From: Flavobacteriales bacterium
Lineage (GTDB): Bacteria > Bacteroidota > Bacteroidia > Flavobacteriales_C > GCA-002722245
Reading direction: 5' to 3'
Length of the DNA stretch: 64,000 bases
NCBI GenBank assembly: GCA_023251075.1
Contig: JAHEZM010000001.1
Coordinates: 1-64,000, forward strand
Both the position numbers and the translations under genes were made by a program. Positions 1 through 64,000 of the stretch are shown piece by piece (the stretch's first letter is position 1; each line of letters starts with the position of its first letter). Under the pieces are notes generated by a model, which was given only the letters and a program-made list of their open reading frames with translations, was not told the DNA's origin and did no database searches.

Positions 1-523
1 AAATAAAGATGCCTTAAGTAAAACCAAAGCAGGGGCATGGGAATATGATGTGATTACTGCAGGCTTTAAATGCAACATGACCGATATTCAGGCAGCCATT
101 GGTTTGGTGGAGTTGAGTCGTTATGATAGTGAAAATTTACCCCGACGAAAAAAAATATTTGATGCTTACTCTGCTGAACTTTCCAAATATTCATGGGCTG
201 AGTTATCGCCTTATTTGAATGATACTAAAGTGTCATCTTTTCATCTTTTTCCATTAAGAATTAAAGGTGCAACGCTCGAACAACGAAATGCCATTATTGA
301 AGAGATTAGCATCAATCAGGTGGCAGTAAATGTTCATTTTAAACCTTTGCCTTTGCTTACCTTTTACAAAAACAAAGGCTACAAAATGGAAGAGTATCCG
401 GTAGCTTATGATAATTTTAAAAGAGAAATTTCACTGCCCGTATATTATGGCTTAAGCGATGAGAATGTAAATACTGTTTTGAGTGTGGTGATTGCTGCTG
501 TTGAAAAAGTGATGGAAAAATAA
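1..523 (+). CDS. DegT/DnrJ/EryC1/StrS-family PLP aminotransferase, C-terminal part (5' truncated)
   Basis: The reading frame is open to the first bases of the window (frame starting at base 2), so the N-terminal half, including the PLP lysine, lies outside. The visible 174 residues contain the family signature GFKCNMTDIQAAIG, which matches the G-x-x-x-x-M-T-x-I-Q-A-A-I-G block of DegT/ArnB-type sugar aminotransferases, and a C-terminal small domain with HFKPLPLLTFY and FKREISLPVY. These cytosolic enzymes transfer an amino group to nucleotide-linked keto-sugars used for O-antigen or capsule. The sugar transferase about 210 bases downstream on the same strand fits a surface-polysaccharide locus. 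Substrate cannot be read from the sequence. Confidence 0.9.
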   Translation, partial: NKDALSKTKAGAWEYDVITAGFKCNMTDIQAAIGLVELSRYDSENLPRRKKIFDAYSAELSKYSWAELSPYLNDTKVSSFHLFPLRIKGATLEQRNAIIEEISINQVAVNVHFKPLPLLTFYKNKGYKMEEYPVAYDNFKREISLPVYYGLSDENVNTVLSVVIAAVEKVMEK

Positions 524-530
524 TGAAACG

Positions 531-690
531 CTAATCCTACTTCTCCCTTTTTTAAAGAGTGCGGAATTGCCATAGTAAGGGCAGAGGGATTTTAATATTG
601 TGTAATAAAAAATATAAATGGACAAACAGAAATCCCTCTTGCCTTTCCGCGCAAGCTTACACACTCTCCCTTTAAAAAAGGGAGAAGTTA
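531..690. repeat. Imperfect palindromic (MITE-like) intergenic element
   Basis: Two arms form a long interrupted palindrome filling the gap between the aminotransferase and the sugar transferase. Bases 541-557 are the perfect reverse complement of 670-686 (17 bp), and 583-592 of 630-639 (10 bp), with a roughly 37-base centre. The right arm is also self-complementary (CTCCCTTT...AAAGGGAG). There is no coding potential. Folded RNA or DNA would be a long hairpin. Whether it is a mobile miniature element, an RNA stability element or both is inference. Confidence 0.75.
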
Positions 691-733
691 GATTACTGTC
701 CCATTCTTTAAAAGCAATTGTGATTTAATAACA

Positions 734-1327
734 ATGAAACGCATTTTCGATATCATTTTTTCTTCTACAGCTCTAGTGCTATTCTCTCCTTTCTTTTTAT
801 TGATTTGCATTTTTATTTTGTTTTCTGGAAAAGGCGGAATATTTTTCCGACAAGTGCGTGTAGGCAGAGGCAATCAGGATTTCAAAATTTTTAAGTTTAG
901 AACGATGAAAGCCGATTCGGAGAAATCGGGACAACTTACCGTGGGTATGAAAGACAATAGAATTACCAGGGTGGGTTATTATCTGAGGAAATTTAAAATG
1001 GATGAAGTACCACAATTGATTAATGTATTGATGGGTGATATGAGCATTGTGGGACCGCGACCGGAGGTGAGAAAATATGTTGACCTTTACAATAAGGAGC
1101 AAATGAGGGTATTGAGTGTTCGTCCGGGTATTACCGATTTCGCCTCACTAAAATATTTCAAAGAAAATGAAGTTTTAGGTAAATCTTCCAATCCGGAAAA
1201 AACCTATATTGAAGAGGTGATGCCCGAAAAACTAAACCTAAATTTAGAGTACATAAAAAATCCTTCTTTACTGGTTGACTTAAAAGTAATTCTGCTTACT
1301 GTTCTTAAGGTATTCTCTTCTCATTAA
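734..1327 (+). CDS. Undecaprenyl-phosphate sugar phosphotransferase (bacterial sugar transferase family)
   Basis: This is a 197-residue membrane-anchored initiating transferase (PF02397 type). It has one N-terminal hydrophobic anchor (about residues 7-30), then the cytosolic catalytic domain with FRQVRVGR, FKFRTM, the acidic pair D90-E91 in KMDEVPQL and the hallmark SIVGPRPE near residues 104-111. The family transfers a sugar-1-phosphate from a UDP-sugar to undecaprenyl phosphate, the first lipid-linked step of O-antigen, capsule or exopolysaccharide synthesis. It is the short PglC-like form without the extra membrane helices of WbaP or WcaJ. Context with the upstream aminotransferase supports a polysaccharide locus. 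The sugar is unknown. Confidence 0.93.
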   Translation: MKRIFDIIFSSTALVLFSPFFLLICIFILFSGKGGIFFRQVRVGRGNQDFKIFKFRTMKADSEKSGQLTVGMKDNRITRVGYYLRKFKMDEVPQLINVLMGDMSIVGPRPEVRKYVDLYNKEQMRVLSVRPGITDFASLKYFKENEVLGKSSNPEKTYIEEVMPEKLNLNLEYIKNPSLLVDLKVILLTVLKVFSSH

Positions 1328-1358
1328 ATTCTTATTTCATAAACTTTTACAACGAGGG

Positions 1359-1389
1359 TGTAACCTTTTGCCTTCTGTTGCATCTTACA
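1359..1389 (+). promoter_or_regulatory. ECF-sigma-like promoter upstream of the 1491 gene
   Basis: TGTAACCTTTTG (1359-1370) is followed after 11 bases by ATCTTACA (1382-1389). The same pattern with identical spacing occurs at 46162-46192 before a TonB receptor gene. The layout resembles the TGTAAC-N16-GTC promoters I recall upstream of ECF sigma operons in Bacteroidota. It lies about 100 bases before the start of the T9SS-exported protein. Assignment to a particular sigma factor is inference. Confidence 0.45.
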
Positions 1390-1490
1390 ACTGAAAGCAT
1401 TAAAAGTAAAACCTAAAACTTAACGCTTTCCTTTAAAATTATATTGGCACTCCTCCAAGATCATTACTAACGATGTATTGAATGTAACTT

Positions 1491-3260
1491 ATGAAAAAAA
1501 GTATCTTGTTTACTATTGTTTTGTCTTTTTTTTCAATCGTTCTGGAGTCTCAGATTCTAGACGGATATACAGATAAAGTCTCCTACCGAGCAGGAGATAG
1601 CGTGGCTTTTTATTTAAATGGAAAAAGTAAACAGGGAGGAAATCTGCCTTTAAGCATAGTGGGAAATCATTCAAGTGGGGGGATTTCTATTGCTGGTTTT
1701 ACAAATGTAATTTTACAACAGCCAACGAACAGTGAACCTTGGAAAAATGGATTTGGTTATGCTCAAACCCCTATACAGAATAGCACTAACAATAAGTGGT
1801 TGGTTCCTGGTTTAGCCGTTTTGCCTAGTGGGTATTATTTATTGGACGGAAAGGTTCCTTTTATTGTAAAAGGAGATAAAATCAATTCAGATATTGTTAT
1901 CGTTTGTCCAACCAATACCATTAATGCCTATACCGTATCAGGAGGAAAAAGTTTATACAATGATTGCGTAACCAATTATCCTAATTGTACATGGACCGGT
2001 GTGCCGGCAACAACGGTTTCTTTTCAAAGACCTCAGGATTATAAGCAAGGATTAATGGACGCTTTTTTGGAATGGATTCATAATACCGAATATAAAGTGA
2101 ATGTGATTTCTGATGCTGATATGGATGATTATAGTGAAATAGAAAATGCGAAATTGTTAATTGTTATTGGTCATAGTGAATACTGGACCAGGCAGGCAAG
2201 ATTGAATTTTGATCAATTTGTTGACGGAGGAAAGAATGCTTTGATTTTGTCGGGAAATACTATGTGGTGGCAAGTTCGATATACCCCAGATAAAAATAAA
2301 ATGTCGTGTTACAGATCCTTAACTGCCGATGGTGATAATGTTTACAATGCAACACAAGATCCATTATTAAAAACGATAGAATGGGCACAACCCACTTTAA
2401 ATTATTCGATACTTAAAAGTATTGGTGCTCAATGGGGGCTGGGGGCATCTCCTTCTCATGGAGGATATGGTATTGAAGGGTCTTCACAAACTAAAATAAA
2501 GGGATCTAAAACACATTATGCGTGTGATTATGGTGGCTTTTATGGGCATAAAATTATTTTACCCAACTCTCCCATCTTTGAGGGAGTAAATATGAAAAAA
2601 GGAAAAATACTCTATCTGGCAAATGGCGAATATGATGGTTCTGTATTTAGTAATTTAGATTATAGAGGTAATATTATCGGACGAGTTCCAATATTAGATA
2701 CGGCTGCGTTGGGATTTTACAAAGCAAATTTAATAGGGTATGATGTTACTGTAGGTACTATTTTCGAAAATGATATTACCAGACAACGAAAGAATTATTG
2801 TCCGTTGATGGCTTTCCAAAAAACTTTGCATTCGGGTGTTATCATTAATGTGAATTCTAATGAGTGGTGCGGTGAATTAGGTATGGGAGGTAAGCCTTTT
2901 AAAAGTGCTACTTGTAAAAATTCTTTAGTTGAACCACATCCTCGCTTAAAGCATATTACGAAAAATATGATTGATCTTCTGTTGTTGGGAAAAGATGTTT
3001 TTGTTGATCCTGTTAATGAAACTGAGGAGGAGGAGATTTTACAAATTTATCCTAACCCCACCATCGGCTTGATCAATTTATCGATTGATGAAAATTCTAT
3101 CACAAAAGTATGCGTAAGAGATATAACGGGTTTAGTGCTGATGGAGAGTTATGAAAAGAGTTCTAAACTTGATTTAAGTTCTTTGGTGTCGGGATGTTAT
3201 TTTATTGAGGTATTTCATAACAACAAGACTTCTGTGGGGAAAGTGATTTTGGTGAATTGA
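1491..3260 (+). CDS. T9SS-exported protein with N,N-dimethylformamidase beta-subunit-like domain
   Basis: This is a 589-residue exported protein with a signal peptide (about residues 1-20). The large central region resembles the N,N-dimethylformamidase beta-subunit C-terminal domain, a glutamine-amidotransferase-like fold; characteristic blocks are [26 protein letters not shown] and [12 protein letters not shown]. The last ~75 residues are a T9SS type A sorting domain beginning [11 protein letters not shown], which is cleaved during outer-membrane export and surface anchoring. A true amidase for DMF would be cytosolic with an alpha subunit; none is present here, so only the fold, not the reaction, is supported. 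A candidate ECF-type promoter lies about 100 bases upstream, and the gene is followed closely by ttcA, which has its own promoter. Confidence 0.8.
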
Positions 3261-3275
3261 ATTTTCATACCTTTG
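3247..3275 (+). promoter_or_regulatory. Promoter for ttcA, predicted leaderless
   Basis: A -7 box TACCTTTG (3268-3275) matches the Bacteroidota consensus TAnnTTTG exactly. TTG at 3249-3251, inside TTTTGG, lies 16 bases upstream and fits a -33 element. The G of the -7 box is only 4 bases from the ATG at 3280, so transcription would begin at or next to the start codon. The promoter overlaps the 3' end of the preceding gene. Confidence 0.7.
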
Positions 3276-3279
3276 CCCC

Positions 3280-4092
3280 ATGCAGGCAGAAGAAAAAGAT
3301 AGTTTAGATTTGTTGAAACGCTTACAAGGCTCGGTATGGGCTGCTGTAAAAGACTTTCAAATGATTGAGAAGGGAGATAAAGTGATGGTTTGCCTTTCAG
3401 GTGGTAAAGATAGCTATACTATGCTGGATATGTTGATGAAGATGCAGAAGTCGGCTACTATGGATTTTGAAATTATTGCCGTTAATCTCGATCAAAAACA
3501 ACCCGATTTCCCTGAGCATATTCTTCCCGAATACCTTACCCAAATTGGAGCTCCATTCAGAATTATAGAAAGAGATACTTATAGCATTGTTAAAGAGAAA
3601 ATTCCTGAAGGGAAAACAATGTGTAGCTTGTGTTCCCGTATGCGTAGAGGCACATTGTATGGCGCAGCAGAGGAAATGGGTGTTACCAAAATTGCTTTAG
3701 GCCACCATCGTGAAGACATTATCGAGACTATGTTTTTAAATCTTTTCTTCAACGGAAAGATGGAGGCAATGCCTGCCAAATATAAAACCGATGATGGTAA
3801 ACACATTGTAATTCGCCCACTGGCTTATTGTAAAGAAGCAGATATTGCAGCTTATTCAGAAGAAAAAAAATTCCCTATTATTCCTTGTAATTTGTGTGGT
3901 TCTCAAGATGGATTGCAAAGGGTTACCGTAAAAAAAATGTTGAGCCAATGGGATAAAGAATTCCCCGGAAGAGTAGATTCTATCTACAATGCTATGAAGA
4001 ATATTCATCCTTCACATATGTTGGACAGAAATATTTTTGATTTTCATTCCTTAGTAAGCGAACAAATGAGAGCAAATGGCGTAAAGGGGTAA
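3280..4092 (+). CDS. ttcA: tRNA 2-thiocytidine(32) synthetase TtcA
   Basis: This is a 270-residue PP-loop ATPase that thiolates C32 of certain tRNAs in the cytosol using an iron-sulfur cluster. The PP-loop SGGKDS (residues 40-45) activates the base by adenylation. Two CxxC pairs, C115/C118 (CSLC) and C203/C206 (CNLC), are the family cluster ligands. [16 protein letters not shown] is the second family block. Length is close to that of enterobacterial TtcA (about 310). The start at 3280 follows a perfect -7 promoter box by 4 bases, which supports both the start choice and independent transcription from the T9SS gene upstream. Confidence 0.95.
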
Positions 4093-4113
4093 CCTTAAAT
4101 CATTTGTTGTTTT

Positions 4114-6069
4114 ATGAATGCACTTTGGCAACCCTCAGAGAAATTCACCAGATCTTCTAATTTATATCATTTCGCACTCTTTGTAGAAAAGGAATTCGAT
4201 TTGAAATTTACCGATTATGCTTCTATCTGGAATTGGTCGGTGAGTGATATAGATACCTTTTGGAAAGCTGTTTGGAAATATTATGATATTCAACACGATG
4301 GTGGTTTTGAAACAGTTCGTTCAAAAACCGATGGCATTATTGGTACTAAATGGTTTGAAGGTACCCAAGTGAATTACGCTGAACACGTTTTACGCAACAA
4401 AACAAAATATTCTCCGGCCCTCATTTTTCAATCGGAATTTTTACCCGCAAAAGAAATTTCCTGGATAGAATTAGAACAGAAGGTAGCAAGCTTCGCTAAA
4501 TATTTACGCGATAATGGAGTGGGTAAAGGAGATAGAGTAGCAGCCTATTTGCCCAATATACCTGAGGCATTAATAGCTTTTTTGGCTACCAATGCAGTGG
4601 GAGCAATATGGTCGAGTTGCTCTCCTGATTTTGGTACTCCTAGTGTTGTAGATCGATTCAGTCAAATAGAACCTGTGGTATTAATTGCTTGCAATGGCTA
4701 TTCTTATAATGGTAAAAAAGTTTCGAAGCTTGATGCAGTAACTGAACTAATTAATCGCTTGTCTTCTGTAAGAAATGTGGTAATGATTAATTATATCGAT
4801 TGTGGAATTATTGAAGGCCATGATCTTTGGGAAGAGACGGTGAGTAATACTTCCGCTATTTGTAAATTTGAAAGGATGAATTTTAATGATCCTATCTGGA
4901 TTTTATATTCATCAGGAACAACAGGTAAACCAAAAGCCATTACGCATAGCGTGGGTGGAATGCTGATTGAACATTTGAAAACTTTGGGTTTACATCAAAA
5001 TTGTAAAAGAGGAGAGAAGTTTTTTTGGTACTCCACTACAGGATGGATGATGTGGAATTATGCCAATGCTGCTTTGTTACATGGAACTACGGTGGTAATT
5101 TATGATGGTGCACCAGCCTATCCCAATATAAATGTGCTATGGGATTTAGCAGAAAAAACTCAAATTACCCATTTTGGAGCAGGTGCAAGTTTCTACATTG
5201 CTTGCATGAAAGAAGGGGTTAATTACAATGGTAGATTAGAAAACATTCAATCGTTGGGAAGTACCGGTTCTCCATTGCCTTCTGAAGCTTTTGAGTGGAT
5301 TTATAAAAGTATTAAGAAAGATTTGTGGTTGATTTCTTTGAGTGGTGGAACAGATATCTGTAGCGGATTCGTAGGTGGAACTCCCTACGAACCAGTATAT
5401 GCGGGAGAAATTCAGTGCAGGTTATTGGGCTGTAAAGTGGAAGCCTACAATGAACAAGGACTTCCTGTATATGATCAGTTAGGTGAAATGGTAATTGAAG
5501 AGGCTATGCCTTGTATGCCTATTTATTTTTGGGGCGATAAAAAGAAAGAAAAATACAAAGCCAGTTATTTTGAAATGTATCCCGGTAAATGGCGACATGG
5601 TGACTGGATAAAAATAAGTACAAAAGGTACAGTCATTATTTTTGGAAGATCAGATGCAACATTGAATCGAGGTGGAATCCGTATAGGAACTAGTGAAGTG
5701 TACCGGGCTGTAGAAAGTTTGAAAGAAGTAAAAGACAGTATGGTAATATGCACCGATGAAGAAGGGGGAGAGCATTATATGCCCTTATTTGTGGTTCTAA
5801 AAAAAGGAATCGAGTTGAATGATGAATTGAAATCAAAAATAAAATCAGCTTTAAGAACTCAATATTCTCCACGTCACGTGCCTGATGATATTTTTGCGGT
5901 TAAAGAAATCCCCTATACTATTAGCGGAAAGAAAATGGAAACACCAGTGAAAAAATTACTGATGGGAATTCCTTTAGAAAATGTAGCCAGTCAGGATGCG
6001 ATGAAGAATCCATCCAGCATGCAGTTTTTTGTAGATTTTTCTTTGAGAAGAGATAAGGGTGATAAATAA
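4114..6069 (+). CDS. Acetoacetate--CoA ligase (acetoacetyl-CoA synthetase)
   Basis: This 651-residue ANL-superfamily enzyme converts acetoacetate, ATP and CoA to acetoacetyl-CoA in the cytosol, salvaging ketone bodies or feeding polyketide and lipid metabolism. It shows the N-terminal acetyl-CoA synthetase lid (IWNWSVSDIDTFWKAVW), the P-loop ILYSSGTTGKPKA, FFWYSTTGWMMWN, GDWI and the C-terminal catalytic lysine in YTISGKKM (about K606). The full length and the STTGWMMWN block match acetoacetate-CoA ligase better than acetate or propionate ligases. It starts 21 bases after ttcA and may be cotranscribed. Only one base separates its stop from the stop of the convergent yggS-like gene. Confidence 0.9.
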   Translation: MNALWQPSEKFTRSSNLYHFALFVEKEFDLKFTDYASIWNWSVSDIDTFWKAVWKYYDIQHDGGFETVRSKTDGIIGTKWFEGTQVNYAEHVLRNKTKYSPALIFQSEFLPAKEISWIELEQKVASFAKYLRDNGVGKGDRVAAYLPNIPEALIAFLATNAVGAIWSSCSPDFGTPSVVDRFSQIEPVVLIACNGYSYNGKKVSKLDAVTELINRLSSVRNVVMINYIDCGIIEGHDLWEETVSNTSAICKFERMNFNDPIWILYSSGTTGKPKAITHSVGGMLIEHLKTLGLHQNCKRGEKFFWYSTTGWMMWNYANAALLHGTTVVIYDGAPAYPNINVLWDLAEKTQITHFGAGASFYIACMKEGVNYNGRLENIQSLGSTGSPLPSEAFEWIYKSIKKDLWLISLSGGTDICSGFVGGTPYEPVYAGEIQCRLLGCKVEAYNEQGLPVYDQLGEMVIEEAMPCMPIYFWGDKKKEKYKASYFEMYPGKWRHGDWIKISTKGTVIIFGRSDATLNRGGIRIGTSEVYRAVESLKEVKDSMVICTDEEGGEHYMPLFVVLKKGIELNDELKSKIKSALRTQYSPRHVPDDIFAVKEIPYTISGKKMETPVKKLLMGIPLENVASQDAMKNPSSMQFFVDFSLRRDKGDK

Positions 6070-6070
6070 A

Positions 6071-6733
6071 TTATCTTCCTCCAAATATTGAACTTCCAAG
6101 GCGTACCATAGTGCTGGCCTCTTTGATGGCGATTAAATAATCTCCCGACATACCCATTGAAATTTCTTTGAAGTTGGGATGATTAGTGAAATATTCGCTT
6201 TTTAGTTTTTTAAATATTGAATTCAAATGGCTGAATTCTTTTTGAATTTGATTGGTGTTTTCAGTAAAAGTAGCCATGCCCATTATTCCACAAACATTAA
6301 TATTTTTCAGTTCGGAGAATTCTCTTGAAGAAAGTAATTCTTTTGCTTCTTCTTCTGAAAACCCAAATTTACTCTCCTCTTCTGCGATGTGGAATTGAAG
6401 CAAAACGTTGATAATTCGATTGTTTTTTATCCCTTGTTTATTCACTTCTTTCAATAAGTTTAAACTGTCTATAGAATGAATCATGTGAACAAAAGGTGCA
6501 ATATATTTTACCTTGTTGCTTTGCATATGACCTATCATATGCCATTCAATGTCTTTGGGAAGACTTTGACATTTAGCGGCTAACTCTTGTGCTTTATTTT
6601 CTCCAAATATTTTTTGTCCGGCTTGGTATGCCTGTAGTATATCGCTCTCTGGTTTTGTTTTAGAAACCGCAATTAATTTAACTCCCGGAGGAATTGTTTT
6701 TAGAATGGAGGAAAGATTGTTTGGAATCGACAT
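6071..6733 (-). CDS. YggS/PROSC-family pyridoxal phosphate homeostasis protein
   Basis: This 220-residue single-domain PLP-binding protein has the alanine-racemase-type barrel without the second domain. The Schiff-base lysine is K25 in AVSKTKPE. Family blocks FGENKAQEL, WHMIGHMQSNKVK and MGMSGDY are all present. The family buffers PLP and affects amino-acid and vitamin B6 balance; no catalytic reaction is established. It follows the DUF1015 gene by 18 bases on the minus strand but has a perfect -7 promoter box TAATTTTG exactly 4 bases before its ATG, suggesting it is also transcribed alone as a leaderless message. Confidence 0.93.
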   Translation of the reverse strand: MSIPNNLSSILKTIPPGVKLIAVSKTKPESDILQAYQAGQKIFGENKAQELAAKCQSLPKDIEWHMIGHMQSNKVKYIAPFVHMIHSIDSLNLLKEVNKQGIKNNRIINVLLQFHIAEEESKFGFSEEEAKELLSSREFSELKNINVCGIMGMATFTENTNQIQKEFSHLNSIFKKLKSEYFTNHPNFKEISMGMSGDYLIAIKEASTMVRLGSSIFGGR

Positions 6734-6737
6734 GCAG

Positions 6738-6745
6738 CAAAATTA
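6738..6745 (-). promoter_or_regulatory. -7 promoter box for the yggS-like gene, predicted leaderless
   Basis: On the minus strand TAATTTTG (an exact TAnnTTTG match) is followed by CTGC and then the ATG at 6733. It lies in the 18-base gap after the DUF1015 gene. No clear -33 element was assigned. Confidence 0.55.
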
Positions 6746-6751
6746 AGAAAC

Positions 6752-7606
6752 TTAACGGCTCAAATCGTAAATTGTTAGTCCTGTTTTTAATTTGGGCAAT
6801 ATCCATGTTGATTTAGGTGGCAATACTTCTCCTTTTAAAGTGATTTTTTTTATCTCTTGAAAATTGTATTTCTTTTCTCCTTCTTTATAAGGTTCAATGT
6901 CAACATTATCTTCGTCGAATAAAATACTTAAAAAATAAGCTTCGTTTTTATTTTCCTGGTAGTTGCGCCACGAACTTTTTATTCTGTGGTGACCATCAGC
7001 CACTAGTAGATATTGGATTGAATCGATTTCTTTTTTGAAAAGAGAGATAGATTGGACATTATCTACCAACCATAATTCATGAGTTTCTCCTTGTTGATCT
7101 TTGAATTTAATAAAAGGATTTTCTTTGCTGTTCGCTTCAATTAATTTTTTAATCGAAGGGTTTCTATCGTAAATCAAAGCAACGGGTTCGGCATTTAGTT
7201 TTACCTCTTTGATATATTGAGCTAAAATATTTTCTCTTTTTTCAATAGTGTTTTCGTGCAAATGAATAATTCCGTTTTTTAAATCATCTAAATGAGATAA
7301 ACTTATAATGCCACTATAGGTTTTTATAGCATTTGTTTTTCGGTAAATGATAATAGAGGGGAGAGGGGAGGGAGTTAACCATCCTTTTGCAATGAATTCA
7401 TTAAAACGCTTCCTAACCAATGCATAAAAATCATTTCTATGCATATCGGCTTCCTTATGAATAATATTGATAAATGATTGTTCGTGGTTTTGAATAATGT
7501 CATGAATCCGTTCTTTGCTATACCCATCATAAGAATTAATAGCAATATTAGCGGCGATTTCCGATTGGGGAGAGAAAACTGTAAAGGATTTTATATTAGC
7601 CATCAT
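6752..7606 (-). CDS. DUF1015 family protein, compact form
   Basis: This 284-residue protein shows DUF1015 landmarks: an N-terminal SYDGYSKE-like region, HLHENTIEKRENIL (family HExT motif), ALIYD, the core LLVADGHHRIKSS, and the C-terminal PPKSTWILPKLKTGL. Family members I know are about 400 residues. Here only about 60 residues separate the ADGHHR block from the C-terminal PPKST block, so an internal segment seems to be missing while both ends are kept. Function is unknown; the family is related to a SerK-like free-serine-kinase fold, but activity should not be assumed. It lies upstream of the yggS-like gene on the same strand, and two adjacent ATG codons offer a start at 7606 or 7603. Confidence 0.82.
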   Translation of the reverse strand: MMANIKSFTVFSPQSEIAANIAINSYDGYSKERIHDIIQNHEQSFINIIHKEADMHRNDFYALVRKRFNEFIAKGWLTPSPLPSIIIYRKTNAIKTYSGIISLSHLDDLKNGIIHLHENTIEKRENILAQYIKEVKLNAEPVALIYDRNPSIKKLIEANSKENPFIKFKDQQGETHELWLVDNVQSISLFKKEIDSIQYLLVADGHHRIKSSWRNYQENKNEAYFLSILFDEDNVDIEPYKEGEKKYNFQEIKKITLKGEVLPPKSTWILPKLKTGLTIYDLSR

Positions 7607-7675
7607 GATCTTATACTTTCAAATTGGGTTAAATAGTTTCTTTTGAAATCATTTTATTAAGCTATAACAAAACCC

Positions 7676-7683
7676 TACCTTTA
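7676..7683 (+). promoter_or_regulatory. -7 promoter box upstream of the FKBP gene
   Basis: TACCTTTA (7676-7683) differs from TAnnTTTG at the last base only. TTTTA at 7652-7656 lies 19 bases upstream as a weak -33. It is 22 bases before the ATG at 7706, giving a short leader. Confidence 0.4.
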
Positions 7684-7705
7684 GCGGAAATTATTAAAAA
7701 TATTT

Positions 7706-8188
7706 ATGAAGATTAAAAAGAACTCAGTGGTGGCCATCACTTACACGCTGAAGAATGACGGAGGAGAGATCCTCGATTCTAGTGTAGGAAAAGAGAGCTT
7801 ATATTATTTACATGGGAATGGAAATTTGGTGATTGGACTCGAAGAGGAGTTAGAAAATAAAGCCAAAGGAGATAAGTTTTCTGTTGCTGTTCCGGCAGAG
7901 AAAGGATATGGTAATGTTGATCCTAAATTGGTTCAAACTGTACCTCTTTCAGCTTTCGGTACAAATAAAGTAGAAGTAGGTATGCAGTTTCATGCAGAAG
8001 GACAAGGCGGACCAGTAGTGGTTACAATTTCTGAAGTGATTGGAGATCAAGTTAAAGTGGATGGTAATCATCCTTTAGCAGGTGTTACCTTAAATTTCGA
8101 TATTATTGTGGATGAAGTTAGAGAGGCAACTGCCGAAGAAATAGCACATGGTCATGTTCACGGACCAGGTGGCCATCATCATCATTAA
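7706..8188 (+). CDS. FKBP-type peptidyl-prolyl cis-trans isomerase, SlyD-like
   Basis: This 160-residue cytosolic prolyl isomerase and chaperone has an FKBP domain interrupted by an IF (insert-in-flap) domain, as in SlyD. Landmarks are ITYTLKNDGGEILDSS, LIGLEEEL-type (VIGLEEELENKAKGD), PAEKGYG, the flap insert with VDGNHPLAG, and LNFDIIVDEVREAT. The C-terminus is histidine-rich (HGHVHGPGGHHHH), consistent with metal binding as in SlyD. It is transcribed alone: a promoter-like box lies 22 bases upstream, and a strong intrinsic terminator begins just after the stop. The downstream neighbour is convergent. Confidence 0.94.
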   Translation: MKIKKNSVVAITYTLKNDGGEILDSSVGKESLYYLHGNGNLVIGLEEELENKAKGDKFSVAVPAEKGYGNVDPKLVQTVPLSAFGTNKVEVGMQFHAEGQGGPVVVTISEVIGDQVKVDGNHPLAGVTLNFDIIVDEVREATAEEIAHGHVHGPGGHHHH

Positions 8189-8191
8189 AAT

Positions 8192-8226
8192 AAAAAACCT
8201 CCGTCGAATGACGGAGGTTTTTTTAT
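8192..8226. terminator. Bidirectional intrinsic terminator
   Basis: AAACCTCCGTC (8195-8205) pairs perfectly with GACGGAGGTTT (8210-8220) around a GAAT loop, with a T-run after it and an A-run before it. It serves the FKBP gene on the plus strand. The stop codon of the convergent minus gene (8223-8225) lies inside the T-run, so it can also end that transcript. Confidence 0.93.
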
Positions 8227-8735
8227 TTAGTCCATTTGGAACCATCGCTCCACTTTATTTCTTTTTTGGTGAGAAGACTTCCGTTGGTGGCCGAATTGCT
8301 GGTTTTTTCAATTAATGTTATTCCATTTTCTTTTACGAAGCCTACATATTCAATTACTCCTTTCGCATTTTTAATTCTAACGATATTTCCAATTTGTTCT
8401 ACAGAATATTTAACATTCCCTTTTTTCCATGTTCCGCTGATATCTCTGTACCATTGATTGCCGTTACTCCAGGTGATGGTCATGTTATCATCCGATACAA
8501 CACCTGTCATTGCTTCAGAATTTACTGTGATGGTAATTTTCTTTCCATCGATAGTTCCATTCATTTTAACTGTTTGACTGGTTAGAATTACTTTACTATC
8601 ACTTTGTACTATAGCTGTTTTATTGTTTTCGGCATCTAACCAATTTCCATCCAAGGTGATGGTGCTTGCAAAACCAGTGGAAAAACTTAAGAAAGAAAGT
8701 ATAATTACGTAGCAATATTTAAAGGTGTGTTTCAT
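8223..8735 (-). CDS. Secreted protein with two tandem ~70-residue repeats, function unknown
   Basis: I take the ATG at 8735 as the start because MKHTFKYCYV begins a clear signal peptide ending near GFAS; an upstream in-frame ATG at 8756 would add seven non-hydrophobic residues. The 170-residue product is exported. The mature part is two copies of one unit. Unit 1 starts DGNWLDAENN and ends ITWSNGNQWY; unit 2 starts SGTWKKGNVK and ends IKWSDGSKW. Each is rich in alternating polar and hydrophobic residues, suggesting small beta sheets or lipocalin-like strands. I recognise no family. It is the last gene of the minus-strand run downstream of lolA and ends at the shared terminator. Confidence 0.8.
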   Translation of the reverse strand: MKHTFKYCYVIILSFLSFSTGFASTITLDGNWLDAENNKTAIVQSDSKVILTSQTVKMNGTIDGKKITITVNSEAMTGVVSDDNMTITWSNGNQWYRDISGTWKKGNVKYSVEQIGNIVRIKNAKGVIEYVGFVKENGITLIEKTSNSATNGSLLTKKEIKWSDGSKWTK

Positions 8736-8766
8736 ATCAAGTTGTTGAGCTGCCAATACGTATACT

Positions 8767-9426
8767 TTAATCTAATGTTACGTCATCCAGAGTACATCCA
8801 GGACAATCTTTCGTCATGTTCAGTTCAAAATCAGTATCAGGCATTACTGTATTCGGTGTTAGTTTTTTAATTACAATAGAAATTACTTTTGCTGATTTTT
8901 TTTCGGCTAAGTCCATTCTGTACAATTGTTTGCTTGTTTTATCGGCATAAATCGTAATTTTTCTAAACTGACTTTTAGCATTGGTTGCCGGATCGGGAAC
9001 TAGTTCAACCACTTGATAAACCTTAGCATTTAAAGTTTTCTCTCCAATATATTTACTCTTATATCCTTTTTTGTAAATGGTGAAAATCTCGTTTGGCTTT
9101 ATTGTAGACCCTGATCCAGAGCTTACATTGTCTTTAGTAACTGTTTTATCAGCCTTGTTGATTGTCCACACAAATTTCCCATTCGATTTTTTAGTAGCAC
9201 CAAACAAAGTGTAAGAATACTTATCGCCTTTCAATCTCATAGTACCACTTTTTTTATCGTTTAATTTTGAAGTGGTATCAGAAATAGTAAAATCGAAATC
9301 AGCGGTAGTAGTGGTAAATGTTTTATGTTTTGCACTTAAGTCATCTAATACTTTAGTTGCTTTTGCATCTTGCTGAGCAGATAATGCAAGTGGTAAAAAG
9401 CAAAGGGAGAATAAAAACTTCTTCAT
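8767..9426 (-). CDS. lolA: Outer-membrane lipoprotein carrier LolA-like protein
   Basis: This 219-residue periplasmic protein has a signal peptide (MKKFLFSLCFLPLALSAQ) and a LolA/LppC-type half-barrel fold. Matching family landmarks are an N-terminal helix with VLDDLSAKHKTFTTTTADF, GTMRLKGDKY, the GKFVWTINKADKTV segment and LTPNTVMPDTDFEL near the C-terminus. LolA carries lipoproteins from the LolCDE complex to the outer membrane. It lies 15 bases after ftsK on the same strand, a neighbourhood I recall as common in Bacteroidota. A CPGC pair close to the C-terminus is an addition not needed for the family. Confidence 0.88.
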   Translation of the reverse strand: MKKFLFSLCFLPLALSAQQDAKATKVLDDLSAKHKTFTTTTADFDFTISDTTSKLNDKKSGTMRLKGDKYSYTLFGATKKSNGKFVWTINKADKTVTKDNVSSGSGSTIKPNEIFTIYKKGYKSKYIGEKTLNAKVYQVVELVPDPATNAKSQFRKITIYADKTSKQLYRMDLAEKKSAKVISIVIKKLTPNTVMPDTDFELNMTKDCPGCTLDDVTLD

Positions 9427-9441
9427 GATAAGCTATTTTTC

Positions 9442-12003
9442 TTATTGATTATTCTTTGAATTCAAATACTGTTCCAAGCTATGTTCATCGGGAAATAAAA
9501 CCTGACGGGCTTTAGATCCTTCAAACGGACCGATAATACCTGCAGCTTCCAATTGATCTACAATTCTTCCGGCCCTGTTGTAACCTAGTTTTAATCTACG
9601 TTGCAAAAGAGAAGCAGAGCCCTGTTGATGCATTACCACCATTTTAGCGGCTTCCACAAACAATGGATCCCTGTCATCCGGATTCACATCCTCATGTCCC
9701 GATGTAGCATCAGGATCATTGTATTCCGGTAATTGGAAAGCGTCACTATATCCGCGTTGATTTCCTATAAACTCACAAATTCTTTCTACTTCAGGAGTAT
9801 CTACAAAAGCACATTGAACGCGTTTCAAATCGTTGCCTGTAGAGATTAACATATCACCGCGACCAATTAATTGATCGGCTCCACCTGCATCTAAAATTGT
9901 TCGTGAATCGATTTTAGAAGTTACTTTAAAAGCAATTCTTGCAGGGAAGTTGGCTTTAATTGTACCGGTAATAATATTCACAGAAGGGCGTTGTGTTGCA
10001 ACAATTAAGTGAATTCCAATTGCTCTTGCCAATTGTGCCAAACGGGCAATAGGGGTTTCAATTTCCTTGCCGGCAGTCATAATTAAATCGGCAAACTCAT
10101 CAATTACCAACACTATATAAGGTAAATATTTATGACCGTTTTCGGGATTTAATTTGCGGGCAACAAATTTTTCGTTGTATTCTTTTATATTTCTGCACTG
10201 AGCTATTTTTAATAACTCATAACGGGTATCCATTTCAATACACAATGAATTTACAGTGTTAACCACTTTTTTAGTTTCAGTAATAATAGCTTCTTCGCTA
10301 TCGGGTAATTTTGCAAGGAAATGACGAACTAATTTATTGTAAAGAGTTAATTCCACTTTTTTAGGATCTACTAAAACCAATTTCAATTGAGCCGGATGTT
10401 TCTTATACAATAGCGAAATGAGAATAGCATTCAATCCTACCGATTTACCTTGTCCGGTTGCACCAGCCATTAACAAGTGAGGCATTTTAGCCAAATCGGT
10501 CACGTAAATTTCATTGGAAATAGTTTTACCCAATACAATAGGTAATTCCATTTTTGAATCCTGATAAGCTTTCGATGCAATTACAGTGCGCATAGAAACA
10601 GAATCAGGTTTTTGATTGGGAACTTCAATACCTATTGTTCCTTTTCCAGGTATGGGTGCAATAATTCTAATGCCTAGTGCCGATAAACTTAGAGCAATAT
10701 CGTCCTCGAGGTTTTTGATTTTAGAAATTCTCACTCCGGGGGCAGGAACTATTTCATATAGAGTAACTGTTGGACCAATGGTAGCTTTAATTTGAGAAAT
10801 CTCAATACTGTAATTTTTTAAAGTATCAATGATCCTGTTTTTATTGGCTTCTAATTCGTTTTGTTCTACTGTGTTACCCGCGCTTTCGTATTCTTTAAGT
10901 AAATCGATACCAGGGAAAGTATAAGAACCCAAATCTAAAGTGGGATCATATTCACCATGTTGTTCAACCAAAGTATTGATTTCTTCCTGAGATAAAATTT
11001 CTTCTTTAACAGATGTTTTTTCTACTTCTAAACTAACATTGGAGGAAGGGGGATTAGACACTAAAACAGGTTCTTCAAAAGGAGCTTCTTCTTCAATTTC
11101 GGGTTCAACAATTGGCTCTGGTTGTTTTTCCGGAGTAGGATCGGCAATTACTGTTTTTCCTATCCTGAGTTCATTTTTAGTAGGAAGAATATCGGGAGGA
11201 ATAATTAAGGGAGTTTCCTCTGTTTTTTCTTCCTCCTGAACTATAGGTTCTTCAGTAATGCTTTCCTGAACTTCGGCTACATCATTCTTTTTAAATAAGT
11301 CGTAAACCAGAGGCATCGAGAAATTGAAATTAATTACGAGTATAGCAATCAGTGAAAAAAGAATTAATGCACCAGTTCCCAATCCGCCTAAAATATTTTG
11401 TAGCCACAGTGTGCTTTGAAAACCAAAAGCACCGCCCGCTGCAAACTCAAAATTCTGAAAAGAATAACCTAAAGCAATGGAAGTCCAAATTAGTGCGATG
11501 ATAGATAATTTAGTGCTTTTTTTCAGCGACAAAAAATTCTTTTTGAAAAACAATCTGATTCCATATAAAGCAAAAAGAAAAGGGAATAAGAAGGATATAA
11601 TACCTAGCCAATTGTGTATGAAAACATGAGATACAATAGCGCCTAATTTCCCTAAGGTATTTTCAACTTCCACAGTATTATTACTTAAAAGATCTCCCCA
11701 TGATCCACTTACTTTATCCTGGTCTTCTTTCCAGGTAAATAGATAAGAAGCAAAGGACACAAATAAGTAAACAGAAGACAATAGAAAAGCTAATCCAGTA
11801 ATGTTTTTTGTTTTTTCACTTTTAAAAAACTCAAGAAAGGAAGACTTCTTCTCGGCCTTTTCCGGATCATCTTCCTTTTTCTTTTTGATGGTAGCCCCTG
11901 TTGTTTCCGCTTCTACTTTCTCTTCTTTTTCTTTCGGTTTTTTCAGGGTATTACCTTTCTCAGGTTCAGGCTCCTGTTCAGCATCTTTTTTCTTTGCAGA
12001 CAT
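9442..12003 (-). CDS. ftsK: DNA translocase FtsK/SpoIIIE
   Basis: This 853-residue septal DNA pump helps segregate chromosome termini. The order is: a lysine- and glutamate-rich cytosolic tail (1-60), four membrane helices (about 65-230), an acidic proline-rich linker, then the motor. The motor has the FtsK alpha region (PGVRISKI, GKGTIGIEVPN), Walker A GATGQGKS, Walker B VLVIDEFADLIM and the ARAIGIHLIVATQRPSV block. The last ~65 residues form the winged-helix gamma domain (QGSASLLQRRLKLGYNR...) that reads polarity sequences. A perfect -7 box, TACATTTG, lies 17 bases before the ATG. lolA follows closely. Confidence 0.97.
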   Translation of the reverse strand: MSAKKKDAEQEPEPEKGNTLKKPKEKEEKVEAETTGATIKKKKEDDPEKAEKKSSFLEFFKSEKTKNITGLAFLLSSVYLFVSFASYLFTWKEDQDKVSGSWGDLLSNNTVEVENTLGKLGAIVSHVFIHNWLGIISFLFPFLFALYGIRLFFKKNFLSLKKSTKLSIIALIWTSIALGYSFQNFEFAAGGAFGFQSTLWLQNILGGLGTGALILFSLIAILVINFNFSMPLVYDLFKKNDVAEVQESITEEPIVQEEEKTEETPLIIPPDILPTKNELRIGKTVIADPTPEKQPEPIVEPEIEEEAPFEEPVLVSNPPSSNVSLEVEKTSVKEEILSQEEINTLVEQHGEYDPTLDLGSYTFPGIDLLKEYESAGNTVEQNELEANKNRIIDTLKNYSIEISQIKATIGPTVTLYEIVPAPGVRISKIKNLEDDIALSLSALGIRIIAPIPGKGTIGIEVPNQKPDSVSMRTVIASKAYQDSKMELPIVLGKTISNEIYVTDLAKMPHLLMAGATGQGKSVGLNAILISLLYKKHPAQLKLVLVDPKKVELTLYNKLVRHFLAKLPDSEEAIITETKKVVNTVNSLCIEMDTRYELLKIAQCRNIKEYNEKFVARKLNPENGHKYLPYIVLVIDEFADLIMTAGKEIETPIARLAQLARAIGIHLIVATQRPSVNIITGTIKANFPARIAFKVTSKIDSRTILDAGGADQLIGRGDMLISTGNDLKRVQCAFVDTPEVERICEFIGNQRGYSDAFQLPEYNDPDATSGHEDVNPDDRDPLFVEAAKMVVMHQQGSASLLQRRLKLGYNRAGRIVDQLEAAGIIGPFEGSKARQVLFPDEHSLEQYLNSKNNQ

Positions 12004-12020
12004 GCGTTCTATCTATTGCT

Positions 12021-12028
12021 CAAATGTA
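12021..12028 (-). promoter_or_regulatory. -7 promoter box for ftsK
   Basis: On the minus strand TACATTTG matches TAnnTTTG exactly, 17 bases before the ftsK ATG. A T-rich stretch (TGTTTTTC) upstream could act as -33. This predicts a leader of about 10-12 bases. Confidence 0.5.
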
Positions 12029-12103
12029 CTTCAATAATATGCTGAAAAACAGCAAGCAAGGAAAAAGTTATCCGCAGTACTTTGTGAAAAAAGAAATGAG
12101 TGT

Positions 12104-13060
12104 TTAAAATCGCTTGGTATAGCTATGACAATAGGGTGTTTTACCGCTTTTTTCATAGTAATCTTGATGGTAATCTTCTGCCGGATAAAATACGGTTGCC
12201 TTTGTTACTTTAGTAGCAATTTTCAATCCTTTTTTTTCCAGAATTGAAATCAATTCTTCAGCAATATTCTTTTGTAGTTCTGAATTATAGAAAATTTCAG
12301 ATCGGTATTGATTTCCTAAATCCGGACCTTGTCCGTCGATTTGTTCAGGATCATGAATTTCAAAAAAGTTTTGGGCTAAAGTTTTGTAATCTACCTGAGA
12401 ACTATCAAAAACTACTCTAACTGCTTCGGCATGTCCTGTTCTTCCTGTACATATTTCTCTGTAACCGGGGTTTTTCACAAAACCTCCCGTGTAGCCAGAT
12501 TCCACAGAGATCACTCCTTTGTTTTGATTCAACAAATGTTCAACTCCCCAAAAACAACCTCCGGCAAAAATAGCGGTGTCAAATTTATTCATCTTAGCAT
12601 TTGAATTATTTTGTGGTACAAATGATAGTGAAACGGAATTTACACAGTGTCGGGTATCTTTATCGGTGAAGCCTTCTCCTCTAAACACATGCCCTAGATG
12701 TCCTCCACATTTTGCACAAGTAATTTCTGTCCTTCTTCCATCGAAATCGGTTGTTTCTTTAACTGCTCCCGGTATGGCATCATCAAAGCTCGGCCATCCA
12801 CAACCACTGTCGAATTTATCGCCCGATTCAAATAATTGAGCATTACATCTTCTGCAAACATATATTCCAGAATCTTTATGTTTATAATACATGCCTGAGA
12901 ACGGCGCTTCAGTACCCTTGTTAATGATTACTCTTTCTTCTTCAGCACTTAGTTCATTAAAGGTTTTGTTTTCTTCTGTCATAACGGTATTTTTTTGTGC
13001 ACAACTTTGAATAAAAATCAAAGTTAATAAGCTAAAAATTAACACTCTGTACTTTTCCAT
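12104..13060 (-). CDS. Lipoprotein MsrB-MsrA fusion (bifunctional methionine sulfoxide reductase)
   Basis: This 318-residue protein has a lipoprotein signal (FIQSC, lipidated C20) followed by MsrB (about 35-150) and MsrA (about 158-318). MsrB keeps its four zinc cysteines C69, C72, C115 and C118 and the catalytic cysteine C139 in RHCVNS, reducing methionine-R-sulfoxide. MsrA has the catalytic GGCFWG (C169), YTGG, GHAEAV and DPEQIDGQGPDLGNQYRS for the S form. The order is B then A, opposite to PilB-type MsrA-MsrB fusions. Lipidation puts the enzyme in the cell envelope, where it would repair oxidised outer or periplasmic proteins. No thioredoxin-like reductant domain is fused, so an external electron donor is needed. 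Confidence 0.95.
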   Translation of the reverse strand: MEKYRVLIFSLLTLIFIQSCAQKNTVMTEENKTFNELSAEEERVIINKGTEAPFSGMYYKHKDSGIYVCRRCNAQLFESGDKFDSGCGWPSFDDAIPGAVKETTDFDGRRTEITCAKCGGHLGHVFRGEGFTDKDTRHCVNSVSLSFVPQNNSNAKMNKFDTAIFAGGCFWGVEHLLNQNKGVISVESGYTGGFVKNPGYREICTGRTGHAEAVRVVFDSSQVDYKTLAQNFFEIHDPEQIDGQGPDLGNQYRSEIFYNSELQKNIAEELISILEKKGLKIATKVTKATVFYPAEDYHQDYYEKSGKTPYCHSYTKRF

Positions 13061-13088
13061 AAATAAAGTTTATTAACATAGTCGGAAA

Positions 13089-13101
13089 GGAATCTTATTC
13101 C
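13089..13101. promoter_or_regulatory. Short inverted repeat between divergent msrBA and ABC importer genes
   Basis: GGAAT-CTT-ATTCC is a perfect 5-bp inverted repeat with a 3-base spacer, in the 68-base gap between divergent genes and about 16 bases upstream of the importer's candidate -7 box. It could be an operator, but arms this short can occur by chance. Confidence 0.25.
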
Positions 13102-13128
13102 TGACAAAAGAACTTGTAATTTCGTAGG

Positions 13129-14163
13129 ATGAAATTAAGCTTATTTTATTTATTGGCTTTTTTTGGGTTGGTTTCTTGCGGTTCTAAAACAACACCAGTA
13201 GAGGCTTCGGCGGGCACGGGCGATGTTTTTTATGCCTCGGGGTTCAAAATTTATGAATTTGATAGTACTTATAGTTTAACTATTGGTAACGACAGGTTTG
13301 ATTTTACAAAAGGAGAAAAAAGTCCAAAATATTTTATCTCCTCTACTACTCAACTTCAATTTATAAAGGCTTTAAATGAATTAGACAATATAGTAGGCGT
13401 TTTTGATGCCGGATATTTCAAAGACTCTTTATTGAATAAAAAAATTAGTGAAGGCAAAATCATTAATTGCAAACATTCTTCTAATCCCGATTGGGAATCT
13501 CTCATTAAGTTTCCAGATGCAACAGTATATGGCTCCAGTCATTTTGATATGAATAAAAGTATGGCCAAAAAACTAAATATCCGCTTAATTCAAATTAATG
13601 AATACGAAGAGGTTAGTCCCTTGGCCAAAGCAGAATGGATTAAAGTATTCGGATTAATTTCAGGAAAAGTTCATTTGGCTGATTCTATTTTCAAAACTAT
13701 TGAACAGAAATATTTGAATGTAAAAGCAATTGTTTCCGATTCTGTTAGCGCACCCAAAGTAATGGCAGGAGAGTATTATGATGGAATATGGACGGTTCCC
13801 GGAGCGAGAAGTTATGTAGCCACATTGATTAAAGACGCAGGAGGGGATTATATTGTGAAAGAGTCAACCAAACCGGTATTGATGATGGATAAGGAGGCAT
13901 TTTTTAGTTACCTGAGAAAAGCTCATTTTTGGAGAAAGGTGAGCCCTGAAAACTGGCAGATACAAAAAATTACTAAAGATGAAATTAATTCTACATTTGG
14001 AGTGTATCCAGAGAAATTAAAATCTATTATTTATTGCGATTTAAGTAAAGTGAATTACTTTGAGTCAAGTTTACTTAATCCTGATATTGAATTGAAAGAT
14101 ATGATTAACTCAATTCATTCGGTAGATAGTTTGAAATTTTATAAAATAATTCCAGTTGAGTGA
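13129..14163 (+). CDS. ABC transporter substrate-binding lipoprotein (TroA/BtuF-like; iron-chelate, haem or cobalamin)
   Basis: This 344-residue lipoprotein (LVSCGS, lipidated C17) has the helical-backbone binding-protein fold of the FecB/BtuF type: IVGVFDAGYFKDSLL, PDATVYGSSHF, KLNIRLIQINEYEEVSPLAKAEWIKVFG, and WTVPGARSYVATLIKDAGGDYI. It starts an operon with the FecCD permease (8-base overlap) and the ATPase (4-base overlap), completing a type II importer. A near-consensus -7 box, TAATTTCG, lies 4 bases before the ATG. The cargo is probably an iron-siderophore, haem or corrinoid; I see no riboswitch in the 68-base upstream gap, which slightly disfavours B12. Confidence 0.9.
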   Translation: MKLSLFYLLAFFGLVSCGSKTTPVEASAGTGDVFYASGFKIYEFDSTYSLTIGNDRFDFTKGEKSPKYFISSTTQLQFIKALNELDNIVGVFDAGYFKDSLLNKKISEGKIINCKHSSNPDWESLIKFPDATVYGSSHFDMNKSMAKKLNIRLIQINEYEEVSPLAKAEWIKVFGLISGKVHLADSIFKTIEQKYLNVKAIVSDSVSAPKVMAGEYYDGIWTVPGARSYVATLIKDAGGDYIVKESTKPVLMMDKEAFFSYLRKAHFWRKVSPENWQIQKITKDEINSTFGVYPEKLKSIIYCDLSKVNYFESSLLNPDIELKDMINSIHSVDSLKFYKIIPVE

Positions 14164-15175
14164 TATAAAAAGCATATTAACGAGTGAGAAAGGGCGATTC
14201 AACAAGTGGATGTTGATTGTGCTGTTGGTGCTCATTTTTTTGACATTATTAGAACTTAGTTTTGGTAGTTCAGGACTTTCAATTTCCGAGTTGTTTTCTC
14301 CAACAGAGGAATTTTCAAGAGATGTGTTTTTTGAAATAAGAATACCAAGAATACTCACTGCCATTATCATTGGCGCATCTTTGTCGTTTGCAGGTTTAAT
14401 TATGCAAACAGTGTTTAGAAATCCTTTGGTTGGCCCTTCAGTATTGGGTATTTCATCTGCCGCAGGATTGGGGGTAGCATTGGTTACTATGGCGGGGTTT
14501 ACCTCTTTGTTTTCTGATAATTCAACAGCTAAAATTATAGCGGCTATTGTTTTTTCATTTTCTATTTTAATACTCTTGTTTAGTGTTGCCAATCGCTTTA
14601 AAGACAATGTTTCTGTATTGATTATGGGGATGTTGATTAGTTATTTAGCCAGCGCTATAGTTGATATATTGATTTATGTGAGCGATAATGAATCGTTGAA
14701 AGAGTATAGCATGTGGGGAATGGGAAGTTTTTCAAGAATGAGCTATATGCAAATAGGCATAATGGTTTTTATTCTATTGGTTTCTTTTATTAGTGTTTAT
14801 AGGGATAGGATTTTGTTAAATCAATATTTGATAGGTGAATTACAAGAAATAGCGCCAAAGAAAAAGCGTGAGTTGGTTTTTAAATTATTGCTGATCTCTG
14901 GTTTAATTACAGCCTTTGTTACTGCTTATTGCGGCCCTATTGCTTTTATTGGTATTGCAATACCCAATCTTTTGCGTTTTGTTTTAGGAATTTCAAACCA
15001 TAAATATTTGCTGATAGGTTCTATTGTTTTAGGTAGCACAGTGGCATTGGCTTGTGATCTATTGTCGTCAATGCCTTGGTCGGTAGATTCTTTACCTGTT
15101 AATGCCGTTACTTCATTGTTTGGCATACCAATTATAATAATGTTGGTTTTTAAATCAAGAAATAAAGGACTATGA
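14156..15175 (+). CDS. FecCD-family ABC importer permease
   Basis: This 339-residue polytopic inner-membrane permease has about ten helices. Family landmarks are RIPRILTAIIIGASLSFAGLIMQTVFRNPLVGPSVLGISSAAG (start of that block near residue 62) and the late YCGPIAFIGIAIPNLLRF coupling region. The proposed start is TTG at 14156, overlapping the binding-protein gene by 8 bases; an ATG at 14210 would remove an 18-residue N-terminal tail but keep the first helix. The tight overlap pattern with both neighbours supports translational coupling. Transport specificity is set by the binding lipoprotein and is not known. Confidence 0.93.
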   Translation: MSDIKSILTSEKGRFNKWMLIVLLVLIFLTLLELSFGSSGLSISELFSPTEEFSRDVFFEIRIPRILTAIIIGASLSFAGLIMQTVFRNPLVGPSVLGISSAAGLGVALVTMAGFTSLFSDNSTAKIIAAIVFSFSILILLFSVANRFKDNVSVLIMGMLISYLASAIVDILIYVSDNESLKEYSMWGMGSFSRMSYMQIGIMVFILLVSFISVYRDRILLNQYLIGELQEIAPKKKRELVFKLLLISGLITAFVTAYCGPIAFIGIAIPNLLRFVLGISNHKYLLIGSIVLGSTVALACDLLSSMPWSVDSLPVNAVTSLFGIPIIIMLVFKSRNKGL

Positions 15176-15891
15176 ATCACTTAAAAGGAGTTGATGTAGA
15201 GATAGGATATGATGAAGTTTCTTTAATCAAGAATTTCTCTTTTGAATTTAGATCGGGGCAAGTGATTGCCATTTTAGGATTGAATGGTTCTGGAAAAACA
15301 ACTTTTTTCAAAAGCTTGATGGGCTCGGTGGATCTTTTGGCGGGTAATATTTTTTGGAATAGTGTGAATATGAAAGATTTTTCTTTTTCTAGCCGACAAA
15401 AAATTTTTTCATGGCTGCCCGCAAGGAAGGTAATAGAAGAGCAATTAAAAGTTTACGAATTGCTAAGCTACTCAGCTGAAGCCGTAAATAACGAAGAGGT
15501 TTTAAAAAGTTCCAAAACAATGGATCTGATGAATCATGTGATCGCTCTGATGAAATTGGAAAAGTTTTTAGAAAAACCTTATTTATCCCTAAGTGAGGGA
15601 GAGAAGAAAAAGGTGGAAATAGCAGCAATGTTCATGAAAAATGCACCTGTTTGTTTGCTCGATGAACCCTCAATTTTTCTAGATATATCTAATCAAAAAG
15701 AAATTTCCGGAATTCTTAAGCATTTTGCTAAAGTTGAAAACAAAGTAATATTGTTTAGTTCTCATGATCTTACTTTGGTAGAAAGTACTGCGGAGGAATG
15801 TTGGGTTGTAAGTGATCAGAAGGTTGAAGTATTCACCAATGTGCAAGAGGGTATTCATTCCTACACTAACAAAGAATTCGTAATTTCCTGA
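15172..15891 (+). CDS. ABC importer ATPase (FepC/BtuD-like)
   Basis: This 239-residue ATPase pairs with the FecCD permease, whose stop overlaps the start in ATGA. Walker A is GLNGSGKTT (residues 36-44), the signature is LSEGEKKKVEIA, Walker B is VCLLDEPS, the D-loop IFLDIS, and the switch histidine is in SSHD. All catalytic elements are intact. It energises uptake of the substrate bound by the TroA/BtuF-like lipoprotein. The gene ends the operon, with a 78-base gap to the next gene. Confidence 0.94.
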   Translation: MNHLKGVDVEIGYDEVSLIKNFSFEFRSGQVIAILGLNGSGKTTFFKSLMGSVDLLAGNIFWNSVNMKDFSFSSRQKIFSWLPARKVIEEQLKVYELLSYSAEAVNNEEVLKSSKTMDLMNHVIALMKLEKFLEKPYLSLSEGEKKKVEIAAMFMKNAPVCLLDEPSIFLDISNQKEISGILKHFAKVENKVILFSSHDLTLVESTAEECWVVSDQKVEVFTNVQEGIHSYTNKEFVIS

Positions 15892-15969
15892 ACTGTTAAA
15901 AAATAATGCCACGTGCATTAACTTATTGTAAATAATATTTTTACATTGCAATAAATAACAGCCATCAAA

Positions 15970-16341
15970 GTGGTAAAAACCACAACAAGCAATATAGAAG
16001 TCAATGAGATAGGTTTTATAATTAACACTTTTAAAACCCGTTCTGCTTTAAAGCCAGTATATATATTGGAGCAGGCTAATACTATTAGTCAAATCACCAA
16101 TGGGGTAAAAGGTCCAATGATGATCAATTTTGGAAATGTAACTGATTTTGGATTAAAACAAATGATGAATGTCGTTGATCAAAAAAATTTAGATGTAGCT
16201 ATTTGTATTGCTGTTTTAATGGAATCGGAATTCAAGAAAAAAGCTTTCAATTTCATGATGAAATTCCGGAGTCCAATTTGTCCTGTTGTTGCCTTTACCG
16301 ATATAGAAGATGCCAATCAATGGCTTCGTAGTTTTATTTAA
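15970..16341 (+). CDS. Small STAS/SpoIIAA-like protein (DUF7793-like)
   Basis: This 123-residue soluble protein has no signal peptide. It starts with GTG because the frame has a stop at 15952 and no ATG. The pattern PMMINFGNVTDFGLKQMM, then IAVLMESEFKKKAFNFMMKF, then a C-terminal FTDIEDANQWLRSF matches, as far as I can recall, small Bacteroidota proteins with a SpoIIAA/STAS-like fold (DUF7793-like), in which the C-terminal segment corresponds to ...TSEEEALEWL. These are guessed to be phosphate-responsive regulatory or cytoskeletal adaptors; function is unproven. The gap before it contains an AT-rich region with a partial -7 box (TACATTG). The esterase gene follows after 12 bases. Confidence 0.65.
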   Translation: MVKTTTSNIEVNEIGFIINTFKTRSALKPVYILEQANTISQITNGVKGPMMINFGNVTDFGLKQMMNVVDQKNLDVAICIAVLMESEFKKKAFNFMMKFRSPICPVVAFTDIEDANQWLRSFI

Positions 16342-16353
16342 TCTGTACATCTT

Positions 16354-17220
16354 ATGATTTCAAGAATTGCACTACTGCTATTAACTGTTGTGGTATTGAG
16401 TTGTTGCGCTATATCCTCTCAAAAAGAAGATAGTGCCAACGATTCGCTTAAAGCGGAAAAGGGATATTCATTTGTTTTAAAAACAGATAGTTTTGAAAGT
16501 AAATATTTAAAAAGAATGATTGCCTTCAGTCTTTATTACCCTAAGGATAGTATGATTAAAGATTCGCTGCGTTCAATCATTTTACTAAATGGTTATGGGG
16601 GAAATGAAATGAGTTATCCTAAGAGTATTTTGAGTATGGATTCTCTGGTTAATGCACTAAAGATATGTGTTATCAATGTAAATGGAATGAATAGTTGGTA
16701 TATGAATAGTCCGCGACTGAAAGACTTACAATACGAATCTTATTTAATGGAGGAATTACTTCCTTATTTATCTTCTAAATACAAAATATATAAAAGTGGA
16801 AATAAAAGAGGGATTGCAGGTTTAAGCATGGGTGGATTTGGGGCGGTTTATTTGGGAATGAAACACCCTAAATATTTTTCTTATGTGGGTTCTTCGAGTG
16901 GTGGATTAGATATTCTTCCTTTTCCTAAAAACTGGGGATTGAATTCAATTTTAGGAGAGCAAAAAGATAGTTTGAATCAGTGGTTGCGCAATAGTCCGTA
17001 TTATATGATCGATAGTGCTTATACTTTATATTCAGTTAAGTTGGTAATTGATTGCGGAAGTGAAGATTTTTTCTTCACTGCTAATAATCTGTTTGTAGAA
17101 AAACTGAAAGCAAAGGGAGTTAAATACGAATATATTGTTTCACCCGGCGGACACGAATGGAAATATTGGAATGTTCATATTCCTGAACACATCGTGAAAT
17201 TTGCGGAATACGTAAAATAA
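16354..17220 (+). CDS. Lipoprotein alpha/beta-hydrolase esterase (EstA/esterase D type)
   Basis: This 288-residue putative esterase (PF00756 type) has a lipoprotein signal (VLSCC, lipidated C17 or C18). The oxyanion region is ILLNGYGGNE, the nucleophile elbow is GLSMGG (S148), the acid is probably the aspartate in VIDCGSEDFF, and the catalytic histidine is in SPGGHEW. This matches tributyrin-esterase/acyl-transferase-like enzymes of the cell envelope. The substrate may be an acylated sugar or lipid; nothing in the context specifies it. It follows the STAS-like gene by 12 bases and may share its transcript. It converges on the MuiA-like gene with an 18-base gap. Confidence 0.87.
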   Translation: MISRIALLLLTVVVLSCCAISSQKEDSANDSLKAEKGYSFVLKTDSFESKYLKRMIAFSLYYPKDSMIKDSLRSIILLNGYGGNEMSYPKSILSMDSLVNALKICVINVNGMNSWYMNSPRLKDLQYESYLMEELLPYLSSKYKIYKSGNKRGIAGLSMGGFGAVYLGMKHPKYFSYVGSSSGGLDILPFPKNWGLNSILGEQKDSLNQWLRNSPYYMIDSAYTLYSVKLVIDCGSEDFFFTANNLFVEKLKAKGVKYEYIVSPGGHEWKYWNVHIPEHIVKFAEYVK

Positions 17221-17238
17221 AAAAGACTTGCCAAACAT

Positions 17239-18864
17239 CTATTCCAAAACCACACTATAACGTTTAGGGTGTTTTACTTTATAAGAAAACTTCGTTGTTT
17301 TTTCTTCACCAGGATTTAGTGTGATTTCGTTTTTGATAATCCCTGTCTCTGCATCCAATATTCCTTCTTTAACATCAGCGGTGACATCGATGTCTTTATT
17401 AGTGGATACAGGAATTTGATCTTTGATTTCAATTACTACTGCTTTTCCTTTATTGTTTTTAATCTTAGTTTGCCAGGTGATTTCGCAGCTTCTGTCGGAA
17501 CCTATGATTTGTTTTTTAGATAGCTCTGTTGCTTTGGTTCTGGTGATTACAATTCCCTTGTCTCTTCCGAGCGAGATGTCCATAGTGTCGTTTGATGCAG
17601 CAGGATCGATATAAGAATTTCCTACAAAGGCATCTTCAAAAAAGATATTTGCTTCACCTGCCAGTAAATTCAATTTCTCCCAATCGGTAATTTGCGCAAT
17701 TAAAAATGCAGTAGGATCAATTTTAGGAACTGCTTTGTATTTATAGCTTGCTGGTACTTCATATTTAGCAACTTCTACTTTATGACTTTTTCCGTTGGAT
17801 TGGATGGTGTAAGGAGTAGAGATAATATATTGAAGAGTGGTGGTTGATTCTTGAGAGATGGCGATAGGTTGAGAAGCGTCGTATCTCACTTTTTTTTGAG
17901 AAGAAATAATTACTTCTTCTTTTTCTTTAGCCAATCCATCATAATCTCCATAAGACGGTGCATAGGCAGGCATTATATCATGAGAGTGCTTTCTTTCTCT
18001 TTCCGGTTCATAATAACTAATGTTCCATTTGTTCAACGTAGGCGCTTGTCCGCTGATACTAGGATTTCCTGTAGATAAAGTCAATTCTACATTTTTCCAT
18101 TCCACACCCGTGCTTTGTTGAATGTTGGCTCTGTAATCTAAAACCACGGGACTAGCGATATCTTTTGCTCTTATATCGTAGCTTGGAAACCAGGTAGCTC
18201 CGCTGGTATAGTAAGTAATTTCAAAAGAGGCATTGGTTTGTGCAGAAGCATAAACTTCCATTACAATTTCACTGGTTTGTTTTCCGCTTTTGTGGCCGAT
18301 AGTGTTTTTTTCATTGTTCAAACGATTCACTACTTCCTGGATGTCTCTTGATTTTATTTTTCCTTCCTGAATTTTTTCTGCCAATTCATTTAAGTGATCA
18401 CGGAAAAACTTAGCTGCTTCCTGTAAATCTACCACATCTAAAACTTCCTGACCTTTAATGGATTTGTTGGCCAATACCATTGCTTTTTCATCTTCCAGTA
18501 CTGCTTGTTTTGCTAACGACAAGCTCAATTGATCGTTCATCAATTCTAAAGAATCGTTTATTTCTTTAATGCGTTTGGGGGCCATCGCTTCTTGTTCGTA
18601 ATTCAATTGGTGCAATACATTGATCAAAGTAATTCCACCGCCAATTTTTACGCTGATAGAGTTAGTTTGTAGGTAGGGGGTGAGTTCAGTTAATTTCACA
18701 AAGTGTTTTCCTTTAGCAAGTGAAATATCACCTTCATGGGTTATTTGTGCTCCTTGTAAAAAAACGGTTACTTTATTTATTTCGGCTTTCAGGTTTTTCT
18801 CGTCCTGTGCGAACATTTGAATACTAATCATTAACGATAAAAGAGAAAGAGATAATCTATTCAT
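17239..18864 (-). CDS. MuiA-family mucoidy-inhibitor-like protein (DUF4139)
   Basis: This 541-residue exported protein has a signal peptide (MNRLSLSLLSLMISIQMFAQ), an N-terminal beta domain with VTVFLQGAQITHEGDISL (DUF4140-like), a coiled-coil middle (about residues 90-190, rich in E, K, L and N), and a C-terminal DUF4139 domain starting SYDIRAKDIASPVVLDYRANI and ending with a Big-like segment KTTKFSYKVKHPKR. The family name comes from a gene affecting mucoidy; the molecular function is not established. It is a single gene. A -7-like box TACATTTA lies 16 bases before the ATG. Confidence 0.88.
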   Translation of the reverse strand: MNRLSLSLLSLMISIQMFAQDEKNLKAEINKVTVFLQGAQITHEGDISLAKGKHFVKLTELTPYLQTNSISVKIGGGITLINVLHQLNYEQEAMAPKRIKEINDSLELMNDQLSLSLAKQAVLEDEKAMVLANKSIKGQEVLDVVDLQEAAKFFRDHLNELAEKIQEGKIKSRDIQEVVNRLNNEKNTIGHKSGKQTSEIVMEVYASAQTNASFEITYYTSGATWFPSYDIRAKDIASPVVLDYRANIQQSTGVEWKNVELTLSTGNPSISGQAPTLNKWNISYYEPERERKHSHDIMPAYAPSYGDYDGLAKEKEEVIISSQKKVRYDASQPIAISQESTTTLQYIISTPYTIQSNGKSHKVEVAKYEVPASYKYKAVPKIDPTAFLIAQITDWEKLNLLAGEANIFFEDAFVGNSYIDPAASNDTMDISLGRDKGIVITRTKATELSKKQIIGSDRSCEITWQTKIKNNKGKAVVIEIKDQIPVSTNKDIDVTADVKEGILDAETGIIKNEITLNPGEEKTTKFSYKVKHPKRYSVVLE

Positions 18865-18880
18865 AAAATTTTGTTTGATG

Positions 18881-18888
18881 TAAATGTA
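18881..18888 (-). promoter_or_regulatory. -7-like promoter box for the MuiA-like gene
   Basis: On the minus strand TACATTTA has one mismatch (last base) to TAnnTTTG, 16 bases upstream of the ATG at 18864. Confidence 0.35.
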
Positions 18889-19014
18889 CTGTTTAACGTT
18901 TCTCTATTTTGGGGCATTGCTTTCAACTTTTCAACAGGTGAACTAACATTCCATAGTTCAAAGTTTAAAGTTTAATATTTAACGCGAAGAAAGATTAGTT
19001 TATATTTTAGTAAA

Positions 19015-19782
19015 ATGAAGCAAAAACCACTTATTTTGGTTACCAACGACGATGGTGTAACAGCTAATGGCATTCGCAATTTGATTGCTTATATGCGTGA
19101 AATAGGAGATGTAATTGTTGTGGCCCCCAATCAGGGAATGTCGGGAATGGGGCACGCAATCACCATCAATTCTACTTTGCGTTTGTTTGAAAAACACAAA
19201 GAGAAAGGATTAACTGAATACAGTTGCTCTGGTACTCCGGTGGATTGTGTGAAATTTGGAGTTAAAGTAGTGGCCGATCGTCCTATTGATTTATTGGTTT
19301 CTGGTATCAATCATGGTTCTAACTCTTCTATCAATGTAATTTATTCGGGTACTATGTCGGCTGCGATAGAAGGTGCTATTGAAGGAATTCCGTCGATAGG
19401 TTTTTCTCTATGTAGTCATGATGTTGATGCTGATTTTAGTGCTTGCAAAGAATATGTTTTAAAGTTGGCGAAAAAAGTTTTAGAAAAAGGACTGCCCAAA
19501 GGAATGTGTTTGAACGTGAATTTTCCTTATTTACCCAAAGAGGAAATAAAGGGAATGAAAGTTTGCCGACAAGCCAATGCTTATTGGGATGAAAATTTTG
19601 ATGAACGTAAAGATCCTTTTAACAATTCATATTATTGGTTAACCGGACAGTTTATCAATTTAGATAGTGGAGAGAACACCGATGAAGAAGCATTGAAAGC
19701 AGGTTATGTTTCTATAGTACCTACCAAATATGATTTAACAGCACATGAGTTTAGGAAAGAACTGGAAGACTGGATCTCCTGA
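19015..19782 (+). CDS. surE: 5'/3'-nucleotidase SurE
   Basis: This 255-residue cytosolic metal-dependent phosphatase acts on nucleoside monophosphates. The N-terminal LILVTNDDG supplies the metal ligands D12 and D13. Further family blocks are VVAPNQGMSGMGHAIT, YSCSGTPVDCVKFG, VSGINHGSNSSINVIYSGTMSAA, and the late NVNFP. Length is typical (about 250). A one-mismatch -7 box, TATTTTAG, ends 4 bases before the ATG. The gene heads a run with a small membrane protein and lpxB, an order I recall in other Bacteroidota. Confidence 0.96.
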   Translation: MKQKPLILVTNDDGVTANGIRNLIAYMREIGDVIVVAPNQGMSGMGHAITINSTLRLFEKHKEKGLTEYSCSGTPVDCVKFGVKVVADRPIDLLVSGINHGSNSSINVIYSGTMSAAIEGAIEGIPSIGFSLCSHDVDADFSACKEYVLKLAKKVLEKGLPKGMCLNVNFPYLPKEEIKGMKVCRQANAYWDENFDERKDPFNNSYYWLTGQFINLDSGENTDEEALKAGYVSIVPTKYDLTAHEFRKELEDWIS

Positions 19783-20104
19783 ATTAGATAAATTCAGAAA
19801 CAGGGGATTGCTGCTGGGATTTATTTTTCCGGTATGTATTATGATGCCTTTGGTTTTGTATATTTTTTATTTAGATGCAGCACAAAGGTTTGATCCGGGT
19901 TTTTGGCTTTACACCAAAAAAGTGTTTTCTACTTTACACAATTTTGCCAATGTTTTTAGTTTAAGTGTTTTGGGAAATCTGGCTTTGTTTTTTATGAATT
20001 TGAAACGAAATAATTTGTGGGGAGCCAGAGGCATATTGATAGCAACCATGTTTTATGCTTTAGTGGTTTTTATTGTGAAAATTCTTGAAGGAGGTTTAGA
20101 ATGA
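19745..20104 (+). CDS. Small membrane protein between surE and lpxB, unknown function
   Basis: This 119-residue protein has three predicted membrane helices (about residues 24-44, 62-85 and 96-114) and a basic N-terminal tail. Its ATG lies inside surE, overlapping by 38 bases in another frame; it ends in a 4-base overlap with lpxB (ATGA). No later ATG precedes the first helix, so either the long overlap is real or a non-ATG start near 19800 is used. I recognise no named family. Position between surE and lpxB suggests an envelope role, which is inference only. Confidence 0.75.
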   Translation: MSLGKNWKTGSPELDKFRNRGLLLGFIFPVCIMMPLVLYIFYLDAAQRFDPGFWLYTKKVFSTLHNFANVFSLSVLGNLALFFMNLKRNNLWGARGILIATMFYALVVFIVKILEGGLE

Positions 20105-21216
20105 AATACTATGTAATAGCAGGAGAAGCATCGGGCGATTTACACGCATCAAACTTGATGAAGCATTTACTGTTGAAAGATAGGGATGCTGATTTTCGTT
20201 TTTGGGGTGGCGATAAAATGAAAAGCGTAGGAGGGGAGCTCGTGATTCATTACAAAGAAATTGCCTTTATGGGATTCTCCGAAGTAATAATGAATTTGCG
20301 TACTATTCTGAATAATATTTCTTTCTGCAAAAAGGATATTCAGAATTATAAACCTGATGCATTGATATTGGTGGATTACCCTGGATTTAACTTGCGTATA
20401 GCAGAATGGGCTAAAGCAAATGGATATAAAGTTTTTTACTACATCTCTCCACAAATTTGGGCATGGAAGCAATCTCGTGTGCACAAAATAAAAAAGGTGG
20501 TAGATAAAATGTATTGCATTCTTCCTTTTGAAAAAGACTTTTACAAAAGGTTTGATTATGCTGTTGAATATGTTGGTCATCCTTTGCTGGATGCAATCAA
20601 GAGTGATGAATTATTACCTGCTTCGGAAGTGCGATTGAAATATAATTTAGGGAATGATAAAGTGATTTTGCTTTTACCAGGAAGCAGAAAGCAGGAAGTG
20701 AAATCAATGTTGAAAGTAATGGTAGAAGTTGCACAAAAAAATCCTCAATATCGATATATTATTGCTGGAGTAAAATCTCTATCACCTGAATTTTATAAAG
20801 AAAATATTGGTGAAGCAAACATTGAGATTATTAGTGGTAATACCTATGAATTGCTGAGTGTTGCGCATGCTGCAATGGTTACTTCGGGCACGGCAACTTT
20901 AGAGACGGCCCTTTTTGAAGTGCCGGAAGTAGTGTGTTATAAAGGCAGTAAAATTTCTTACGAAATCGCAAAGCGATTAATCAAAGTGAAATACATTTCC
21001 TTGGTGAATTTAATTCTCGATAAACCTGTTGTTAAAGAATTAATTCAAGACGAAATGAACGCAAATAAGCTGAGCGAAGAATTATTGTCGATTACTTCTG
21101 AAGGACAAAAAAGATCGGCGCTTATGGCCGAGTATAAAAATTTAAAACAAATTTTAGGTGGAGGAGGAGCATCGGAAAAAGTGGCGACTTCTATTGTAAA
21201 TGCTTTGAAGAAATGA
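20101..21216 (+). CDS. lpxB: Lipid-A-disaccharide synthase LpxB
   Basis: This 371-residue GT19 glycosyltransferase condenses UDP-2,3-diacylglucosamine with lipid X to form the lipid A disaccharide at the inner face of the inner membrane. Key blocks are AGEASGDLHASNLM, FMGFSEV, LVDYPGFNLRIA, YYISPQIWAWKQSRV, VGHPLLD, LLPGSRKQEV and SGTATLETAL. All are intact and length is typical. It overlaps the small membrane gene and the SpoIID-like gene by 4 bases each, so translation is coupled. Confidence 0.96.
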   Translation: MKYYVIAGEASGDLHASNLMKHLLLKDRDADFRFWGGDKMKSVGGELVIHYKEIAFMGFSEVIMNLRTILNNISFCKKDIQNYKPDALILVDYPGFNLRIAEWAKANGYKVFYYISPQIWAWKQSRVHKIKKVVDKMYCILPFEKDFYKRFDYAVEYVGHPLLDAIKSDELLPASEVRLKYNLGNDKVILLLPGSRKQEVKSMLKVMVEVAQKNPQYRYIIAGVKSLSPEFYKENIGEANIEIISGNTYELLSVAHAAMVTSGTATLETALFEVPEVVCYKGSKISYEIAKRLIKVKYISLVNLILDKPVVKELIQDEMNANKLSEELLSITSEGQKRSALMAEYKNLKQILGGGGASEKVATSIVNALKK

Positions 21217-22358
21217 AACGAATCTCCTTTATATTTTCCCTTTTAATTTTTCAGTTTTCTTTTGCCGATCAACTTTCTATCAATGTTTTTTCTTTAGAAA
21301 ATATTATCACTACTCATTTCACGGTGAATAAAGGCTCTTACAAAGTAATGTCGGATTCAGTGGAGTTGGGATCAATAGAAGCAGGTACTTTACTTAAGTT
21401 TTCATTGAAAGAGAAAAATCTGCATTTCATTTTACAGGGTAAATCCTATTCCAGAAAAAGTATTCTATTGAAAGCTGCAGATCCATCAGCCTGTTTTAAA
21501 ATAACAACCAATACGAAACACCGACATTATGAGGAGAGTTTGAAATTAACTGCTTTTTCTAAAACCATTCAATTGGTGAATATAGTGGATCTGGAAAAAT
21601 ATGTTGCGGGTGTAGTAGAATCAGAAGCGGGGTATAAATTAACAGATGAATATTATAAACTACAGGCTATCATTTGCAGAACTTATGCGATGAAAAATAT
21701 TCATCGCCACGAATTAGATGGATTTCAACTGTGCGATAATGTACATTGTCAGGCGTATTACGGCAGAAGTCAGAAAGTGACTTCTATCATTAACGCAACA
21801 ATGGCTACCAGCGGAATGATTATTACGGATACAAAGCTCGATTTGATTGATGCTACTTTTCATTCTAATTGTGGCGGACAAACCTGTAATTCAGAAGATG
21901 TATGGTCGAAAGAGGTTCCCTACCTCAGAAGTGTAACAGATACTTTTTGTACTAAAAGTAAAAATGCAAATTGGAAAAAAGTAATCCCCAAACAAAAATG
22001 GAATAGTTACTTAAAATCTATTGGAATTGAAAATGTAGGTGATACAATTATTGACGGTGAAATTTTTTATGTGTCATCGGAAGAAAGAGTTGCTAACATT
22101 TATTTTCCCAATGGCAAAATTAAGGCGGCACAAATGAGAAATGATTTACATTTAAAATCGGCTTATTTTGAGGTTAAACCTAAAAATGATTCCATCTATA
22201 TTATTGGCAAAGGTTACGGACATGGCGTGGGTATGTGTCAGGAGGGAGCTATGAAAATGGCGAAATTAGGATATACTTATAGTCAAATCATTAACTTCTA
22301 TTTTCAAAATGTGTTAATATTGAATTTGAGTTCTCTTGAATTTTTCAGAAAAGATTAA
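21213..22358 (+). CDS. SpoIID/LytB-domain peptidoglycan lytic transglycosylase-like protein
   Basis: This 381-residue exported protein has a signal peptide (about residues 1-18), an N-terminal beta region, and a SpoIID domain: LEKYVAGVVESEAG (with the catalytic-type glutamate), LQAIICRTYAMKN, CDNVHCQAYYG, TFHSNCGGQT and GKGYGHGVGMCQEGAM. SpoIID cleaves stem-less glycan strands during sporulation in Firmicutes; Bacteroidota versions act on cell wall in the periplasm with unknown purpose. Coupling to lpxB (4-base overlap) ties it to envelope biogenesis. Cysteine-rich segments could form disulfides. Confidence 0.92.
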   Translation: MKRISFIFSLLIFQFSFADQLSINVFSLENIITTHFTVNKGSYKVMSDSVELGSIEAGTLLKFSLKEKNLHFILQGKSYSRKSILLKAADPSACFKITTNTKHRHYEESLKLTAFSKTIQLVNIVDLEKYVAGVVESEAGYKLTDEYYKLQAIICRTYAMKNIHRHELDGFQLCDNVHCQAYYGRSQKVTSIINATMATSGMIITDTKLDLIDATFHSNCGGQTCNSEDVWSKEVPYLRSVTDTFCTKSKNANWKKVIPKQKWNSYLKSIGIENVGDTIIDGEIFYVSSEERVANIYFPNGKIKAAQMRNDLHLKSAYFEVKPKNDSIYIIGKGYGHGVGMCQEGAMKMAKLGYTYSQIINFYFQNVLILNLSSLEFFRKD

Positions 22359-22406
22359 TCAGATCTTTTTCTTTCCTTTTATATTTACCGCAACAAAATT
22401 CTTTAC

Positions 22407-23909
22407 ATGGATAAGATTCAGCATTCGCCGCTGGCTCTTCCTTTGTTGTTTTTAATTTTAGGTATTGGTGTTGTAAATGAAATTTTCATTGCAGCATTGC
22501 TATTGCTTGTTGGGGTAATAATTGCTTTAGGGCATAGCAACAAAATTAAAATCAATAAAAGTGTAGTGCCTCTATTTTTAAAAACTTGCTTTTTAGCAAT
22601 GGGTTTTTTCATGCTTGGAAAATGTTTAAACCTCTTTCAGGAAGAAAGTACTATTGTAATAAAATCGAAAACGGAAATCAACGCTATCAACTTAAGTTTT
22701 ACGGAAGGAATACGATTTTCAAAAAAAGGAGCGTGGGCAATTGCAAGTGCAAACATTCAAGGAAAAGAGTGTGGCGCTTTAGTAAATATGGACAGTGTTC
22801 ATGGATTAGAAATTGAAAAAGGCGATGCGTTTAATGTTTTCAATCTCTCTGTTTATCCATTGGTGAAAGAAGGAAGGCTACCCAATGCTTACGAAAAATA
22901 TTTGATAAGAAAAGGTCTTTCAATGAAGCTCTATCTTCATGAGAAGAGTAAAATTATTGTTTTAAAAAATGACAATTCGGCTTATGATATTTACAATTAT
23001 GCACATCAAAAAATTATTCAATCCCCTTTGAGTTCCGATGCCAAGGCACTCTTACTTTCTTTATTGATAGGAGATAGGGGTTATATTGATAGAGATGTTA
23101 AAGATCAATTTGGCGTATTGGGAGTTTCTCATATTTTATCTGTATCAGGGTTGCATGTGGGCATAATCTATTTGATTATTGTTTTTCTTTTTGGAATTTT
23201 TTTGCACAAAAGAGGGATCGTTACTTTGATACTTACACTCACGCTAATTTGGTTTTATTGTTGGATGGTTGGATTTGAAGCCGCCGTATTGCGTTCTGCA
23301 TTGATGTTTTCTATTCATGCTATTGGTAAGTATTTTGGCCAAGAAAACAACTTGTTTCATAGTACTACTGTTTCGGCTTTGATCATTTTAATTCTTTTCC
23401 CTTCGTTTTTATATGATATTGGATTTCAGCTAACCTATGGCGCAATGCTGGGAATTATTTTCGTTCTTCCCATATTTCAGCGGTGGATAAATATAGAATC
23501 AAAATGGAAGAAGAGTGTTGTTGATTTATTGTTGTTGAGTTTGGCAGTTCAAATTACACTACTTCCTTTTCTTATTTATTACTTCCAATATTTATCTACT
23601 TACTTTATGATTTCCAATTTAATGGTGATTCCCTTGATTGCAATTATTATGTATGCTGGAATTGTTTTTTTAATTACACCTTATTTTAAGGTATTGATTG
23701 TGGGCATTAATTATTTAGTTGATGGCTTGTATTTTATTTGTGAAGAAATGTATAGCTGGCCATTCAGTGTATTTATTATTCAGGAAAATAATTTATTGAG
23801 TCTAACAGCCTATTCTCTAGCTATATCAAGCCTTGTGTTGTATCATTTTCAAAAATTGAATGCTTATTTGTGGATAATGTTGACCTTACTTATTCTGTTA
23901 TTTTTTTAA
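22407..23909 (+). CDS. comEC: ComEC/Rec2-family DNA uptake channel, short form without metallo-beta-lactamase domain
   Basis: This 500-residue polytopic inner-membrane protein has N-terminal helices and a DUF4131-like OB region (about 1-180), followed by the competence domain with LLIGDRGYIDRDVKDQFGVLG, SHILSVSGLHVGII, GFEAAVLRSALM and DIGFQLTYGAMLGI. The family transports single-stranded DNA during natural transformation. The protein ends within or just after the last membrane helices, so the C-terminal metallo-beta-lactamase-like domain of full ComEC proteins (700-800 residues) is absent. TATATTTA at 22380-22387 is a weak -7 box. No other competence gene is nearby. Confidence 0.9.
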   Translation: MDKIQHSPLALPLLFLILGIGVVNEIFIAALLLLVGVIIALGHSNKIKINKSVVPLFLKTCFLAMGFFMLGKCLNLFQEESTIVIKSKTEINAINLSFTEGIRFSKKGAWAIASANIQGKECGALVNMDSVHGLEIEKGDAFNVFNLSVYPLVKEGRLPNAYEKYLIRKGLSMKLYLHEKSKIIVLKNDNSAYDIYNYAHQKIIQSPLSSDAKALLLSLLIGDRGYIDRDVKDQFGVLGVSHILSVSGLHVGIIYLIIVFLFGIFLHKRGIVTLILTLTLIWFYCWMVGFEAAVLRSALMFSIHAIGKYFGQENNLFHSTTVSALIILILFPSFLYDIGFQLTYGAMLGIIFVLPIFQRWINIESKWKKSVVDLLLLSLAVQITLLPFLIYYFQYLSTYFMISNLMVIPLIAIIMYAGIVFLITPYFKVLIVGINYLVDGLYFICEEMYSWPFSVFIIQENNLLSLTAYSLAISSLVLYHFQKLNAYLWIMLTLLILLFF

Positions 23910-23981
23910 AAACGAAACTAAGTGAAAACACTTAGCGTTGAAGAAGGAAACCAATTGCACAAAAAACAAAAATGAAAACTC

Positions 23982-25112
23982 GTGAAACCGCAAACACATA
24001 TCAGAGGACTCGCAGGAGTTGTGTTAGCAGGATTTCTGTTTTCATTTGATGTAAATAGTCAGTGTAGCATCTCTACCAACTTAGTTCCCAACGGTACTTT
24101 CGAATCTGGAAATAGCAATTTCACCAGTAGTTATGGTTACAATCCCGGAAATTTATATCCGGAAGGAAAATATGATGTTGTTTCAAATCCAACAGCCGAT
24201 CACGCTGCCTTTGCAACCTGTGGCGATAAAACCTCCGGTTCTGGTAAAATGATGGTAGTGAATGGTGCACCAACGGCTAACGTTAGTGTGTGGTGTTCTA
24301 CTATTTCTACTACAGCCAATTCTGATTATGTTTTTTCAACTTATGTAGCTTCGGTGCATGCATCAAGTCCGGCCATTCTTCAGTTTTCAATAAATGGTGT
24401 AAGCTTAGGTAGTCCGTTTAACGCATCAGGAACAACTTGTAACTGGCAACAATTTTGTCAAACCTGGAATTCTGGTGCAAGTACATCAGCCAACATTTGT
24501 ATAGTGAATCAAAATACTGCAGCATCGGGTAACGACTTTGCTTTAGATGATATTAAAATGGGAATTGTTGCTCCTTTATATGTGGAGATGTTAGGATTTT
24601 ATATTAAACAAATTAACGGACAAACTCAATTGCATTGGGCAACCGTTACAGAAATTGATCATGATTATTTTTCTGTAGAAAGATCAAGTGATATGAGCTC
24701 ATGGGAATCTATCAGTGTTATTGAAGGAAAGGGAAATAAAGAAAATCTTACTATATACGACTATACTGATATTGCTCCGCTGATGGGTAAGAGTTACTAC
24801 AGATTAAAGATGGTAGATATTCATGGTATTGAAGAGTTTTCGGCGGTAAGAGTTGCCAAAGCATTAGGAGATGGAGAAAAATATAAAATATATCCCAATC
24901 CAACTTTCAGTAGCGTTAACTTGCTCACTGATGAAAATGTTGAACAGGTTGAATTAGTTAATGCAATGGGATCAACTATTTACAGTAAAAAAGTAGAAGT
25001 GATGCAGCCTGATTTAGCTTTCGACTTTTCTGGGGTATCACAAGGGATATATATGATACGACTGATGAACAAAGGACAAGTTGTTTACACCGACCGACTG
25101 ATAAAGAAATAA
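23982..25112 (+). CDS. T9SS-sorted secreted protein with carbohydrate-binding-like domain
   Basis: This 376-residue exported protein starts with GTG at 23982 (no in-frame ATG); the signal peptide ends near VNSQCS. Residues ~30-195 form a jelly-roll-like module with NLVPNGTFESGNSNF and FALDDIKMG, a pattern typical of DUF642/CBM-like domains. A short linker domain (VEMLGFYIKQINGQTQLHWATVTEIDHDYF...) is the common fibronectin-like module preceding T9SS tails. The last ~75 residues are a type A sorting domain starting YKIYPNPTFSS. The ligand is unknown. A strong terminator follows. Confidence 0.85.
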   Translation: MKPQTHIRGLAGVVLAGFLFSFDVNSQCSISTNLVPNGTFESGNSNFTSSYGYNPGNLYPEGKYDVVSNPTADHAAFATCGDKTSGSGKMMVVNGAPTANVSVWCSTISTTANSDYVFSTYVASVHASSPAILQFSINGVSLGSPFNASGTTCNWQQFCQTWNSGASTSANICIVNQNTAASGNDFALDDIKMGIVAPLYVEMLGFYIKQINGQTQLHWATVTEIDHDYFSVERSSDMSSWESISVIEGKGNKENLTIYDYTDIAPLMGKSYYRLKMVDIHGIEEFSAVRVAKALGDGEKYKIYPNPTFSSVNLLTDENVEQVELVNAMGSTIYSKKVEVMQPDLAFDFSGVSQGIYMIRLMNKGQVVYTDRLIKK

Positions 25113-25140
25113 GGAGGGGGATATGTGGGGATGGAGAAAT

Positions 25141-25176
25141 AATACCTCGGTTAAGACCGGGGTATTATTTTTTTAT
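25141..25176 (+). terminator. Intrinsic terminator after the T9SS cargo gene
   Basis: AATACCTCGGT (25141-25151) pairs with ACCGGGGTATT (25156-25166; one G-T pair) around a TAAG loop, followed by a run of eight T within ATTTTTTTTAT. Confidence 0.9.
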
Positions 25177-25184
25177 CTAATTCG

Positions 25185-25313
25185 TTATATTTTTTCTACG
25201 CCTTGAACAGGAGCTTTTGAGTAAGCAGGACAAACTTCATGAGAAGAAGAACAAGTAAATAATGTTGCTGTTACCATTAAGGTTCCCAATACTAATTTCA
25301 AAGATTTTTTCAT
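25185..25313 (-). CDS. 42-residue predicted lipoprotein
   Basis: A short minus-strand frame starts at the ATG 25311-25313 and ends at TAA 25185-25187. The product begins MKKSLKLVLGTLMVTATLFTC, a typical signal with a lipobox-like LFTC, and continues with SSSHEVCPAYSKAPV to a short tail ending EKI. The N-terminal lysines, hydrophobic stretch and cysteine at the right distance argue that it is real. It fills a 318-base gap that otherwise holds only the terminator on its other side. I recall similar tiny Bacteroidota lipoproteins with a CPAY motif, but no function is known. Confidence 0.65.
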   Translation of the reverse strand: MKKSLKLVLGTLMVTATLFTCSSSHEVCPAYSKAPVQGVEKI

Positions 25314-25430
25314 TTCTATTTATTTTATTCAAACAAAACTACTGATATCCGTCATATTTCCATGTAACCATAATCTTATCTTATTAACAATTATCCTTCA
25401 AAACTTGTTAATTTAGCTTTTTGATATGCT

Positions 25431-26306
25431 ATGAAACAACTCTTTTTTTTCTCCCTTTTTCTTTTTTCTATTTCACTTTATTCTCAATGTAATTCGGTGT
25501 TGTGGGAGATCAGTGGTAAAGATTGTAAGCAACCTTCTTATTTGTTTGGAACCTTTCATTTGCGTGATAGCAGAATATTCAATTTTCCAGATTCGGTAAA
25601 TATATTAAGAAATAAATGCTCTGTATTGGCCTTTGAAATTGTGATCGATAAAAGTGATGCTAAAGAACTTTTAGCTCAGATTATGGAGACAGATCCCAAT
25701 CATTATCTCGATAAAATTCTTTCAAAAAGTGATTATAAAAAAGTAAAAAAAGCGGCAAAAAAGCATTTAGATATTGCTAGTAATATGCTTCTGGATAAAA
25801 TGAAACCAATTATATTGGCTACTCAACTTTTTGAGTCAATGTCGAAGAATGACGTTAAGTACCCTATGGATCTTCAATTTCAAATGGAGGGAAGGGAGTT
25901 GGGAAAAATCATTGTGGGATTGGAAAGTATCGAGTCGCAAATGCAACTCATCAACAAAATGAAAAGCGAGGAGCAAATTAAGGAATTGATGATGAGTGTG
26001 GATAGTTTAGAAACTTCTCCTACTGTAATTAATCAAATGGTGAATTTATATTTGAATCAAAACCTTGATTCATTGAATAGTTTTTTAAATTCTAAAAGTA
26101 CTATAGATTCCAGTTTTCAGGAGGACTTAATCGACAATAGAAATATTGTGATGACAAAGCAATTAACACAATTCTATTTGAAAGAGGGTTCTTGTTTTGT
26201 TGCTGTTGGCGCTGGACATTTGGTAGGAGAGAAGGGGATTATTGAGTTATTAAGAAAACAAGGTTATACAGTTCGGGCGGTGCGTTCTTCTTTTTCAAAA
26301 AACTAA
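25431..26306 (+). CDS. TraB/GumN family protein
   Basis: This 291-residue exported protein has a signal peptide (about 1-19) and the TraB/GumN layout: VLWEISGKDCKQPSYLFGTFHLRD (GTxH motif) near the N-terminus, LAFEIVI, a helical middle with VGLESIESQMQLI, and the C-terminal FVAVGAGHLVGEKGIIELLRKQGY (second GxxH motif). Paired GTxH and GxxH motifs suggest a Tiki-like metalloprotease fold; activity is not proven for bacterial members. It diverges from the tiny lipoprotein gene. A large palindromic repeat begins about 36 bases after its stop. Confidence 0.9.
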   Translation: MKQLFFFSLFLFSISLYSQCNSVLWEISGKDCKQPSYLFGTFHLRDSRIFNFPDSVNILRNKCSVLAFEIVIDKSDAKELLAQIMETDPNHYLDKILSKSDYKKVKKAAKKHLDIASNMLLDKMKPIILATQLFESMSKNDVKYPMDLQFQMEGRELGKIIVGLESIESQMQLINKMKSEEQIKELMMSVDSLETSPTVINQMVNLYLNQNLDSLNSFLNSKSTIDSSFQEDLIDNRNIVMTKQLTQFYLKEGSCFVAVGAGHLVGEKGIIELLRKQGYTVRAVRSSFSKN

Positions 26307-26342
26307 AAAATCATTATATGTTATTTTACTACTAGTTTAATT

Positions 26343-26562
26343 TTAACCGCAGAGAGCACAGAGTCACTGAGTTTCAAAAAAGATAAAACTTATTTATTAC
26401 GTTCACAGAGTCACTACGTTTTACAGAGGTCACAGAGGGTAGAACTTAAAAATAAAATGTGTTTTCGGGGCTAACCTCTGTGAACTCTGCAAAGCAAAGC
26501 GGCTTTTGTGTTCTAAAATCAATCTCTGTGAAACTCAGTGACTCTGTGCTCTCTGTGGTTAA
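26343..26562. repeat. 220-bp nested palindromic repeat (CCGCAGAG...CACAGAG type)
   Basis: The outer arms 26343-26375 and 26530-26562 are reverse complements at 32 of 33 positions. Inner arms 26424-26442 and 26471-26489 match at 17 of 19, leaving a loop of about 28 bases. The arms are built from repeats of ACAGAG/CACAGAG. I recall similar CCGCAGAGAGCACAGAG palindromes dispersed in many bacterial genomes. A plus-strand open frame inside it (26459-26644) is a by-product of the repeat. It fills the convergent gap between the TraB-like and DUF4369-like genes and could also end transcription from both sides. Confidence 0.9.
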
Positions 26563-26606
26563 AAAAAGAAAGCGGCATTATTACGAACAACCAATGCTGA
26601 ATTTAA

Positions 26607-27563
26607 TTATTTCAATAACTTCAAATAAACCGTGTCTTTTGTAGCTGCTTTGAATTTATTTTTTTCTTCTGCAACAAAAGAAAGTGCACTGTTTCTAATA
26701 ATAAAATTGAATTTCAAATAATCTTTAACTGCTGAATCAATGATGTTTTTCTCAATAGCCAACCATTTAGCTTTTTCAGCTCCTTCCGGATTAGATTTAA
26801 GAGCAGTATCGGCAGCCAATTCTTTTTCAGCATTGATATTAATGTAGCTATTCAAGAAGTTTCTATAGCTTTCCATAGAAAGATCGGAAGCATTTGCCGG
26901 ATTGGCATCTTTGGTTGTTTCAAGCACTTTTTCAAACCCAGGAACAGAGTCGATCATTTTGAATTTTTTATACCAAATACCATAATCTAAAAACAAGGCA
27001 GCTCTATCATATTTCAATGCTTTTTCTTCATTAGCGATAAAGGTTTTGTTGATGTTAGTATCTCCTTTAATGGCATCATAAGCTGTATTCCATTTTGAAA
27101 CAGACTTTTCAGCCAATAACAAAAAAGAATCAGTGGGTAATGAGTACAAGAATTGAAATTCTGAAATCATCATGGCATCTATATTTCTTTTTTTATCGGC
27201 TAAATAATTAGGGAACTTAGCATTTTTACCATCGTATTTCACTGTTTTCTCGATGTCTTTAGCATCGAAACTTACATTCACTGTATCACCAGGAGCTAAG
27301 CATAAATAGGTTTTTGCTTTTCCGTTTACCAAATCAAAACAAGTGGGTTCTTTTAATAAAACTTTAATTTCAAATTCTCCTTTGGCATTTACAGTAGCAG
27401 AATATTTTTCACTTTTAAAAGTCTCTAACCAGGCAGTATTTCCATCGGCATTAGTAATAACTCCTTTAACAACAGTATCGGGAGCAACTTTAGGTGCTTC
27501 TTCTTCTTCATTACAAGAAAATAAAATGAATCCTGCGGAGGCAAAAAGTATCAATTTTTTCAT
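26607..27563 (-). CDS. DUF4369-like lipoprotein, possibly a TlpA-family protein lacking its thioredoxin domain
   Basis: This 318-residue lipoprotein (ILFSCNEE, lipidated C17) has an N-terminal beta domain, VVKGVITNADGNTAWLETF through LCLAPGDTVNVSFDAKDIEKTV, matching the DUF4369 module that precedes thioredoxin domains in Bacteroidota TlpA/ResA-like proteins. The rest is helical. No CxxC thioredoxin active site is present, and the frame ends at KLLK, 44 bases from the palindromic repeat. Either this is a naturally thioredoxin-less form or the 3' end was lost. The envelope location is supported by the signal; the role is unknown. Confidence 0.7.
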   Translation of the reverse strand: MKKLILFASAGFILFSCNEEEEAPKVAPDTVVKGVITNADGNTAWLETFKSEKYSATVNAKGEFEIKVLLKEPTCFDLVNGKAKTYLCLAPGDTVNVSFDAKDIEKTVKYDGKNAKFPNYLADKKRNIDAMMISEFQFLYSLPTDSFLLLAEKSVSKWNTAYDAIKGDTNINKTFIANEEKALKYDRAALFLDYGIWYKKFKMIDSVPGFEKVLETTKDANPANASDLSMESYRNFLNSYININAEKELAADTALKSNPEGAEKAKWLAIEKNIIDSAVKDYLKFNFIIRNSALSFVAEEKNKFKAATKDTVYLKLLK

Positions 27564-27654
27564 AAAAAGTTAATTTGTGGGACACAATATAGGAAAAAAA
27601 TGTTCAATGTGATAGCTAACACTGAACATTAAATATCGGGGTTTGAATTCTGTT

Positions 27655-29049
27655 CTAATATCCTAATATTTTCATCATCGACTTAGCGCTCTGCTCTTTA
27701 GAGAATAATTTAGTAACATATTCTTCTTGATCATCCTCGTCGGTTTTGCTAATAATAATATGCTTTGGTGCAGGAATTAAGCAATGCTTCAATCCTCCAT
27801 ATCCACTTAATGATTCCTGGTAAGCACCGGTGTAAAAGAAACCAAGATGTAATGGTTTGTCTTTCGGACCAATTTTAGGTAAGAAGATTTTATTGTTGTG
27901 TTTCTCGGCATTATAGAAATCTTCACTGTCGCAGGTTAATCCACCTAAAAACACACGCTGACATTCTTTATCCCAATGGTTTATTGATAACATGGGGTAA
28001 CGTTGGTCTATCGCCCACACATCGGGAAGGGTAGTCATGAATGAATTATTAATCATATACCACAACTCACGATCGTTTTGTTGTTTTTGATTCAAAATAC
28101 TGTACAGCATAATTCCGCTTTCACCCACCGTAAAACTTCCAAACTCAGTAAAAAGATTGGGGTGTGGTAAATCTTCTTCGTCGCATGCTTTTTTAATCGT
28201 TTCAACTATCCCCTCTGCCATGTACTCATAATCCCATTCAAAGCTCAAAGAGGATTTAATAGGGAAACCACCACCAATGTTGAGAGAATCTAAAGTCGGA
28301 CAAATCTTTTTCAACTGAACATACACCTGTAAACACTTGTTCAGCTCATTCCAGTAGTAGTCGTTATCCTGAACTCCTGTATTGATGAAGAAATGCAACA
28401 TCTTCAACTTTATGTTCTTGTTGGCTTTGATACGTTCTTTATAGAAATCAACAATTTTGTTAGGATTAATTCCTAAACGGGAGGTATAAAAATCGAAGTT
28501 AGGTTGCTCTTCAGTAGCAATCCTGATTCCTACATTAAATGTTTTCTTAATTTTTTCGTAAGCTTTTAACTCAGAAATATCATCGATTACCGGGATGATG
28601 TTGAATCCTTCATTAATCAACTTCACTATACCTTGTGTGTAAGCCGGCCTTTTAAAACCGTTAGAAATGATATAAGTGTCTTTTGTTAGCTTTTTGCTTT
28701 GGTATAAATTCTTAATAATATGTAGGTCAAAAGCCGAAGATGTTTCAATATGAATATCGTTCTTTAGCGCTTCTTCCATCACGAAAGAAAAGTGAGAACT
28801 CTTAGTGCAATAACAATAAGTATAATTTCCCTGATAGTTTTGTTTTGCAATAGCTACTTTAAAAAAGGTTTTTGCTCTTTGTATTTGCTTACTAATATTG
28901 GGCAGGTAACTTATTCTTAGGGGAGTACCATATTGCTTAATGATATCCATCAATGGAATTTTATGAAAATGTAATTCATTATCTATAACTTCGAATTCGG
29001 GATTGTTTTCCTCGAGTACTTCTTTTTGTAATTCGTAATAAGATTGCAT
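27655..29049 (-). CDS. Biosynthetic arginine decarboxylase-like PLP enzyme (Bacteroidota short form)
   Basis: This 464-residue fold-type III (alanine-racemase/ODC-like) decarboxylase has the PLP lysine in YCYCTKSSHF, IGGGFPIKSS for phosphate binding, LFTEFGSF, and the catalytic cysteine in GGLTCDSEDF. It probably converts arginine to agmatine, the first step of spermidine or homospermidine synthesis. It is much shorter than the ~630-residue E. coli SpeA but resembles the ~460-residue enzyme used by Bacteroidota. It is divergent from an arginase-type ureohydrolase. A perfect -7 box lies about 60 bases upstream. Ornithine or diaminopimelate specificity cannot be excluded from sequence alone. 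Confidence 0.85.
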   Translation of the reverse strand: MQSYYELQKEVLEENNPEFEVIDNELHFHKIPLMDIIKQYGTPLRISYLPNISKQIQRAKTFFKVAIAKQNYQGNYTYCYCTKSSHFSFVMEEALKNDIHIETSSAFDLHIIKNLYQSKKLTKDTYIISNGFKRPAYTQGIVKLINEGFNIIPVIDDISELKAYEKIKKTFNVGIRIATEEQPNFDFYTSRLGINPNKIVDFYKERIKANKNIKLKMLHFFINTGVQDNDYYWNELNKCLQVYVQLKKICPTLDSLNIGGGFPIKSSLSFEWDYEYMAEGIVETIKKACDEEDLPHPNLFTEFGSFTVGESGIMLYSILNQKQQNDRELWYMINNSFMTTLPDVWAIDQRYPMLSINHWDKECQRVFLGGLTCDSEDFYNAEKHNNKIFLPKIGPKDKPLHLGFFYTGAYQESLSGYGGLKHCLIPAPKHIIISKTDEDDQEEYVTKLFSKEQSAKSMMKILGY

Positions 29050-29112
29050 AGTAATGAAGCTACTTTAATGTTAATTTTATGATCTAAGTAAGTTACATTT
29101 ATTAAAACGCGA

Positions 29113-29120
29113 CAAATATA
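29113..29120 (-). promoter_or_regulatory. -7 promoter box for the arginine decarboxylase gene
   Basis: On the minus strand TATATTTG matches TAnnTTTG exactly, 63 bases upstream of the ATG at 29049, implying a leader of about 58 bases. It lies between the divergent decarboxylase and arginase genes. Confidence 0.4.
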
Positions 29121-29134
29121 ATTATTATAAGAAT

Positions 29135-30103
29135 ATGGAGACGGTAAAAATTATAGAAAATAAATCGGAAATCGGAGCTGCTAAGTGGGGAGCCGGAATG
29201 GGCATAGATGCCTTGAAAACAGTGGCTAAAACACTACAGGATCCATTTTTTGGGCAGTATCCCAATGTTAAAATTAAAGATGAGAACGATACTTTGTTTG
29301 AAGAAACTCCTTATAGATATGCCAGAAGAATAGATAAAATATTAAATATCTGCGAAAGATTATCCGATGAAGTGGCTTCAGTAATAAAAGAAGGAAAATA
29401 TTTTCCGGTGGTGATCTCCGGAGATCACTCTCCTGCTACAGGAACCATAGCGGGAATAAGAAAAGCGAATCCGGGAAAACGAATCGGAGTGATTTGGATT
29501 GATGCACATGCCGATATACATACTCCTTACACTACGCCATCGGGAAATATGCATGGAATGCCGCTTTGCGTGTCATTGGGTATTGATCATAAAGAACATC
29601 AATTGCATGATCCAAGCAAAGAAACCATTACTTATTGGGAAAAATTCAAAAAATTAGGAGGAGATCGCCCTGATATTTTACCTAGCGACTTGGTTTATAT
29701 TGGCGTTCGTGATACTGAACCTGCTGAAGATGAACTCATGGAAATACATCATTTAAAGAATTATACAGTAGATAATTTCCGCAACATGGGGGTGGATAAA
29801 ATGGGGAAGGATATTGAGGAATATTTGAAAGAATGTGACTTAGTATATGTGTCTTTCGATGTAGATTGTTTAGACTCTTCTATCTCGGTAGGAACAGGAA
29901 CACCGGTACCAGGTGGGTTTTGGGCACATGAAGCAGAAAAAATAGTGAAAGAGGTATTGAAAAATCCCAAAGTATGTTGTTTTGAAATGGTGGAAATTAA
30001 TCCTGCCCTAGACAATAAAGGAAATAAAATGGCCGAAGTAGCTTTCGATATTTTGAAAATCGCGGTGCATCAGATCAGAAGAACGAAAGGAATAAATTTA
30101 TAA
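29135..30103 (+). CDS. Ureohydrolase, arginase type
   Basis: This 322-residue binuclear manganese hydrolase has metal ligands in VVISGDHSPATG, WIDAHADIHTP and VSFDVDCLDSS. The substrate loop SGNMHGMPL fits arginase (HGMP) rather than agmatinase, whose loop carries a different His-Gly signature, so the likely reaction is arginine to ornithine and urea. The position beside arginine decarboxylase could suggest agmatinase instead, but the loop argues against it. The gene heads a run: the TPR-AAA gene starts one base after its stop. Confidence 0.87.
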   Translation: METVKIIENKSEIGAAKWGAGMGIDALKTVAKTLQDPFFGQYPNVKIKDENDTLFEETPYRYARRIDKILNICERLSDEVASVIKEGKYFPVVISGDHSPATGTIAGIRKANPGKRIGVIWIDAHADIHTPYTTPSGNMHGMPLCVSLGIDHKEHQLHDPSKETITYWEKFKKLGGDRPDILPSDLVYIGVRDTEPAEDELMEIHHLKNYTVDNFRNMGVDKMGKDIEEYLKECDLVYVSFDVDCLDSSISVGTGTPVPGGFWAHEAEKIVKEVLKNPKVCCFEMVEINPALDNKGNKMAEVAFDILKIAVHQIRRTKGINL

Positions 30104-30104
30104 T

Positions 30105-31427
30105 ATGGCATCAGAAGCAATAAACAATCTAAGAGAAGCACTCAAGCATTCTCCCGATAATATTCCGTTGAAGTTGCATTTGGGCGAAATGTTGATTCAG
30201 GAGGGCGAATATGCCGATGCAATGATAGAATTCAATCAGGTACTGACTAAAGATAGCGTCAACGAAAAAGCAAAATTGCTGTTGGCGAAATGCTTTTTAA
30301 TGCAAGGAAATTATTCAGCAACCATAATTATTGCAGAAGAAAAACAATTTGAATTCAACCTGGAAGCTCAGGTTTTACGTGCTAAAGCACATTTACGCGA
30401 TAAAGCCATAGGTGAAGCGATTGATGCCTATAAACGTGTTTTGCAAATTCAGCCCAACTACAGCGACAGTGAGTTAGATAACGAATTGAGAAACCAAGCG
30501 ACTTACAATAGCGACGATAACTACGATGAAGATCAGTTCGATGAAGAAGCTTCTTATAGAATCGTTGAAAACCCTGGAATTGATTTCAGCGATGTAGGTG
30601 GAATGGAAAGAGTGAAAAAGGAAATCGATCTGAAAATCATTCAACCATTAAAAAATCCTGAAATCTATAAGGCATACGGTAAAAAAATAGGAGGAGGGAT
30701 TTTGTTGTACGGACCTCCGGGATGTGGTAAAACACATTTGGCAAGGGCTACAGCCGGACAGGTAAAAGCCAAGTTTATTAATATCACTATCAGTGATGTG
30801 TTGGATATGTGGATTGGCAATAGCGAAAAAAACCTCAATCAGATTTTTGATTACGCCAGAAGAAATACACCTTGTGTGCTTTTCTTCGATGAAATTGATG
30901 CGCTGGGAGCAAGTCGCTCCGACATGAAACAATCTGCAGGGCGCCACTTAATCAATCAATTCCTTTCTGAGTTAGATGGTGTGGATGCCAACAACGATGG
31001 TATTTTGGTGTTGGGGGCAACCAATGCTCCCTGGAATTTAGATTCTGCATTTCGCCGCCCGGGAAGATTCGATAGAATAATTTTTGTTTCTCCTCCCGAT
31101 GCAGAAAGCAGAGAAGTTATTTTGAAAATCAAATTAAAAGACAAACCGATAAAGGATATCGACTATAAAGAAATAGCGAAAAAAGCAGTGGATTATTCTG
31201 GTGCCGATATCACAGCCTTAATCGATATTGCTATTGAAGGTAAACTAGAAGAATCTATTAAAACCGGAATTCCTCAACCTTTAACTACCAAAGATCTGTT
31301 GAATGCTATTAAATTGCACCGTGCGTCTACCAAAGATTGGTTCAATTCCGCAAAAAACTACGCTTTGTACGCTAATGAGTCGGGATTGTACGATGAGATT
31401 TTAAGCTATTTAAATATCAAAAAGTAA
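30105..31427 (+). CDS. AAA ATPase with N-terminal TPR domain (Cdc48/FtsH-like AAA module)
   Basis: This 440-residue cytosolic protein has N-terminal TPR repeats (about 1-120) with PLKLHLGEMLIQEGEYADAM and AIDAYKRVLQIQPN, then an acidic linker (about 135-150), then one classical AAA module: DVGGMERVK, Walker A GPPGCGKT (203-210), pore loop MWIG, Walker B LFFDEID (259-265), sensor N307 in GATN, and arginine fingers in FRRPGRFDR. The helical lid follows (YSGADITALIDIAI). Such AAA rings unfold or remodel proteins; the TPR domain replaces the usual N-domain and would select clients. One base separates it from arginase, and its stop abuts the start of a TPR membrane protein, so the two very likely act together. 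Confidence 0.88.
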   Translation: MASEAINNLREALKHSPDNIPLKLHLGEMLIQEGEYADAMIEFNQVLTKDSVNEKAKLLLAKCFLMQGNYSATIIIAEEKQFEFNLEAQVLRAKAHLRDKAIGEAIDAYKRVLQIQPNYSDSELDNELRNQATYNSDDNYDEDQFDEEASYRIVENPGIDFSDVGGMERVKKEIDLKIIQPLKNPEIYKAYGKKIGGGILLYGPPGCGKTHLARATAGQVKAKFINITISDVLDMWIGNSEKNLNQIFDYARRNTPCVLFFDEIDALGASRSDMKQSAGRHLINQFLSELDGVDANNDGILVLGATNAPWNLDSAFRRPGRFDRIIFVSPPDAESREVILKIKLKDKPIKDIDYKEIAKKAVDYSGADITALIDIAIEGKLEESIKTGIPQPLTTKDLLNAIKLHRASTKDWFNSAKNYALYANESGLYDEILSYLNIKK

Positions 31428-32672
31428 ATGACCCAGTTTTACGAAAGAGCCGAATTACTGCTGCAGCAGGGAAGAACAGCCGATGCTGAAAAAGAAATCA
31501 GAAAACATTTATCGGAATTTCCTGATCATGCCTTCGGTATAGCTCTCTTATCCAGAATATATTTACAAGAAAACAAATACAACGAAGCTCAAAAAGCCAT
31601 TGAAGATGCTATTAGAATTAATGCTTCCGAGAGTTCTTTTTATTATATAAAAACGATTATTCTTTTAAATAAAGAAGAAGATAAAGAAGCTGAAGTTTTT
31701 ATTTCCATAGCAGTAAATGCCGATCCTGATCAGGCAGAATATTTTGCGGTTTGGTCGGATATTAAACTGCATCAAAAAAAATACACAGAAGCTTTACAAA
31801 AAGCTGAGGAAGGTTTGAAGCGTGATCCGTCGAATGTACATTGCTTGAACGCGAAATCGGCAGCACATGTGAAGTTGAACCAAAAGCATGATGCTTTTAG
31901 CACTATTGAAGGCGCTTTAAATGAAGATCCTGATAATGCTTTTACCCATGCCAATTATGGTTGGGGATTGCTTGAAAAAAGAGATCACATCAAAGCACTT
32001 TCTCATTTTAGGGAAGCATTGCGACTAAATCCTTCTTTAGAATATGCCCGTGCAGGAATGATTCAAGCCATGAAAGCCAAATATTTTTTGTACCGCTGGT
32101 TTTTGAATTATCAGTTCTGGATGTCGAAGCAAAGCAGGAATATGCAGTGGGGATTGATTATTGGAATTTACTTACTATCAAGAGTTTTAAGAGCCATTGA
32201 AGAATCCAATCCGGAATGGACCCCTTTCATTTTACCTATTATAGTAATGATAGCGCTGTTCGCATTTTTAACCTGGGTTATTCAACCTCTTTCAAATTTA
32301 TTCCTGAGATTGAATAAATATGGACGGTATGCTTTGTCGGAAACCGAAACTAAAATCTCCAATTTTGTGGGTATTGCCGCATTGGTTTTTGTGTTAGGAT
32401 TAGTTTCTTTCTTTATCACTTTTCACGAACCCTTTTTAGCAGTGGCCATATTTGGATTTACCATGATGGTACCTTTATCAGGAATTTATTCTGGTGATTC
32501 CAATGAAAAAAAACTCAACTACTATGCTTTAGGATTAGGGATTACAGGAGTTTTAGCTATTGCCGAAATATTTGTTACCAACGATTTTGAAGGAGAGCTC
32601 CCTTTGGTGTATTTAATAGGTTTTATGGTTTATCAATGGGTAGCCAATTACTGGAGGCAGGGAAAGTACTGA
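31428..32672 (+). CDS. TPR protein with C-terminal multi-helix membrane domain
   Basis: This 414-residue protein has about six TPR units (1-215; for example YERAELLLQQGRTADAEKEI, ALSHFREALRLNPSLEYA), then about six membrane helices in residues ~237-405. It starts immediately after the TAA of the TPR-AAA ATPase (TAAATG), indicating coupling. A cytosolic TPR platform fixed to the inner membrane and made with a TPR-AAA ATPase suggests a membrane-recruited remodelling complex; this is inference. I do not recognise a named family. Confidence 0.8.
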   Translation: MTQFYERAELLLQQGRTADAEKEIRKHLSEFPDHAFGIALLSRIYLQENKYNEAQKAIEDAIRINASESSFYYIKTIILLNKEEDKEAEVFISIAVNADPDQAEYFAVWSDIKLHQKKYTEALQKAEEGLKRDPSNVHCLNAKSAAHVKLNQKHDAFSTIEGALNEDPDNAFTHANYGWGLLEKRDHIKALSHFREALRLNPSLEYARAGMIQAMKAKYFLYRWFLNYQFWMSKQSRNMQWGLIIGIYLLSRVLRAIEESNPEWTPFILPIIVMIALFAFLTWVIQPLSNLFLRLNKYGRYALSETETKISNFVGIAALVFVLGLVSFFITFHEPFLAVAIFGFTMMVPLSGIYSGDSNEKKLNYYALGLGITGVLAIAEIFVTNDFEGELPLVYLIGFMVYQWVANYWRQGKY

Positions 32673-32731
32673 TGTTTTTTATTATGTGCTTTATTTTTAT
32701 TTTTGCCTACCTAATTCAAAATTCTGTTGTT

Positions 32732-33703
32732 ATGATTAAATCGACATCTGTCATTTGCCTATTGTTTGTCTTATCAATTCAAACCGTTTACTCACAATTT
32801 GGTTCTGGAAACAGAGCTGCTGTTGAAGAATTAAAATCGAAAACATTATTGGTCTATCAATATGAAAATGCGCCCAATTACAATGCAAAAATAAAGCAAT
32901 TAGTAGATAGTAATTGGAAGTATTGTCCGTATGTTTTGATTTCTAGAAAGGATGTGGAGTCATATAAGAAGAGAAAAGATATTATTGTTTTAGGATTCGA
33001 TGTAGTATGGGGGGATCAACAAACTCCAAAGCAACCTTATTTTGGACTAACCTATGGTTTTAAGGGAATAAATATTAACTCTTCTTTTTTAGCAATGGTT
33101 TTTGCTAGATTAACACATTATGTTTACAAAACAGAAAAACCTTACTATCCAATTATTATTCCTAATAATTTAGACAAAGATGTTGATGATATAGATATTG
33201 AGATGTTTTTCTATTCAATTATAGATATTGTGGAAAGAATGAGAATGTTTGAGACCAAGAAAAATTTCAATTATCATCGGGATGAATTTTATGAGTCAAG
33301 TAAAAATTATGATTTTATTAAAAATAAAAAATTGATGCTCATTAAGGAAGAAATTTATTGCGAAGGAATTTCGAAATATGCAAAAAGTATGAATGGAATA
33401 GATTCGCTGTATTTTATTCCTACGGATACTGCTTTTTGGAATCCTAATGAATTAATGAAATATTACAAGTATGGTGTGGTAGTTTCACCAAGAAAAGATA
33501 TAGAAAAGACCTTGAAGGAGAGCGGGGATAATGTTATTATTATGCGGAAATTCGATAATTATTATTCTATACTTTATTACTATTACGATCCTCAAAAAAA
33601 GAAAATTGTTCACGCTAGTAACGAGGTTAATCCATATATAATGGAGGATACTAAATTTACTAATCAATTGAAAAAATGTAATGATGCTAATGGTTCAAAG
33701 TAA
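32732..33703 (+). CDS. Secreted protein of unknown function
   Basis: I place the start at ATG 32732, giving 323 residues that begin MIKSTSVICLLFVLSIQTVYSQ, a clear signal peptide. An upstream in-frame ATG at 32636 would overlap the membrane TPR gene by 37 bases and add a second hydrophobic stretch. The mature protein is mixed alpha/beta, rich in lysine, tyrosine and aspartate, with VGFD-type segments (IIVLGFDVVWGDQ) and a late IIMRKFDNYYSILYYYYD. Base composition appears more AT-rich than neighbours. No family is recognised. Confidence 0.7.
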   Translation: MIKSTSVICLLFVLSIQTVYSQFGSGNRAAVEELKSKTLLVYQYENAPNYNAKIKQLVDSNWKYCPYVLISRKDVESYKKRKDIIVLGFDVVWGDQQTPKQPYFGLTYGFKGININSSFLAMVFARLTHYVYKTEKPYYPIIIPNNLDKDVDDIDIEMFFYSIIDIVERMRMFETKKNFNYHRDEFYESSKNYDFIKNKKLMLIKEEIYCEGISKYAKSMNGIDSLYFIPTDTAFWNPNELMKYYKYGVVVSPRKDIEKTLKESGDNVIIMRKFDNYYSILYYYYDPQKKKIVHASNEVNPYIMEDTKFTNQLKKCNDANGSK

Positions 33704-33709
33704 AATCTG

Positions 33710-34180
33710 ATGCTATTCCGTATTGAACATATTGATCTAAAACAACTCATCGGATTAAGTATTACGACTTCGTTTACCGATGATAAAACCTTTTTATTGT
33801 GGCGTACTTTTATGCCACGACGAAACGAAATTCAAAACAAAGTAAATAGCAATTTACATTCGGTTCAGGTTTACAAGGATGGTTTTAATATGAGTTTACC
33901 CTTTACCAAATGGGCTGCTATTGAAGTAAACACGGTGGATGAAATTCCCGATGGAATGGAAGAGTTGATTATACCGGGTGGATTGTATGCCGTTTTTATT
34001 TATAAAGGAGATCAAAGCGGTGCAGCATCTTTCTTCAAAGAAATTTTCACGAAATCTATTCCTGCTGCAGGATATGAATTGGATAATCGTCCGCATTTTG
34101 AAATTTTGGGAGATAAATACAAAATAAACGATGTGAATTCAGAAGAAGAAGTTTGGATACCTGTAAAAAATAGAATATGA
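33710..34180 (+). CDS. GyrI-like small-molecule-binding domain protein
   Basis: This 156-residue soluble protein matches a stand-alone GyrI-like/AraC effector-binding domain: IDLKQLIGLSITTSF, WRTFMPRRNEI, an AAIEV strand (KWAAIEVNTVDEIPDGMEEL), IPGGLYAVFIYKG and a C-terminal RPHFEILGDKY. Such domains bind drugs, haem or other hydrophobic ligands; some are hydrolases. No DNA-binding domain is attached. It overlaps the HAD phosphatase gene by 4 bases, so it belongs to a three-gene coupled operon. Confidence 0.88.
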   Translation: MLFRIEHIDLKQLIGLSITTSFTDDKTFLLWRTFMPRRNEIQNKVNSNLHSVQVYKDGFNMSLPFTKWAAIEVNTVDEIPDGMEELIIPGGLYAVFIYKGDQSGAASFFKEIFTKSIPAAGYELDNRPHFEILGDKYKINDVNSEEEVWIPVKNRI

Positions 34181-34935
34181 AATATATTCTCATTGATCTT
34201 GATGGTGTTCTTCGTAAAGACAATGAATTACTTCCTGGAGCACAAGAATTTCTAAGCTATATTTCTACCAATCAAATTCCCTCTTGTATTTTAAGTAATT
34301 CCACTAAATTCTCCTCAAAAAATATTGTTGATTTTTTTGCTTCAATATCTATTGAACTCTCTATACCCATTATTACAGCGGTGGATGTAACCGCCAATTA
34401 TCTTCTTCAAAATCATAAAACGGCTAGTGTATATTGTGTGGAATCCGCTAAAAAATATTTATCGGTTTTACCAGATGCGGCTAATCCGGAAGTAGTGGTT
34501 ATAGGAGATATGGCAGATGGATGGACTTACCCTTTGTTGAATGAGATGTTTAAAAAAGTGATGAATGGAGCACAAATCATTGCAATGCAGAAAAATAAAT
34601 TCGGGGCCGTGAAAAATGATTTGTATCTCGATGCCGGAGCATTCATTTCGGCTATTGAATATGCCAGTGGTACTTATTCTAAATTGATTGGCAAACCTTC
34701 AAAAGAATATTTTGAATTGGCATTACAAAAAGCGGGAGGGAAACCGGGTGATGAATTTATGATGATTGGTGATGACTTACTAGTGGATATTGAAGCTGCC
34801 CAAAAACTAGGAGGAAAGGGTGTTTTACTATTAACCGGTAAAACAAATGAAAATATTTTAAAAAGTCAGGTAGCTGTAAAACCCGACCTTATTTTTTATA
34901 ACTTATTTACTTTGTTAGAAAGCAAAATTATATGA
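34177..34935 (+). CDS. HAD-superfamily hydrolase, subfamily IIA (NagD/LHPP-like)
   Basis: This 252-residue cytosolic phosphatase has nucleophile motif DLDGVLR (D7, D9), motif II in CILSNSTKFS, motif III lysine in LIGKPSKEYF, and motif IV acid pair in MIGDDLLVDIEAA. The C2a cap lies between about residues 80 and 170. This matches NagD/PPA/LHPP-type phosphatases; the substrate is unknown. It overlaps both the GyrI-like and HEAT genes by 4 bases, suggesting all three are made together. Confidence 0.9.
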   Translation: MKYILIDLDGVLRKDNELLPGAQEFLSYISTNQIPSCILSNSTKFSSKNIVDFFASISIELSIPIITAVDVTANYLLQNHKTASVYCVESAKKYLSVLPDAANPEVVVIGDMADGWTYPLLNEMFKKVMNGAQIIAMQKNKFGAVKNDLYLDAGAFISAIEYASGTYSKLIGKPSKEYFELALQKAGGKPGDEFMMIGDDLLVDIEAAQKLGGKGVLLLTGKTNENILKSQVAVKPDLIFYNLFTLLESKII

Positions 34936-35555
34936 GTATCCTAAATCAATTGGCTTGCGCACTTGGTCGTCGCGATGAAATTCCAAATGTAGAATTGGCA
35001 AAAAAAATAGTGAAAGCAAATGATGTTTCTGCAATTAAAGAATTGGTTCAAAACCTTAATAACAAAAGCAAGGATATTCCTGCTGATTGCATTAAAGTAT
35101 TGTATGAAGTGGGATACCATAAACCCGAACTGATTGCAAAGTATTACAAAGATTTTTTATTCTTATTAAATCATAAAAACAATAGAATGTTATGGGGCGC
35201 ACTGACTGCTTTAAGTGCTATTGTAAAAAATAATCCGAAAGTGATTTTTGATAATCTATCCGCTATTTTAGAGTGTGCCGATAAAAGCTCTGTGATCGCT
35301 AAAGATCACGCTGCAAAAATTCTTACCACCCTTTCCGAAGATAAAAAATACCAAAATGTTACTTTGCCTATTTTGATTGATTTCATTAATGTTTCTCCTG
35401 AAAATCAGTTTCCAACTTATGCTGAAAACGCAATGCATGTATTGGATAAACAATACAAAGTGGTGATGAAGCAGGTTTTGGAAACCAGATTGCCTAAAAT
35501 GAAAACTCCCACGAAGATTAAAAGGGTAGAAAAGATGTTGAAGAAACTTTCTTAA
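34932..35555 (+). CDS. HEAT/ARM-like alpha-solenoid protein
   Basis: This 207-residue all-helical protein has repeating ~35-40-residue helix pairs, such as RMLWGALTALSAIVKNNP, VIAKDHAAKILTTLSED and FPTYAENAMHVLD, typical of HEAT/ARM scaffolds. No catalytic motif or membrane segment is visible. It closes the GyrI-like/HAD/HEAT operon (4-base overlap). Its last codons (KKLS) encode one arm of a hairpin shared with the end of uvrB. Confidence 0.78.
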   Translation: MSILNQLACALGRRDEIPNVELAKKIVKANDVSAIKELVQNLNNKSKDIPADCIKVLYEVGYHKPELIAKYYKDFLFLLNHKNNRMLWGALTALSAIVKNNPKVIFDNLSAILECADKSSVIAKDHAAKILTTLSEDKKYQNVTLPILIDFINVSPENQFPTYAENAMHVLDKQYKVVMKQVLETRLPKMKTPTKIKRVEKMLKKLS

Positions 35556-35573
35556 AAGTTTCTAAGAAAGTTT
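35544..35573. terminator. Hairpin formed by the 3' ends of convergent HEAT and uvrB genes
   Basis: AAACTTTCTTA (35544-35554) pairs perfectly with TAAGAAAGTTT (35563-35573) over an 8-base loop. The arms are the last codons of both genes, and each protein ends in KLS. Flanking T-runs are weak, so termination strength is uncertain. Confidence 0.55.
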
Positions 35574-37586
35574 AGATTTCAACTTATCTTTCATTATAAA
35601 CAACTCATCTCTAAATTTTGCTGCCTGTAGGAAGTCGAGTTCTTTTGCGGCTTTCTCCATTGCTTTTTGAGTTTGAGTAATTGCTTTTTCCAATTGAGTG
35701 GCACTCATATATTCTATAATAGGATCGGCAGCTAGGGCAGGTTTACTTTCTTTTTCTATATATCCCTTAGGTTTTTGGAAATCAAGAACAGCTGTTTGTT
35801 CCATAATAGCTTCGCGTGTTTTATTTAAACTTCGAGGAGTAATGCCATGCTTCTCGTTGTAAGCCATTTGAATTGCTCTTCTGCGATTGGTTTCATCAAT
35901 GGTTTTCTGCATCGAATCGGTCATCTTATCGGCATACATAATTACCCGTCCGTTAATATTACGGGCTGCGCGCCCTACTGTTTGAGTCAATGATCTTTCA
36001 CTACGCAGGAACCCTTCTTTATCGGCATCTAAAATTCCCACTAAAGAAACCTCTGGTAAATCCAATCCTTCTCTCAATAAGTTCACTCCAATCAATACAT
36101 CAATATCTCCCAAACGCAGTGAACGCAATATTTCCACACGCTCCATAGTATCTACATCGGAATGGATATAACGGCATTTTACATTTAAGTTAGTAACATA
36201 TTTCGCTAACTCCTCGGCCATACGTTTGGTTAAGGTAGTTACTAAAATACGCTCTCCTTTTTTTACAGTCTCGTCAATTTGTTCTAGTAAATCATCTACC
36301 TGATTAATAGTAGGACGAATTTCAATGAGTGGATCTATTAATCCGGTAGGACGAATAATTTGTTCTACCACCACACCCTCTGACCTTTGTAATTCATAAT
36401 CGGCAGGAGTTGCAGAAACATAAATCACTTGCTTTGCAATTTCTTCAAATTCTTCGAATTTCAGCGGACGGTTATCCATTGCTGCAGGCAAGCGGAAACC
36501 ATATTCTACTAAGTTCACTTTACGAGATCTGTCGCCACCATACATTGCTTTTATTTGAGAAACAGTGACGTGACTCTCATCAATAAACATCAACATATCA
36601 TCGGGGAAATAATCTAGCAAACAGTAGGGACGAGTGCCCGCTTTTCGACCGTCCATGTACCTAGAATAATTTTCAATTCCTGAGCAGTAGCCCAGTTCCT
36701 TCATCATCTCAATATCGTATTCCGTGCGCTCTTTAATGCGTTGTGCTTCTATGTGTTTTCCTTCGCTTTTAAAAAATTCTTCTTGTTTCACCATATCTTG
36801 TTGAATTTCCCAAATAGCTTCATTCAATCTTTCTTTAGTAGTAGAAAAAATGGTAGCTGGAAAAACTTTAAGATGTTTTACACTTTCTAGTTTGTGTCCA
36901 TTAACCGGATCAAAAGCATGAATCTCTTCAATCTCATCACCCCAAAAAGAAATACGATAAGCAATATCTAAATAGGCAGGAAAAAGATCGATGGTATCTC
37001 CACGCACTTTAAAATTCCCTCTTTCCAATTCCAGTTCGGTACGAGAATAAAGGGAATCAACAAAACGACGCAACAGTTGATTGCGCGCGATTTTTTGTCC
37101 CACTTTCATCTCAAAAGTATTGGCGTCAAAATCCTCAGGATTTCCCATACCGTAAATACATGATACGGAGGAAACCACAATAATATCTTCTCTTCCCGAA
37201 AGCAAAGCCGAAGAAGCTGCCAAACGTAATTTTTCTATTTCAGCATTGATCGATAAATCTTTTTCTATAAAAGTTCCGGTAACCGGAAGATAGGCTTCTG
37301 GCTGATAGTAATCGTAATACGATACAAAATAATGCACTGCATTTTCAGGAAAAAACTGCTTGAATTCACCGTACAATTGAGCTGCTAAAGTTTTGTTGTG
37401 ACTCAAAATCAAAGTAGGTTTTCCCGTTTCTTTGATCACATTAGCCATAGTAAAAGTTTTACCTGATCCGGTAACCCCTTGCAGTGTTTGAAAAGGCACA
37501 TGGTTATTTACTCCCTCAACTAATTGTCGGATTGCTTCGGGTTGATCGCCCGTTGGCTGATAGGGAGATGATAGTATGAATTGCAT
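35562..37586 (-). CDS. uvrB: Excinuclease ABC subunit B
   Basis: This 674-residue helicase-like damage-verification subunit of UvrABC has Walker A GVTGSGKTFT, the beta-hairpin YYDYYQPEAYLP that inserts between strands, IDESHVT, the helicase motifs VSATPADYE and LLREGLDLPEVSLV, and QTVGRAARN. The C-terminal UVR motif (residues ~635-670) for UvrC binding is present. All elements are intact. A one-mismatch -7 box TATTTTTA ends 4 bases before the ATG, like other genes here. It is followed by convergent genes only. Confidence 0.98.
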   Translation of the reverse strand: MQFILSSPYQPTGDQPEAIRQLVEGVNNHVPFQTLQGVTGSGKTFTMANVIKETGKPTLILSHNKTLAAQLYGEFKQFFPENAVHYFVSYYDYYQPEAYLPVTGTFIEKDLSINAEIEKLRLAASSALLSGREDIIVVSSVSCIYGMGNPEDFDANTFEMKVGQKIARNQLLRRFVDSLYSRTELELERGNFKVRGDTIDLFPAYLDIAYRISFWGDEIEEIHAFDPVNGHKLESVKHLKVFPATIFSTTKERLNEAIWEIQQDMVKQEEFFKSEGKHIEAQRIKERTEYDIEMMKELGYCSGIENYSRYMDGRKAGTRPYCLLDYFPDDMLMFIDESHVTVSQIKAMYGGDRSRKVNLVEYGFRLPAAMDNRPLKFEEFEEIAKQVIYVSATPADYELQRSEGVVVEQIIRPTGLIDPLIEIRPTINQVDDLLEQIDETVKKGERILVTTLTKRMAEELAKYVTNLNVKCRYIHSDVDTMERVEILRSLRLGDIDVLIGVNLLREGLDLPEVSLVGILDADKEGFLRSERSLTQTVGRAARNINGRVIMYADKMTDSMQKTIDETNRRRAIQMAYNEKHGITPRSLNKTREAIMEQTAVLDFQKPKGYIEKESKPALAADPIIEYMSATQLEKAITQTQKAMEKAAKELDFLQAAKFRDELFIMKDKLKSKLS

Positions 37587-37604
37587 GAAGTAAAAATAGG
37601 GAAA

Positions 37605-38534
37605 TTACTTCTTATTGAATTTAAAGGCTTTAAGGAATGGATTAAAAAGCATTTTGATCAAGCTTCGGTGTTCTTTACTCTCTTCTACACCAAAACTAAT
37701 TTCTTCCTTTTCTTTGGTAATGTATAGAGTTTTAAATAACCAGTCCCATATAGCCAATTCCGACCCCATATTTTTATTGAAGTGTTTGGGGTTGTTGCTG
37801 TGATGAATTATGTGTTGGGCCGGACTAATAAAAATTCTTTCCAAATATTTTCCAAAAGAAAACCACACGTGTGAGTGGCGAAGATTTGCACCTAGTATAT
37901 TGAACGCAAAAGTTCCCACATGAACTCCCCAAACTACATACGGAGAGATAGAGTAGGAATAAATCCAAAGAAATATTCCCGAAACAAATCCACCAACGAA
38001 TACTCCTCTTAACTGAAATAAAATACTTTCCAAAGGATGCACTCTGTAAAGGGTAATTGGAGTAAGTACTTCAGCTGAATGGTGTACTTTGTGAAATTCC
38101 CACAAAACTCGATTTTTATGTAATAAAAGATGAAGGAGGTATCTGCTAAAATCGTTCATTACAAAATAAGTTAAGGCGTAATAAAAAACGGCTTCACCAT
38201 CAGAGAGTTTAATGTTTGAGTATCCTATGTTTTCATTCATCCACTGCTGGAGATAATAGGCTAAAACAATAGAGTTGATTAAAAAAGGCAAGAAAAAACA
38301 AATGTTTATTACGTGATTGATAATGAGCAGAAGAATGTCGTTGATGGATGAAATATGTATTAGTCTTTTATAAGGAAAAATATATTTTATTAGTCCTTTA
38401 AAACTTTTGTTATGAATAAGAAACACTATTGCAGTAATAACAATACTACATAGCAAATAAGGATAATAAATTCGCTCATCGGGATGAGTAAAATAAAGCA
38501 GAGCTTCTTTTATGGCTTCCAGGATCTTTTCCAT
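37605..38534 (-). CDS. Sterol desaturase / fatty acid hydroxylase superfamily protein
   Basis: This 309-residue integral membrane di-iron enzyme has the eight-histidine pattern of the superfamily: HLLLH (first box), EFHKVHHS (second), and HIIHHS (third), with a further histidine in the RHSHVW segment. Several membrane helices surround the boxes. Members hydroxylate or desaturate lipids, carotenoids or sterol-like substrates at the membrane. The substrate is unknown. A perfect -7 box TAGCTTTG lies 5 bases before the ATG, predicting a leaderless message. Confidence 0.92.
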   Translation of the reverse strand: MEKILEAIKEALLYFTHPDERIYYPYLLCSIVITAIVFLIHNKSFKGLIKYIFPYKRLIHISSINDILLLIINHVINICFFLPFLINSIVLAYYLQQWMNENIGYSNIKLSDGEAVFYYALTYFVMNDFSRYLLHLLLHKNRVLWEFHKVHHSAEVLTPITLYRVHPLESILFQLRGVFVGGFVSGIFLWIYSYSISPYVVWGVHVGTFAFNILGANLRHSHVWFSFGKYLERIFISPAQHIIHHSNNPKHFNKNMGSELAIWDWLFKTLYITKEKEEISFGVEESKEHRSLIKMLFNPFLKAFKFNKK

Positions 38535-38539
38535 TGATT

Positions 38540-38547
38540 CAAAGCTA
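38540..38547 (-). promoter_or_regulatory. -7 promoter box for the sterol desaturase gene, predicted leaderless
   Basis: On the minus strand TAGCTTTG (exact TAnnTTTG match) is followed by AATCA and then the ATG at 38534. Confidence 0.55.
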
Positions 38548-38601
38548 TTTAGAATTCTTCAACAAAATAACTTTCGATATGATTATACCACTTTTTAGGT
38601 A

Positions 38602-38725
38602 TTGTACCCCTCACCCCCTCAAGATATATTTGCTTCGTAAAAAAGGGAAACCCTGTAAAAAGTGCTTGAACCACTAGTCAAGGATTTCCCATCATTTATT
38701 AATCGAAAAATAAAAATACAAAACA
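38602..38725 (+). promoter_or_regulatory. Promoter and structured leader of the DUF4856/imelysin/TonB operon
   Basis: TTG at 38602-38604, N20 and TATATTTG at 38625-38632 fit the Bacteroidota promoter. The ~90-base leader that follows contains a hairpin: GGGAAACCCT pairs with AGGATTTCCC (one mismatch), and inside it CTTGA pairs with TCAAG. A regulatory role of the fold is inference; no known riboswitch was recognised. Confidence 0.5.
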
Positions 38726-39838
38726 ATGAATCAAATTACAACATCAAAATGGCTGAGTTTATCAGCAACAGGAGTTTTATCAGTGGCTTTGCTATTCAGC
38801 TCATGTAAAAAAGACGAACCCACAAATACAGATGATGATACCAATAAGTTTAGCTATACAGTTCCTACCACTTACAACTATTCTAATGTAAAACACGACG
38901 ATGAAGTAACCTTAATCAACATGTTTGTAGAGTTAGAGACAGAGATGAAGAAGGGGGCTACAGGAACGGTTTTGAGTTCTAGTAAACTACAAGATATGTT
39001 TGCCAATGTAAATAGTCCGTTTGTTAGTTCTCTTTTGAATGCAGCAAGTGTGGACATTAAAAGCTCAAGTATTCTATCTGCTCGTTTAGATATTGAAGCG
39101 TATTTAGACAGCCTTGCTTCTTATAGTAATTCCGTTTCACCTGCATCTAACGGTGTTGCCGGAATTGGAGTAAGTACGGTAGATGCTACAAAAAAATATT
39201 TATTGTCGCCTAAAGGATTTAACTATCAGCAATTTGTTAGTAAAACTTTGATGGGAGCTTTAATTACGCATCAAATTACTGAATTACTTTCCGCCTCAGC
39301 CGATAATACAACTGTGGTTAGCGAAGAAGGAACAGAGATGGAGCACAACTGGGACAGAGCCTTTGGTATTTTTTATGCACCTATTGATTTTCCTACCACT
39401 TTAACCGGTTTGAAATATTGGAGTAGCTATTGTAATCAGGTAAATACAATAGGATCTAATAAAATTGTAATGGATGCTTTCTTAAAAGGCCGTGTTGCTA
39501 TTAGCAATGGTGATATTGCCACTAAAAATATACAAGCAGCTATTATTATTGAAGAGTTTGAAAAAATGACTGCAGCGGCTGCCATTCATGAGTTACAAGA
39601 AGCCAGAGAAGATTTAACCAATACACCTAAAGTAAATACGAACGTTTCTGAATCGATTGCTTTTTTATTGTCACTGAAATACAACACTCATAAAACGCAT
39701 ATTACCAACGCTCAAATTGATACTATTGTGGCATTGTATGGTGATAATTTATATGAATTAACTACCGATAAATTAAATAGTGTTGTTAGTGCTATAAGTG
39801 CTATTTATGGTTGGGACAGTATTAAGGATGCTATTTAG
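38726..39838 (+). CDS. DUF4856 domain lipoprotein
   Basis: This 370-residue lipoprotein (LLFSSCKKD, lipidated C27) matches DUF4856: TVPTTYNYSNVKHDDEV, YLLSPKGFNYQQFVSKTLMGAL, HNWDRAFGIFY, YWSSYCNQVNT and the helical C-terminus with AAAIHELQEA. It is mostly helical after residue 40. The family occurs almost only in Bacteroidota and sits beside imelysin and TonB receptor genes, as here (24-base gap to imelysin), suggesting iron or metal handling on the cell surface; this is inference from context. Confidence 0.88.
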   Translation: MNQITTSKWLSLSATGVLSVALLFSSCKKDEPTNTDDDTNKFSYTVPTTYNYSNVKHDDEVTLINMFVELETEMKKGATGTVLSSSKLQDMFANVNSPFVSSLLNAASVDIKSSSILSARLDIEAYLDSLASYSNSVSPASNGVAGIGVSTVDATKKYLLSPKGFNYQQFVSKTLMGALITHQITELLSASADNTTVVSEEGTEMEHNWDRAFGIFYAPIDFPTTLTGLKYWSSYCNQVNTIGSNKIVMDAFLKGRVAISNGDIATKNIQAAIIIEEFEKMTAAAAIHELQEAREDLTNTPKVNTNVSESIAFLLSLKYNTHKTHITNAQIDTIVALYGDNLYELTTDKLNSVVSAISAIYGWDSIKDAI

Positions 39839-39862
39839 TTTTTAAAATATAAGAAGCCATAA

Positions 39863-40948
39863 ATGAAAAAAGTTAGTTTGATATTATTCTCTATTCTGGT
39901 TGTTTTTGCTTGTCACCACAAACCCAAACCTTCAGATGAAAAGAATTTTGATTTGAAAGGAATGTTGAATAATATAGGAACCAATATTATTGTTCCAAGT
40001 TATACAGCATTGCAAAATGGTGTAAATGATTTAAGCGTAGCTACAGATACTTTTGTAAACAATCCAAATGTTCTGAATTTACAAGATTTACGAAATAAGT
40101 TTAAACAAGCATATCTCCACTGGCAATCTTGTGATATTTTTGAATTTGGACCAGCTACCAACGTTTCTTTAAGAGCTAACTTAAATGTTTATCCTACGGA
40201 TACCACTAAAATTCAAAACAATATTCAAACTGCTTTTTTCAATGTTGATTATTTAAGTAATTCTACGGCTAAAGGATTTCCGGCCATTGATTATTTATTG
40301 TACTACGATAATAAAACTGACGGTGAAGTTGTTGCTTATTATCTTACAGCATCAACTGCTACTAATAGAAAACAATATTTACAGGCACTGGTTTTATCTA
40401 TTAAAACAAAAGTAGATAACGTTGTTTTGGCGTGGAATACTTACCTCTCTACGTTTATCAATAGCAATGGATATAGTTTAGGTAGTTCTGCCAGCCTTTT
40501 GTTAAATGCTATGAATGAGTATTTCGAAAGATATTTACGCGATGGAAAAATTGCAATTCCGGTAGGCATAAAATCTTTGGGAGTGGCTTTACCTGAACAA
40601 ACGGAAGCATACTACGGAAAATTTTCAGCCGAATTGTTAAATCAATCGATTCAATCTTTTCAAAATTTGTACTTGGGAAAATATGGAAATACTGATGGTT
40701 TAGGATTTGATGATCATTTGGTAGCATTCGATGCCTCGGCCACCAATGAGACTTTAAAAAATAATATTGCAGATGCAGTTTCTGCTTGTTATTCATTGGG
40801 TGATCCTTTGTCGCAAACCATTATAAGCAACCAAAGTTCCGTTGAATCAGTGTATACTAAATTGCAGAAGGTAGTTCTTCCTTTAAAATCAGATATGCCA
40901 TCAGCTTTAGGAATACTGCTTACTTATCAAGATAACGATGGAGATTAA
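39863..40948 (+). CDS. Imelysin-family (M75) lipoprotein
   Basis: This 361-residue helical lipoprotein (VVFACHH, lipidated C17) has the imelysin layout: FKQAYLHWQSCDIFEFGPA in the first half, NVYPTDTTKI, and KGFPAIDYLLY at the position of the GxHxxE motif. The classical histidine and glutamate are replaced (GFPAID), as in many Bacteroidota members, so peptidase activity is unlikely. Imelysins such as IrpA are iron-regulated and bind metal. The gene ends 3 bases before the GTG start of a TonB receptor. Confidence 0.88.
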   Translation: MKKVSLILFSILVVFACHHKPKPSDEKNFDLKGMLNNIGTNIIVPSYTALQNGVNDLSVATDTFVNNPNVLNLQDLRNKFKQAYLHWQSCDIFEFGPATNVSLRANLNVYPTDTTKIQNNIQTAFFNVDYLSNSTAKGFPAIDYLLYYDNKTDGEVVAYYLTASTATNRKQYLQALVLSIKTKVDNVVLAWNTYLSTFINSNGYSLGSSASLLLNAMNEYFERYLRDGKIAIPVGIKSLGVALPEQTEAYYGKFSAELLNQSIQSFQNLYLGKYGNTDGLGFDDHLVAFDASATNETLKNNIADAVSACYSLGDPLSQTIISNQSSVESVYTKLQKVVLPLKSDMPSALGILLTYQDNDGD

Positions 40949-40951
40949 TCA

Positions 40952-43375
40952 GTGAATACAGTTTTTAAATATCTCCTTCTTTGCTCATTGCATTTCATGC
41001 CAAACTTAGTTTTGGCATTTAATGTTTCAGGCATAGTGAGTGCGGCTGATAGTTCTGTACTATTGGATGGAGCTCAGGTATTGGTTCTTGAAAATGGCAA
41101 ATTCACTTACACTAACTCTAAAGGTGAATTTATTATTGATGGATTGAAAACAGGGAATTATCATTTAATGGCAATGTTTGAAACCAAGGAATCGCAAACG
41201 ATTCCTTTTTCTGTTCTCGACACCAATGTGATTATTAATTTCCAATTATTTCCGCTTACACAAGCTATGGATACGGTTAGAGTTGAAGGTAAGCGAAGTT
41301 TTAGTATAGGAAAATTGAAAGAAGTAGAAGGCACCGCTATTTATTCGGGAAAAAAAACAGAGACGATAGATATGAATAATACATCGGGAAATAAGGCGAC
41401 TAATAATGCCCGACAAGTTTATTCGAAAATAGCGGGTTTAAATATTTGGGAAAGTGACGGTGCAGGTATTCAGCTAAGCATTGGCGGTAGAGGATTGAAT
41501 CCTAACAGAGTTTCTAATTTCAATACCCGACAAAATGGTTACGATATTAGTGCTGATGCTTTGGGGTATCCAGAGAGTTATTACAGTCCGCCCACTGAAG
41601 CCATCGACAGAATAGAAATTGTAAGAGGGGCTGCATCACTGCAATATGGAACTCAGTTTGGTGGTTTCTTAAATTTTAAATTGAAGAAAGGTCCGGAGAA
41701 AAGAAAATTTGAATTTACTTCCCGACAAACCTTAGGTTCCTGGGGATTTATCAATTCGTTCAACAGTGTGGGAGGAACAGTGGCAAAAGGAAAATTAAAC
41801 TATTATGCTTTTGTTCAGCGCAAACAAGGAAATGGGTGGAGGCCCAATTCTGAATTTAATGTGAATTCAGCGTATGCTTCTGTTTATTATAGTTTAAGTA
41901 AGAAGTGGAATATTGGAGTAGAATATACTTTTATGGATTATTTGGCCCATCAGCCTGGAGGATTAACCGATGCGATGTTCAATAAAGATCCAATGCAGTC
42001 TATAAGAGCTAGAAATTGGTTTAAAGTAAATTGGAATTTGATAGCCTTACAAAGTAATTATGTTTTTACGGATCGTTCTCGTTTAAATTTCAGAGCCTTT
42101 GGTTTGTTGGCGGGCAGAGATGCTTTAGGAATATTAGATCAAATTACCCGGGCTGATGAAGGAAAAGAAAGAAATTTATTAAGTGATGATTTTAAAAATA
42201 TAGGTGCTGAAATGCGCTTTCTTCAATATTACAAATTAGGAAAAAATTTATCGGTATTTCTTGTGGGAGGAAGATACTATCGCGGATTCACACAACGAAA
42301 TCAAGGATTTGGAGATAGTACTTCTTCTGCTAATTTTTCTTTTGCAAATTCCGATCAACCAGAAAATTCTAAATACAGTTTTCCTAGTCAGAATGTATCT
42401 TTTTTTATTGAAAATATTTTCAAAATAACACCTAAGTTTTCTGTTACACCTGGTATTCGTTATGAATTTATTGATACCAGATCGGATGGGTATTATAATG
42501 TAGAAAATAAAAATTTAGCCGGACAAGTAATTTATAAAGCACAGTTTCAGGACAGCCGAGAAAACAAACGAGCCTTTTTATTAGGTGGAGTAGGAATGAG
42601 CTATCAACACAGTACTTTATTTGAAGCTTACGCCAATTTTTCTCAAAATTATCGCTCTATTAATTTTAATGATATGAGAGTGGTGAATCCTAATTTTCAA
42701 GTCGATCCTAATTTAAAAGATGAAACAGGATACACTGCTGATGCAGGGTTTAGAGGTTTTTTAAAAAGTATTTTGTACTACGATGTTACTTTCTTTTACT
42801 TGGGATACAACAACAGAATCGGTTCTGTTATTAAAACCGACACCATCACCTATACTGCGTATTTGTTGCGCACCAATATTTCCGACTCCCGTACTTTCGG
42901 TTTTGAAAGTTTAGTGGAATTAGATTTTTACAAGTGGTTGATTGGTGGAAATAAAGACATGAAGATTTCGGTTTACAGTAATCTATCGATGATGCAAGCG
43001 GAATATTTAGGAAGTAAACAAAAAGCTTTTGAAGGAAAAAAAGTAGAGTTGGTTCCGCCTATGATGTGGAAAACCGGATTGCGTTTTAAATACAAAGGTT
43101 TTGTGGCCTCCACTCAATATTCATATACCGCTCAGCAATACACCGATGCAACCAATGCTGCATATACTGCCAATGCGGTAAACGGAATCATTCCTAGTTA
43201 TTCCATCATGGATTTTAGTACTTCTTATACCTATAAAAAAATAAGTGTGGAAGGCAGTATCAATAATTTGCTGGATGCACGTTATTTCACTAGAAGAGCT
43301 GAATCATATCCTGGCCCGGGAATTATTCCATCTGATGCAAGAAGTTTTTATCTTACCCTTCAAATTAAACTTTGA
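40952..43375 (+). CDS. TonB-dependent outer-membrane receptor (FecA-like)
   Basis: This 807-residue receptor starts with GTG at 40952; the signal peptide ends near VLAFN. Residues ~25-110 form a carboxypeptidase-regulatory-like domain, then a plug (NARQVYSKIAGLNIWESDG, EAIDRIEIVRGAASLQYG), then a 22-strand barrel. It ends in a beta signal, YLTLQIKL. In an operon with DUF4856 and imelysin lipoproteins, it probably imports an iron chelate. The stop abuts the stop of the convergent gene with no base between them. Confidence 0.93.
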   Translation: MNTVFKYLLLCSLHFMPNLVLAFNVSGIVSAADSSVLLDGAQVLVLENGKFTYTNSKGEFIIDGLKTGNYHLMAMFETKESQTIPFSVLDTNVIINFQLFPLTQAMDTVRVEGKRSFSIGKLKEVEGTAIYSGKKTETIDMNNTSGNKATNNARQVYSKIAGLNIWESDGAGIQLSIGGRGLNPNRVSNFNTRQNGYDISADALGYPESYYSPPTEAIDRIEIVRGAASLQYGTQFGGFLNFKLKKGPEKRKFEFTSRQTLGSWGFINSFNSVGGTVAKGKLNYYAFVQRKQGNGWRPNSEFNVNSAYASVYYSLSKKWNIGVEYTFMDYLAHQPGGLTDAMFNKDPMQSIRARNWFKVNWNLIALQSNYVFTDRSRLNFRAFGLLAGRDALGILDQITRADEGKERNLLSDDFKNIGAEMRFLQYYKLGKNLSVFLVGGRYYRGFTQRNQGFGDSTSSANFSFANSDQPENSKYSFPSQNVSFFIENIFKITPKFSVTPGIRYEFIDTRSDGYYNVENKNLAGQVIYKAQFQDSRENKRAFLLGGVGMSYQHSTLFEAYANFSQNYRSINFNDMRVVNPNFQVDPNLKDETGYTADAGFRGFLKSILYYDVTFFYLGYNNRIGSVIKTDTITYTAYLLRTNISDSRTFGFESLVELDFYKWLIGGNKDMKISVYSNLSMMQAEYLGSKQKAFEGKKVELVPPMMWKTGLRFKYKGFVASTQYSYTAQQYTDATNAAYTANAVNGIIPSYSIMDFSTSYTYKKISVEGSINNLLDARYFTRRAESYPGPGIIPSDARSFYLTLQIKL

Positions 43376-44140
43376 TTACTTAATTAGCTTGAGCGCAAAA
43401 TGCGTAAAACAATTGTGTTTATCCGCAATGGTATAATGAAATATATAATCGCCATCATCTAAACTCCTATTCAAATGGGAAGAGCAAGTACTCAGAATAA
43501 AAACAATTTCGTGTTTGTTTAGATAAAAAGGATGATCAATGGTAGGAGGATTTTCCCGATAAAAACAATTTTTAATGAATTCAATCTTATCATCGAGTTC
43601 TTCTTTGGCTTCGTCATTATTTACTAAACTTAATTCTTGCCTTACTTTTATTAATGTGGAATCTAATCTTTCATAAAGATTGTGTTTGAGATTATCGTTG
43701 AACAATTCTATTCCTTCTTTGGAAAGTAATTGATGGATAGTAATGCTCTTTCCTGTACGCAAATCAAAATTATAATACATATCAAAGCCCTCGCAGTAAG
43801 CACCACAAAACTCAGCGGAAATCATTATTGAAAGGAGGTTTTTAGAATTGTTCAACACCTCGTAAGAAATGTGACTTATTCTAGCAATTACCTGGTTGGT
43901 ATCTTTCAGCCATACGTTTTCAAAGATGCTTTTTTGAAATTTTCCGTTTTCAATTTCCAGAAAATTAAATAAGAGGAAGTGATTTATAGAATCGGCAACA
44001 GCCTGATGGTGGTATTTTATTTTGGGAAATACATAAACTTCTTTATCAATAGAATTAGTGTCGTGAATTTCTTCAATAACAACCTGAGCGTTGCCCGCCG
44101 ATATTACGAAGAAAAGAAATATTGAAATTTTCCAATTCAA
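43376..44140 (-). CDS. Exported protein, possibly DUF3298/RsiV-like
   Basis: This 254-residue protein starts with TTG at 44140 (no in-frame ATG before the signal; ATT at 44143 is the only alternative). The signal peptide is NWKISIFLFFVISAGNAQ. The mature part resembles PdaC/DUF3298-type beta/alpha domains: YVFPKIKYHHQAVADSINHFLLFNF, then ISAEFCGAYCEGFDMYYNFDLRTGKSITIHQLLS, and a C-terminal DHPFYLNKHEIVFI. The DLRTGKxITIxxLL pattern is typical of that family. It starts two bases after the aroE stop and may be cotranscribed. Confidence 0.65.
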   Translation of the reverse strand: MNWKISIFLFFVISAGNAQVVIEEIHDTNSIDKEVYVFPKIKYHHQAVADSINHFLLFNFLEIENGKFQKSIFENVWLKDTNQVIARISHISYEVLNNSKNLLSIMISAEFCGAYCEGFDMYYNFDLRTGKSITIHQLLSKEGIELFNDNLKHNLYERLDSTLIKVRQELSLVNNDEAKEELDDKIEFIKNCFYRENPPTIDHPFYLNKHEIVFILSTCSSHLNRSLDDGDYIFHYTIADKHNCFTHFALKLIK

Positions 44141-44142
44141 AA

Positions 44143-44898
44143 TTAATAATTATTAGAAGTCCATATTTCATAGGCCTTCTCTGCCTGCAACTGTAACATA
44201 GCTAAGCCATTTTGAATTAACGCTCCTTTTTCTTTTCCTTTTTTAAGAAACAGGGTTTCTGCAGGATTGTAAATTAAATCATAAAGCAGGTTGTTGGAAT
44301 TGATGAATTGGTAAGGTATATCCGGACAAGCATCTACTTTTGGATACATTCCCAGCGGGCTAGAATTAATAATTACCGGAAAATTACGAATCGCAATTTC
44401 ATTCAATTCAGTATATGATTTTTCATTCGCGTTTTCAGGATTTCTGGAAATATACACCACATCCAAGCCTATATTTTTTAAAACATATTCTACTGCCTTA
44501 GCAGCCCCGCCAGTTCCTAAAATCAATGCTTTTTGGTGATTGTTTTTCAAAAGTGGTTTTAAAGTTTCTTTGAAACCGTACACATCCGTATTGTATCCTT
44601 TCAATTTAAACGAGGAGCCCTTTCGAAAAATTTTAATAGTGTTCACCGCTCCAATTTCACGAGCTGCTTCATCCAGTTCATCTAAATAAGGTATTACTTG
44701 TTCTTTATAAGGTATAGTAACATTTAGTCCGATTAATTCAGGATTGGAAGCAATAACTTCTTTTAGCAGTTCTATCGATGGAATTTCAAAATTACGGTAT
44801 TCAGAATCCACAATGTTTTCCTTTTCAAACTTTTGTTTAAAATATCCCACCGAAAAAGAGTGGGAGAGAGGAAAGCCAATGAGTCCGTATAATTTCAT
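44143..44898 (-). CDS. aroE: Shikimate dehydrogenase
   Basis: This 251-residue NADP-dependent enzyme reduces 3-dehydroshikimate to shikimate in aromatic amino acid synthesis. Landmarks are GFPLSHSFSVGYF (shikimate-binding serines), LNVTIPYKEQVI with the catalytic lysine, NTIK, GYNTDVYGF, LGTGGAAKAVEYVL (nucleotide-binding loop), and NSSPLGMYP. The C-terminus GLAMLQLQAEKAYEIW is typical. It follows the CheY-like gene by 15 bases. Confidence 0.95.
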   Translation of the reverse strand: MKLYGLIGFPLSHSFSVGYFKQKFEKENIVDSEYRNFEIPSIELLKEVIASNPELIGLNVTIPYKEQVIPYLDELDEAAREIGAVNTIKIFRKGSSFKLKGYNTDVYGFKETLKPLLKNNHQKALILGTGGAAKAVEYVLKNIGLDVVYISRNPENANEKSYTELNEIAIRNFPVIINSSPLGMYPKVDACPDIPYQFINSNNLLYDLIYNPAETLFLKKGKEKGALIQNGLAMLQLQAEKAYEIWTSNNY

Positions 44899-44913
44899 AC
44901 AACCGAAAAAGTA

Positions 44914-45273
44914 TTAGCCAAACAATGCATCTAACTTCCCTTTGAAGTCGCTTTTATATATAGGCTTTTTGAAGTAATCATTTGCCCCTAAACTTCTGGC
45001 TTCATTTTGAAATTGTTCTGAATCATCACCACTGATCATTACAATTTTAGATTCTATTTTTTCTGATTTAAGAATTTTCAGTACTTCCATACCATCCATG
45101 TCTTCCATCATCTTATCGAGGGTAATTAAATCGGGCTTTAGTGTTTTCGCCAATTCAACACCTTCCTTACCACTGGCGGCTTCACCAATTACATCATATC
45201 CTGCCTGGCCCAAAAGAGCTCCCAATATTGTGCGGTCGAAACCGGCGTCATCGATAATTAAAACTGTTTTCAT
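44914..45273 (-). CDS. Single-domain response regulator (CheY-like receiver)
   Basis: This 119-residue receiver domain has no output domain. Acidic pocket D8/D9 (LIIDDAG), phospho-acceptor D53 in ITLDKMM, switch serine in IVMISGDD, and the conserved lysine in FKKPIY are all present, so phosphorylation is expected. The partner kinase is not in the window. It precedes aroE; the pairing appears positional rather than functional. Confidence 0.93.
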   Translation of the reverse strand: MKTVLIIDDAGFDRTILGALLGQAGYDVIGEAASGKEGVELAKTLKPDLITLDKMMEDMDGMEVLKILKSEKIESKIVMISGDDSEQFQNEARSLGANDYFKKPIYKSDFKGKLDALFG

Positions 45274-45362
45274 GGGCTGAAGATAAATTCTTTCGACTAA
45301 AATATATTATTTAGTTTGGACGTTGGCATTATCATTGAGAAAAAAAATAAAATTTAATTAAC

Positions 45363-46103
45363 ATGAAAAAAGTTTTGCTCTTAAGTTTTATCGTAACCAG
45401 CACTGCATTAAGTGCTCAAATAAACACTAAAGCCCTAAAAAATAAAGCTACCCAATTGCAACAGGTTACTAAGGTAACACCTGCTCTGAGTGAAAAGGAA
45501 ATTATTGACGGACTAAAAGAAGCGCTTTCGAAAGGATCCACTAAAGCAGGTACTTTAGCTTCGGCGGTGGGGGGATTTAATGGAAACTCACTGATTAAAA
45601 TTCCTTTTCCTGAAGATGCTAAAAAAATGGAAACCAAGTTAAGAGCGATAGGAATGGGCTCTCAGGTAGATAAATTTGTAACCACATTGAATGAAGCAGC
45701 TGAATTGGCGAGTAAAGAAGTGGGGAATATCTTCTTGAATGCGATTACCAACATGACTGTTAAAGATGGAATGAATATTTTAAAAGGAGCCGATAATGCA
45801 GCTACCGAATATTTAAGATCTCAAAGCTACCAGCAATTGTACGATAAATTTAAGCCTATAGTAGTGAAAGCGCTACAGCAAGTTGAAATTACTAAGCACT
45901 GGAATCCATTGGTAACTAAGTATAATAGCATTCCTATGGTAGAAAAAGTGAATCCCGATTTAGAAGATTATTGCACAAAAAAAGCCATTGAAGGTTTAAT
46001 GAAATTAGTGGCTCAGGAAGAATTGAAAATTAGAAAAGATGTGAATGCGCGTACTTCTGATTTATTGAAAAAAGTATTTGCAGAGGCCGATAAGCCGAGA
46101 TAG
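45363..46103 (+). CDS. DUF4197 exported protein
   Basis: This 246-residue protein has a signal peptide (MKKVLLLSFIVTSTALSAQ) and a helical DUF4197 domain: LSEKEIIDGLKEALSKGSTKA, IKIPFPEDAKKMETKLRAIGMG, TVKDGMNILKGADNAATEYLR and the late CTKKAIEGLMKLVAQEE. The family is periplasmic with unknown function. A terminator follows, so the gene is probably monocistronic. Confidence 0.92.
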   Translation: MKKVLLLSFIVTSTALSAQINTKALKNKATQLQQVTKVTPALSEKEIIDGLKEALSKGSTKAGTLASAVGGFNGNSLIKIPFPEDAKKMETKLRAIGMGSQVDKFVTTLNEAAELASKEVGNIFLNAITNMTVKDGMNILKGADNAATEYLRSQSYQQLYDKFKPIVVKALQQVEITKHWNPLVTKYNSIPMVEKVNPDLEDYCTKKAIEGLMKLVAQEELKIRKDVNARTSDLLKKVFAEADKPR

Positions 46104-46124
46104 TTTTCGTCATCGAATTAAAGA

Positions 46125-46158
46125 AAAAAGATATGAAGAAATTCATATCTTTTTTTTG
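46125..46158 (+). terminator. Intrinsic terminator after the DUF4197 gene
   Basis: AAAAGATATGAA pairs with TTCATATCTTTT around a GAAA loop, followed by a T-run. Confidence 0.85.
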
Positions 46159-46161
46159 TCT

Positions 46162-46192
46162 TGTAACTTTTTGATCTTACTAAGATCATACA
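46162..46192 (+). promoter_or_regulatory. ECF-sigma-like promoter upstream of the TonB receptor/DUF4249 pair
   Basis: TGTAACTTTTTG (46162-46173), N11, ATCATACA (46185-46192) has the same bases and spacing as the site at 1359-1389. The segment also holds a 7-bp inverted repeat, TGATCTT-ACT-AAGATCA. It lies about 28 bases before the ATG at 46220. Confidence 0.45.
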
Positions 46193-46219
46193 CCTAATAA
46201 CTACTTTTTACTGCAATTA

Positions 46220-48505
46220 ATGAACATGAAAAATTCAATCTCCACTTTGTTGTTTTTTTATTTTTTTTCGGTGATGATGTCGGCTCAAACATTTACAATC
46301 AATGGAAATGTATATGATGATGAATCTCACGAAGCCATAATTTATGCTTCTGTTTTTGTTCAAGGAACACAATATGGAACAACCACCAATAAGTATGGTT
46401 ATTTTTCTATTACTTCTCCTACCATTGATACTTGCACCATAACTTTGAGTTATATGGGTTATGCCACTCAATCTATTCTGGTGAATAAACAAGCCGAATT
46501 CACACCTTTGAAAATATATTTAAAGAAGGAACAATTACAATTGAAGCAAGTAGAGATAAAGAGGAAGAGAAGTAAATTGGAAGAGTTGCATAATTCCACA
46601 CAAATGGGAACCATTAATTTGCCGATGAAGGATATTAAGAACATTCCTTTAATAGCTGGAGAAACGGATATATTAAAAGTTGCTCAGTTGTTACCAGGTA
46701 TCCAAGGAGGAGGTGAAGGGCAATCGCGCATGTTTGTTAGAGGGGGAGATGCCGATCAAAATCTCATTATTTTAGATGAAGCGGTGGTGTATAATGTGAG
46801 TCATCTTTTTGGATTCTTCTCGGTGTTTAATTCCGACGCCATAAAAGATGTTACAATTGTTAAAGGTCCTTTTGCTGGTAACTATGGTGGACGATTATCA
46901 TCTGTAATGGATATTAGGATGAATGATGGAAATATGAAAAAGTTTAGTGGGGCGGGTGGCGTAGGTCTGCTCTCTTCACGGTTAACATTGCAAGGTCCGG
47001 TTTGGAAGAATAAAGCTTCTTTCATGGTGGCTGGAAGAAGAAGCTATATCGATCAATTATTTAAGCTTACTGCAACTCCATTGCCCTATTATTTCTATGA
47101 TTTCAATGCGAAGTTTAATATACTGTTATCAAAGAAAGATCGCTTATATTTTAGTGCGTACTTGGGTGATGATATTTTAAAAGTGAAGGAAGGTAAAGAT
47201 GGTTTTGATTTGGGTTTTGGTTTTGTTTTAGGAAATTTCACCAACAGTTTGCGATGGAATAGAATAGTAAATGAAAAGGTGTTTGTTAACACGTCAATAA
47301 TTAATACTAATTTTTCGTATAAAATCAATGGTAAATATGAAGACAACAACTTGTTGATTTCGTCGAAAGTAAATGATTATGGTATGAAAACGGATTGGGA
47401 TTATAATCATTCCTATCGTTTAAAAATGAAATTTGGCGGACAGGCTATTCAACATATATTTAACCCAAATGTAATTAGTACCAAAGGAGAAATCAGTAAT
47501 CTTTTGGCTAATAGCAAACCAAAAGTGTTATATGCTTTAGAATATGCAGCTTATGCTCATGCCGATTATAAGATCAACGATAGAATAGATATTGCTCCTG
47601 CGCTTCGTTTATCGGGCGCTTACGTTACTAACAAGAATTACCTGATATTAGAGCCGAGATTAGGGGTTAAGTACACACTAACCAAACATGATAATATCAA
47701 GGCAGGGTATTCTCGAATGGGACAATACATGCATTTGGTTTCGAGTTCCACCGTAGCGTTACCTACCGATTTGTGGTATCCGGTTACAGAAAATATGAAG
47801 CCGCAAATTGCGGATCAATTGGCTCTTGGTTATTCACACATTTTTCCTAAAATAAATACCAGTATAACCTTGGAGGGTTACTACAAATGGATGCAGAATG
47901 TGACAGAGTATAGAGAAGGAGCTAATTTGATATTGAATAATCATTTTGAAAAAGAGTTGTTGCAAGGCAAAGGAGATGCTTATGGGATGGAGTTTTTAGT
48001 GAAACGTGATGAGGGCAAGTTAAGTGGTTGGTTAGGGTACACTTTGTCTTGGTCGACGCGTCAGTTTCCTGAGTTAAACGGAGGAAATGTTTTCCCTGCT
48101 AAATATGACCGTCGGCACAATTTGAGTATTGTTGCCAACTACAAATTCACTGAACGTTTTTCTGTTTGTGCTGTTTGGGTGTATATGTCTGGTTCAAGAT
48201 TTACTCCTCAGGTAGGTGCTTATGCAATGATGAATAGTAGCATGACAGGTATAGATCTTATTCCTGTTTATACGACACGTAATAAAGTATCAATGTCGCC
48301 TACCAATCGTTTAGATATCAACTTTATTTTTAAAAGTAAACCAACCAAAAAATTTAGAGGAGAGTGGCATGTTGGAGCATACAATGTTTACAATAGTAAC
48401 ACTCCTTACACCGTTCATTTGGTTACCAATGAATCAGGTAATTCTTATTCGCAAAGAGGGTTGTTTGGTTTTATTCCGTCGGTAGCATATAATTTTGAAT
48501 TTTAA
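46220..48505 (+). CDS. TonB-dependent receptor with carboxypeptidase-regulatory-like domain
   Basis: This 761-residue outer-membrane receptor has a signal peptide (to about residue 24, SAQ), a CarboxypepD_reg-like domain (FTINGNVYDDESHEAIIYASVFVQGTQYG start), then the plug with LPMKDIKNIPLIAGETDILKVAQLLPGIQGG and MFVRGGDADQNLIILDEAVVYN, and the barrel, ending SVAYNFEF with terminal Phe. It is followed after 3 bases by its DUF4249 lipoprotein, a frequent pairing in Bacteroidota. An ECF-like promoter precedes it. The substrate is unknown. Confidence 0.93.
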   Translation: MNMKNSISTLLFFYFFSVMMSAQTFTINGNVYDDESHEAIIYASVFVQGTQYGTTTNKYGYFSITSPTIDTCTITLSYMGYATQSILVNKQAEFTPLKIYLKKEQLQLKQVEIKRKRSKLEELHNSTQMGTINLPMKDIKNIPLIAGETDILKVAQLLPGIQGGGEGQSRMFVRGGDADQNLIILDEAVVYNVSHLFGFFSVFNSDAIKDVTIVKGPFAGNYGGRLSSVMDIRMNDGNMKKFSGAGGVGLLSSRLTLQGPVWKNKASFMVAGRRSYIDQLFKLTATPLPYYFYDFNAKFNILLSKKDRLYFSAYLGDDILKVKEGKDGFDLGFGFVLGNFTNSLRWNRIVNEKVFVNTSIINTNFSYKINGKYEDNNLLISSKVNDYGMKTDWDYNHSYRLKMKFGGQAIQHIFNPNVISTKGEISNLLANSKPKVLYALEYAAYAHADYKINDRIDIAPALRLSGAYVTNKNYLILEPRLGVKYTLTKHDNIKAGYSRMGQYMHLVSSSTVALPTDLWYPVTENMKPQIADQLALGYSHIFPKINTSITLEGYYKWMQNVTEYREGANLILNNHFEKELLQGKGDAYGMEFLVKRDEGKLSGWLGYTLSWSTRQFPELNGGNVFPAKYDRRHNLSIVANYKFTERFSVCAVWVYMSGSRFTPQVGAYAMMNSSMTGIDLIPVYTTRNKVSMSPTNRLDINFIFKSKPTKKFRGEWHVGAYNVYNSNTPYTVHLVTNESGNSYSQRGLFGFIPSVAYNFEF

Positions 48506-48508
48506 TTT

Positions 48509-49399
48509 ATGAAAAAGATAATTTTAACAGTAGCAGTTTTGACTTCTTTAGCATCCTGTATGCCCAAAGAGAAATCAATTAAGATAGATGACTTTTCCCA
48601 AAAACTAACAGTGAATAGTCAGGTGATTCCTGGAGATATTATGTTGGTGGCTTTAACACGAAGTTTCAGTTTGCTGGATAACAGGTATTCAAAATCTGCC
48701 GATAGCACAAAAATAAGTGAAGATTTAATGAAAGAATTATTGGTAGAAGATGCTCTAGTTACCATTTCCTATCAAGATAAAGTAGATACCTTGGTGATGT
48801 TAAGTCCAGGACTCTATGCAGGAATTCAAATTCCTCAAAATGCGAATGAACTGTACACATTAAATGTTAACGACAATAAGAAAAACATGCATGTTGTAGC
48901 ACAATCTACAATGCTGGAGAAAGTGGAGTTGAAAACAGTAAATTGTTACATGAAAGGAGATACTCTAAAAGTGGATTATACCTTTGACGATCCCGCTCAA
49001 AGAAATAATTACATGCTTAATGTTTATTATAATCCAAATGGTTCTGGCATTGGTAGTGCTAATCCATCGAATTGGGATGTATCGAATTTTTTAACACAGG
49101 GGAATACTTATGCTAGCTACGCAACATTAAGTGATCAAAATTTCGAATCTTCATCAGTGCATGGCACAATGAATATTCCTGATTTTGACGATGCAAATAT
49201 TTCCGATACATTAATTGTTTCGCTGTCAAATATTAGCGAAGACTACTATAACTACTTATCGCTGCGAACCAAAGCAGGAAAGAATGTGTTGACGCAAGTT
49301 TTTGGTGAACCCATTAACTATCCTAGTAACGTGCAAGGTGGTTTAGGTTTCTTCTTAACCCATTCGCCCGATCCAAAACTATTTATAATGAATAAATAA
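48509..49399 (+). CDS. DUF4249 lipoprotein
   Basis: This 296-residue lipoprotein (LASCMPK, lipidated C17) matches DUF4249: KLTVNSQVIPGDIMLVALTRSFSLLD, VEDALVTISYQDKVDTL, LYAGIQIPQNANELYTLNV and a C-terminal GGLGFFLTHSPDPKLF. Members accompany TonB receptors and probably cap or assist them on the cell surface. It lies 3 bases after its receptor gene and converges with folP. Confidence 0.9.
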   Translation: MKKIILTVAVLTSLASCMPKEKSIKIDDFSQKLTVNSQVIPGDIMLVALTRSFSLLDNRYSKSADSTKISEDLMKELLVEDALVTISYQDKVDTLVMLSPGLYAGIQIPQNANELYTLNVNDNKKNMHVVAQSTMLEKVELKTVNCYMKGDTLKVDYTFDDPAQRNNYMLNVYYNPNGSGIGSANPSNWDVSNFLTQGNTYASYATLSDQNFESSSVHGTMNIPDFDDANISDTLIVSLSNISEDYYNYLSLRTKAGKNVLTQVFGEPINYPSNVQGGLGFFLTHSPDPKLFIMNK

Positions 49400-49408
49400 T
49401 TAACAAGA

Positions 49409-50245
49409 TTAAAGCAGTTGATGCAATTTCACTACTTGCATAGCTTCTTTAACATCGTGGACTCTTAGTATATTTCCTCCCTTTTGAAGAGCAATGGCGT
49501 GAATAGCCGTAGTGCCGTTGAGCGACTCTTCAGGAGAACATTTCAATGTTCTACAGATCATTGATTTTCTGGAAACACCAATCAGTATAGGCGTATTTAG
49601 GTTATTGAACAGGTTGATGTTCTTTAGCAATTCAAAGTTGTTTTCTAAAGATTTCGCGAAACCAAACCCCAGGTCAATAACAACATTATTAACCTGATTC
49701 TTTTTCAAGATCTCTAATTTATTTTGAAAAAAACGATAAACATCGCTGGTTACATTGTTGTATTTGGCATCTGTTTGATTGTGCATCAATACATAAGCAA
49801 TATTTTTCTTAGCGATTAAAGTCAGTATTTTTTCATCGGCCAACCCCGATACATCATTCACTATATCAATACCCAGGGGCAATACTTTTTCAATCACTTC
49901 ATATTGAAAGGAATCAATGCTGATCAGTATTTCAGGATATTGTTTTCTGATGGCTTCCACTACGGGCATTAGTCGGTTTATTTCTTCCTGAACAGGAATG
50001 ATTTCCGCTCCCGGACGGGTAGAGCAAGCGCCAATATCAAGAATTTGCGCTCCTTCTGCAATATGCTTTTCGGCCATAGATAAGGCTGCTTCTAAGTTTG
50101 CAACTCTGCTATTTTTGTGAAAGGAATCGGGTGTGCAGTTGATAATCCCCATTACTAAGGGTGTTGATAAATCTACAATTTTACCTCTGCACTGTAAGGT
50201 GAATTTGTTATAAAAAGTATTAAATTGCACGTCGGAAAAATTCAT
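49409..50245 (-). CDS. folP: Dihydropteroate synthase
   Basis: This 278-residue folate-pathway enzyme condenses 6-hydroxymethyl-dihydropterin diphosphate with p-aminobenzoate. Blocks are LVMGIINCTPDSFHKNSR, GAQILDIGACSTRPGAEII, ISIDSFQYEV, NDVSGL, DLGFGFAKS, IGVSRKSMICR and LRVHDVKEAMQV. All active-site signatures are present. A perfect -7 box TACCTTTG lies 4 bases before the ATG, inside the 16-base gap to the divergent DUF1599 gene. Confidence 0.96.
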   Translation of the reverse strand: MNFSDVQFNTFYNKFTLQCRGKIVDLSTPLVMGIINCTPDSFHKNSRVANLEAALSMAEKHIAEGAQILDIGACSTRPGAEIIPVQEEINRLMPVVEAIRKQYPEILISIDSFQYEVIEKVLPLGIDIVNDVSGLADEKILTLIAKKNIAYVLMHNQTDAKYNNVTSDVYRFFQNKLEILKKNQVNNVVIDLGFGFAKSLENNFELLKNINLFNNLNTPILIGVSRKSMICRTLKCSPEESLNGTTAIHAIALQKGGNILRVHDVKEAMQVVKLHQLL

Positions 50246-50249
50246 AAGT

Positions 50250-50257
50250 CAAAGGTA
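50250..50257 (-). promoter_or_regulatory. -7 promoter box for folP, predicted leaderless
   Basis: On the minus strand TACCTTTG is followed by ACTT and the folP ATG at 50245, the same geometry as at ttcA. The -33 element would lie inside the DUF1599 coding start. Confidence 0.6.
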
Positions 50258-50261
50258 ATCA

Positions 50262-50801
50262 ATGAGCGCAAAAACAGAGCAAGAGTTTGATAAAATCATC
50301 AACCAGTGTGTTGATCTTTTTGTGAAGAAGATGAAAGATTATGGCACGGCATGGAGAGTGCTTCGTACTACTTCCTTAACCGATCAGATATTTATAAAGG
50401 CCCAAAGAATAAGAACTATAGAGGTTAAGGGTGTTTCTAAAGTAGAGGAAGGAATAGCTTCCGAGTACATTGGAATTATTAATTATTGTGCAATGGCTTT
50501 GATTCAATTGGAAAAAGGCGCAGAGTCCAATGATATTATTCCCCAGCCAGAAATTGCCCAAATGCATAAAGCTTATTTAGAACAAGCTAAAAATTTAATG
50601 CTGAATAAAAATCACGATTACGGCGAGGCCTGGAGAGAAATGCGTGTAAGTTCTTTAACCGATTTGATTTTAATGAAATTGCTTCGTGTAAAGCAAATAG
50701 AAGATAATAAAGGAAACACAATTGTTTCGGAAGGCTTAGATGCCAATTATCTCGATATTATTAACTACAGTGTTTTCGCATTGATTCGCCTGACTGAATG
50801 A
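50262..50801 (+). CDS. DUF1599 protein (tandem MazG-like/all-alpha NTP-PPase-like units)
   Basis: This 179-residue cytosolic protein is made of two copies of one unit: KMKDYGTAWRVLRTTSLTDQI...IGIINYCAMALIQLE and HDYGEAWREMRVSSLTDLI...LDIINYSVFALIRL. The DYGxAWR and N-Y patterns are typical of DUF1599; the helical fold resembles nucleotide pyrophosphohydrolases, which is unproven for this family. It begins a coupled run with the BT_3928-like gene (4-base overlap) and tpiA. Confidence 0.92.
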   Translation: MSAKTEQEFDKIINQCVDLFVKKMKDYGTAWRVLRTTSLTDQIFIKAQRIRTIEVKGVSKVEEGIASEYIGIINYCAMALIQLEKGAESNDIIPQPEIAQMHKAYLEQAKNLMLNKNHDYGEAWREMRVSSLTDLILMKLLRVKQIEDNKGNTIVSEGLDANYLDIINYSVFALIRLTE

Positions 50802-52051
50802 AGATTTTAATTTGGATAGCGCGAATTGTAGTAGGTGTTTTATTCACTCTTTCAGGTTTAATTAAAGCCAATGATCCTATTGGATTTTCTTACAAATTAG
50901 AAGAGTATTTTGAAGTGTTCGCCAATAAAGCTCAATTTTATTTAGATACTCATGGATCGTGGTTTCCTGATTGGTTATTGGAATTGGCTGTTTGGAAATT
51001 CCATTTACTGCATGATATAGCTTTGCCTTTTGCTACTATTTTGGTAGTTCTGGAAATAGTATTGGGAATTTGTATTCTAACAGGTACAAAAATGAAATGG
51101 GTAAGTAGCATCGCTCTTGTTCTGATTTTATTCTTCACCTTTCTAACCTTTATTTCATGGAACTATAATTTGGTGAGAAGTTGCGGTTGCTTTGGCGATG
51201 CGATTAAAATTACACCCGATCAATCTTTTTATAAAGATCTTATTCTTTTATTTTTTATCCTTTTACTCTTTATCTACAGAAGATCTATCAATTCTCTTTT
51301 CGAACAAACGGGCGATAGAGTAGTACTGGGCGTTTCAATTTTATGTTCTTTGCTTTTGGTGGTTTACACTTATCGTCATTTACCTATCATCGATTTTAGA
51401 CCCTATGCGGTGGGTGAAAATATTAAAGAGAATATGATCAGAGTAGAAGGTAAAAAGAAGTTTTATTATACTCTCAAAAATTTAAAAACAGGTGAAGAAC
51501 AAGAGTTTTCTGAATATCCAAAGGATGTGAAAAACTGGAAATACATCAGTATTCGAATTGAAAAAATTACTCCGGGAATTGATCCGAAAATTGAAGCGTT
51601 TACCATTTTTGACGATGATGGTAATGATTTGTTACCTCAAATACTGGAAGATAGCGCTTATACTTTTATGCTGATTTCTTATGATTTAGAACAATTAGGA
51701 GAATTTGAAAAGGAAGGAAAGGTAGCAGTAGGATTTAAACCTACAGAAAAAACCAAATCACAGTTTGAAGTGTTGAATGCCTTTGCTAAGGAAGCAGATA
51801 AGGAAGGAATGAAATTTATGGTGCTTACGGCTTCTGGTATAGATTATATTGGATCATTTCGTCATCAAATGCAAACTGAATATCCCTTTTATGGGTGCGA
51901 TGGAACGGTACTCAAAACAATAATTCGTGCCAATCCGGGCTTGGTTTTAATGAAAAATGGTGAAGTACTCGGACAGTGGCATATTAACGATTTCCCCGAT
52001 TTCGAGGATTTAATGGAGGATTTAAATATTAATTATTCTAAAGATTTATGA
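50798..52051 (+). CDS. BT_3928-family protein: DoxX-like membrane domain with C-terminal soluble domain
   Basis: This 417-residue protein has an N-terminal DoxX/MauE-like domain with at least four helices (ARIVVGVLFTLSGLIKANDPIGFSYKLEEY start) and RSCGCFG after helix 4, then a soluble C-terminal region (about 210-417) with a thioredoxin-like part (FMVLTASG, ANPGLVLMKNGEVLGQWHINDFP). The family is conserved beside tpiA in Bacteroidota; proposed redox role is inference. It overlaps DUF1599 and tpiA by 4 bases each. Confidence 0.9.
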   Translation: MKILIWIARIVVGVLFTLSGLIKANDPIGFSYKLEEYFEVFANKAQFYLDTHGSWFPDWLLELAVWKFHLLHDIALPFATILVVLEIVLGICILTGTKMKWVSSIALVLILFFTFLTFISWNYNLVRSCGCFGDAIKITPDQSFYKDLILLFFILLLFIYRRSINSLFEQTGDRVVLGVSILCSLLLVVYTYRHLPIIDFRPYAVGENIKENMIRVEGKKKFYYTLKNLKTGEEQEFSEYPKDVKNWKYISIRIEKITPGIDPKIEAFTIFDDDGNDLLPQILEDSAYTFMLISYDLEQLGEFEKEGKVAVGFKPTEKTKSQFEVLNAFAKEADKEGMKFMVLTASGIDYIGSFRHQMQTEYPFYGCDGTVLKTIIRANPGLVLMKNGEVLGQWHINDFPDFEDLMEDLNINYSKDL

Positions 52052-52809
52052 GAAGAAAAATCGTAGCAGGTAACTGGAAAATGAACAAAACTGTAAGCGA
52101 AGGCTTAAGTTTAATTGAAGCTATTAAAGCGAATGTAGCTAAAGTACAAGGCGCAGGAGTAGATGTAATCGTATCTCCTCCTTATGTAATGTTAAGTGAA
52201 GCAGCCAAAGCTCTTCAGGGCAGCAGCGTTAAATTATCGGCACAAAATTGTCACCAAGAAGAAAGTGGTGCTTATACCGGTGAAATATCGGCAACTATGA
52301 TCAAAGCGATTGGTGCTGAGTATATCATTATCGGACATAGTGAACGTCGTCAGTATTTCAATGAAACCAGTGCATCTATTGCTAAAAAAGTGAGTGTTGT
52401 TTTATCCAAAGGATTAACTCCAATATATTGCAATGGTGAAGTGAAGGAAGAGAGAGAAGCAGGTAAACATTTTGAAGTGGTTCAAAGACAAATGGAGCAA
52501 GAGCTTTTTCATTTAAGCGCTGAAGAAGTTAAAAAAGTAGTAATTGCTTATGAACCTGTTTGGGCAATAGGTACAGGCTTAACAGCTTCTCCTGATCAGG
52601 CGCAGGAAATTCACGCATTTATAAGAAAACAACTAAGCAATAAATATGGAGCTGATGTGGCTGAAAGCATTAGTATTTTGTATGGTGGTAGCTGTAAGCC
52701 TGATAATGCGAAAGAAATATTCAGTAAAAAAGATGTGGATGGTGGTTTAATTGGTGGAGCTGCATTAAAAGCAGAAGATTTCTTGGCTATCGTTAACGGA
52801 TTTAATTAA
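52048..52809 (+). CDS. tpiA: Triosephosphate isomerase
   Basis: This 253-residue glycolytic enzyme interconverts dihydroxyacetone phosphate and glyceraldehyde 3-phosphate. Catalytic residues: lysine in GNWKMNK, histidine in IIGHSERR, glutamate in VIAYEPVWAIGTG. The phosphate loop LYGGS and late GLIGGAALK are intact. It overlaps the BT_3928-like gene by 4 bases and ends in a strong terminator. Confidence 0.98.
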   Translation: MRRKIVAGNWKMNKTVSEGLSLIEAIKANVAKVQGAGVDVIVSPPYVMLSEAAKALQGSSVKLSAQNCHQEESGAYTGEISATMIKAIGAEYIIIGHSERRQYFNETSASIAKKVSVVLSKGLTPIYCNGEVKEEREAGKHFEVVQRQMEQELFHLSAEEVKKVVIAYEPVWAIGTGLTASPDQAQEIHAFIRKQLSNKYGADVAESISILYGGSCKPDNAKEIFSKKDVDGGLIGGAALKAEDFLAIVNGFN

Positions 52810-52821
52810 AAATTAATTTTA

Positions 52822-52863
52822 AAAACAAAGTTCATAGGCTCTGCTTATGAACTTTGTTTTTTC
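52822..52863 (+). terminator. Intrinsic terminator after tpiA
   Basis: AAAACAAAGTTCATA (52822-52836) pairs perfectly with TATGAACTTTGTTTT (52846-52860) around a 9-base loop, with a T-run at 52857-52862. Confidence 0.9.
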
Positions 52864-52884
52864 ATTACTAAACTATAGGTTTTG
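52853..52884 (+). promoter_or_regulatory. Candidate prmA promoter overlapping the tpiA terminator and the TTG start
   Basis: TTTG (52853-52856), N19, TAGGTTTTG (52876-52884) matches the Bacteroidota promoter apart from one extra T in the -7 box. The -7 box covers the proposed prmA TTG start (52882), so one of the two assignments may be off. Confidence 0.35.
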
Positions 52885-53748
52885 AGTAAAACTTACATCG
52901 AATTAAAAGTTCAGGTTAGTCCGGTTGATCCATGGGCTGAAATTTTTATTGCAGCCCTCGCTGATGCAGGCTACGATAGTTTTGAAGAAACGCCTAAGGG
53001 ATTTAATGCCTTTATTGAAAAAGATCAATATCAAAAAGGTGTTGTTGAAGATTTTGTTCAACAACATCAAAATGAAGTAAAGATTTCTTTTGTTGCGGAT
53101 GACTTGCCCGATACCAACTGGAACGCCAATTGGGAGAGTTCTTTTTCTCCTATTGAAATTGGTGAATGGTGTGTGGTGCGCGCTCCTTTTCACATCTTGC
53201 ATAAGAAATACCAACATGAAATTATTATTGAACCCAAAATGTCGTTTGGAACCGGTCATCATAAAACTACATACCTGGTAATGCAGGAAATGAAAAATAT
53301 AGATTGGCATAACAAAAGGGTTTTAGATATGGGAAGTGGAACGGGGATTTTAGCCATTCTTGCTGAAAAGTTGAAGGCCAAGGAAATGGTGGCGATAGAT
53401 ATTGATGAGTGGGCTTACGAAAACTGCGTAGAAAATCTCGAAAAAAATAGCTGTTCAAAAATAGAAGTTTTAAAGGGTGATGCATCGTTAATCGATAACA
53501 AAGGATTCGATATTGTGCTGGCTAATATCAATCGTAATATTTTGTTAGAGGATATGGAAAAATATACTAAAGCCATGTTGCCTGGAGGAATATTGATTAT
53601 GAGTGGTTTTCTTCTGCAAGATGTGGAAGTGTTAAAAGAAAAAATAGCATCTCTTGGCTTATTGTTTGATAAAGTAGTAACTTCAGGAGATGATAATTCG
53701 TCGGAGAATTTCTCTGGCAATTGGGCGCTAATTAAATGTTTTAAATAA
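52882..53748 (+). CDS. prmA: Ribosomal protein L11 methyltransferase
   Basis: This 288-residue SAM-dependent enzyme trimethylates L11. The N-terminal substrate domain (YIELKVQVSP...) precedes the Rossmann domain with MSFGTGHHKTT, LDMGSGTGILAI, DIDEWAYENCVEN and LANINRNIL. TTG at 52882 is the only start giving the expected SKTYIEL N-terminus; no ATG is available. A terminator separates it from tpiA. The large exported protein gene starts 9 bases after its stop. Confidence 0.93.
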   Translation: MSKTYIELKVQVSPVDPWAEIFIAALADAGYDSFEETPKGFNAFIEKDQYQKGVVEDFVQQHQNEVKISFVADDLPDTNWNANWESSFSPIEIGEWCVVRAPFHILHKKYQHEIIIEPKMSFGTGHHKTTYLVMQEMKNIDWHNKRVLDMGSGTGILAILAEKLKAKEMVAIDIDEWAYENCVENLEKNSCSKIEVLKGDASLIDNKGFDIVLANINRNILLEDMEKYTKAMLPGGILIMSGFLLQDVEVLKEKIASLGLLFDKVVTSGDDNSSENFSGNWALIKCFK

Positions 53749-53757
53749 ATCTGCTAC

Positions 53758-56700
53758 ATGAGAAAAATACTTTTCATTTTATTTTTCATTGCTTTTTCCT
53801 TTGTAAATGCACAAGTTACCATTAAGGAATTCTCCAGTGATCCCGATAAGTTTTTTGAGGAAATACATGGATTTATTACTACTGCTATTCCTGATGGAGG
53901 AGAAGAGTTGATGATGGAATTTGAGGCGGCCTGGAATACCAAACCTATGGACCCTAAAAAGGAAGAGAAGTTTTATAAAACAGTAAATGAAATTTTTCAA
54001 AAGAGATTAAAAAAATTGGGAATAGAAAATTCCTTCGTGTATTCTGCAGCCACCAGAAAATTCAATTTAGATCAGAAAGATGATATTTCAATCATGTGTA
54101 ATCTCATGTTGCAAAGAAGATTGAAAGCACTTCCCGATTTTCAAAACTACCTTACTTCTTTGTTAGGATTTATTGTTACCGACCAATCGGAAATGAGCTT
54201 TTCAGCATGGAATGCAACATTAACCAAATTGATGAAGGGTAACTTAAGAGGATTTACTTCCTTCATGAGTACCACCAACAATTTATTTTTATATGGTTCT
54301 ATCTATGTTTCTAATGGAGTAAGATGGACGGGAACTTCTAAGAACTATACTTTCGATTACGATAGTTTGCCCAAGATTGTTTTTTCTGATAAAATGACCT
54401 TGTATTGTGTTGCCAAACGCGATACTTCTTTTATTTATGAAACCAAAGGTACTTTTTATCCTTCCACTCAAATGTTTATGGGAACAGGTGGAACAGTAAC
54501 CTGGGAAAGAGTAGGAGTATCGAGAAAAGTATCTTATGCTTTATTGAATAAATACAGTATCAACATGAGATTCTCTAAATATAGTGCCGATTCGGTTACC
54601 TTCTTTCATTCAAAATATTTCGATCATGCATTAAAAGGTAGAGTGATGGAACAGATTCAGGCCGATGTTGATTCAAGCAGCGCCAGTTTCCCGTCATTTA
54701 TTTCATATAGTAAAAAAGAAAGAATTAAAGAGATTTCTAAAAACGTTGATTTCGAAGGCGGATTCTCTATTAAAGGCGCTCGGTTTATTGCTCAGGGTAC
54801 TTCAGAAGAACGTGCTAAACTTACCTTCAAATATCAGGGGAAACCTACAATGGAATTAATGGCCGAAAGGTTTTCTATTACTGATAGTACTATGGTTTCT
54901 GCTGATGCGGCAGTAATCATTCGTTTGAAAGATGATTCTATTTATCATCCTACCTTACAATTTAAATATGTGAAATCGGTAAATTTAATTACACTGTATC
55001 GTGATAAAAAAGGTTTGTCGAGATCTCCTTATTACGATACCTACCACGATGTGGATATTGATGTAGAATGGTTGCGATGGAGAGTAGATACTCCTGCTAT
55101 GGTAATGAGTGCTATTATTGGATCATCAACGCATGAAATGGATTTAGAGTCTTCACTTTTCTATGATGAAGGAAGATTTATTGCTTTGCAAGGCTTAAAT
55201 GATGTGCATCCTTTATATCAAATTAAAAAGTACATCGATAGCAGAAACAATAAGAAAAGAACTTTCTTTCTCGATGATTTTGTGAGTTACATGCACCAGG
55301 ATGAAAACGACGTTAAAATTCTATTGATTCATCTGGCCAACTACGGTTTCCTGAATTATGATATTCCTAAAGGAGAGATTACGGTTAAAGAAAGATTGTT
55401 CCATTACCTATATTCAAAATCGAAGAAAGAAGATTATGATAATATCTCTATTCACTCAGATATTGAAAGTAAACCCAATGCCACACTTTTTATTACCGAT
55501 AGCTGTGATATGATTGTTCGCGGCGTAAGAAAGGTAATGTTGAGTGAAGGAAGAAAAGTGTATTTCCAACCTATGGAAGGAGAAATTGTGTTGCACAAAA
55601 ATCGCGACATGACTTTTGGTGGTGCCATCAAATCGGGGATGACAGAGTTTTTTGGAAAACAGTTTGAATTTAAATACGATGATTTTAAAATAGAAATCAT
55701 TAACGCCGATTCAATGCGGGTTTTTGCTCCTACATTAAATCAGGAAAGACCCGATTCGGTAATGATGATGCGTGTTAGTAATACCATTGAGAAATTGTAT
55801 GGAAGAATATTGATCGATAAACCTTTCAATAAATCAGGAATAAGAATCGATTCTTTTCCTCAATACCCCATTTTCATTAGTGATTCTACTTCAAAAGTAT
55901 TTTTCGATAAACGGAATGCTTTAAATAATCCTAAATCTAAAATTCCCGCCTATCCCAAAGATAAAGTGTATTTCACTGTTGAACCATTTTCTTTGGATAG
56001 TATGAATACACTCGATAGAAACAGCGTGGCCTTTGATGGTAGTTTTACATCGGGGGGGATTTTTCCTGTGTTTAAGGAAAAACTTAAAATTATGCCCGAT
56101 CACTCTTTAGGTTTTCATCACCCCGCCCCCAAAGAAGGAGTGCCGGTGTATGGAGGAAAAGCTACTTATTTCATGGAGATTAATGTGAGTAATAAAGGTA
56201 TTCGTGGTAACGGTAAATTAGATTATATCACATCAACCACTTACTCAGAAGATTTTATATTTTATGTCGATTCTGTAAATGCGATTGCTAAAACATACGA
56301 AGTCAAAGAAAGAAAAGAAGCGGTGGAATACCCATCGGCAAAAGGGGAAAATTTAAAATTCCATTTCGAACCCTATAACGATAAATTATGGGCTAGTGTA
56401 ATCGATAAACCTATTGAGATGTATGGCTCTCAGGCCAAGTTGGATGGTACAATGATTTATGGTACACAAAAAATGGGGGGCTACGGAAAAGTTGATTTTG
56501 AAAATGCAGAATTAACATCGCGAGATTTCGATTTTCAAAACAGAAAATTTAAGGCCGATACTTCCGATTTTAAATTAAAAGCTGCTGATCCTGCAGAAGG
56601 TTCCATTGCTTTTGCTACTAAAAATGTAAAATCGATTATCGATTTCGATAAAAGGGAAGGTGATTTTATAGCCAATGGTGGAGCATCATTCGTTGACTTT

Positions 56701-58368
56701 CCTGTGAATCAATATGTGTGTTACATGGATCAGTTCAAATGGTTTATGGATAAATTTGAATTGGAATTAAGTACCAGTTCTGGTCAGGCTAAAACTGCCG
56801 ATGGTGCTGCCGGAGCGAGTGATCTCGATTTGTCGGGATCGGAATTTATTTCTACTCACCCTAAACAAGATTCACTGAAATTCATTTCACCCAAGGCAAA
56901 TTTCGATATTAAAAACTACATCATTAAAGCACATGAAGTTAAATATTTGAATGTGGCCGATGCCAGAATTTATCCTGGAGATGGTGAAGTGGTGGTAGAA
57001 AAAGCAGCCAAAATGAAAGCTTTTGAAAAAGCGAAAATTGTGGCGAATAGTTTAACCGAGTACCACACCATTTTGGATGCTCACGTGGATGTTTATGCCA
57101 AAAAAGATTATAAAGCAGAAGGTGATTATGAGTATGTAGATGCCGAAGGTGGTCGCCAGAAATTACACTTTAGCAATATTCGTGTAGATACTACTTACCA
57201 AACTATTGCCAGTGGTGACATTGCCGAATCACAATTGTTTAAACTGAGTCCGCAGTTCATGTATAAAGGAAGAGCAAGTATTGCAGCTAATAAAAAAGGA
57301 ATTTTCTTTGATGGTGGTACCAAACTGGTTCACGAATGTAAACAAGCAAAACCATGGATTAGCTTTGAAGCAGATATCGATCCTGCCAATGTGATGATTC
57401 CTGTAGATACTATTACTAAAATATTTGGTGATCCGAACGGAAGGTTGTTTAATGGTTTAAATGTTACCAACGATTCTACTGGTATTTACACTTCTTTAAT
57501 GGCGCCCAAAAGAAGTTTTACGGATGATATAATTATTGGAGGTAAAGGTTTTTTGGTGTATGATTCAGAAGCGAGTGAATACAGAATTTCAAATAAAGAG
57601 AAATTGCGGGAGAAAAATTATCCGGGAACTTATGTGGCAATGAACACGCAAACTTGTGCGGTGGAAACGGAAGGTAAAATGAATTTGACTTTCAAAACCG
57701 GACAAATGAAAGTGAATATTGCAGGGCATGGTGAATTGGATCCTGCTGTAGATACTGCGAAATTTGATGTGGTGATGACGCTCGATTTCTTGTTGGATGA
57801 CGGTATGTGGAAACACATTATGAACAACCTGGAAGGTAATCCAAACTTAGGTGCAGTGAACAATAATCGTCCGGCTTACGAACGTGCTCTTCGTGATTTA
57901 GTAGGAAAAGAGAAAGGTGATAAATTGGTTTCTGATATTGCTTTATACGGACAATTCAAACGTTTTCCTGATGAGTTAAAACACAATTTTGTAATCAATC
58001 ATTTGAACTTGTATTGGGATAAAGACAAAAATGCCTTCGTTTCTAAAGGCTTAATTGGTATTGGTTCTATGGACAATCATCAGATCAATAAATATGTAGA
58101 AGGTTATGTAATGATTGAAAGGAAAAAAACGAAAGAAGAAGTGTATTTGTACTTGAAAATTGATGATAAAACATGGTACTACTTTAACTATTCTACAGGA
58201 ATCATGTCGGTACTTTCTTCCCACGAAGATTTCAATGCTATTGTAAATTCCTTGAAGCCCGATAAAAAAGAGTTGAAAGGTGGTAGAGATGAAGATCCTT
58301 ATTCTTTCATGTTGGCCGTAGAAAGAAAAATGAAAATGTTTATCATGAAAATGGAGGGCGGGGAGTAG
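53758..58368 (+). CDS. Giant exported protein (1536 residues) of unknown function, beta-rich
   Basis: This protein has a signal peptide (MRKILFILFFIAFSFVNA). Residues ~20-190 are helical. From ~190 to ~1400 the sequence is beta-strand-rich, with short recurring motifs such as DFEGGFSIKGARF, GKLDYITSTTYSEDF, GYGKVDFENAELTSRDF and DKREGDFIANGG, resembling open beta-sheet periplasmic proteins (LptA/OstA-like or AsmA-like beta-taco folds); this resemblance is a guess. The C-terminus (~1400-1536) has a short mixed domain. No transmembrane segment, lipobox, sorting domain or enzyme motif is seen. It follows prmA by 9 bases and precedes ligA. A periplasmic lipid-transport or outer-membrane scaffold role is possible but unproven. 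Confidence 0.85.
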   Translation: MRKILFILFFIAFSFVNAQVTIKEFSSDPDKFFEEIHGFITTAIPDGGEELMMEFEAAWNTKPMDPKKEEKFYKTVNEIFQKRLKKLGIENSFVYSAATRKFNLDQKDDISIMCNLMLQRRLKALPDFQNYLTSLLGFIVTDQSEMSFSAWNATLTKLMKGNLRGFTSFMSTTNNLFLYGSIYVSNGVRWTGTSKNYTFDYDSLPKIVFSDKMTLYCVAKRDTSFIYETKGTFYPSTQMFMGTGGTVTWERVGVSRKVSYALLNKYSINMRFSKYSADSVTFFHSKYFDHALKGRVMEQIQADVDSSSASFPSFISYSKKERIKEISKNVDFEGGFSIKGARFIAQGTSEERAKLTFKYQGKPTMELMAERFSITDSTMVSADAAVIIRLKDDSIYHPTLQFKYVKSVNLITLYRDKKGLSRSPYYDTYHDVDIDVEWLRWRVDTPAMVMSAIIGSSTHEMDLESSLFYDEGRFIALQGLNDVHPLYQIKKYIDSRNNKKRTFFLDDFVSYMHQDENDVKILLIHLANYGFLNYDIPKGEITVKERLFHYLYSKSKKEDYDNISIHSDIESKPNATLFITDSCDMIVRGVRKVMLSEGRKVYFQPMEGEIVLHKNRDMTFGGAIKSGMTEFFGKQFEFKYDDFKIEIINADSMRVFAPTLNQERPDSVMMMRVSNTIEKLYGRILIDKPFNKSGIRIDSFPQYPIFISDSTSKVFFDKRNALNNPKSKIPAYPKDKVYFTVEPFSLDSMNTLDRNSVAFDGSFTSGGIFPVFKEKLKIMPDHSLGFHHPAPKEGVPVYGGKATYFMEINVSNKGIRGNGKLDYITSTTYSEDFIFYVDSVNAIAKTYEVKERKEAVEYPSAKGENLKFHFEPYNDKLWASVIDKPIEMYGSQAKLDGTMIYGTQKMGGYGKVDFENAELTSRDFDFQNRKFKADTSDFKLKAADPAEGSIAFATKNVKSIIDFDKREGDFIANGGASFVDFPVNQYVCYMDQFKWFMDKFELELSTSSGQAKTADGAAGASDLDLSGSEFISTHPKQDSLKFISPKANFDIKNYIIKAHEVKYLNVADARIYPGDGEVVVEKAAKMKAFEKAKIVANSLTEYHTILDAHVDVYAKKDYKAEGDYEYVDAEGGRQKLHFSNIRVDTTYQTIASGDIAESQLFKLSPQFMYKGRASIAANKKGIFFDGGTKLVHECKQAKPWISFEADIDPANVMIPVDTITKIFGDPNGRLFNGLNVTNDSTGIYTSLMAPKRSFTDDIIIGGKGFLVYDSEASEYRISNKEKLREKNYPGTYVAMNTQTCAVETEGKMNLTFKTGQMKVNIAGHGELDPAVDTAKFDVVMTLDFLLDDGMWKHIMNNLEGNPNLGAVNNNRPAYERALRDLVGKEKGDKLVSDIALYGQFKRFPDELKHNFVINHLNLYWDKDKNAFVSKGLIGIGSMDNHQINKYVEGYVMIERKKTKEEVYLYLKIDDKTWYYFNYSTGIMSVLSSHEDFNAIVNSLKPDKKELKGGRDEDPYSFMLAVERKMKMFIMKMEGGE

Positions 58369-58371
58369 GAA

Positions 58372-58440
58372 GAGTGAGAGTGAGAGTGAGTTTGGAGAGT
58401 GATTGTCATTCGGAGAAACGAAGGAACTATCGTCTTGAAC
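58372..58440. repeat. Short GAGTGA tandem and repeat fragment between the giant gene and ligA
   Basis: GAGTGA occurs just over three times in tandem (58372-58390). It is followed by GATTGTCATTCGGAGAAACG and GAAGGAAC, resembling the ATTGTCATT...GAAGGAA dispersed repeats I recall in Bacteroidota. No coding potential is seen. Confidence 0.35.
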
Positions 58441-58465
58441 TTGACTTTTAGAAAATTAAATAAAA

Positions 58466-60562
<2,097 letters not shown>

Positions 60563-61531
60563 TTAGAAATTAATAATGCAATGGATAACACTTTGTGTTA
60601 CTAAAGCCATTTTAGCAAAATTTAGTTTTTCCATCGTATCGTCGGCAGTATGATAATTATGATTTCTATAAAAACCGGTATTGCTAATCATCACTGCGTT
60701 GAAATCGTTTTTCCAATAATTTAAATGATCGCTAAAATCTATTCCTGATAAAGCCGCCGGAGCGTTAATAGATTCAACTGGAATAGAACTTCCTGCTTTC
60801 ATAAGCTGACGAACTTTTTGGGTATAGTCGCTTTGATCTGATCTTCCTACTACAGTAATGAAATTCCCAATATTGGGATACACTAATTTTAAAGCGGCTA
60901 TAGGATAATCTTGTGAGTTTTTTTCATCGGAGAAATATCCAATCATTTCTAAACAAATCATTCCTGTGATAGTAGAACGATCTTCTATGATGCTTTCTGC
61001 ATGAATGGCGCTTCCCATTTTATTGGTTCTAAAGAAAGGGGGCTCTTCTAAGGTATAAGCTACTAAATCGACTCTCTTATTTAGTGTCTTTCCGTGCAGA
61101 GCTTTACCTATTTCAAGTAAACCAGCAACTCCACTGGCATTGTCATCGGCCCCTGGCAATTCTTCACAAACATCATAATGAGCGCCCACAATCAATCTAT
61201 TTTTAAATTCACTTCCATAACTTGCAATTACATTTTTATACAATTTTCCTTCTACTGTAAACTCTTGAAAATATACTGTATCAGCAAATGATTTTAAATA
61301 AGAAAAAATATAATTAGCGCAACTATCCAGGGAACTTATATTGGCAAAATTTCTAGCAGGTTGAACAGAGGTGAAAAAAGTGACATGTTGTTTTAAGATA
61401 TTAGTATCTATTGGCATAGAAGAATCAACTTCAATTTTTTCTTTTGAAAAATCGGGTTGTTTTAAAGCAAAAAATGCAAGTGAGATTAATAGTAAAAATA
61501 AAAGTGCAGATACTCCAACGATTTTCTTCAT
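60563..61531 (-). CDS. M28-family metallopeptidase
   Basis: I place the start at ATG 61531 (322 residues, MKKIVGVSALLFLLL signal/anchor). The frame extends upstream to 61636, but that part translates the palindromic repeat. The catalytic region has IVGAHYDVCEELPGADDNASGVAGLLE (metal ligands His, Asp), LVAYTLEEPPFF (Glu pair), ICLEMIG and the late SDHLNYW and HTADD histidine. It is an exported zinc aminopeptidase-like enzyme. A one-mismatch -7 box TATTTTCG lies 4 bases before this ATG, supporting the start. Confidence 0.9.
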   Translation of the reverse strand: MKKIVGVSALLFLLLISLAFFALKQPDFSKEKIEVDSSMPIDTNILKQHVTFFTSVQPARNFANISSLDSCANYIFSYLKSFADTVYFQEFTVEGKLYKNVIASYGSEFKNRLIVGAHYDVCEELPGADDNASGVAGLLEIGKALHGKTLNKRVDLVAYTLEEPPFFRTNKMGSAIHAESIIEDRSTITGMICLEMIGYFSDEKNSQDYPIAALKLVYPNIGNFITVVGRSDQSDYTQKVRQLMKAGSSIPVESINAPAALSGIDFSDHLNYWKNDFNAVMISNTGFYRNHNYHTADDTMEKLNFAKMALVTQSVIHCIINF

Positions 61532-61594
61532 CAATCGAAAATAAGTTTTGAAAATCACAATGGAAAGCATTTTTGATTTTTTAAAGTAGGGGGA

Positions 61595-61692
61595 TTTTGT
61601 GAATCTCTTGTAGGGGCTCCCCTTGCGGGTGCCCAAAACACAAAATTATAAATGGGAACCGCAAGGGGAGCCTCTACGAGAGGAACACAATT
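61595..61692. repeat. Imperfect palindromic repeat (TAGGGGCTCCCCTTGCGG type)
   Basis: Arms 61595-61633 and 61654-61692 are reverse complements at about 31 of 39 positions, with the core GGCTCCCCTTGCGG matching perfectly. The 20-base loop is AT-rich. The GC content is clearly higher than the surroundings. Similar TAGGGGC...CCTTGCGG palindromes are, as I recall, dispersed in many genomes. It lies between the M28 gene and tRNA-Met. Confidence 0.85.
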
Positions 61693-61699
61693 AGATGAA

Positions 61700-61733
61700 A
61701 TAAAAAAGAGCTCCAAATTTCTTTAGAGCCCTT
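61700..61733 (-). terminator. Intrinsic terminator after tRNA-Met
   Basis: On the minus strand AAGGGCTC pairs with GAGCTCTT (one G-T pair), followed by a T-run (TTTTTTATTT), directly downstream of the tRNA 3' end. Confidence 0.8.
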
Positions 61734-61736
61734 GAG

Positions 61737-61810
61737 TAGCGAGAGGGAGATTTGAACTCCCGACCTCAGGGTTATGAATCCTGCGCTCTAACCAACTGAG
61801 CTACCTCGCC
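61737..61810 (-). tRNA. tRNA-Met (anticodon CAT)
   Basis: This 74-base cloverleaf on the minus strand starts GGCGAGGTAGCTC. The D arm is GCTC/GAGC, the anticodon loop is TTCATAA (CAT), and the T arm is GGGAG-TTCAAAT-CTCCC. The discriminator is A73, and CCA is not encoded. The C11-G24 D-stem pair argues for an elongator rather than an initiator. Oddities: A31-C39 is mismatched, and G1-U72 and G7-U66 are wobble pairs. An Ile2 (lysidine) tRNA with CAT cannot be fully excluded. Confidence 0.93.
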
Positions 61811-61903
61811 GAATATTTTTCGGGTTGCAAACATAAAGTATTAGTTATAAAATCACAAATATTAGATAAATTTGAGGGAAATTGATTTTTCCAAAATAAG
61901 CTA

Positions 61904-63334
61904 GTGAAACGTTTACATCTCTTTATAATTAAAGCATTTATTGGTCCGTTCCTTCTGAATCTGATCATTACCGATTTCCTGTTTCTTATGATTTGGATGT
62001 GGAAGTATGTGGATGACTTGATTGGAAAGGGACTGGATTTATCGGTTATTCTGGAAATGATGTGGTATGCTGGCTTGTGGCATGTGCCCATGTGCTTACC
62101 CTTATCGATTCTACTCTCTTCTATCATGGCCTTTGGAAAACTAGGAGAAACCAACGAATTAACTTCATTGAAATCGTTAGGGATTTCATTACAGAAAACC
62201 ATGTTTTCATTGATAGTATTCAATTTTATGATGGCTGTTGCAGCTTTCTTTTTCAGTAATAATGTACTTCCGCTTACTGCCTTTAAAATGCATAGTTTAT
62301 TGAATGATATTGTTCAAAAGAAGCCGGAATTAAACATTCCTGAGGGAGTATTTTACAATGGTATGCAAGATTATACCATTCGGGTAGAGAAAAAATACAG
62401 CGATAAAACCATGAAAGGTATAACGCTTTACGATCATCATAACAATGAAAGCAATAGTTTTTTGGTAGCCGATTCAGGAAAGATTGAGAATATTTTAAAT
62501 GGAAAATACATGCGTTTCACTTTGTTTAATGGTGCAGCATATAAAGAGGACAGAGCCTTAAATAACCCTAATCCGAATGCCCCTCGATCGATGTTAAGAA
62601 GTACTTTTGCTGAACATGTAATATATATCGATATGTCGGCTTATGCTTTTCGCAACAACGAAAATTCTTTTGGCAGAAATTCCGCCCAAATGATGAATGT
62701 AGAACAGTTGGAATACTGTTTGGATTCTCTAAAAAAAGATATTCAACAGAGAAGAAATAATTTAAAAAATGAAATTAGTGATTACTATTATTTTATTCGG
62801 GATACTACTATGGTGGCAGATACGGTAAAACCAATGGTTGTAGCGGCCAATATTATAGGAATTTTACCTTCGGAAAAGAGAGCCATAATTCTACAAGATG
62901 CTGAGCAATCGGCACGTTCTGCTTTAGGGTATCCCGACAGGTCGGGAACCTACGAAGAAGAAAGTTTTAAGAATGAGAGTAAATACAAAATTGAGTGGCA
63001 TAAAAAATTCACCTTGTCGGTGGCTTGTTTCATCTTATTTTTCATTGGTGCACCTTTGGGAGCAATCGTTCGAAAAGGTGGTTTAGGGTGGCCTGTGGTA
63101 ATAGCAGTGCTTTTCTTTTTAGTGTATTATGTAATCTCTATCATCTTTGAAAAAACAGCTAAAAACAATGCTATTGAACCGTGGATAGGGATGTGGATGG
63201 CGTCAATGGTTTTAATGCCTGTGGGCGTGTTTTTAACTTATAAATCAACCAGAGATTCAAAATTATTCAGCATGGCTGTGTACAGAAATGGCTGGAATAA
63301 AGTAGTGACCTTCTTTAAAAAACAAGGATCATGA
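61904..63334 (+). CDS. LptF/LptG-family LPS export permease
   Basis: This 476-residue inner-membrane protein starts with GTG at 61904. It has membrane helices at about 11-31, 57-77 and 99-119, a periplasmic beta-jellyroll (about 130-330, including IPEGVFYNGMQDYTIRVEKK), and three C-terminal helices (about 374-445, LSVACFILFFIGAPLGAIVRKGG). LptF and LptG sit in the LptB2FGC complex that extracts LPS from the inner membrane. F and G cannot be distinguished. Its stop overlaps the start of a glycosyltransferase by 4 bases. Confidence 0.92.
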   Translation: MKRLHLFIIKAFIGPFLLNLIITDFLFLMIWMWKYVDDLIGKGLDLSVILEMMWYAGLWHVPMCLPLSILLSSIMAFGKLGETNELTSLKSLGISLQKTMFSLIVFNFMMAVAAFFFSNNVLPLTAFKMHSLLNDIVQKKPELNIPEGVFYNGMQDYTIRVEKKYSDKTMKGITLYDHHNNESNSFLVADSGKIENILNGKYMRFTLFNGAAYKEDRALNNPNPNAPRSMLRSTFAEHVIYIDMSAYAFRNNENSFGRNSAQMMNVEQLEYCLDSLKKDIQQRRNNLKNEISDYYYFIRDTTMVADTVKPMVVAANIIGILPSEKRAIILQDAEQSARSALGYPDRSGTYEEESFKNESKYKIEWHKKFTLSVACFILFFIGAPLGAIVRKGGLGWPVVIAVLFFLVYYVISIIFEKTAKNNAIEPWIGMWMASMVLMPVGVFLTYKSTRDSKLFSMAVYRNGWNKVVTFFKKQGS

Positions 63335-64000
63335 GAATATTGCAGCTTTGTCAGCGTCCGCCCAATCCACCTATTGATGGTGGCGCAATAGCCATGAACA
63401 ATGTTACTTTAGGTTTATTGGAATTAGGACATCAGGTAAAGGTTTTAACCATCACCACCCCAAAACATCCGGTACAATACAACAAAATAAATTCTGCTTA
63501 TTTAGAAAAAACCGAATTAGAAGCGGTTTTTGTAGATACTTCCATTCATTTGATGGATGCTTTCATGAATTTATTTGAGAGCGAATCTTACAATGTGAAG
63601 CGTTTTGTTTCTGAAGATTTCGAAAAAAAATTAATAGAGATATTGGAGGGTAATTTATACGATGTGGTTTTGCTGGAAACACTTTATGTAACTCCTTATA
63701 TTGATCTGATCAGAAGATTATCGAAAGCCAAAATTGTTTTGCGATCGCACAATGTAGAGCATATTATTTGGGAGCGTGTAGCCAATAATTCAGGGAATTA
63801 CTTGAAGAAAGGCTATTTGAATTTTCTGGCTAAAAAGCTGAAAGAATATGAAGTTGGTGTATTGCAGAAAATTGATGGATTGTTGGCCATGACTAACGAA
63901 GACCTTGAAGTTTTCAAAAGTTTAGGTTGTAATGCAAAATCTATTTCGGTTCCAACAGGAATGATTCTCGATTCTGAATTATTTACTCCAACACAGAAAG
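63331..64000 (+). CDS. Glycosyltransferase family 4-like protein, N-terminal part (3' truncated)
   Basis: ATG at 63331 overlaps the LptF/G stop (ATGA). The frame is open to the window end, giving 223 residues. The N-terminus MRILQLCQRPPNPPIDGGAIA is the GT-B donor-site loop region (GG after the first strand), followed by GLLELGHQVKVLT, IVLRSHNVEHIIWERVA, and VPTGM, typical of GT4-type glycosyltransferases. The C-terminal nucleotide-sugar domain is outside. It fits LPS or surface glycan synthesis with the LptF/G neighbour. Confidence 0.88.
   Translation, partial: MRILQLCQRPPNPPIDGGAIAMNNVTLGLLELGHQVKVLTITTPKHPVQYNKINSAYLEKTELEAVFVDTSIHLMDAFMNLFESESYNVKRFVSEDFEKKLIEILEGNLYDVVLLETLYVTPYIDLIRRLSKAKIVLRSHNVEHIIWERVANNSGNYLKKGYLNFLAKKLKEYEVGVLQKIDGLLAMTNEDLEVFKSLGCNAKSISVPTGMILDSELFTPTQK

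Follow-up and report, generated by a model that had tools for sequence, protein, structure and literature searches.

The longest open reading frame of the window, i.e. of the whole 64,000-nucleotide stretch of DNA analysed here, runs on the forward strand from position 53758 to 58368. It starts with ATG, is intact and encodes 1536 amino acids, and the gene has a single copy in the whole 3.28-Mb genome, in line with an earlier interpretation made from the DNA letters (the sequence-only reading), which had described the largest gene of the window as single and intact. That it adjoins housekeeping genes also held: this giant gene lies between tpiA–prmA and ligA, with an M28 peptidase gene (opposite strand) and an LptF/LptG permease gene following further downstream. 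The features of the locus, including the predicted domains of the protein, are as follows.

52048–52809, + strand: tpiA, conserved upstream neighbour (Pfam TIM; synteny in 14 of 29 loci)
52882–53748, + strand: prmA, directly upstream, 9-base gap (Pfam PrmA; synteny in 19 of 29 loci)
53758–58368, + strand: whole giant gene, single copy, for a protein of 1536 aa (240 of the 296 relatives searched have it at full length)
53758–53814, + strand: predicted signal peptide, residues 1–19, ...VNA/Q (cut between A and Q), without lipobox (hydropathy 2.27 over 19 residues)
53821–54297, + strand: predicted N-terminal all-helical domain, residues 22–180 (AF2/DSSP helices, pLDDT mostly 76–91)
54298–54684, + strand: predicted first beta region, residues 181–309 (AF2 model)
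54685–55161, + strand: internal repeat 1, first part, residues ~310–468 (profile self-match to ~867–1142)
55165–55431, + strand: predicted winged-helix-like domain, helices 485–556, inserted in repeat 1 (Foldseek and profile matches)
55432–55737, + strand: internal repeat 1, second part, residues ~559–660 (profile self-match)
55738–56355, + strand: predicted central beta region, residues 661–866 (near-invariant NKSG, GIFP and SLGF..P..G.P.YGG motifs)
56356–57183, + strand: internal repeat 2, residues ~867–1142 (profile self-match; most conserved stretch)
57184–57777, + strand: predicted C-terminal beta region, residues 1143–1340 (AF2 model; ~1210–1275 poorly modelled)
57790–58218, + strand: predicted short helical stretch and terminal beta domain, residues 1345–1487 (AF2 model)
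61904–63334, + strand: permease LptF/LptG, part of the lipopolysaccharide exporter and 3.5 kb downstream (PF03739, E 4e-68; GTG start in the ORF list)

Elsewhere in the window, consecutive genes at positions 38726–43375 (+), for a DUF4856 protein, an imelysin (M75) and a TonB-dependent receptor, have by their Pfam matches the look of a metal-uptake operon, and positions 12104–13060 (−) encode a single protein in which SelR (MsrB) is fused to PMSR (MsrA), both methionine sulfoxide reductase domains, behind a likely lipoprotein signal.

Sequence features, spread and inheritance

The N-terminal hydrophobic segment of the giant protein is read as a predicted cleavable signal peptide, and the A–Q pair at residues 18–19 is conserved across relatives. 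There is no second membrane-type segment, hydropathy past the N-terminus reaching at most 1.08 over 19 residues, and no lipobox cysteine at the signal peptide, so that the earlier description of an exported protein without anchors stands. Searches of Pfam, NCBIfam and PDB sequences with the protein returned zero matches, and 27 of its relatives gave no match of substance to the same three collections. Nor did the sequence searches or Foldseek return an enzyme family or fold match of useful probability. Conservation nevertheless extends along its full length: across 45 sequences, 76 alignment columns are at least 95% conserved, and several His, Asp, Ser, Trp and Asn positions are near-invariant. 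Less well supported was the claim of short, recurring G-x-[FLV]-[DE]-[FY] patterns. Exact copies occur at only two places, residues 819 and 910, where shuffled sequences lead one to expect 0.30 (P ~0.04), and the motif was rejected as the repeat unit; the real repetition is a diverged internal duplication that is visible only by profile comparison (see below).

When the phylogenetic spread was checked, the giant gene was found in 52 of 60 relatives, a set that mostly takes one genome from each family of the class. A larger draw recovered it from 240 of 296 relatives, which represent 136 of the 166 genera, and nearly always as one full-length copy, whereas even draws from the phylum, which cover very different families, contained only 11 carriers among 296 genomes and 14 among 394. 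A profile built from 28 sequences recovered the 11 carriers of the single-sequence search and no others. As the profile adds none, presence of the gene is sharply yes or no, and search failure was rejected as the cause of its absence, the more so because the gap at the locus is closed in several non-carriers. MAGs under the names Flavobacteriales, Bacteroidales and Fluviicola sp. are among the named loci. A clear duplication of the gene was seen once, in genome G034 (L078), where two giant genes (about 1545 and 1549 aa) stand in tandem.

The order tpiA–prmA–giant gene is common to carriers of distant families and often continues with plsY (9/29) or clpS (4/29), while in several non-carriers tpiA–prmA–clpS, prmA–clpS or prmA–plsY are joined directly (L189, L191, L173–L175, L177, L178). 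From this shared locus and the joined flanks we infer that the gene is ancestral there, has been inherited vertically and was cleanly lost in several lineages. Within the class, the giant family is an old one.

Internal duplication and predicted architecture

Comparison of the family profile with itself matched residues ~310–650 to ~867–1142 (E 3e-6). Without residues 470–560 the self-match improved to E 3.5e-8 (probability 95, score 71.7), which marks the predicted winged-helix-like domain as an insert in the first repeat copy; controls scored at most 39.2 in 40 block-shuffled comparisons and 18 for the reversed profile. The diverged internal duplication is real.

AlphaFold2, run on shallow alignments of 13 sequences, produced two overlapping models, one of residues 1–1000 (pLDDT 76, pTM 0.54) and one of residues 560–1536 (pLDDT 75, pTM 0.49). 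The giant protein is strand-rich in both, as the sequence-only reading had it, and the combination of low pTM with high local pLDDT (about 90 over residues 760–930) fits an elongated protein. The predicted N-terminal helical domain is the least conserved domain, with a median identity of 31%. The inserted domain resembles MarR/ArsR-type domains in Foldseek (prob 0.9–1.0) and has weak profile matches to 1q1h/3jw4 (E 0.08–0.2) as well as weak Pfam matches in single members. Apart from this one small winged-helix-like insert, the models show no separate globular domains of known function, the outcome that had been named in advance as contrary to a bridge. The helical N-domain and the insert, like the LptF/LptG permease 3.5 kb downstream, had been overlooked at first.

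Predicted Lpt-like folds, Lpt genes and the proposed role

In Foldseek searches against the PDB, the jellyrolls of LptD, LptC, LptA and LptH lead the matches across both half-models. The model of residues 560–1536 matches LptD (E 1e-5, prob 0.97), LptC 6mit (prob 1.00, TM 0.59 on target, 3.2 Å over 174 columns), LptA 2r19 (prob 0.99, TM 0.62) and LptH 4uu4 (prob 1.00, TM 0.52), and that of residues 1–1000 has LptD as its top match and also matches LptC 6mit (prob 0.99, TM 0.48 on target), values to be read with the E of 0.05–0.2 for LptC/LptA, the rmsd above 25 Å of the LptD alignments and match positions that are not given. The likeness to Lpt jellyrolls is therefore a consistent lead at the level of predicted fold, not proof. 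At the level of sequence, 28 members of the giant family have no Lpt-family Pfam match, and hhalign comparison of the family with OstA-like, LptD_2 and TamB alignments gave scores of at most 23, against 22 for reversed controls. A positive control, OstA versus the LptD N-domain, scored 39 in the same comparison; homology of the giant protein to OstA/LptD thus went undetected although the kinship of OstA and LptD is detectable.

The genome itself encodes LptC, an OstA-like protein, two LptF/G, LptD_2 and TamB. The idea that the giant protein replaces a missing Lpt part was rejected on these grounds; with the Lpt set and TamB both present, it is an addition rather than a replacement. LptF/G, OstA-like, LptD and TamB genes occur in carriers and non-carriers alike, the presence of the giant gene follows no Lpt gene, and there is no conserved adjacency between them. 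Lpt genes nevertheless lie within 5 kb of the giant gene in 5 of 52 carrier genomes, where a simple Poisson estimate predicts ~0.7 (P ~0.006 with two same-genus cases counted once, a post hoc comparison). They are LptF/G in this window (G000) and in G032 and an OstA-like gene in G002 and G003, while in G046 (L082, G046:C24:18000-37000) Lpt genes flank the giant gene on both sides, the OstA-like, giant and LptD genes lying within ~13 kb.

Our preferred, though tentative, reading, to which we give somewhat less than an even chance, is that the giant protein is soluble in the periplasm and serves there, with its multiple jellyrolls, as a bridge or scaffold for a lipid. It would be exported via Sec to the periplasm and fold there into a long chain of LptA/LptC-like beta-jellyroll or beta-groove segments, arisen in part from the internal duplication that is to be expected of a repeat bridge. 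The helical N-terminal domain may serve in docking, with the predicted winged-helix-like domain inserted further along. The chain would shield a lipid (lipopolysaccharide, another glycolipid or phospholipid), its ends docking on inner- and outer-membrane partners, and would work like LptA but as one long chain beside the standard Lpt and TamB systems; the continuity of its groove, the docking, the transport of lipid and the substrate are what we infer from the predicted fold. The bridge proposed from sequence has thereby gained real support at the level of predicted fold, through the Lpt jellyroll matches of both half-models, and a signal peptide with no further anchor is what LptA has too, but the models are of moderate confidence and profile kinship with the Lpt or TamB families is lacking: no similarity to OstA/LptA-like, LptD or TamB profiles exceeds the reversed controls. 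Also speaking against a bridge, near-invariant polar and turn residues along the whole length exceed the needs of a plain lipid trough.

These conserved motifs, which span all 1500 residues (the 76 columns mentioned above), speak for the main rival: located in the periplasm or associated with the outer membrane, the protein would act as a scaffold for outer-membrane proteins or secretion machinery, or as a factor in their assembly, and its jellyroll-like domains would make protein contacts and hold no lipid. The helical N-domain and the winged-helix-like insert suit such contacts, and the protein has no sequence kinship to lipid-bridge families; yet it is the lipid-carrying Lpt jellyrolls, and not scaffold proteins, that match its predicted fold best, and we regard this reading as possible but doubtful. 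A role as an enzyme or polymer-binding protein of large beta architecture, at the cell surface or in the periplasm, would account for the near-invariance of several His, Asp, Ser, Trp and Asn residues but is improbable, given the want of any useful enzyme family or fold match and a single-copy gene that, unlike those of variable hydrolases, is inherited in place beside housekeeping genes. Least probable by our estimate, and very much so, is a divergent AsmA/TamB-type lipid transfer protein of the beta-taco kind: the giant protein is beta-rich and exported, its gene is an envelope gene of the same organisms and its length is similar (TamB open frames in these genomes have mostly about 1450–1700 codons), but it has no TamB (PF04357) or AsmA match in Pfam, a negative TamB profile comparison and no transmembrane anchor left after the signal peptide, TamB is encoded besides it in the same genomes, and AsmA/TamB structures are missing from the best 50 Foldseek matches of either model. 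Membership of the TamB family was rejected for want of a domain, profile or inner-membrane anchor match.

The lipid bridge also has a more far-reaching form, which we consider rather unlikely as a whole, namely an undescribed trans-envelope lipid bridge that is ancestral to the class, independent in sequence of Lpt and TamB, whose single soluble chain consists of duplicated giant jellyroll modules and which would have been overlooked because whole families dropped the gene.

Comparison with known envelope systems

The lipid route to the outer membrane has been worked out for lipopolysaccharide in Escherichia coli and much less in Bacteroidota, whose outer membranes differ from that of E. coli. 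A giant gene that is present in most sampled families of the class and has no Pfam or NCBIfam model leaves a large hole in the inventory of envelope components, and in its product a lipid bridge or envelope scaffold may have escaped notice. Since the gene was cleanly lost in some lineages and kept in related ones, its role is open to test through a comparison of close relatives and a single deletion in a cultured carrier. In the open-licence papers searched, no description of such a periplasmic bridge in Bacteroidota was found. Work on TamB/AsmA-like proteins in Flavobacterium johnsoniae sought further family members with an E. coli AsmA query (PMC12045153), which is unlikely to find the giant family.

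With LptA, LptC, the LptD N-domain and LptH, the giant protein shares the predicted fold match of both halves, export and, as far as the models suggest, a beta-jellyroll repeat, and it is presumably soluble as LptA is. Yet it is ~10 times as long as LptA and forms one chain where LptA forms an oligomer, and it differs from Lpt proteins in its predicted helical N-domain and winged-helix-like insert, in having no detectable sequence kinship and in standing beside a complete Lpt set. The OstA-like protein of Bacteroidota (PF13100, OstA_2, ~500–560 aa) is likewise exported, multi-repeat and found in the same organisms, and its gene lies 3–5 kb from the giant gene in three genomes; however, the profile comparison was negative, and OstA-like genes also occur in genomes without the giant gene. 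TamB/AsmA-like bridges resemble it in length (~1500 aa), beta-richness, envelope location and single copy in most genomes, but the giant protein has neither profile similarity to them nor an inner-membrane anchor, and it co-exists with TamB. By sequence, it thus belongs to neither the Lpt nor the TamB families, and its mode of action may nonetheless be that of an Lpt bridge.
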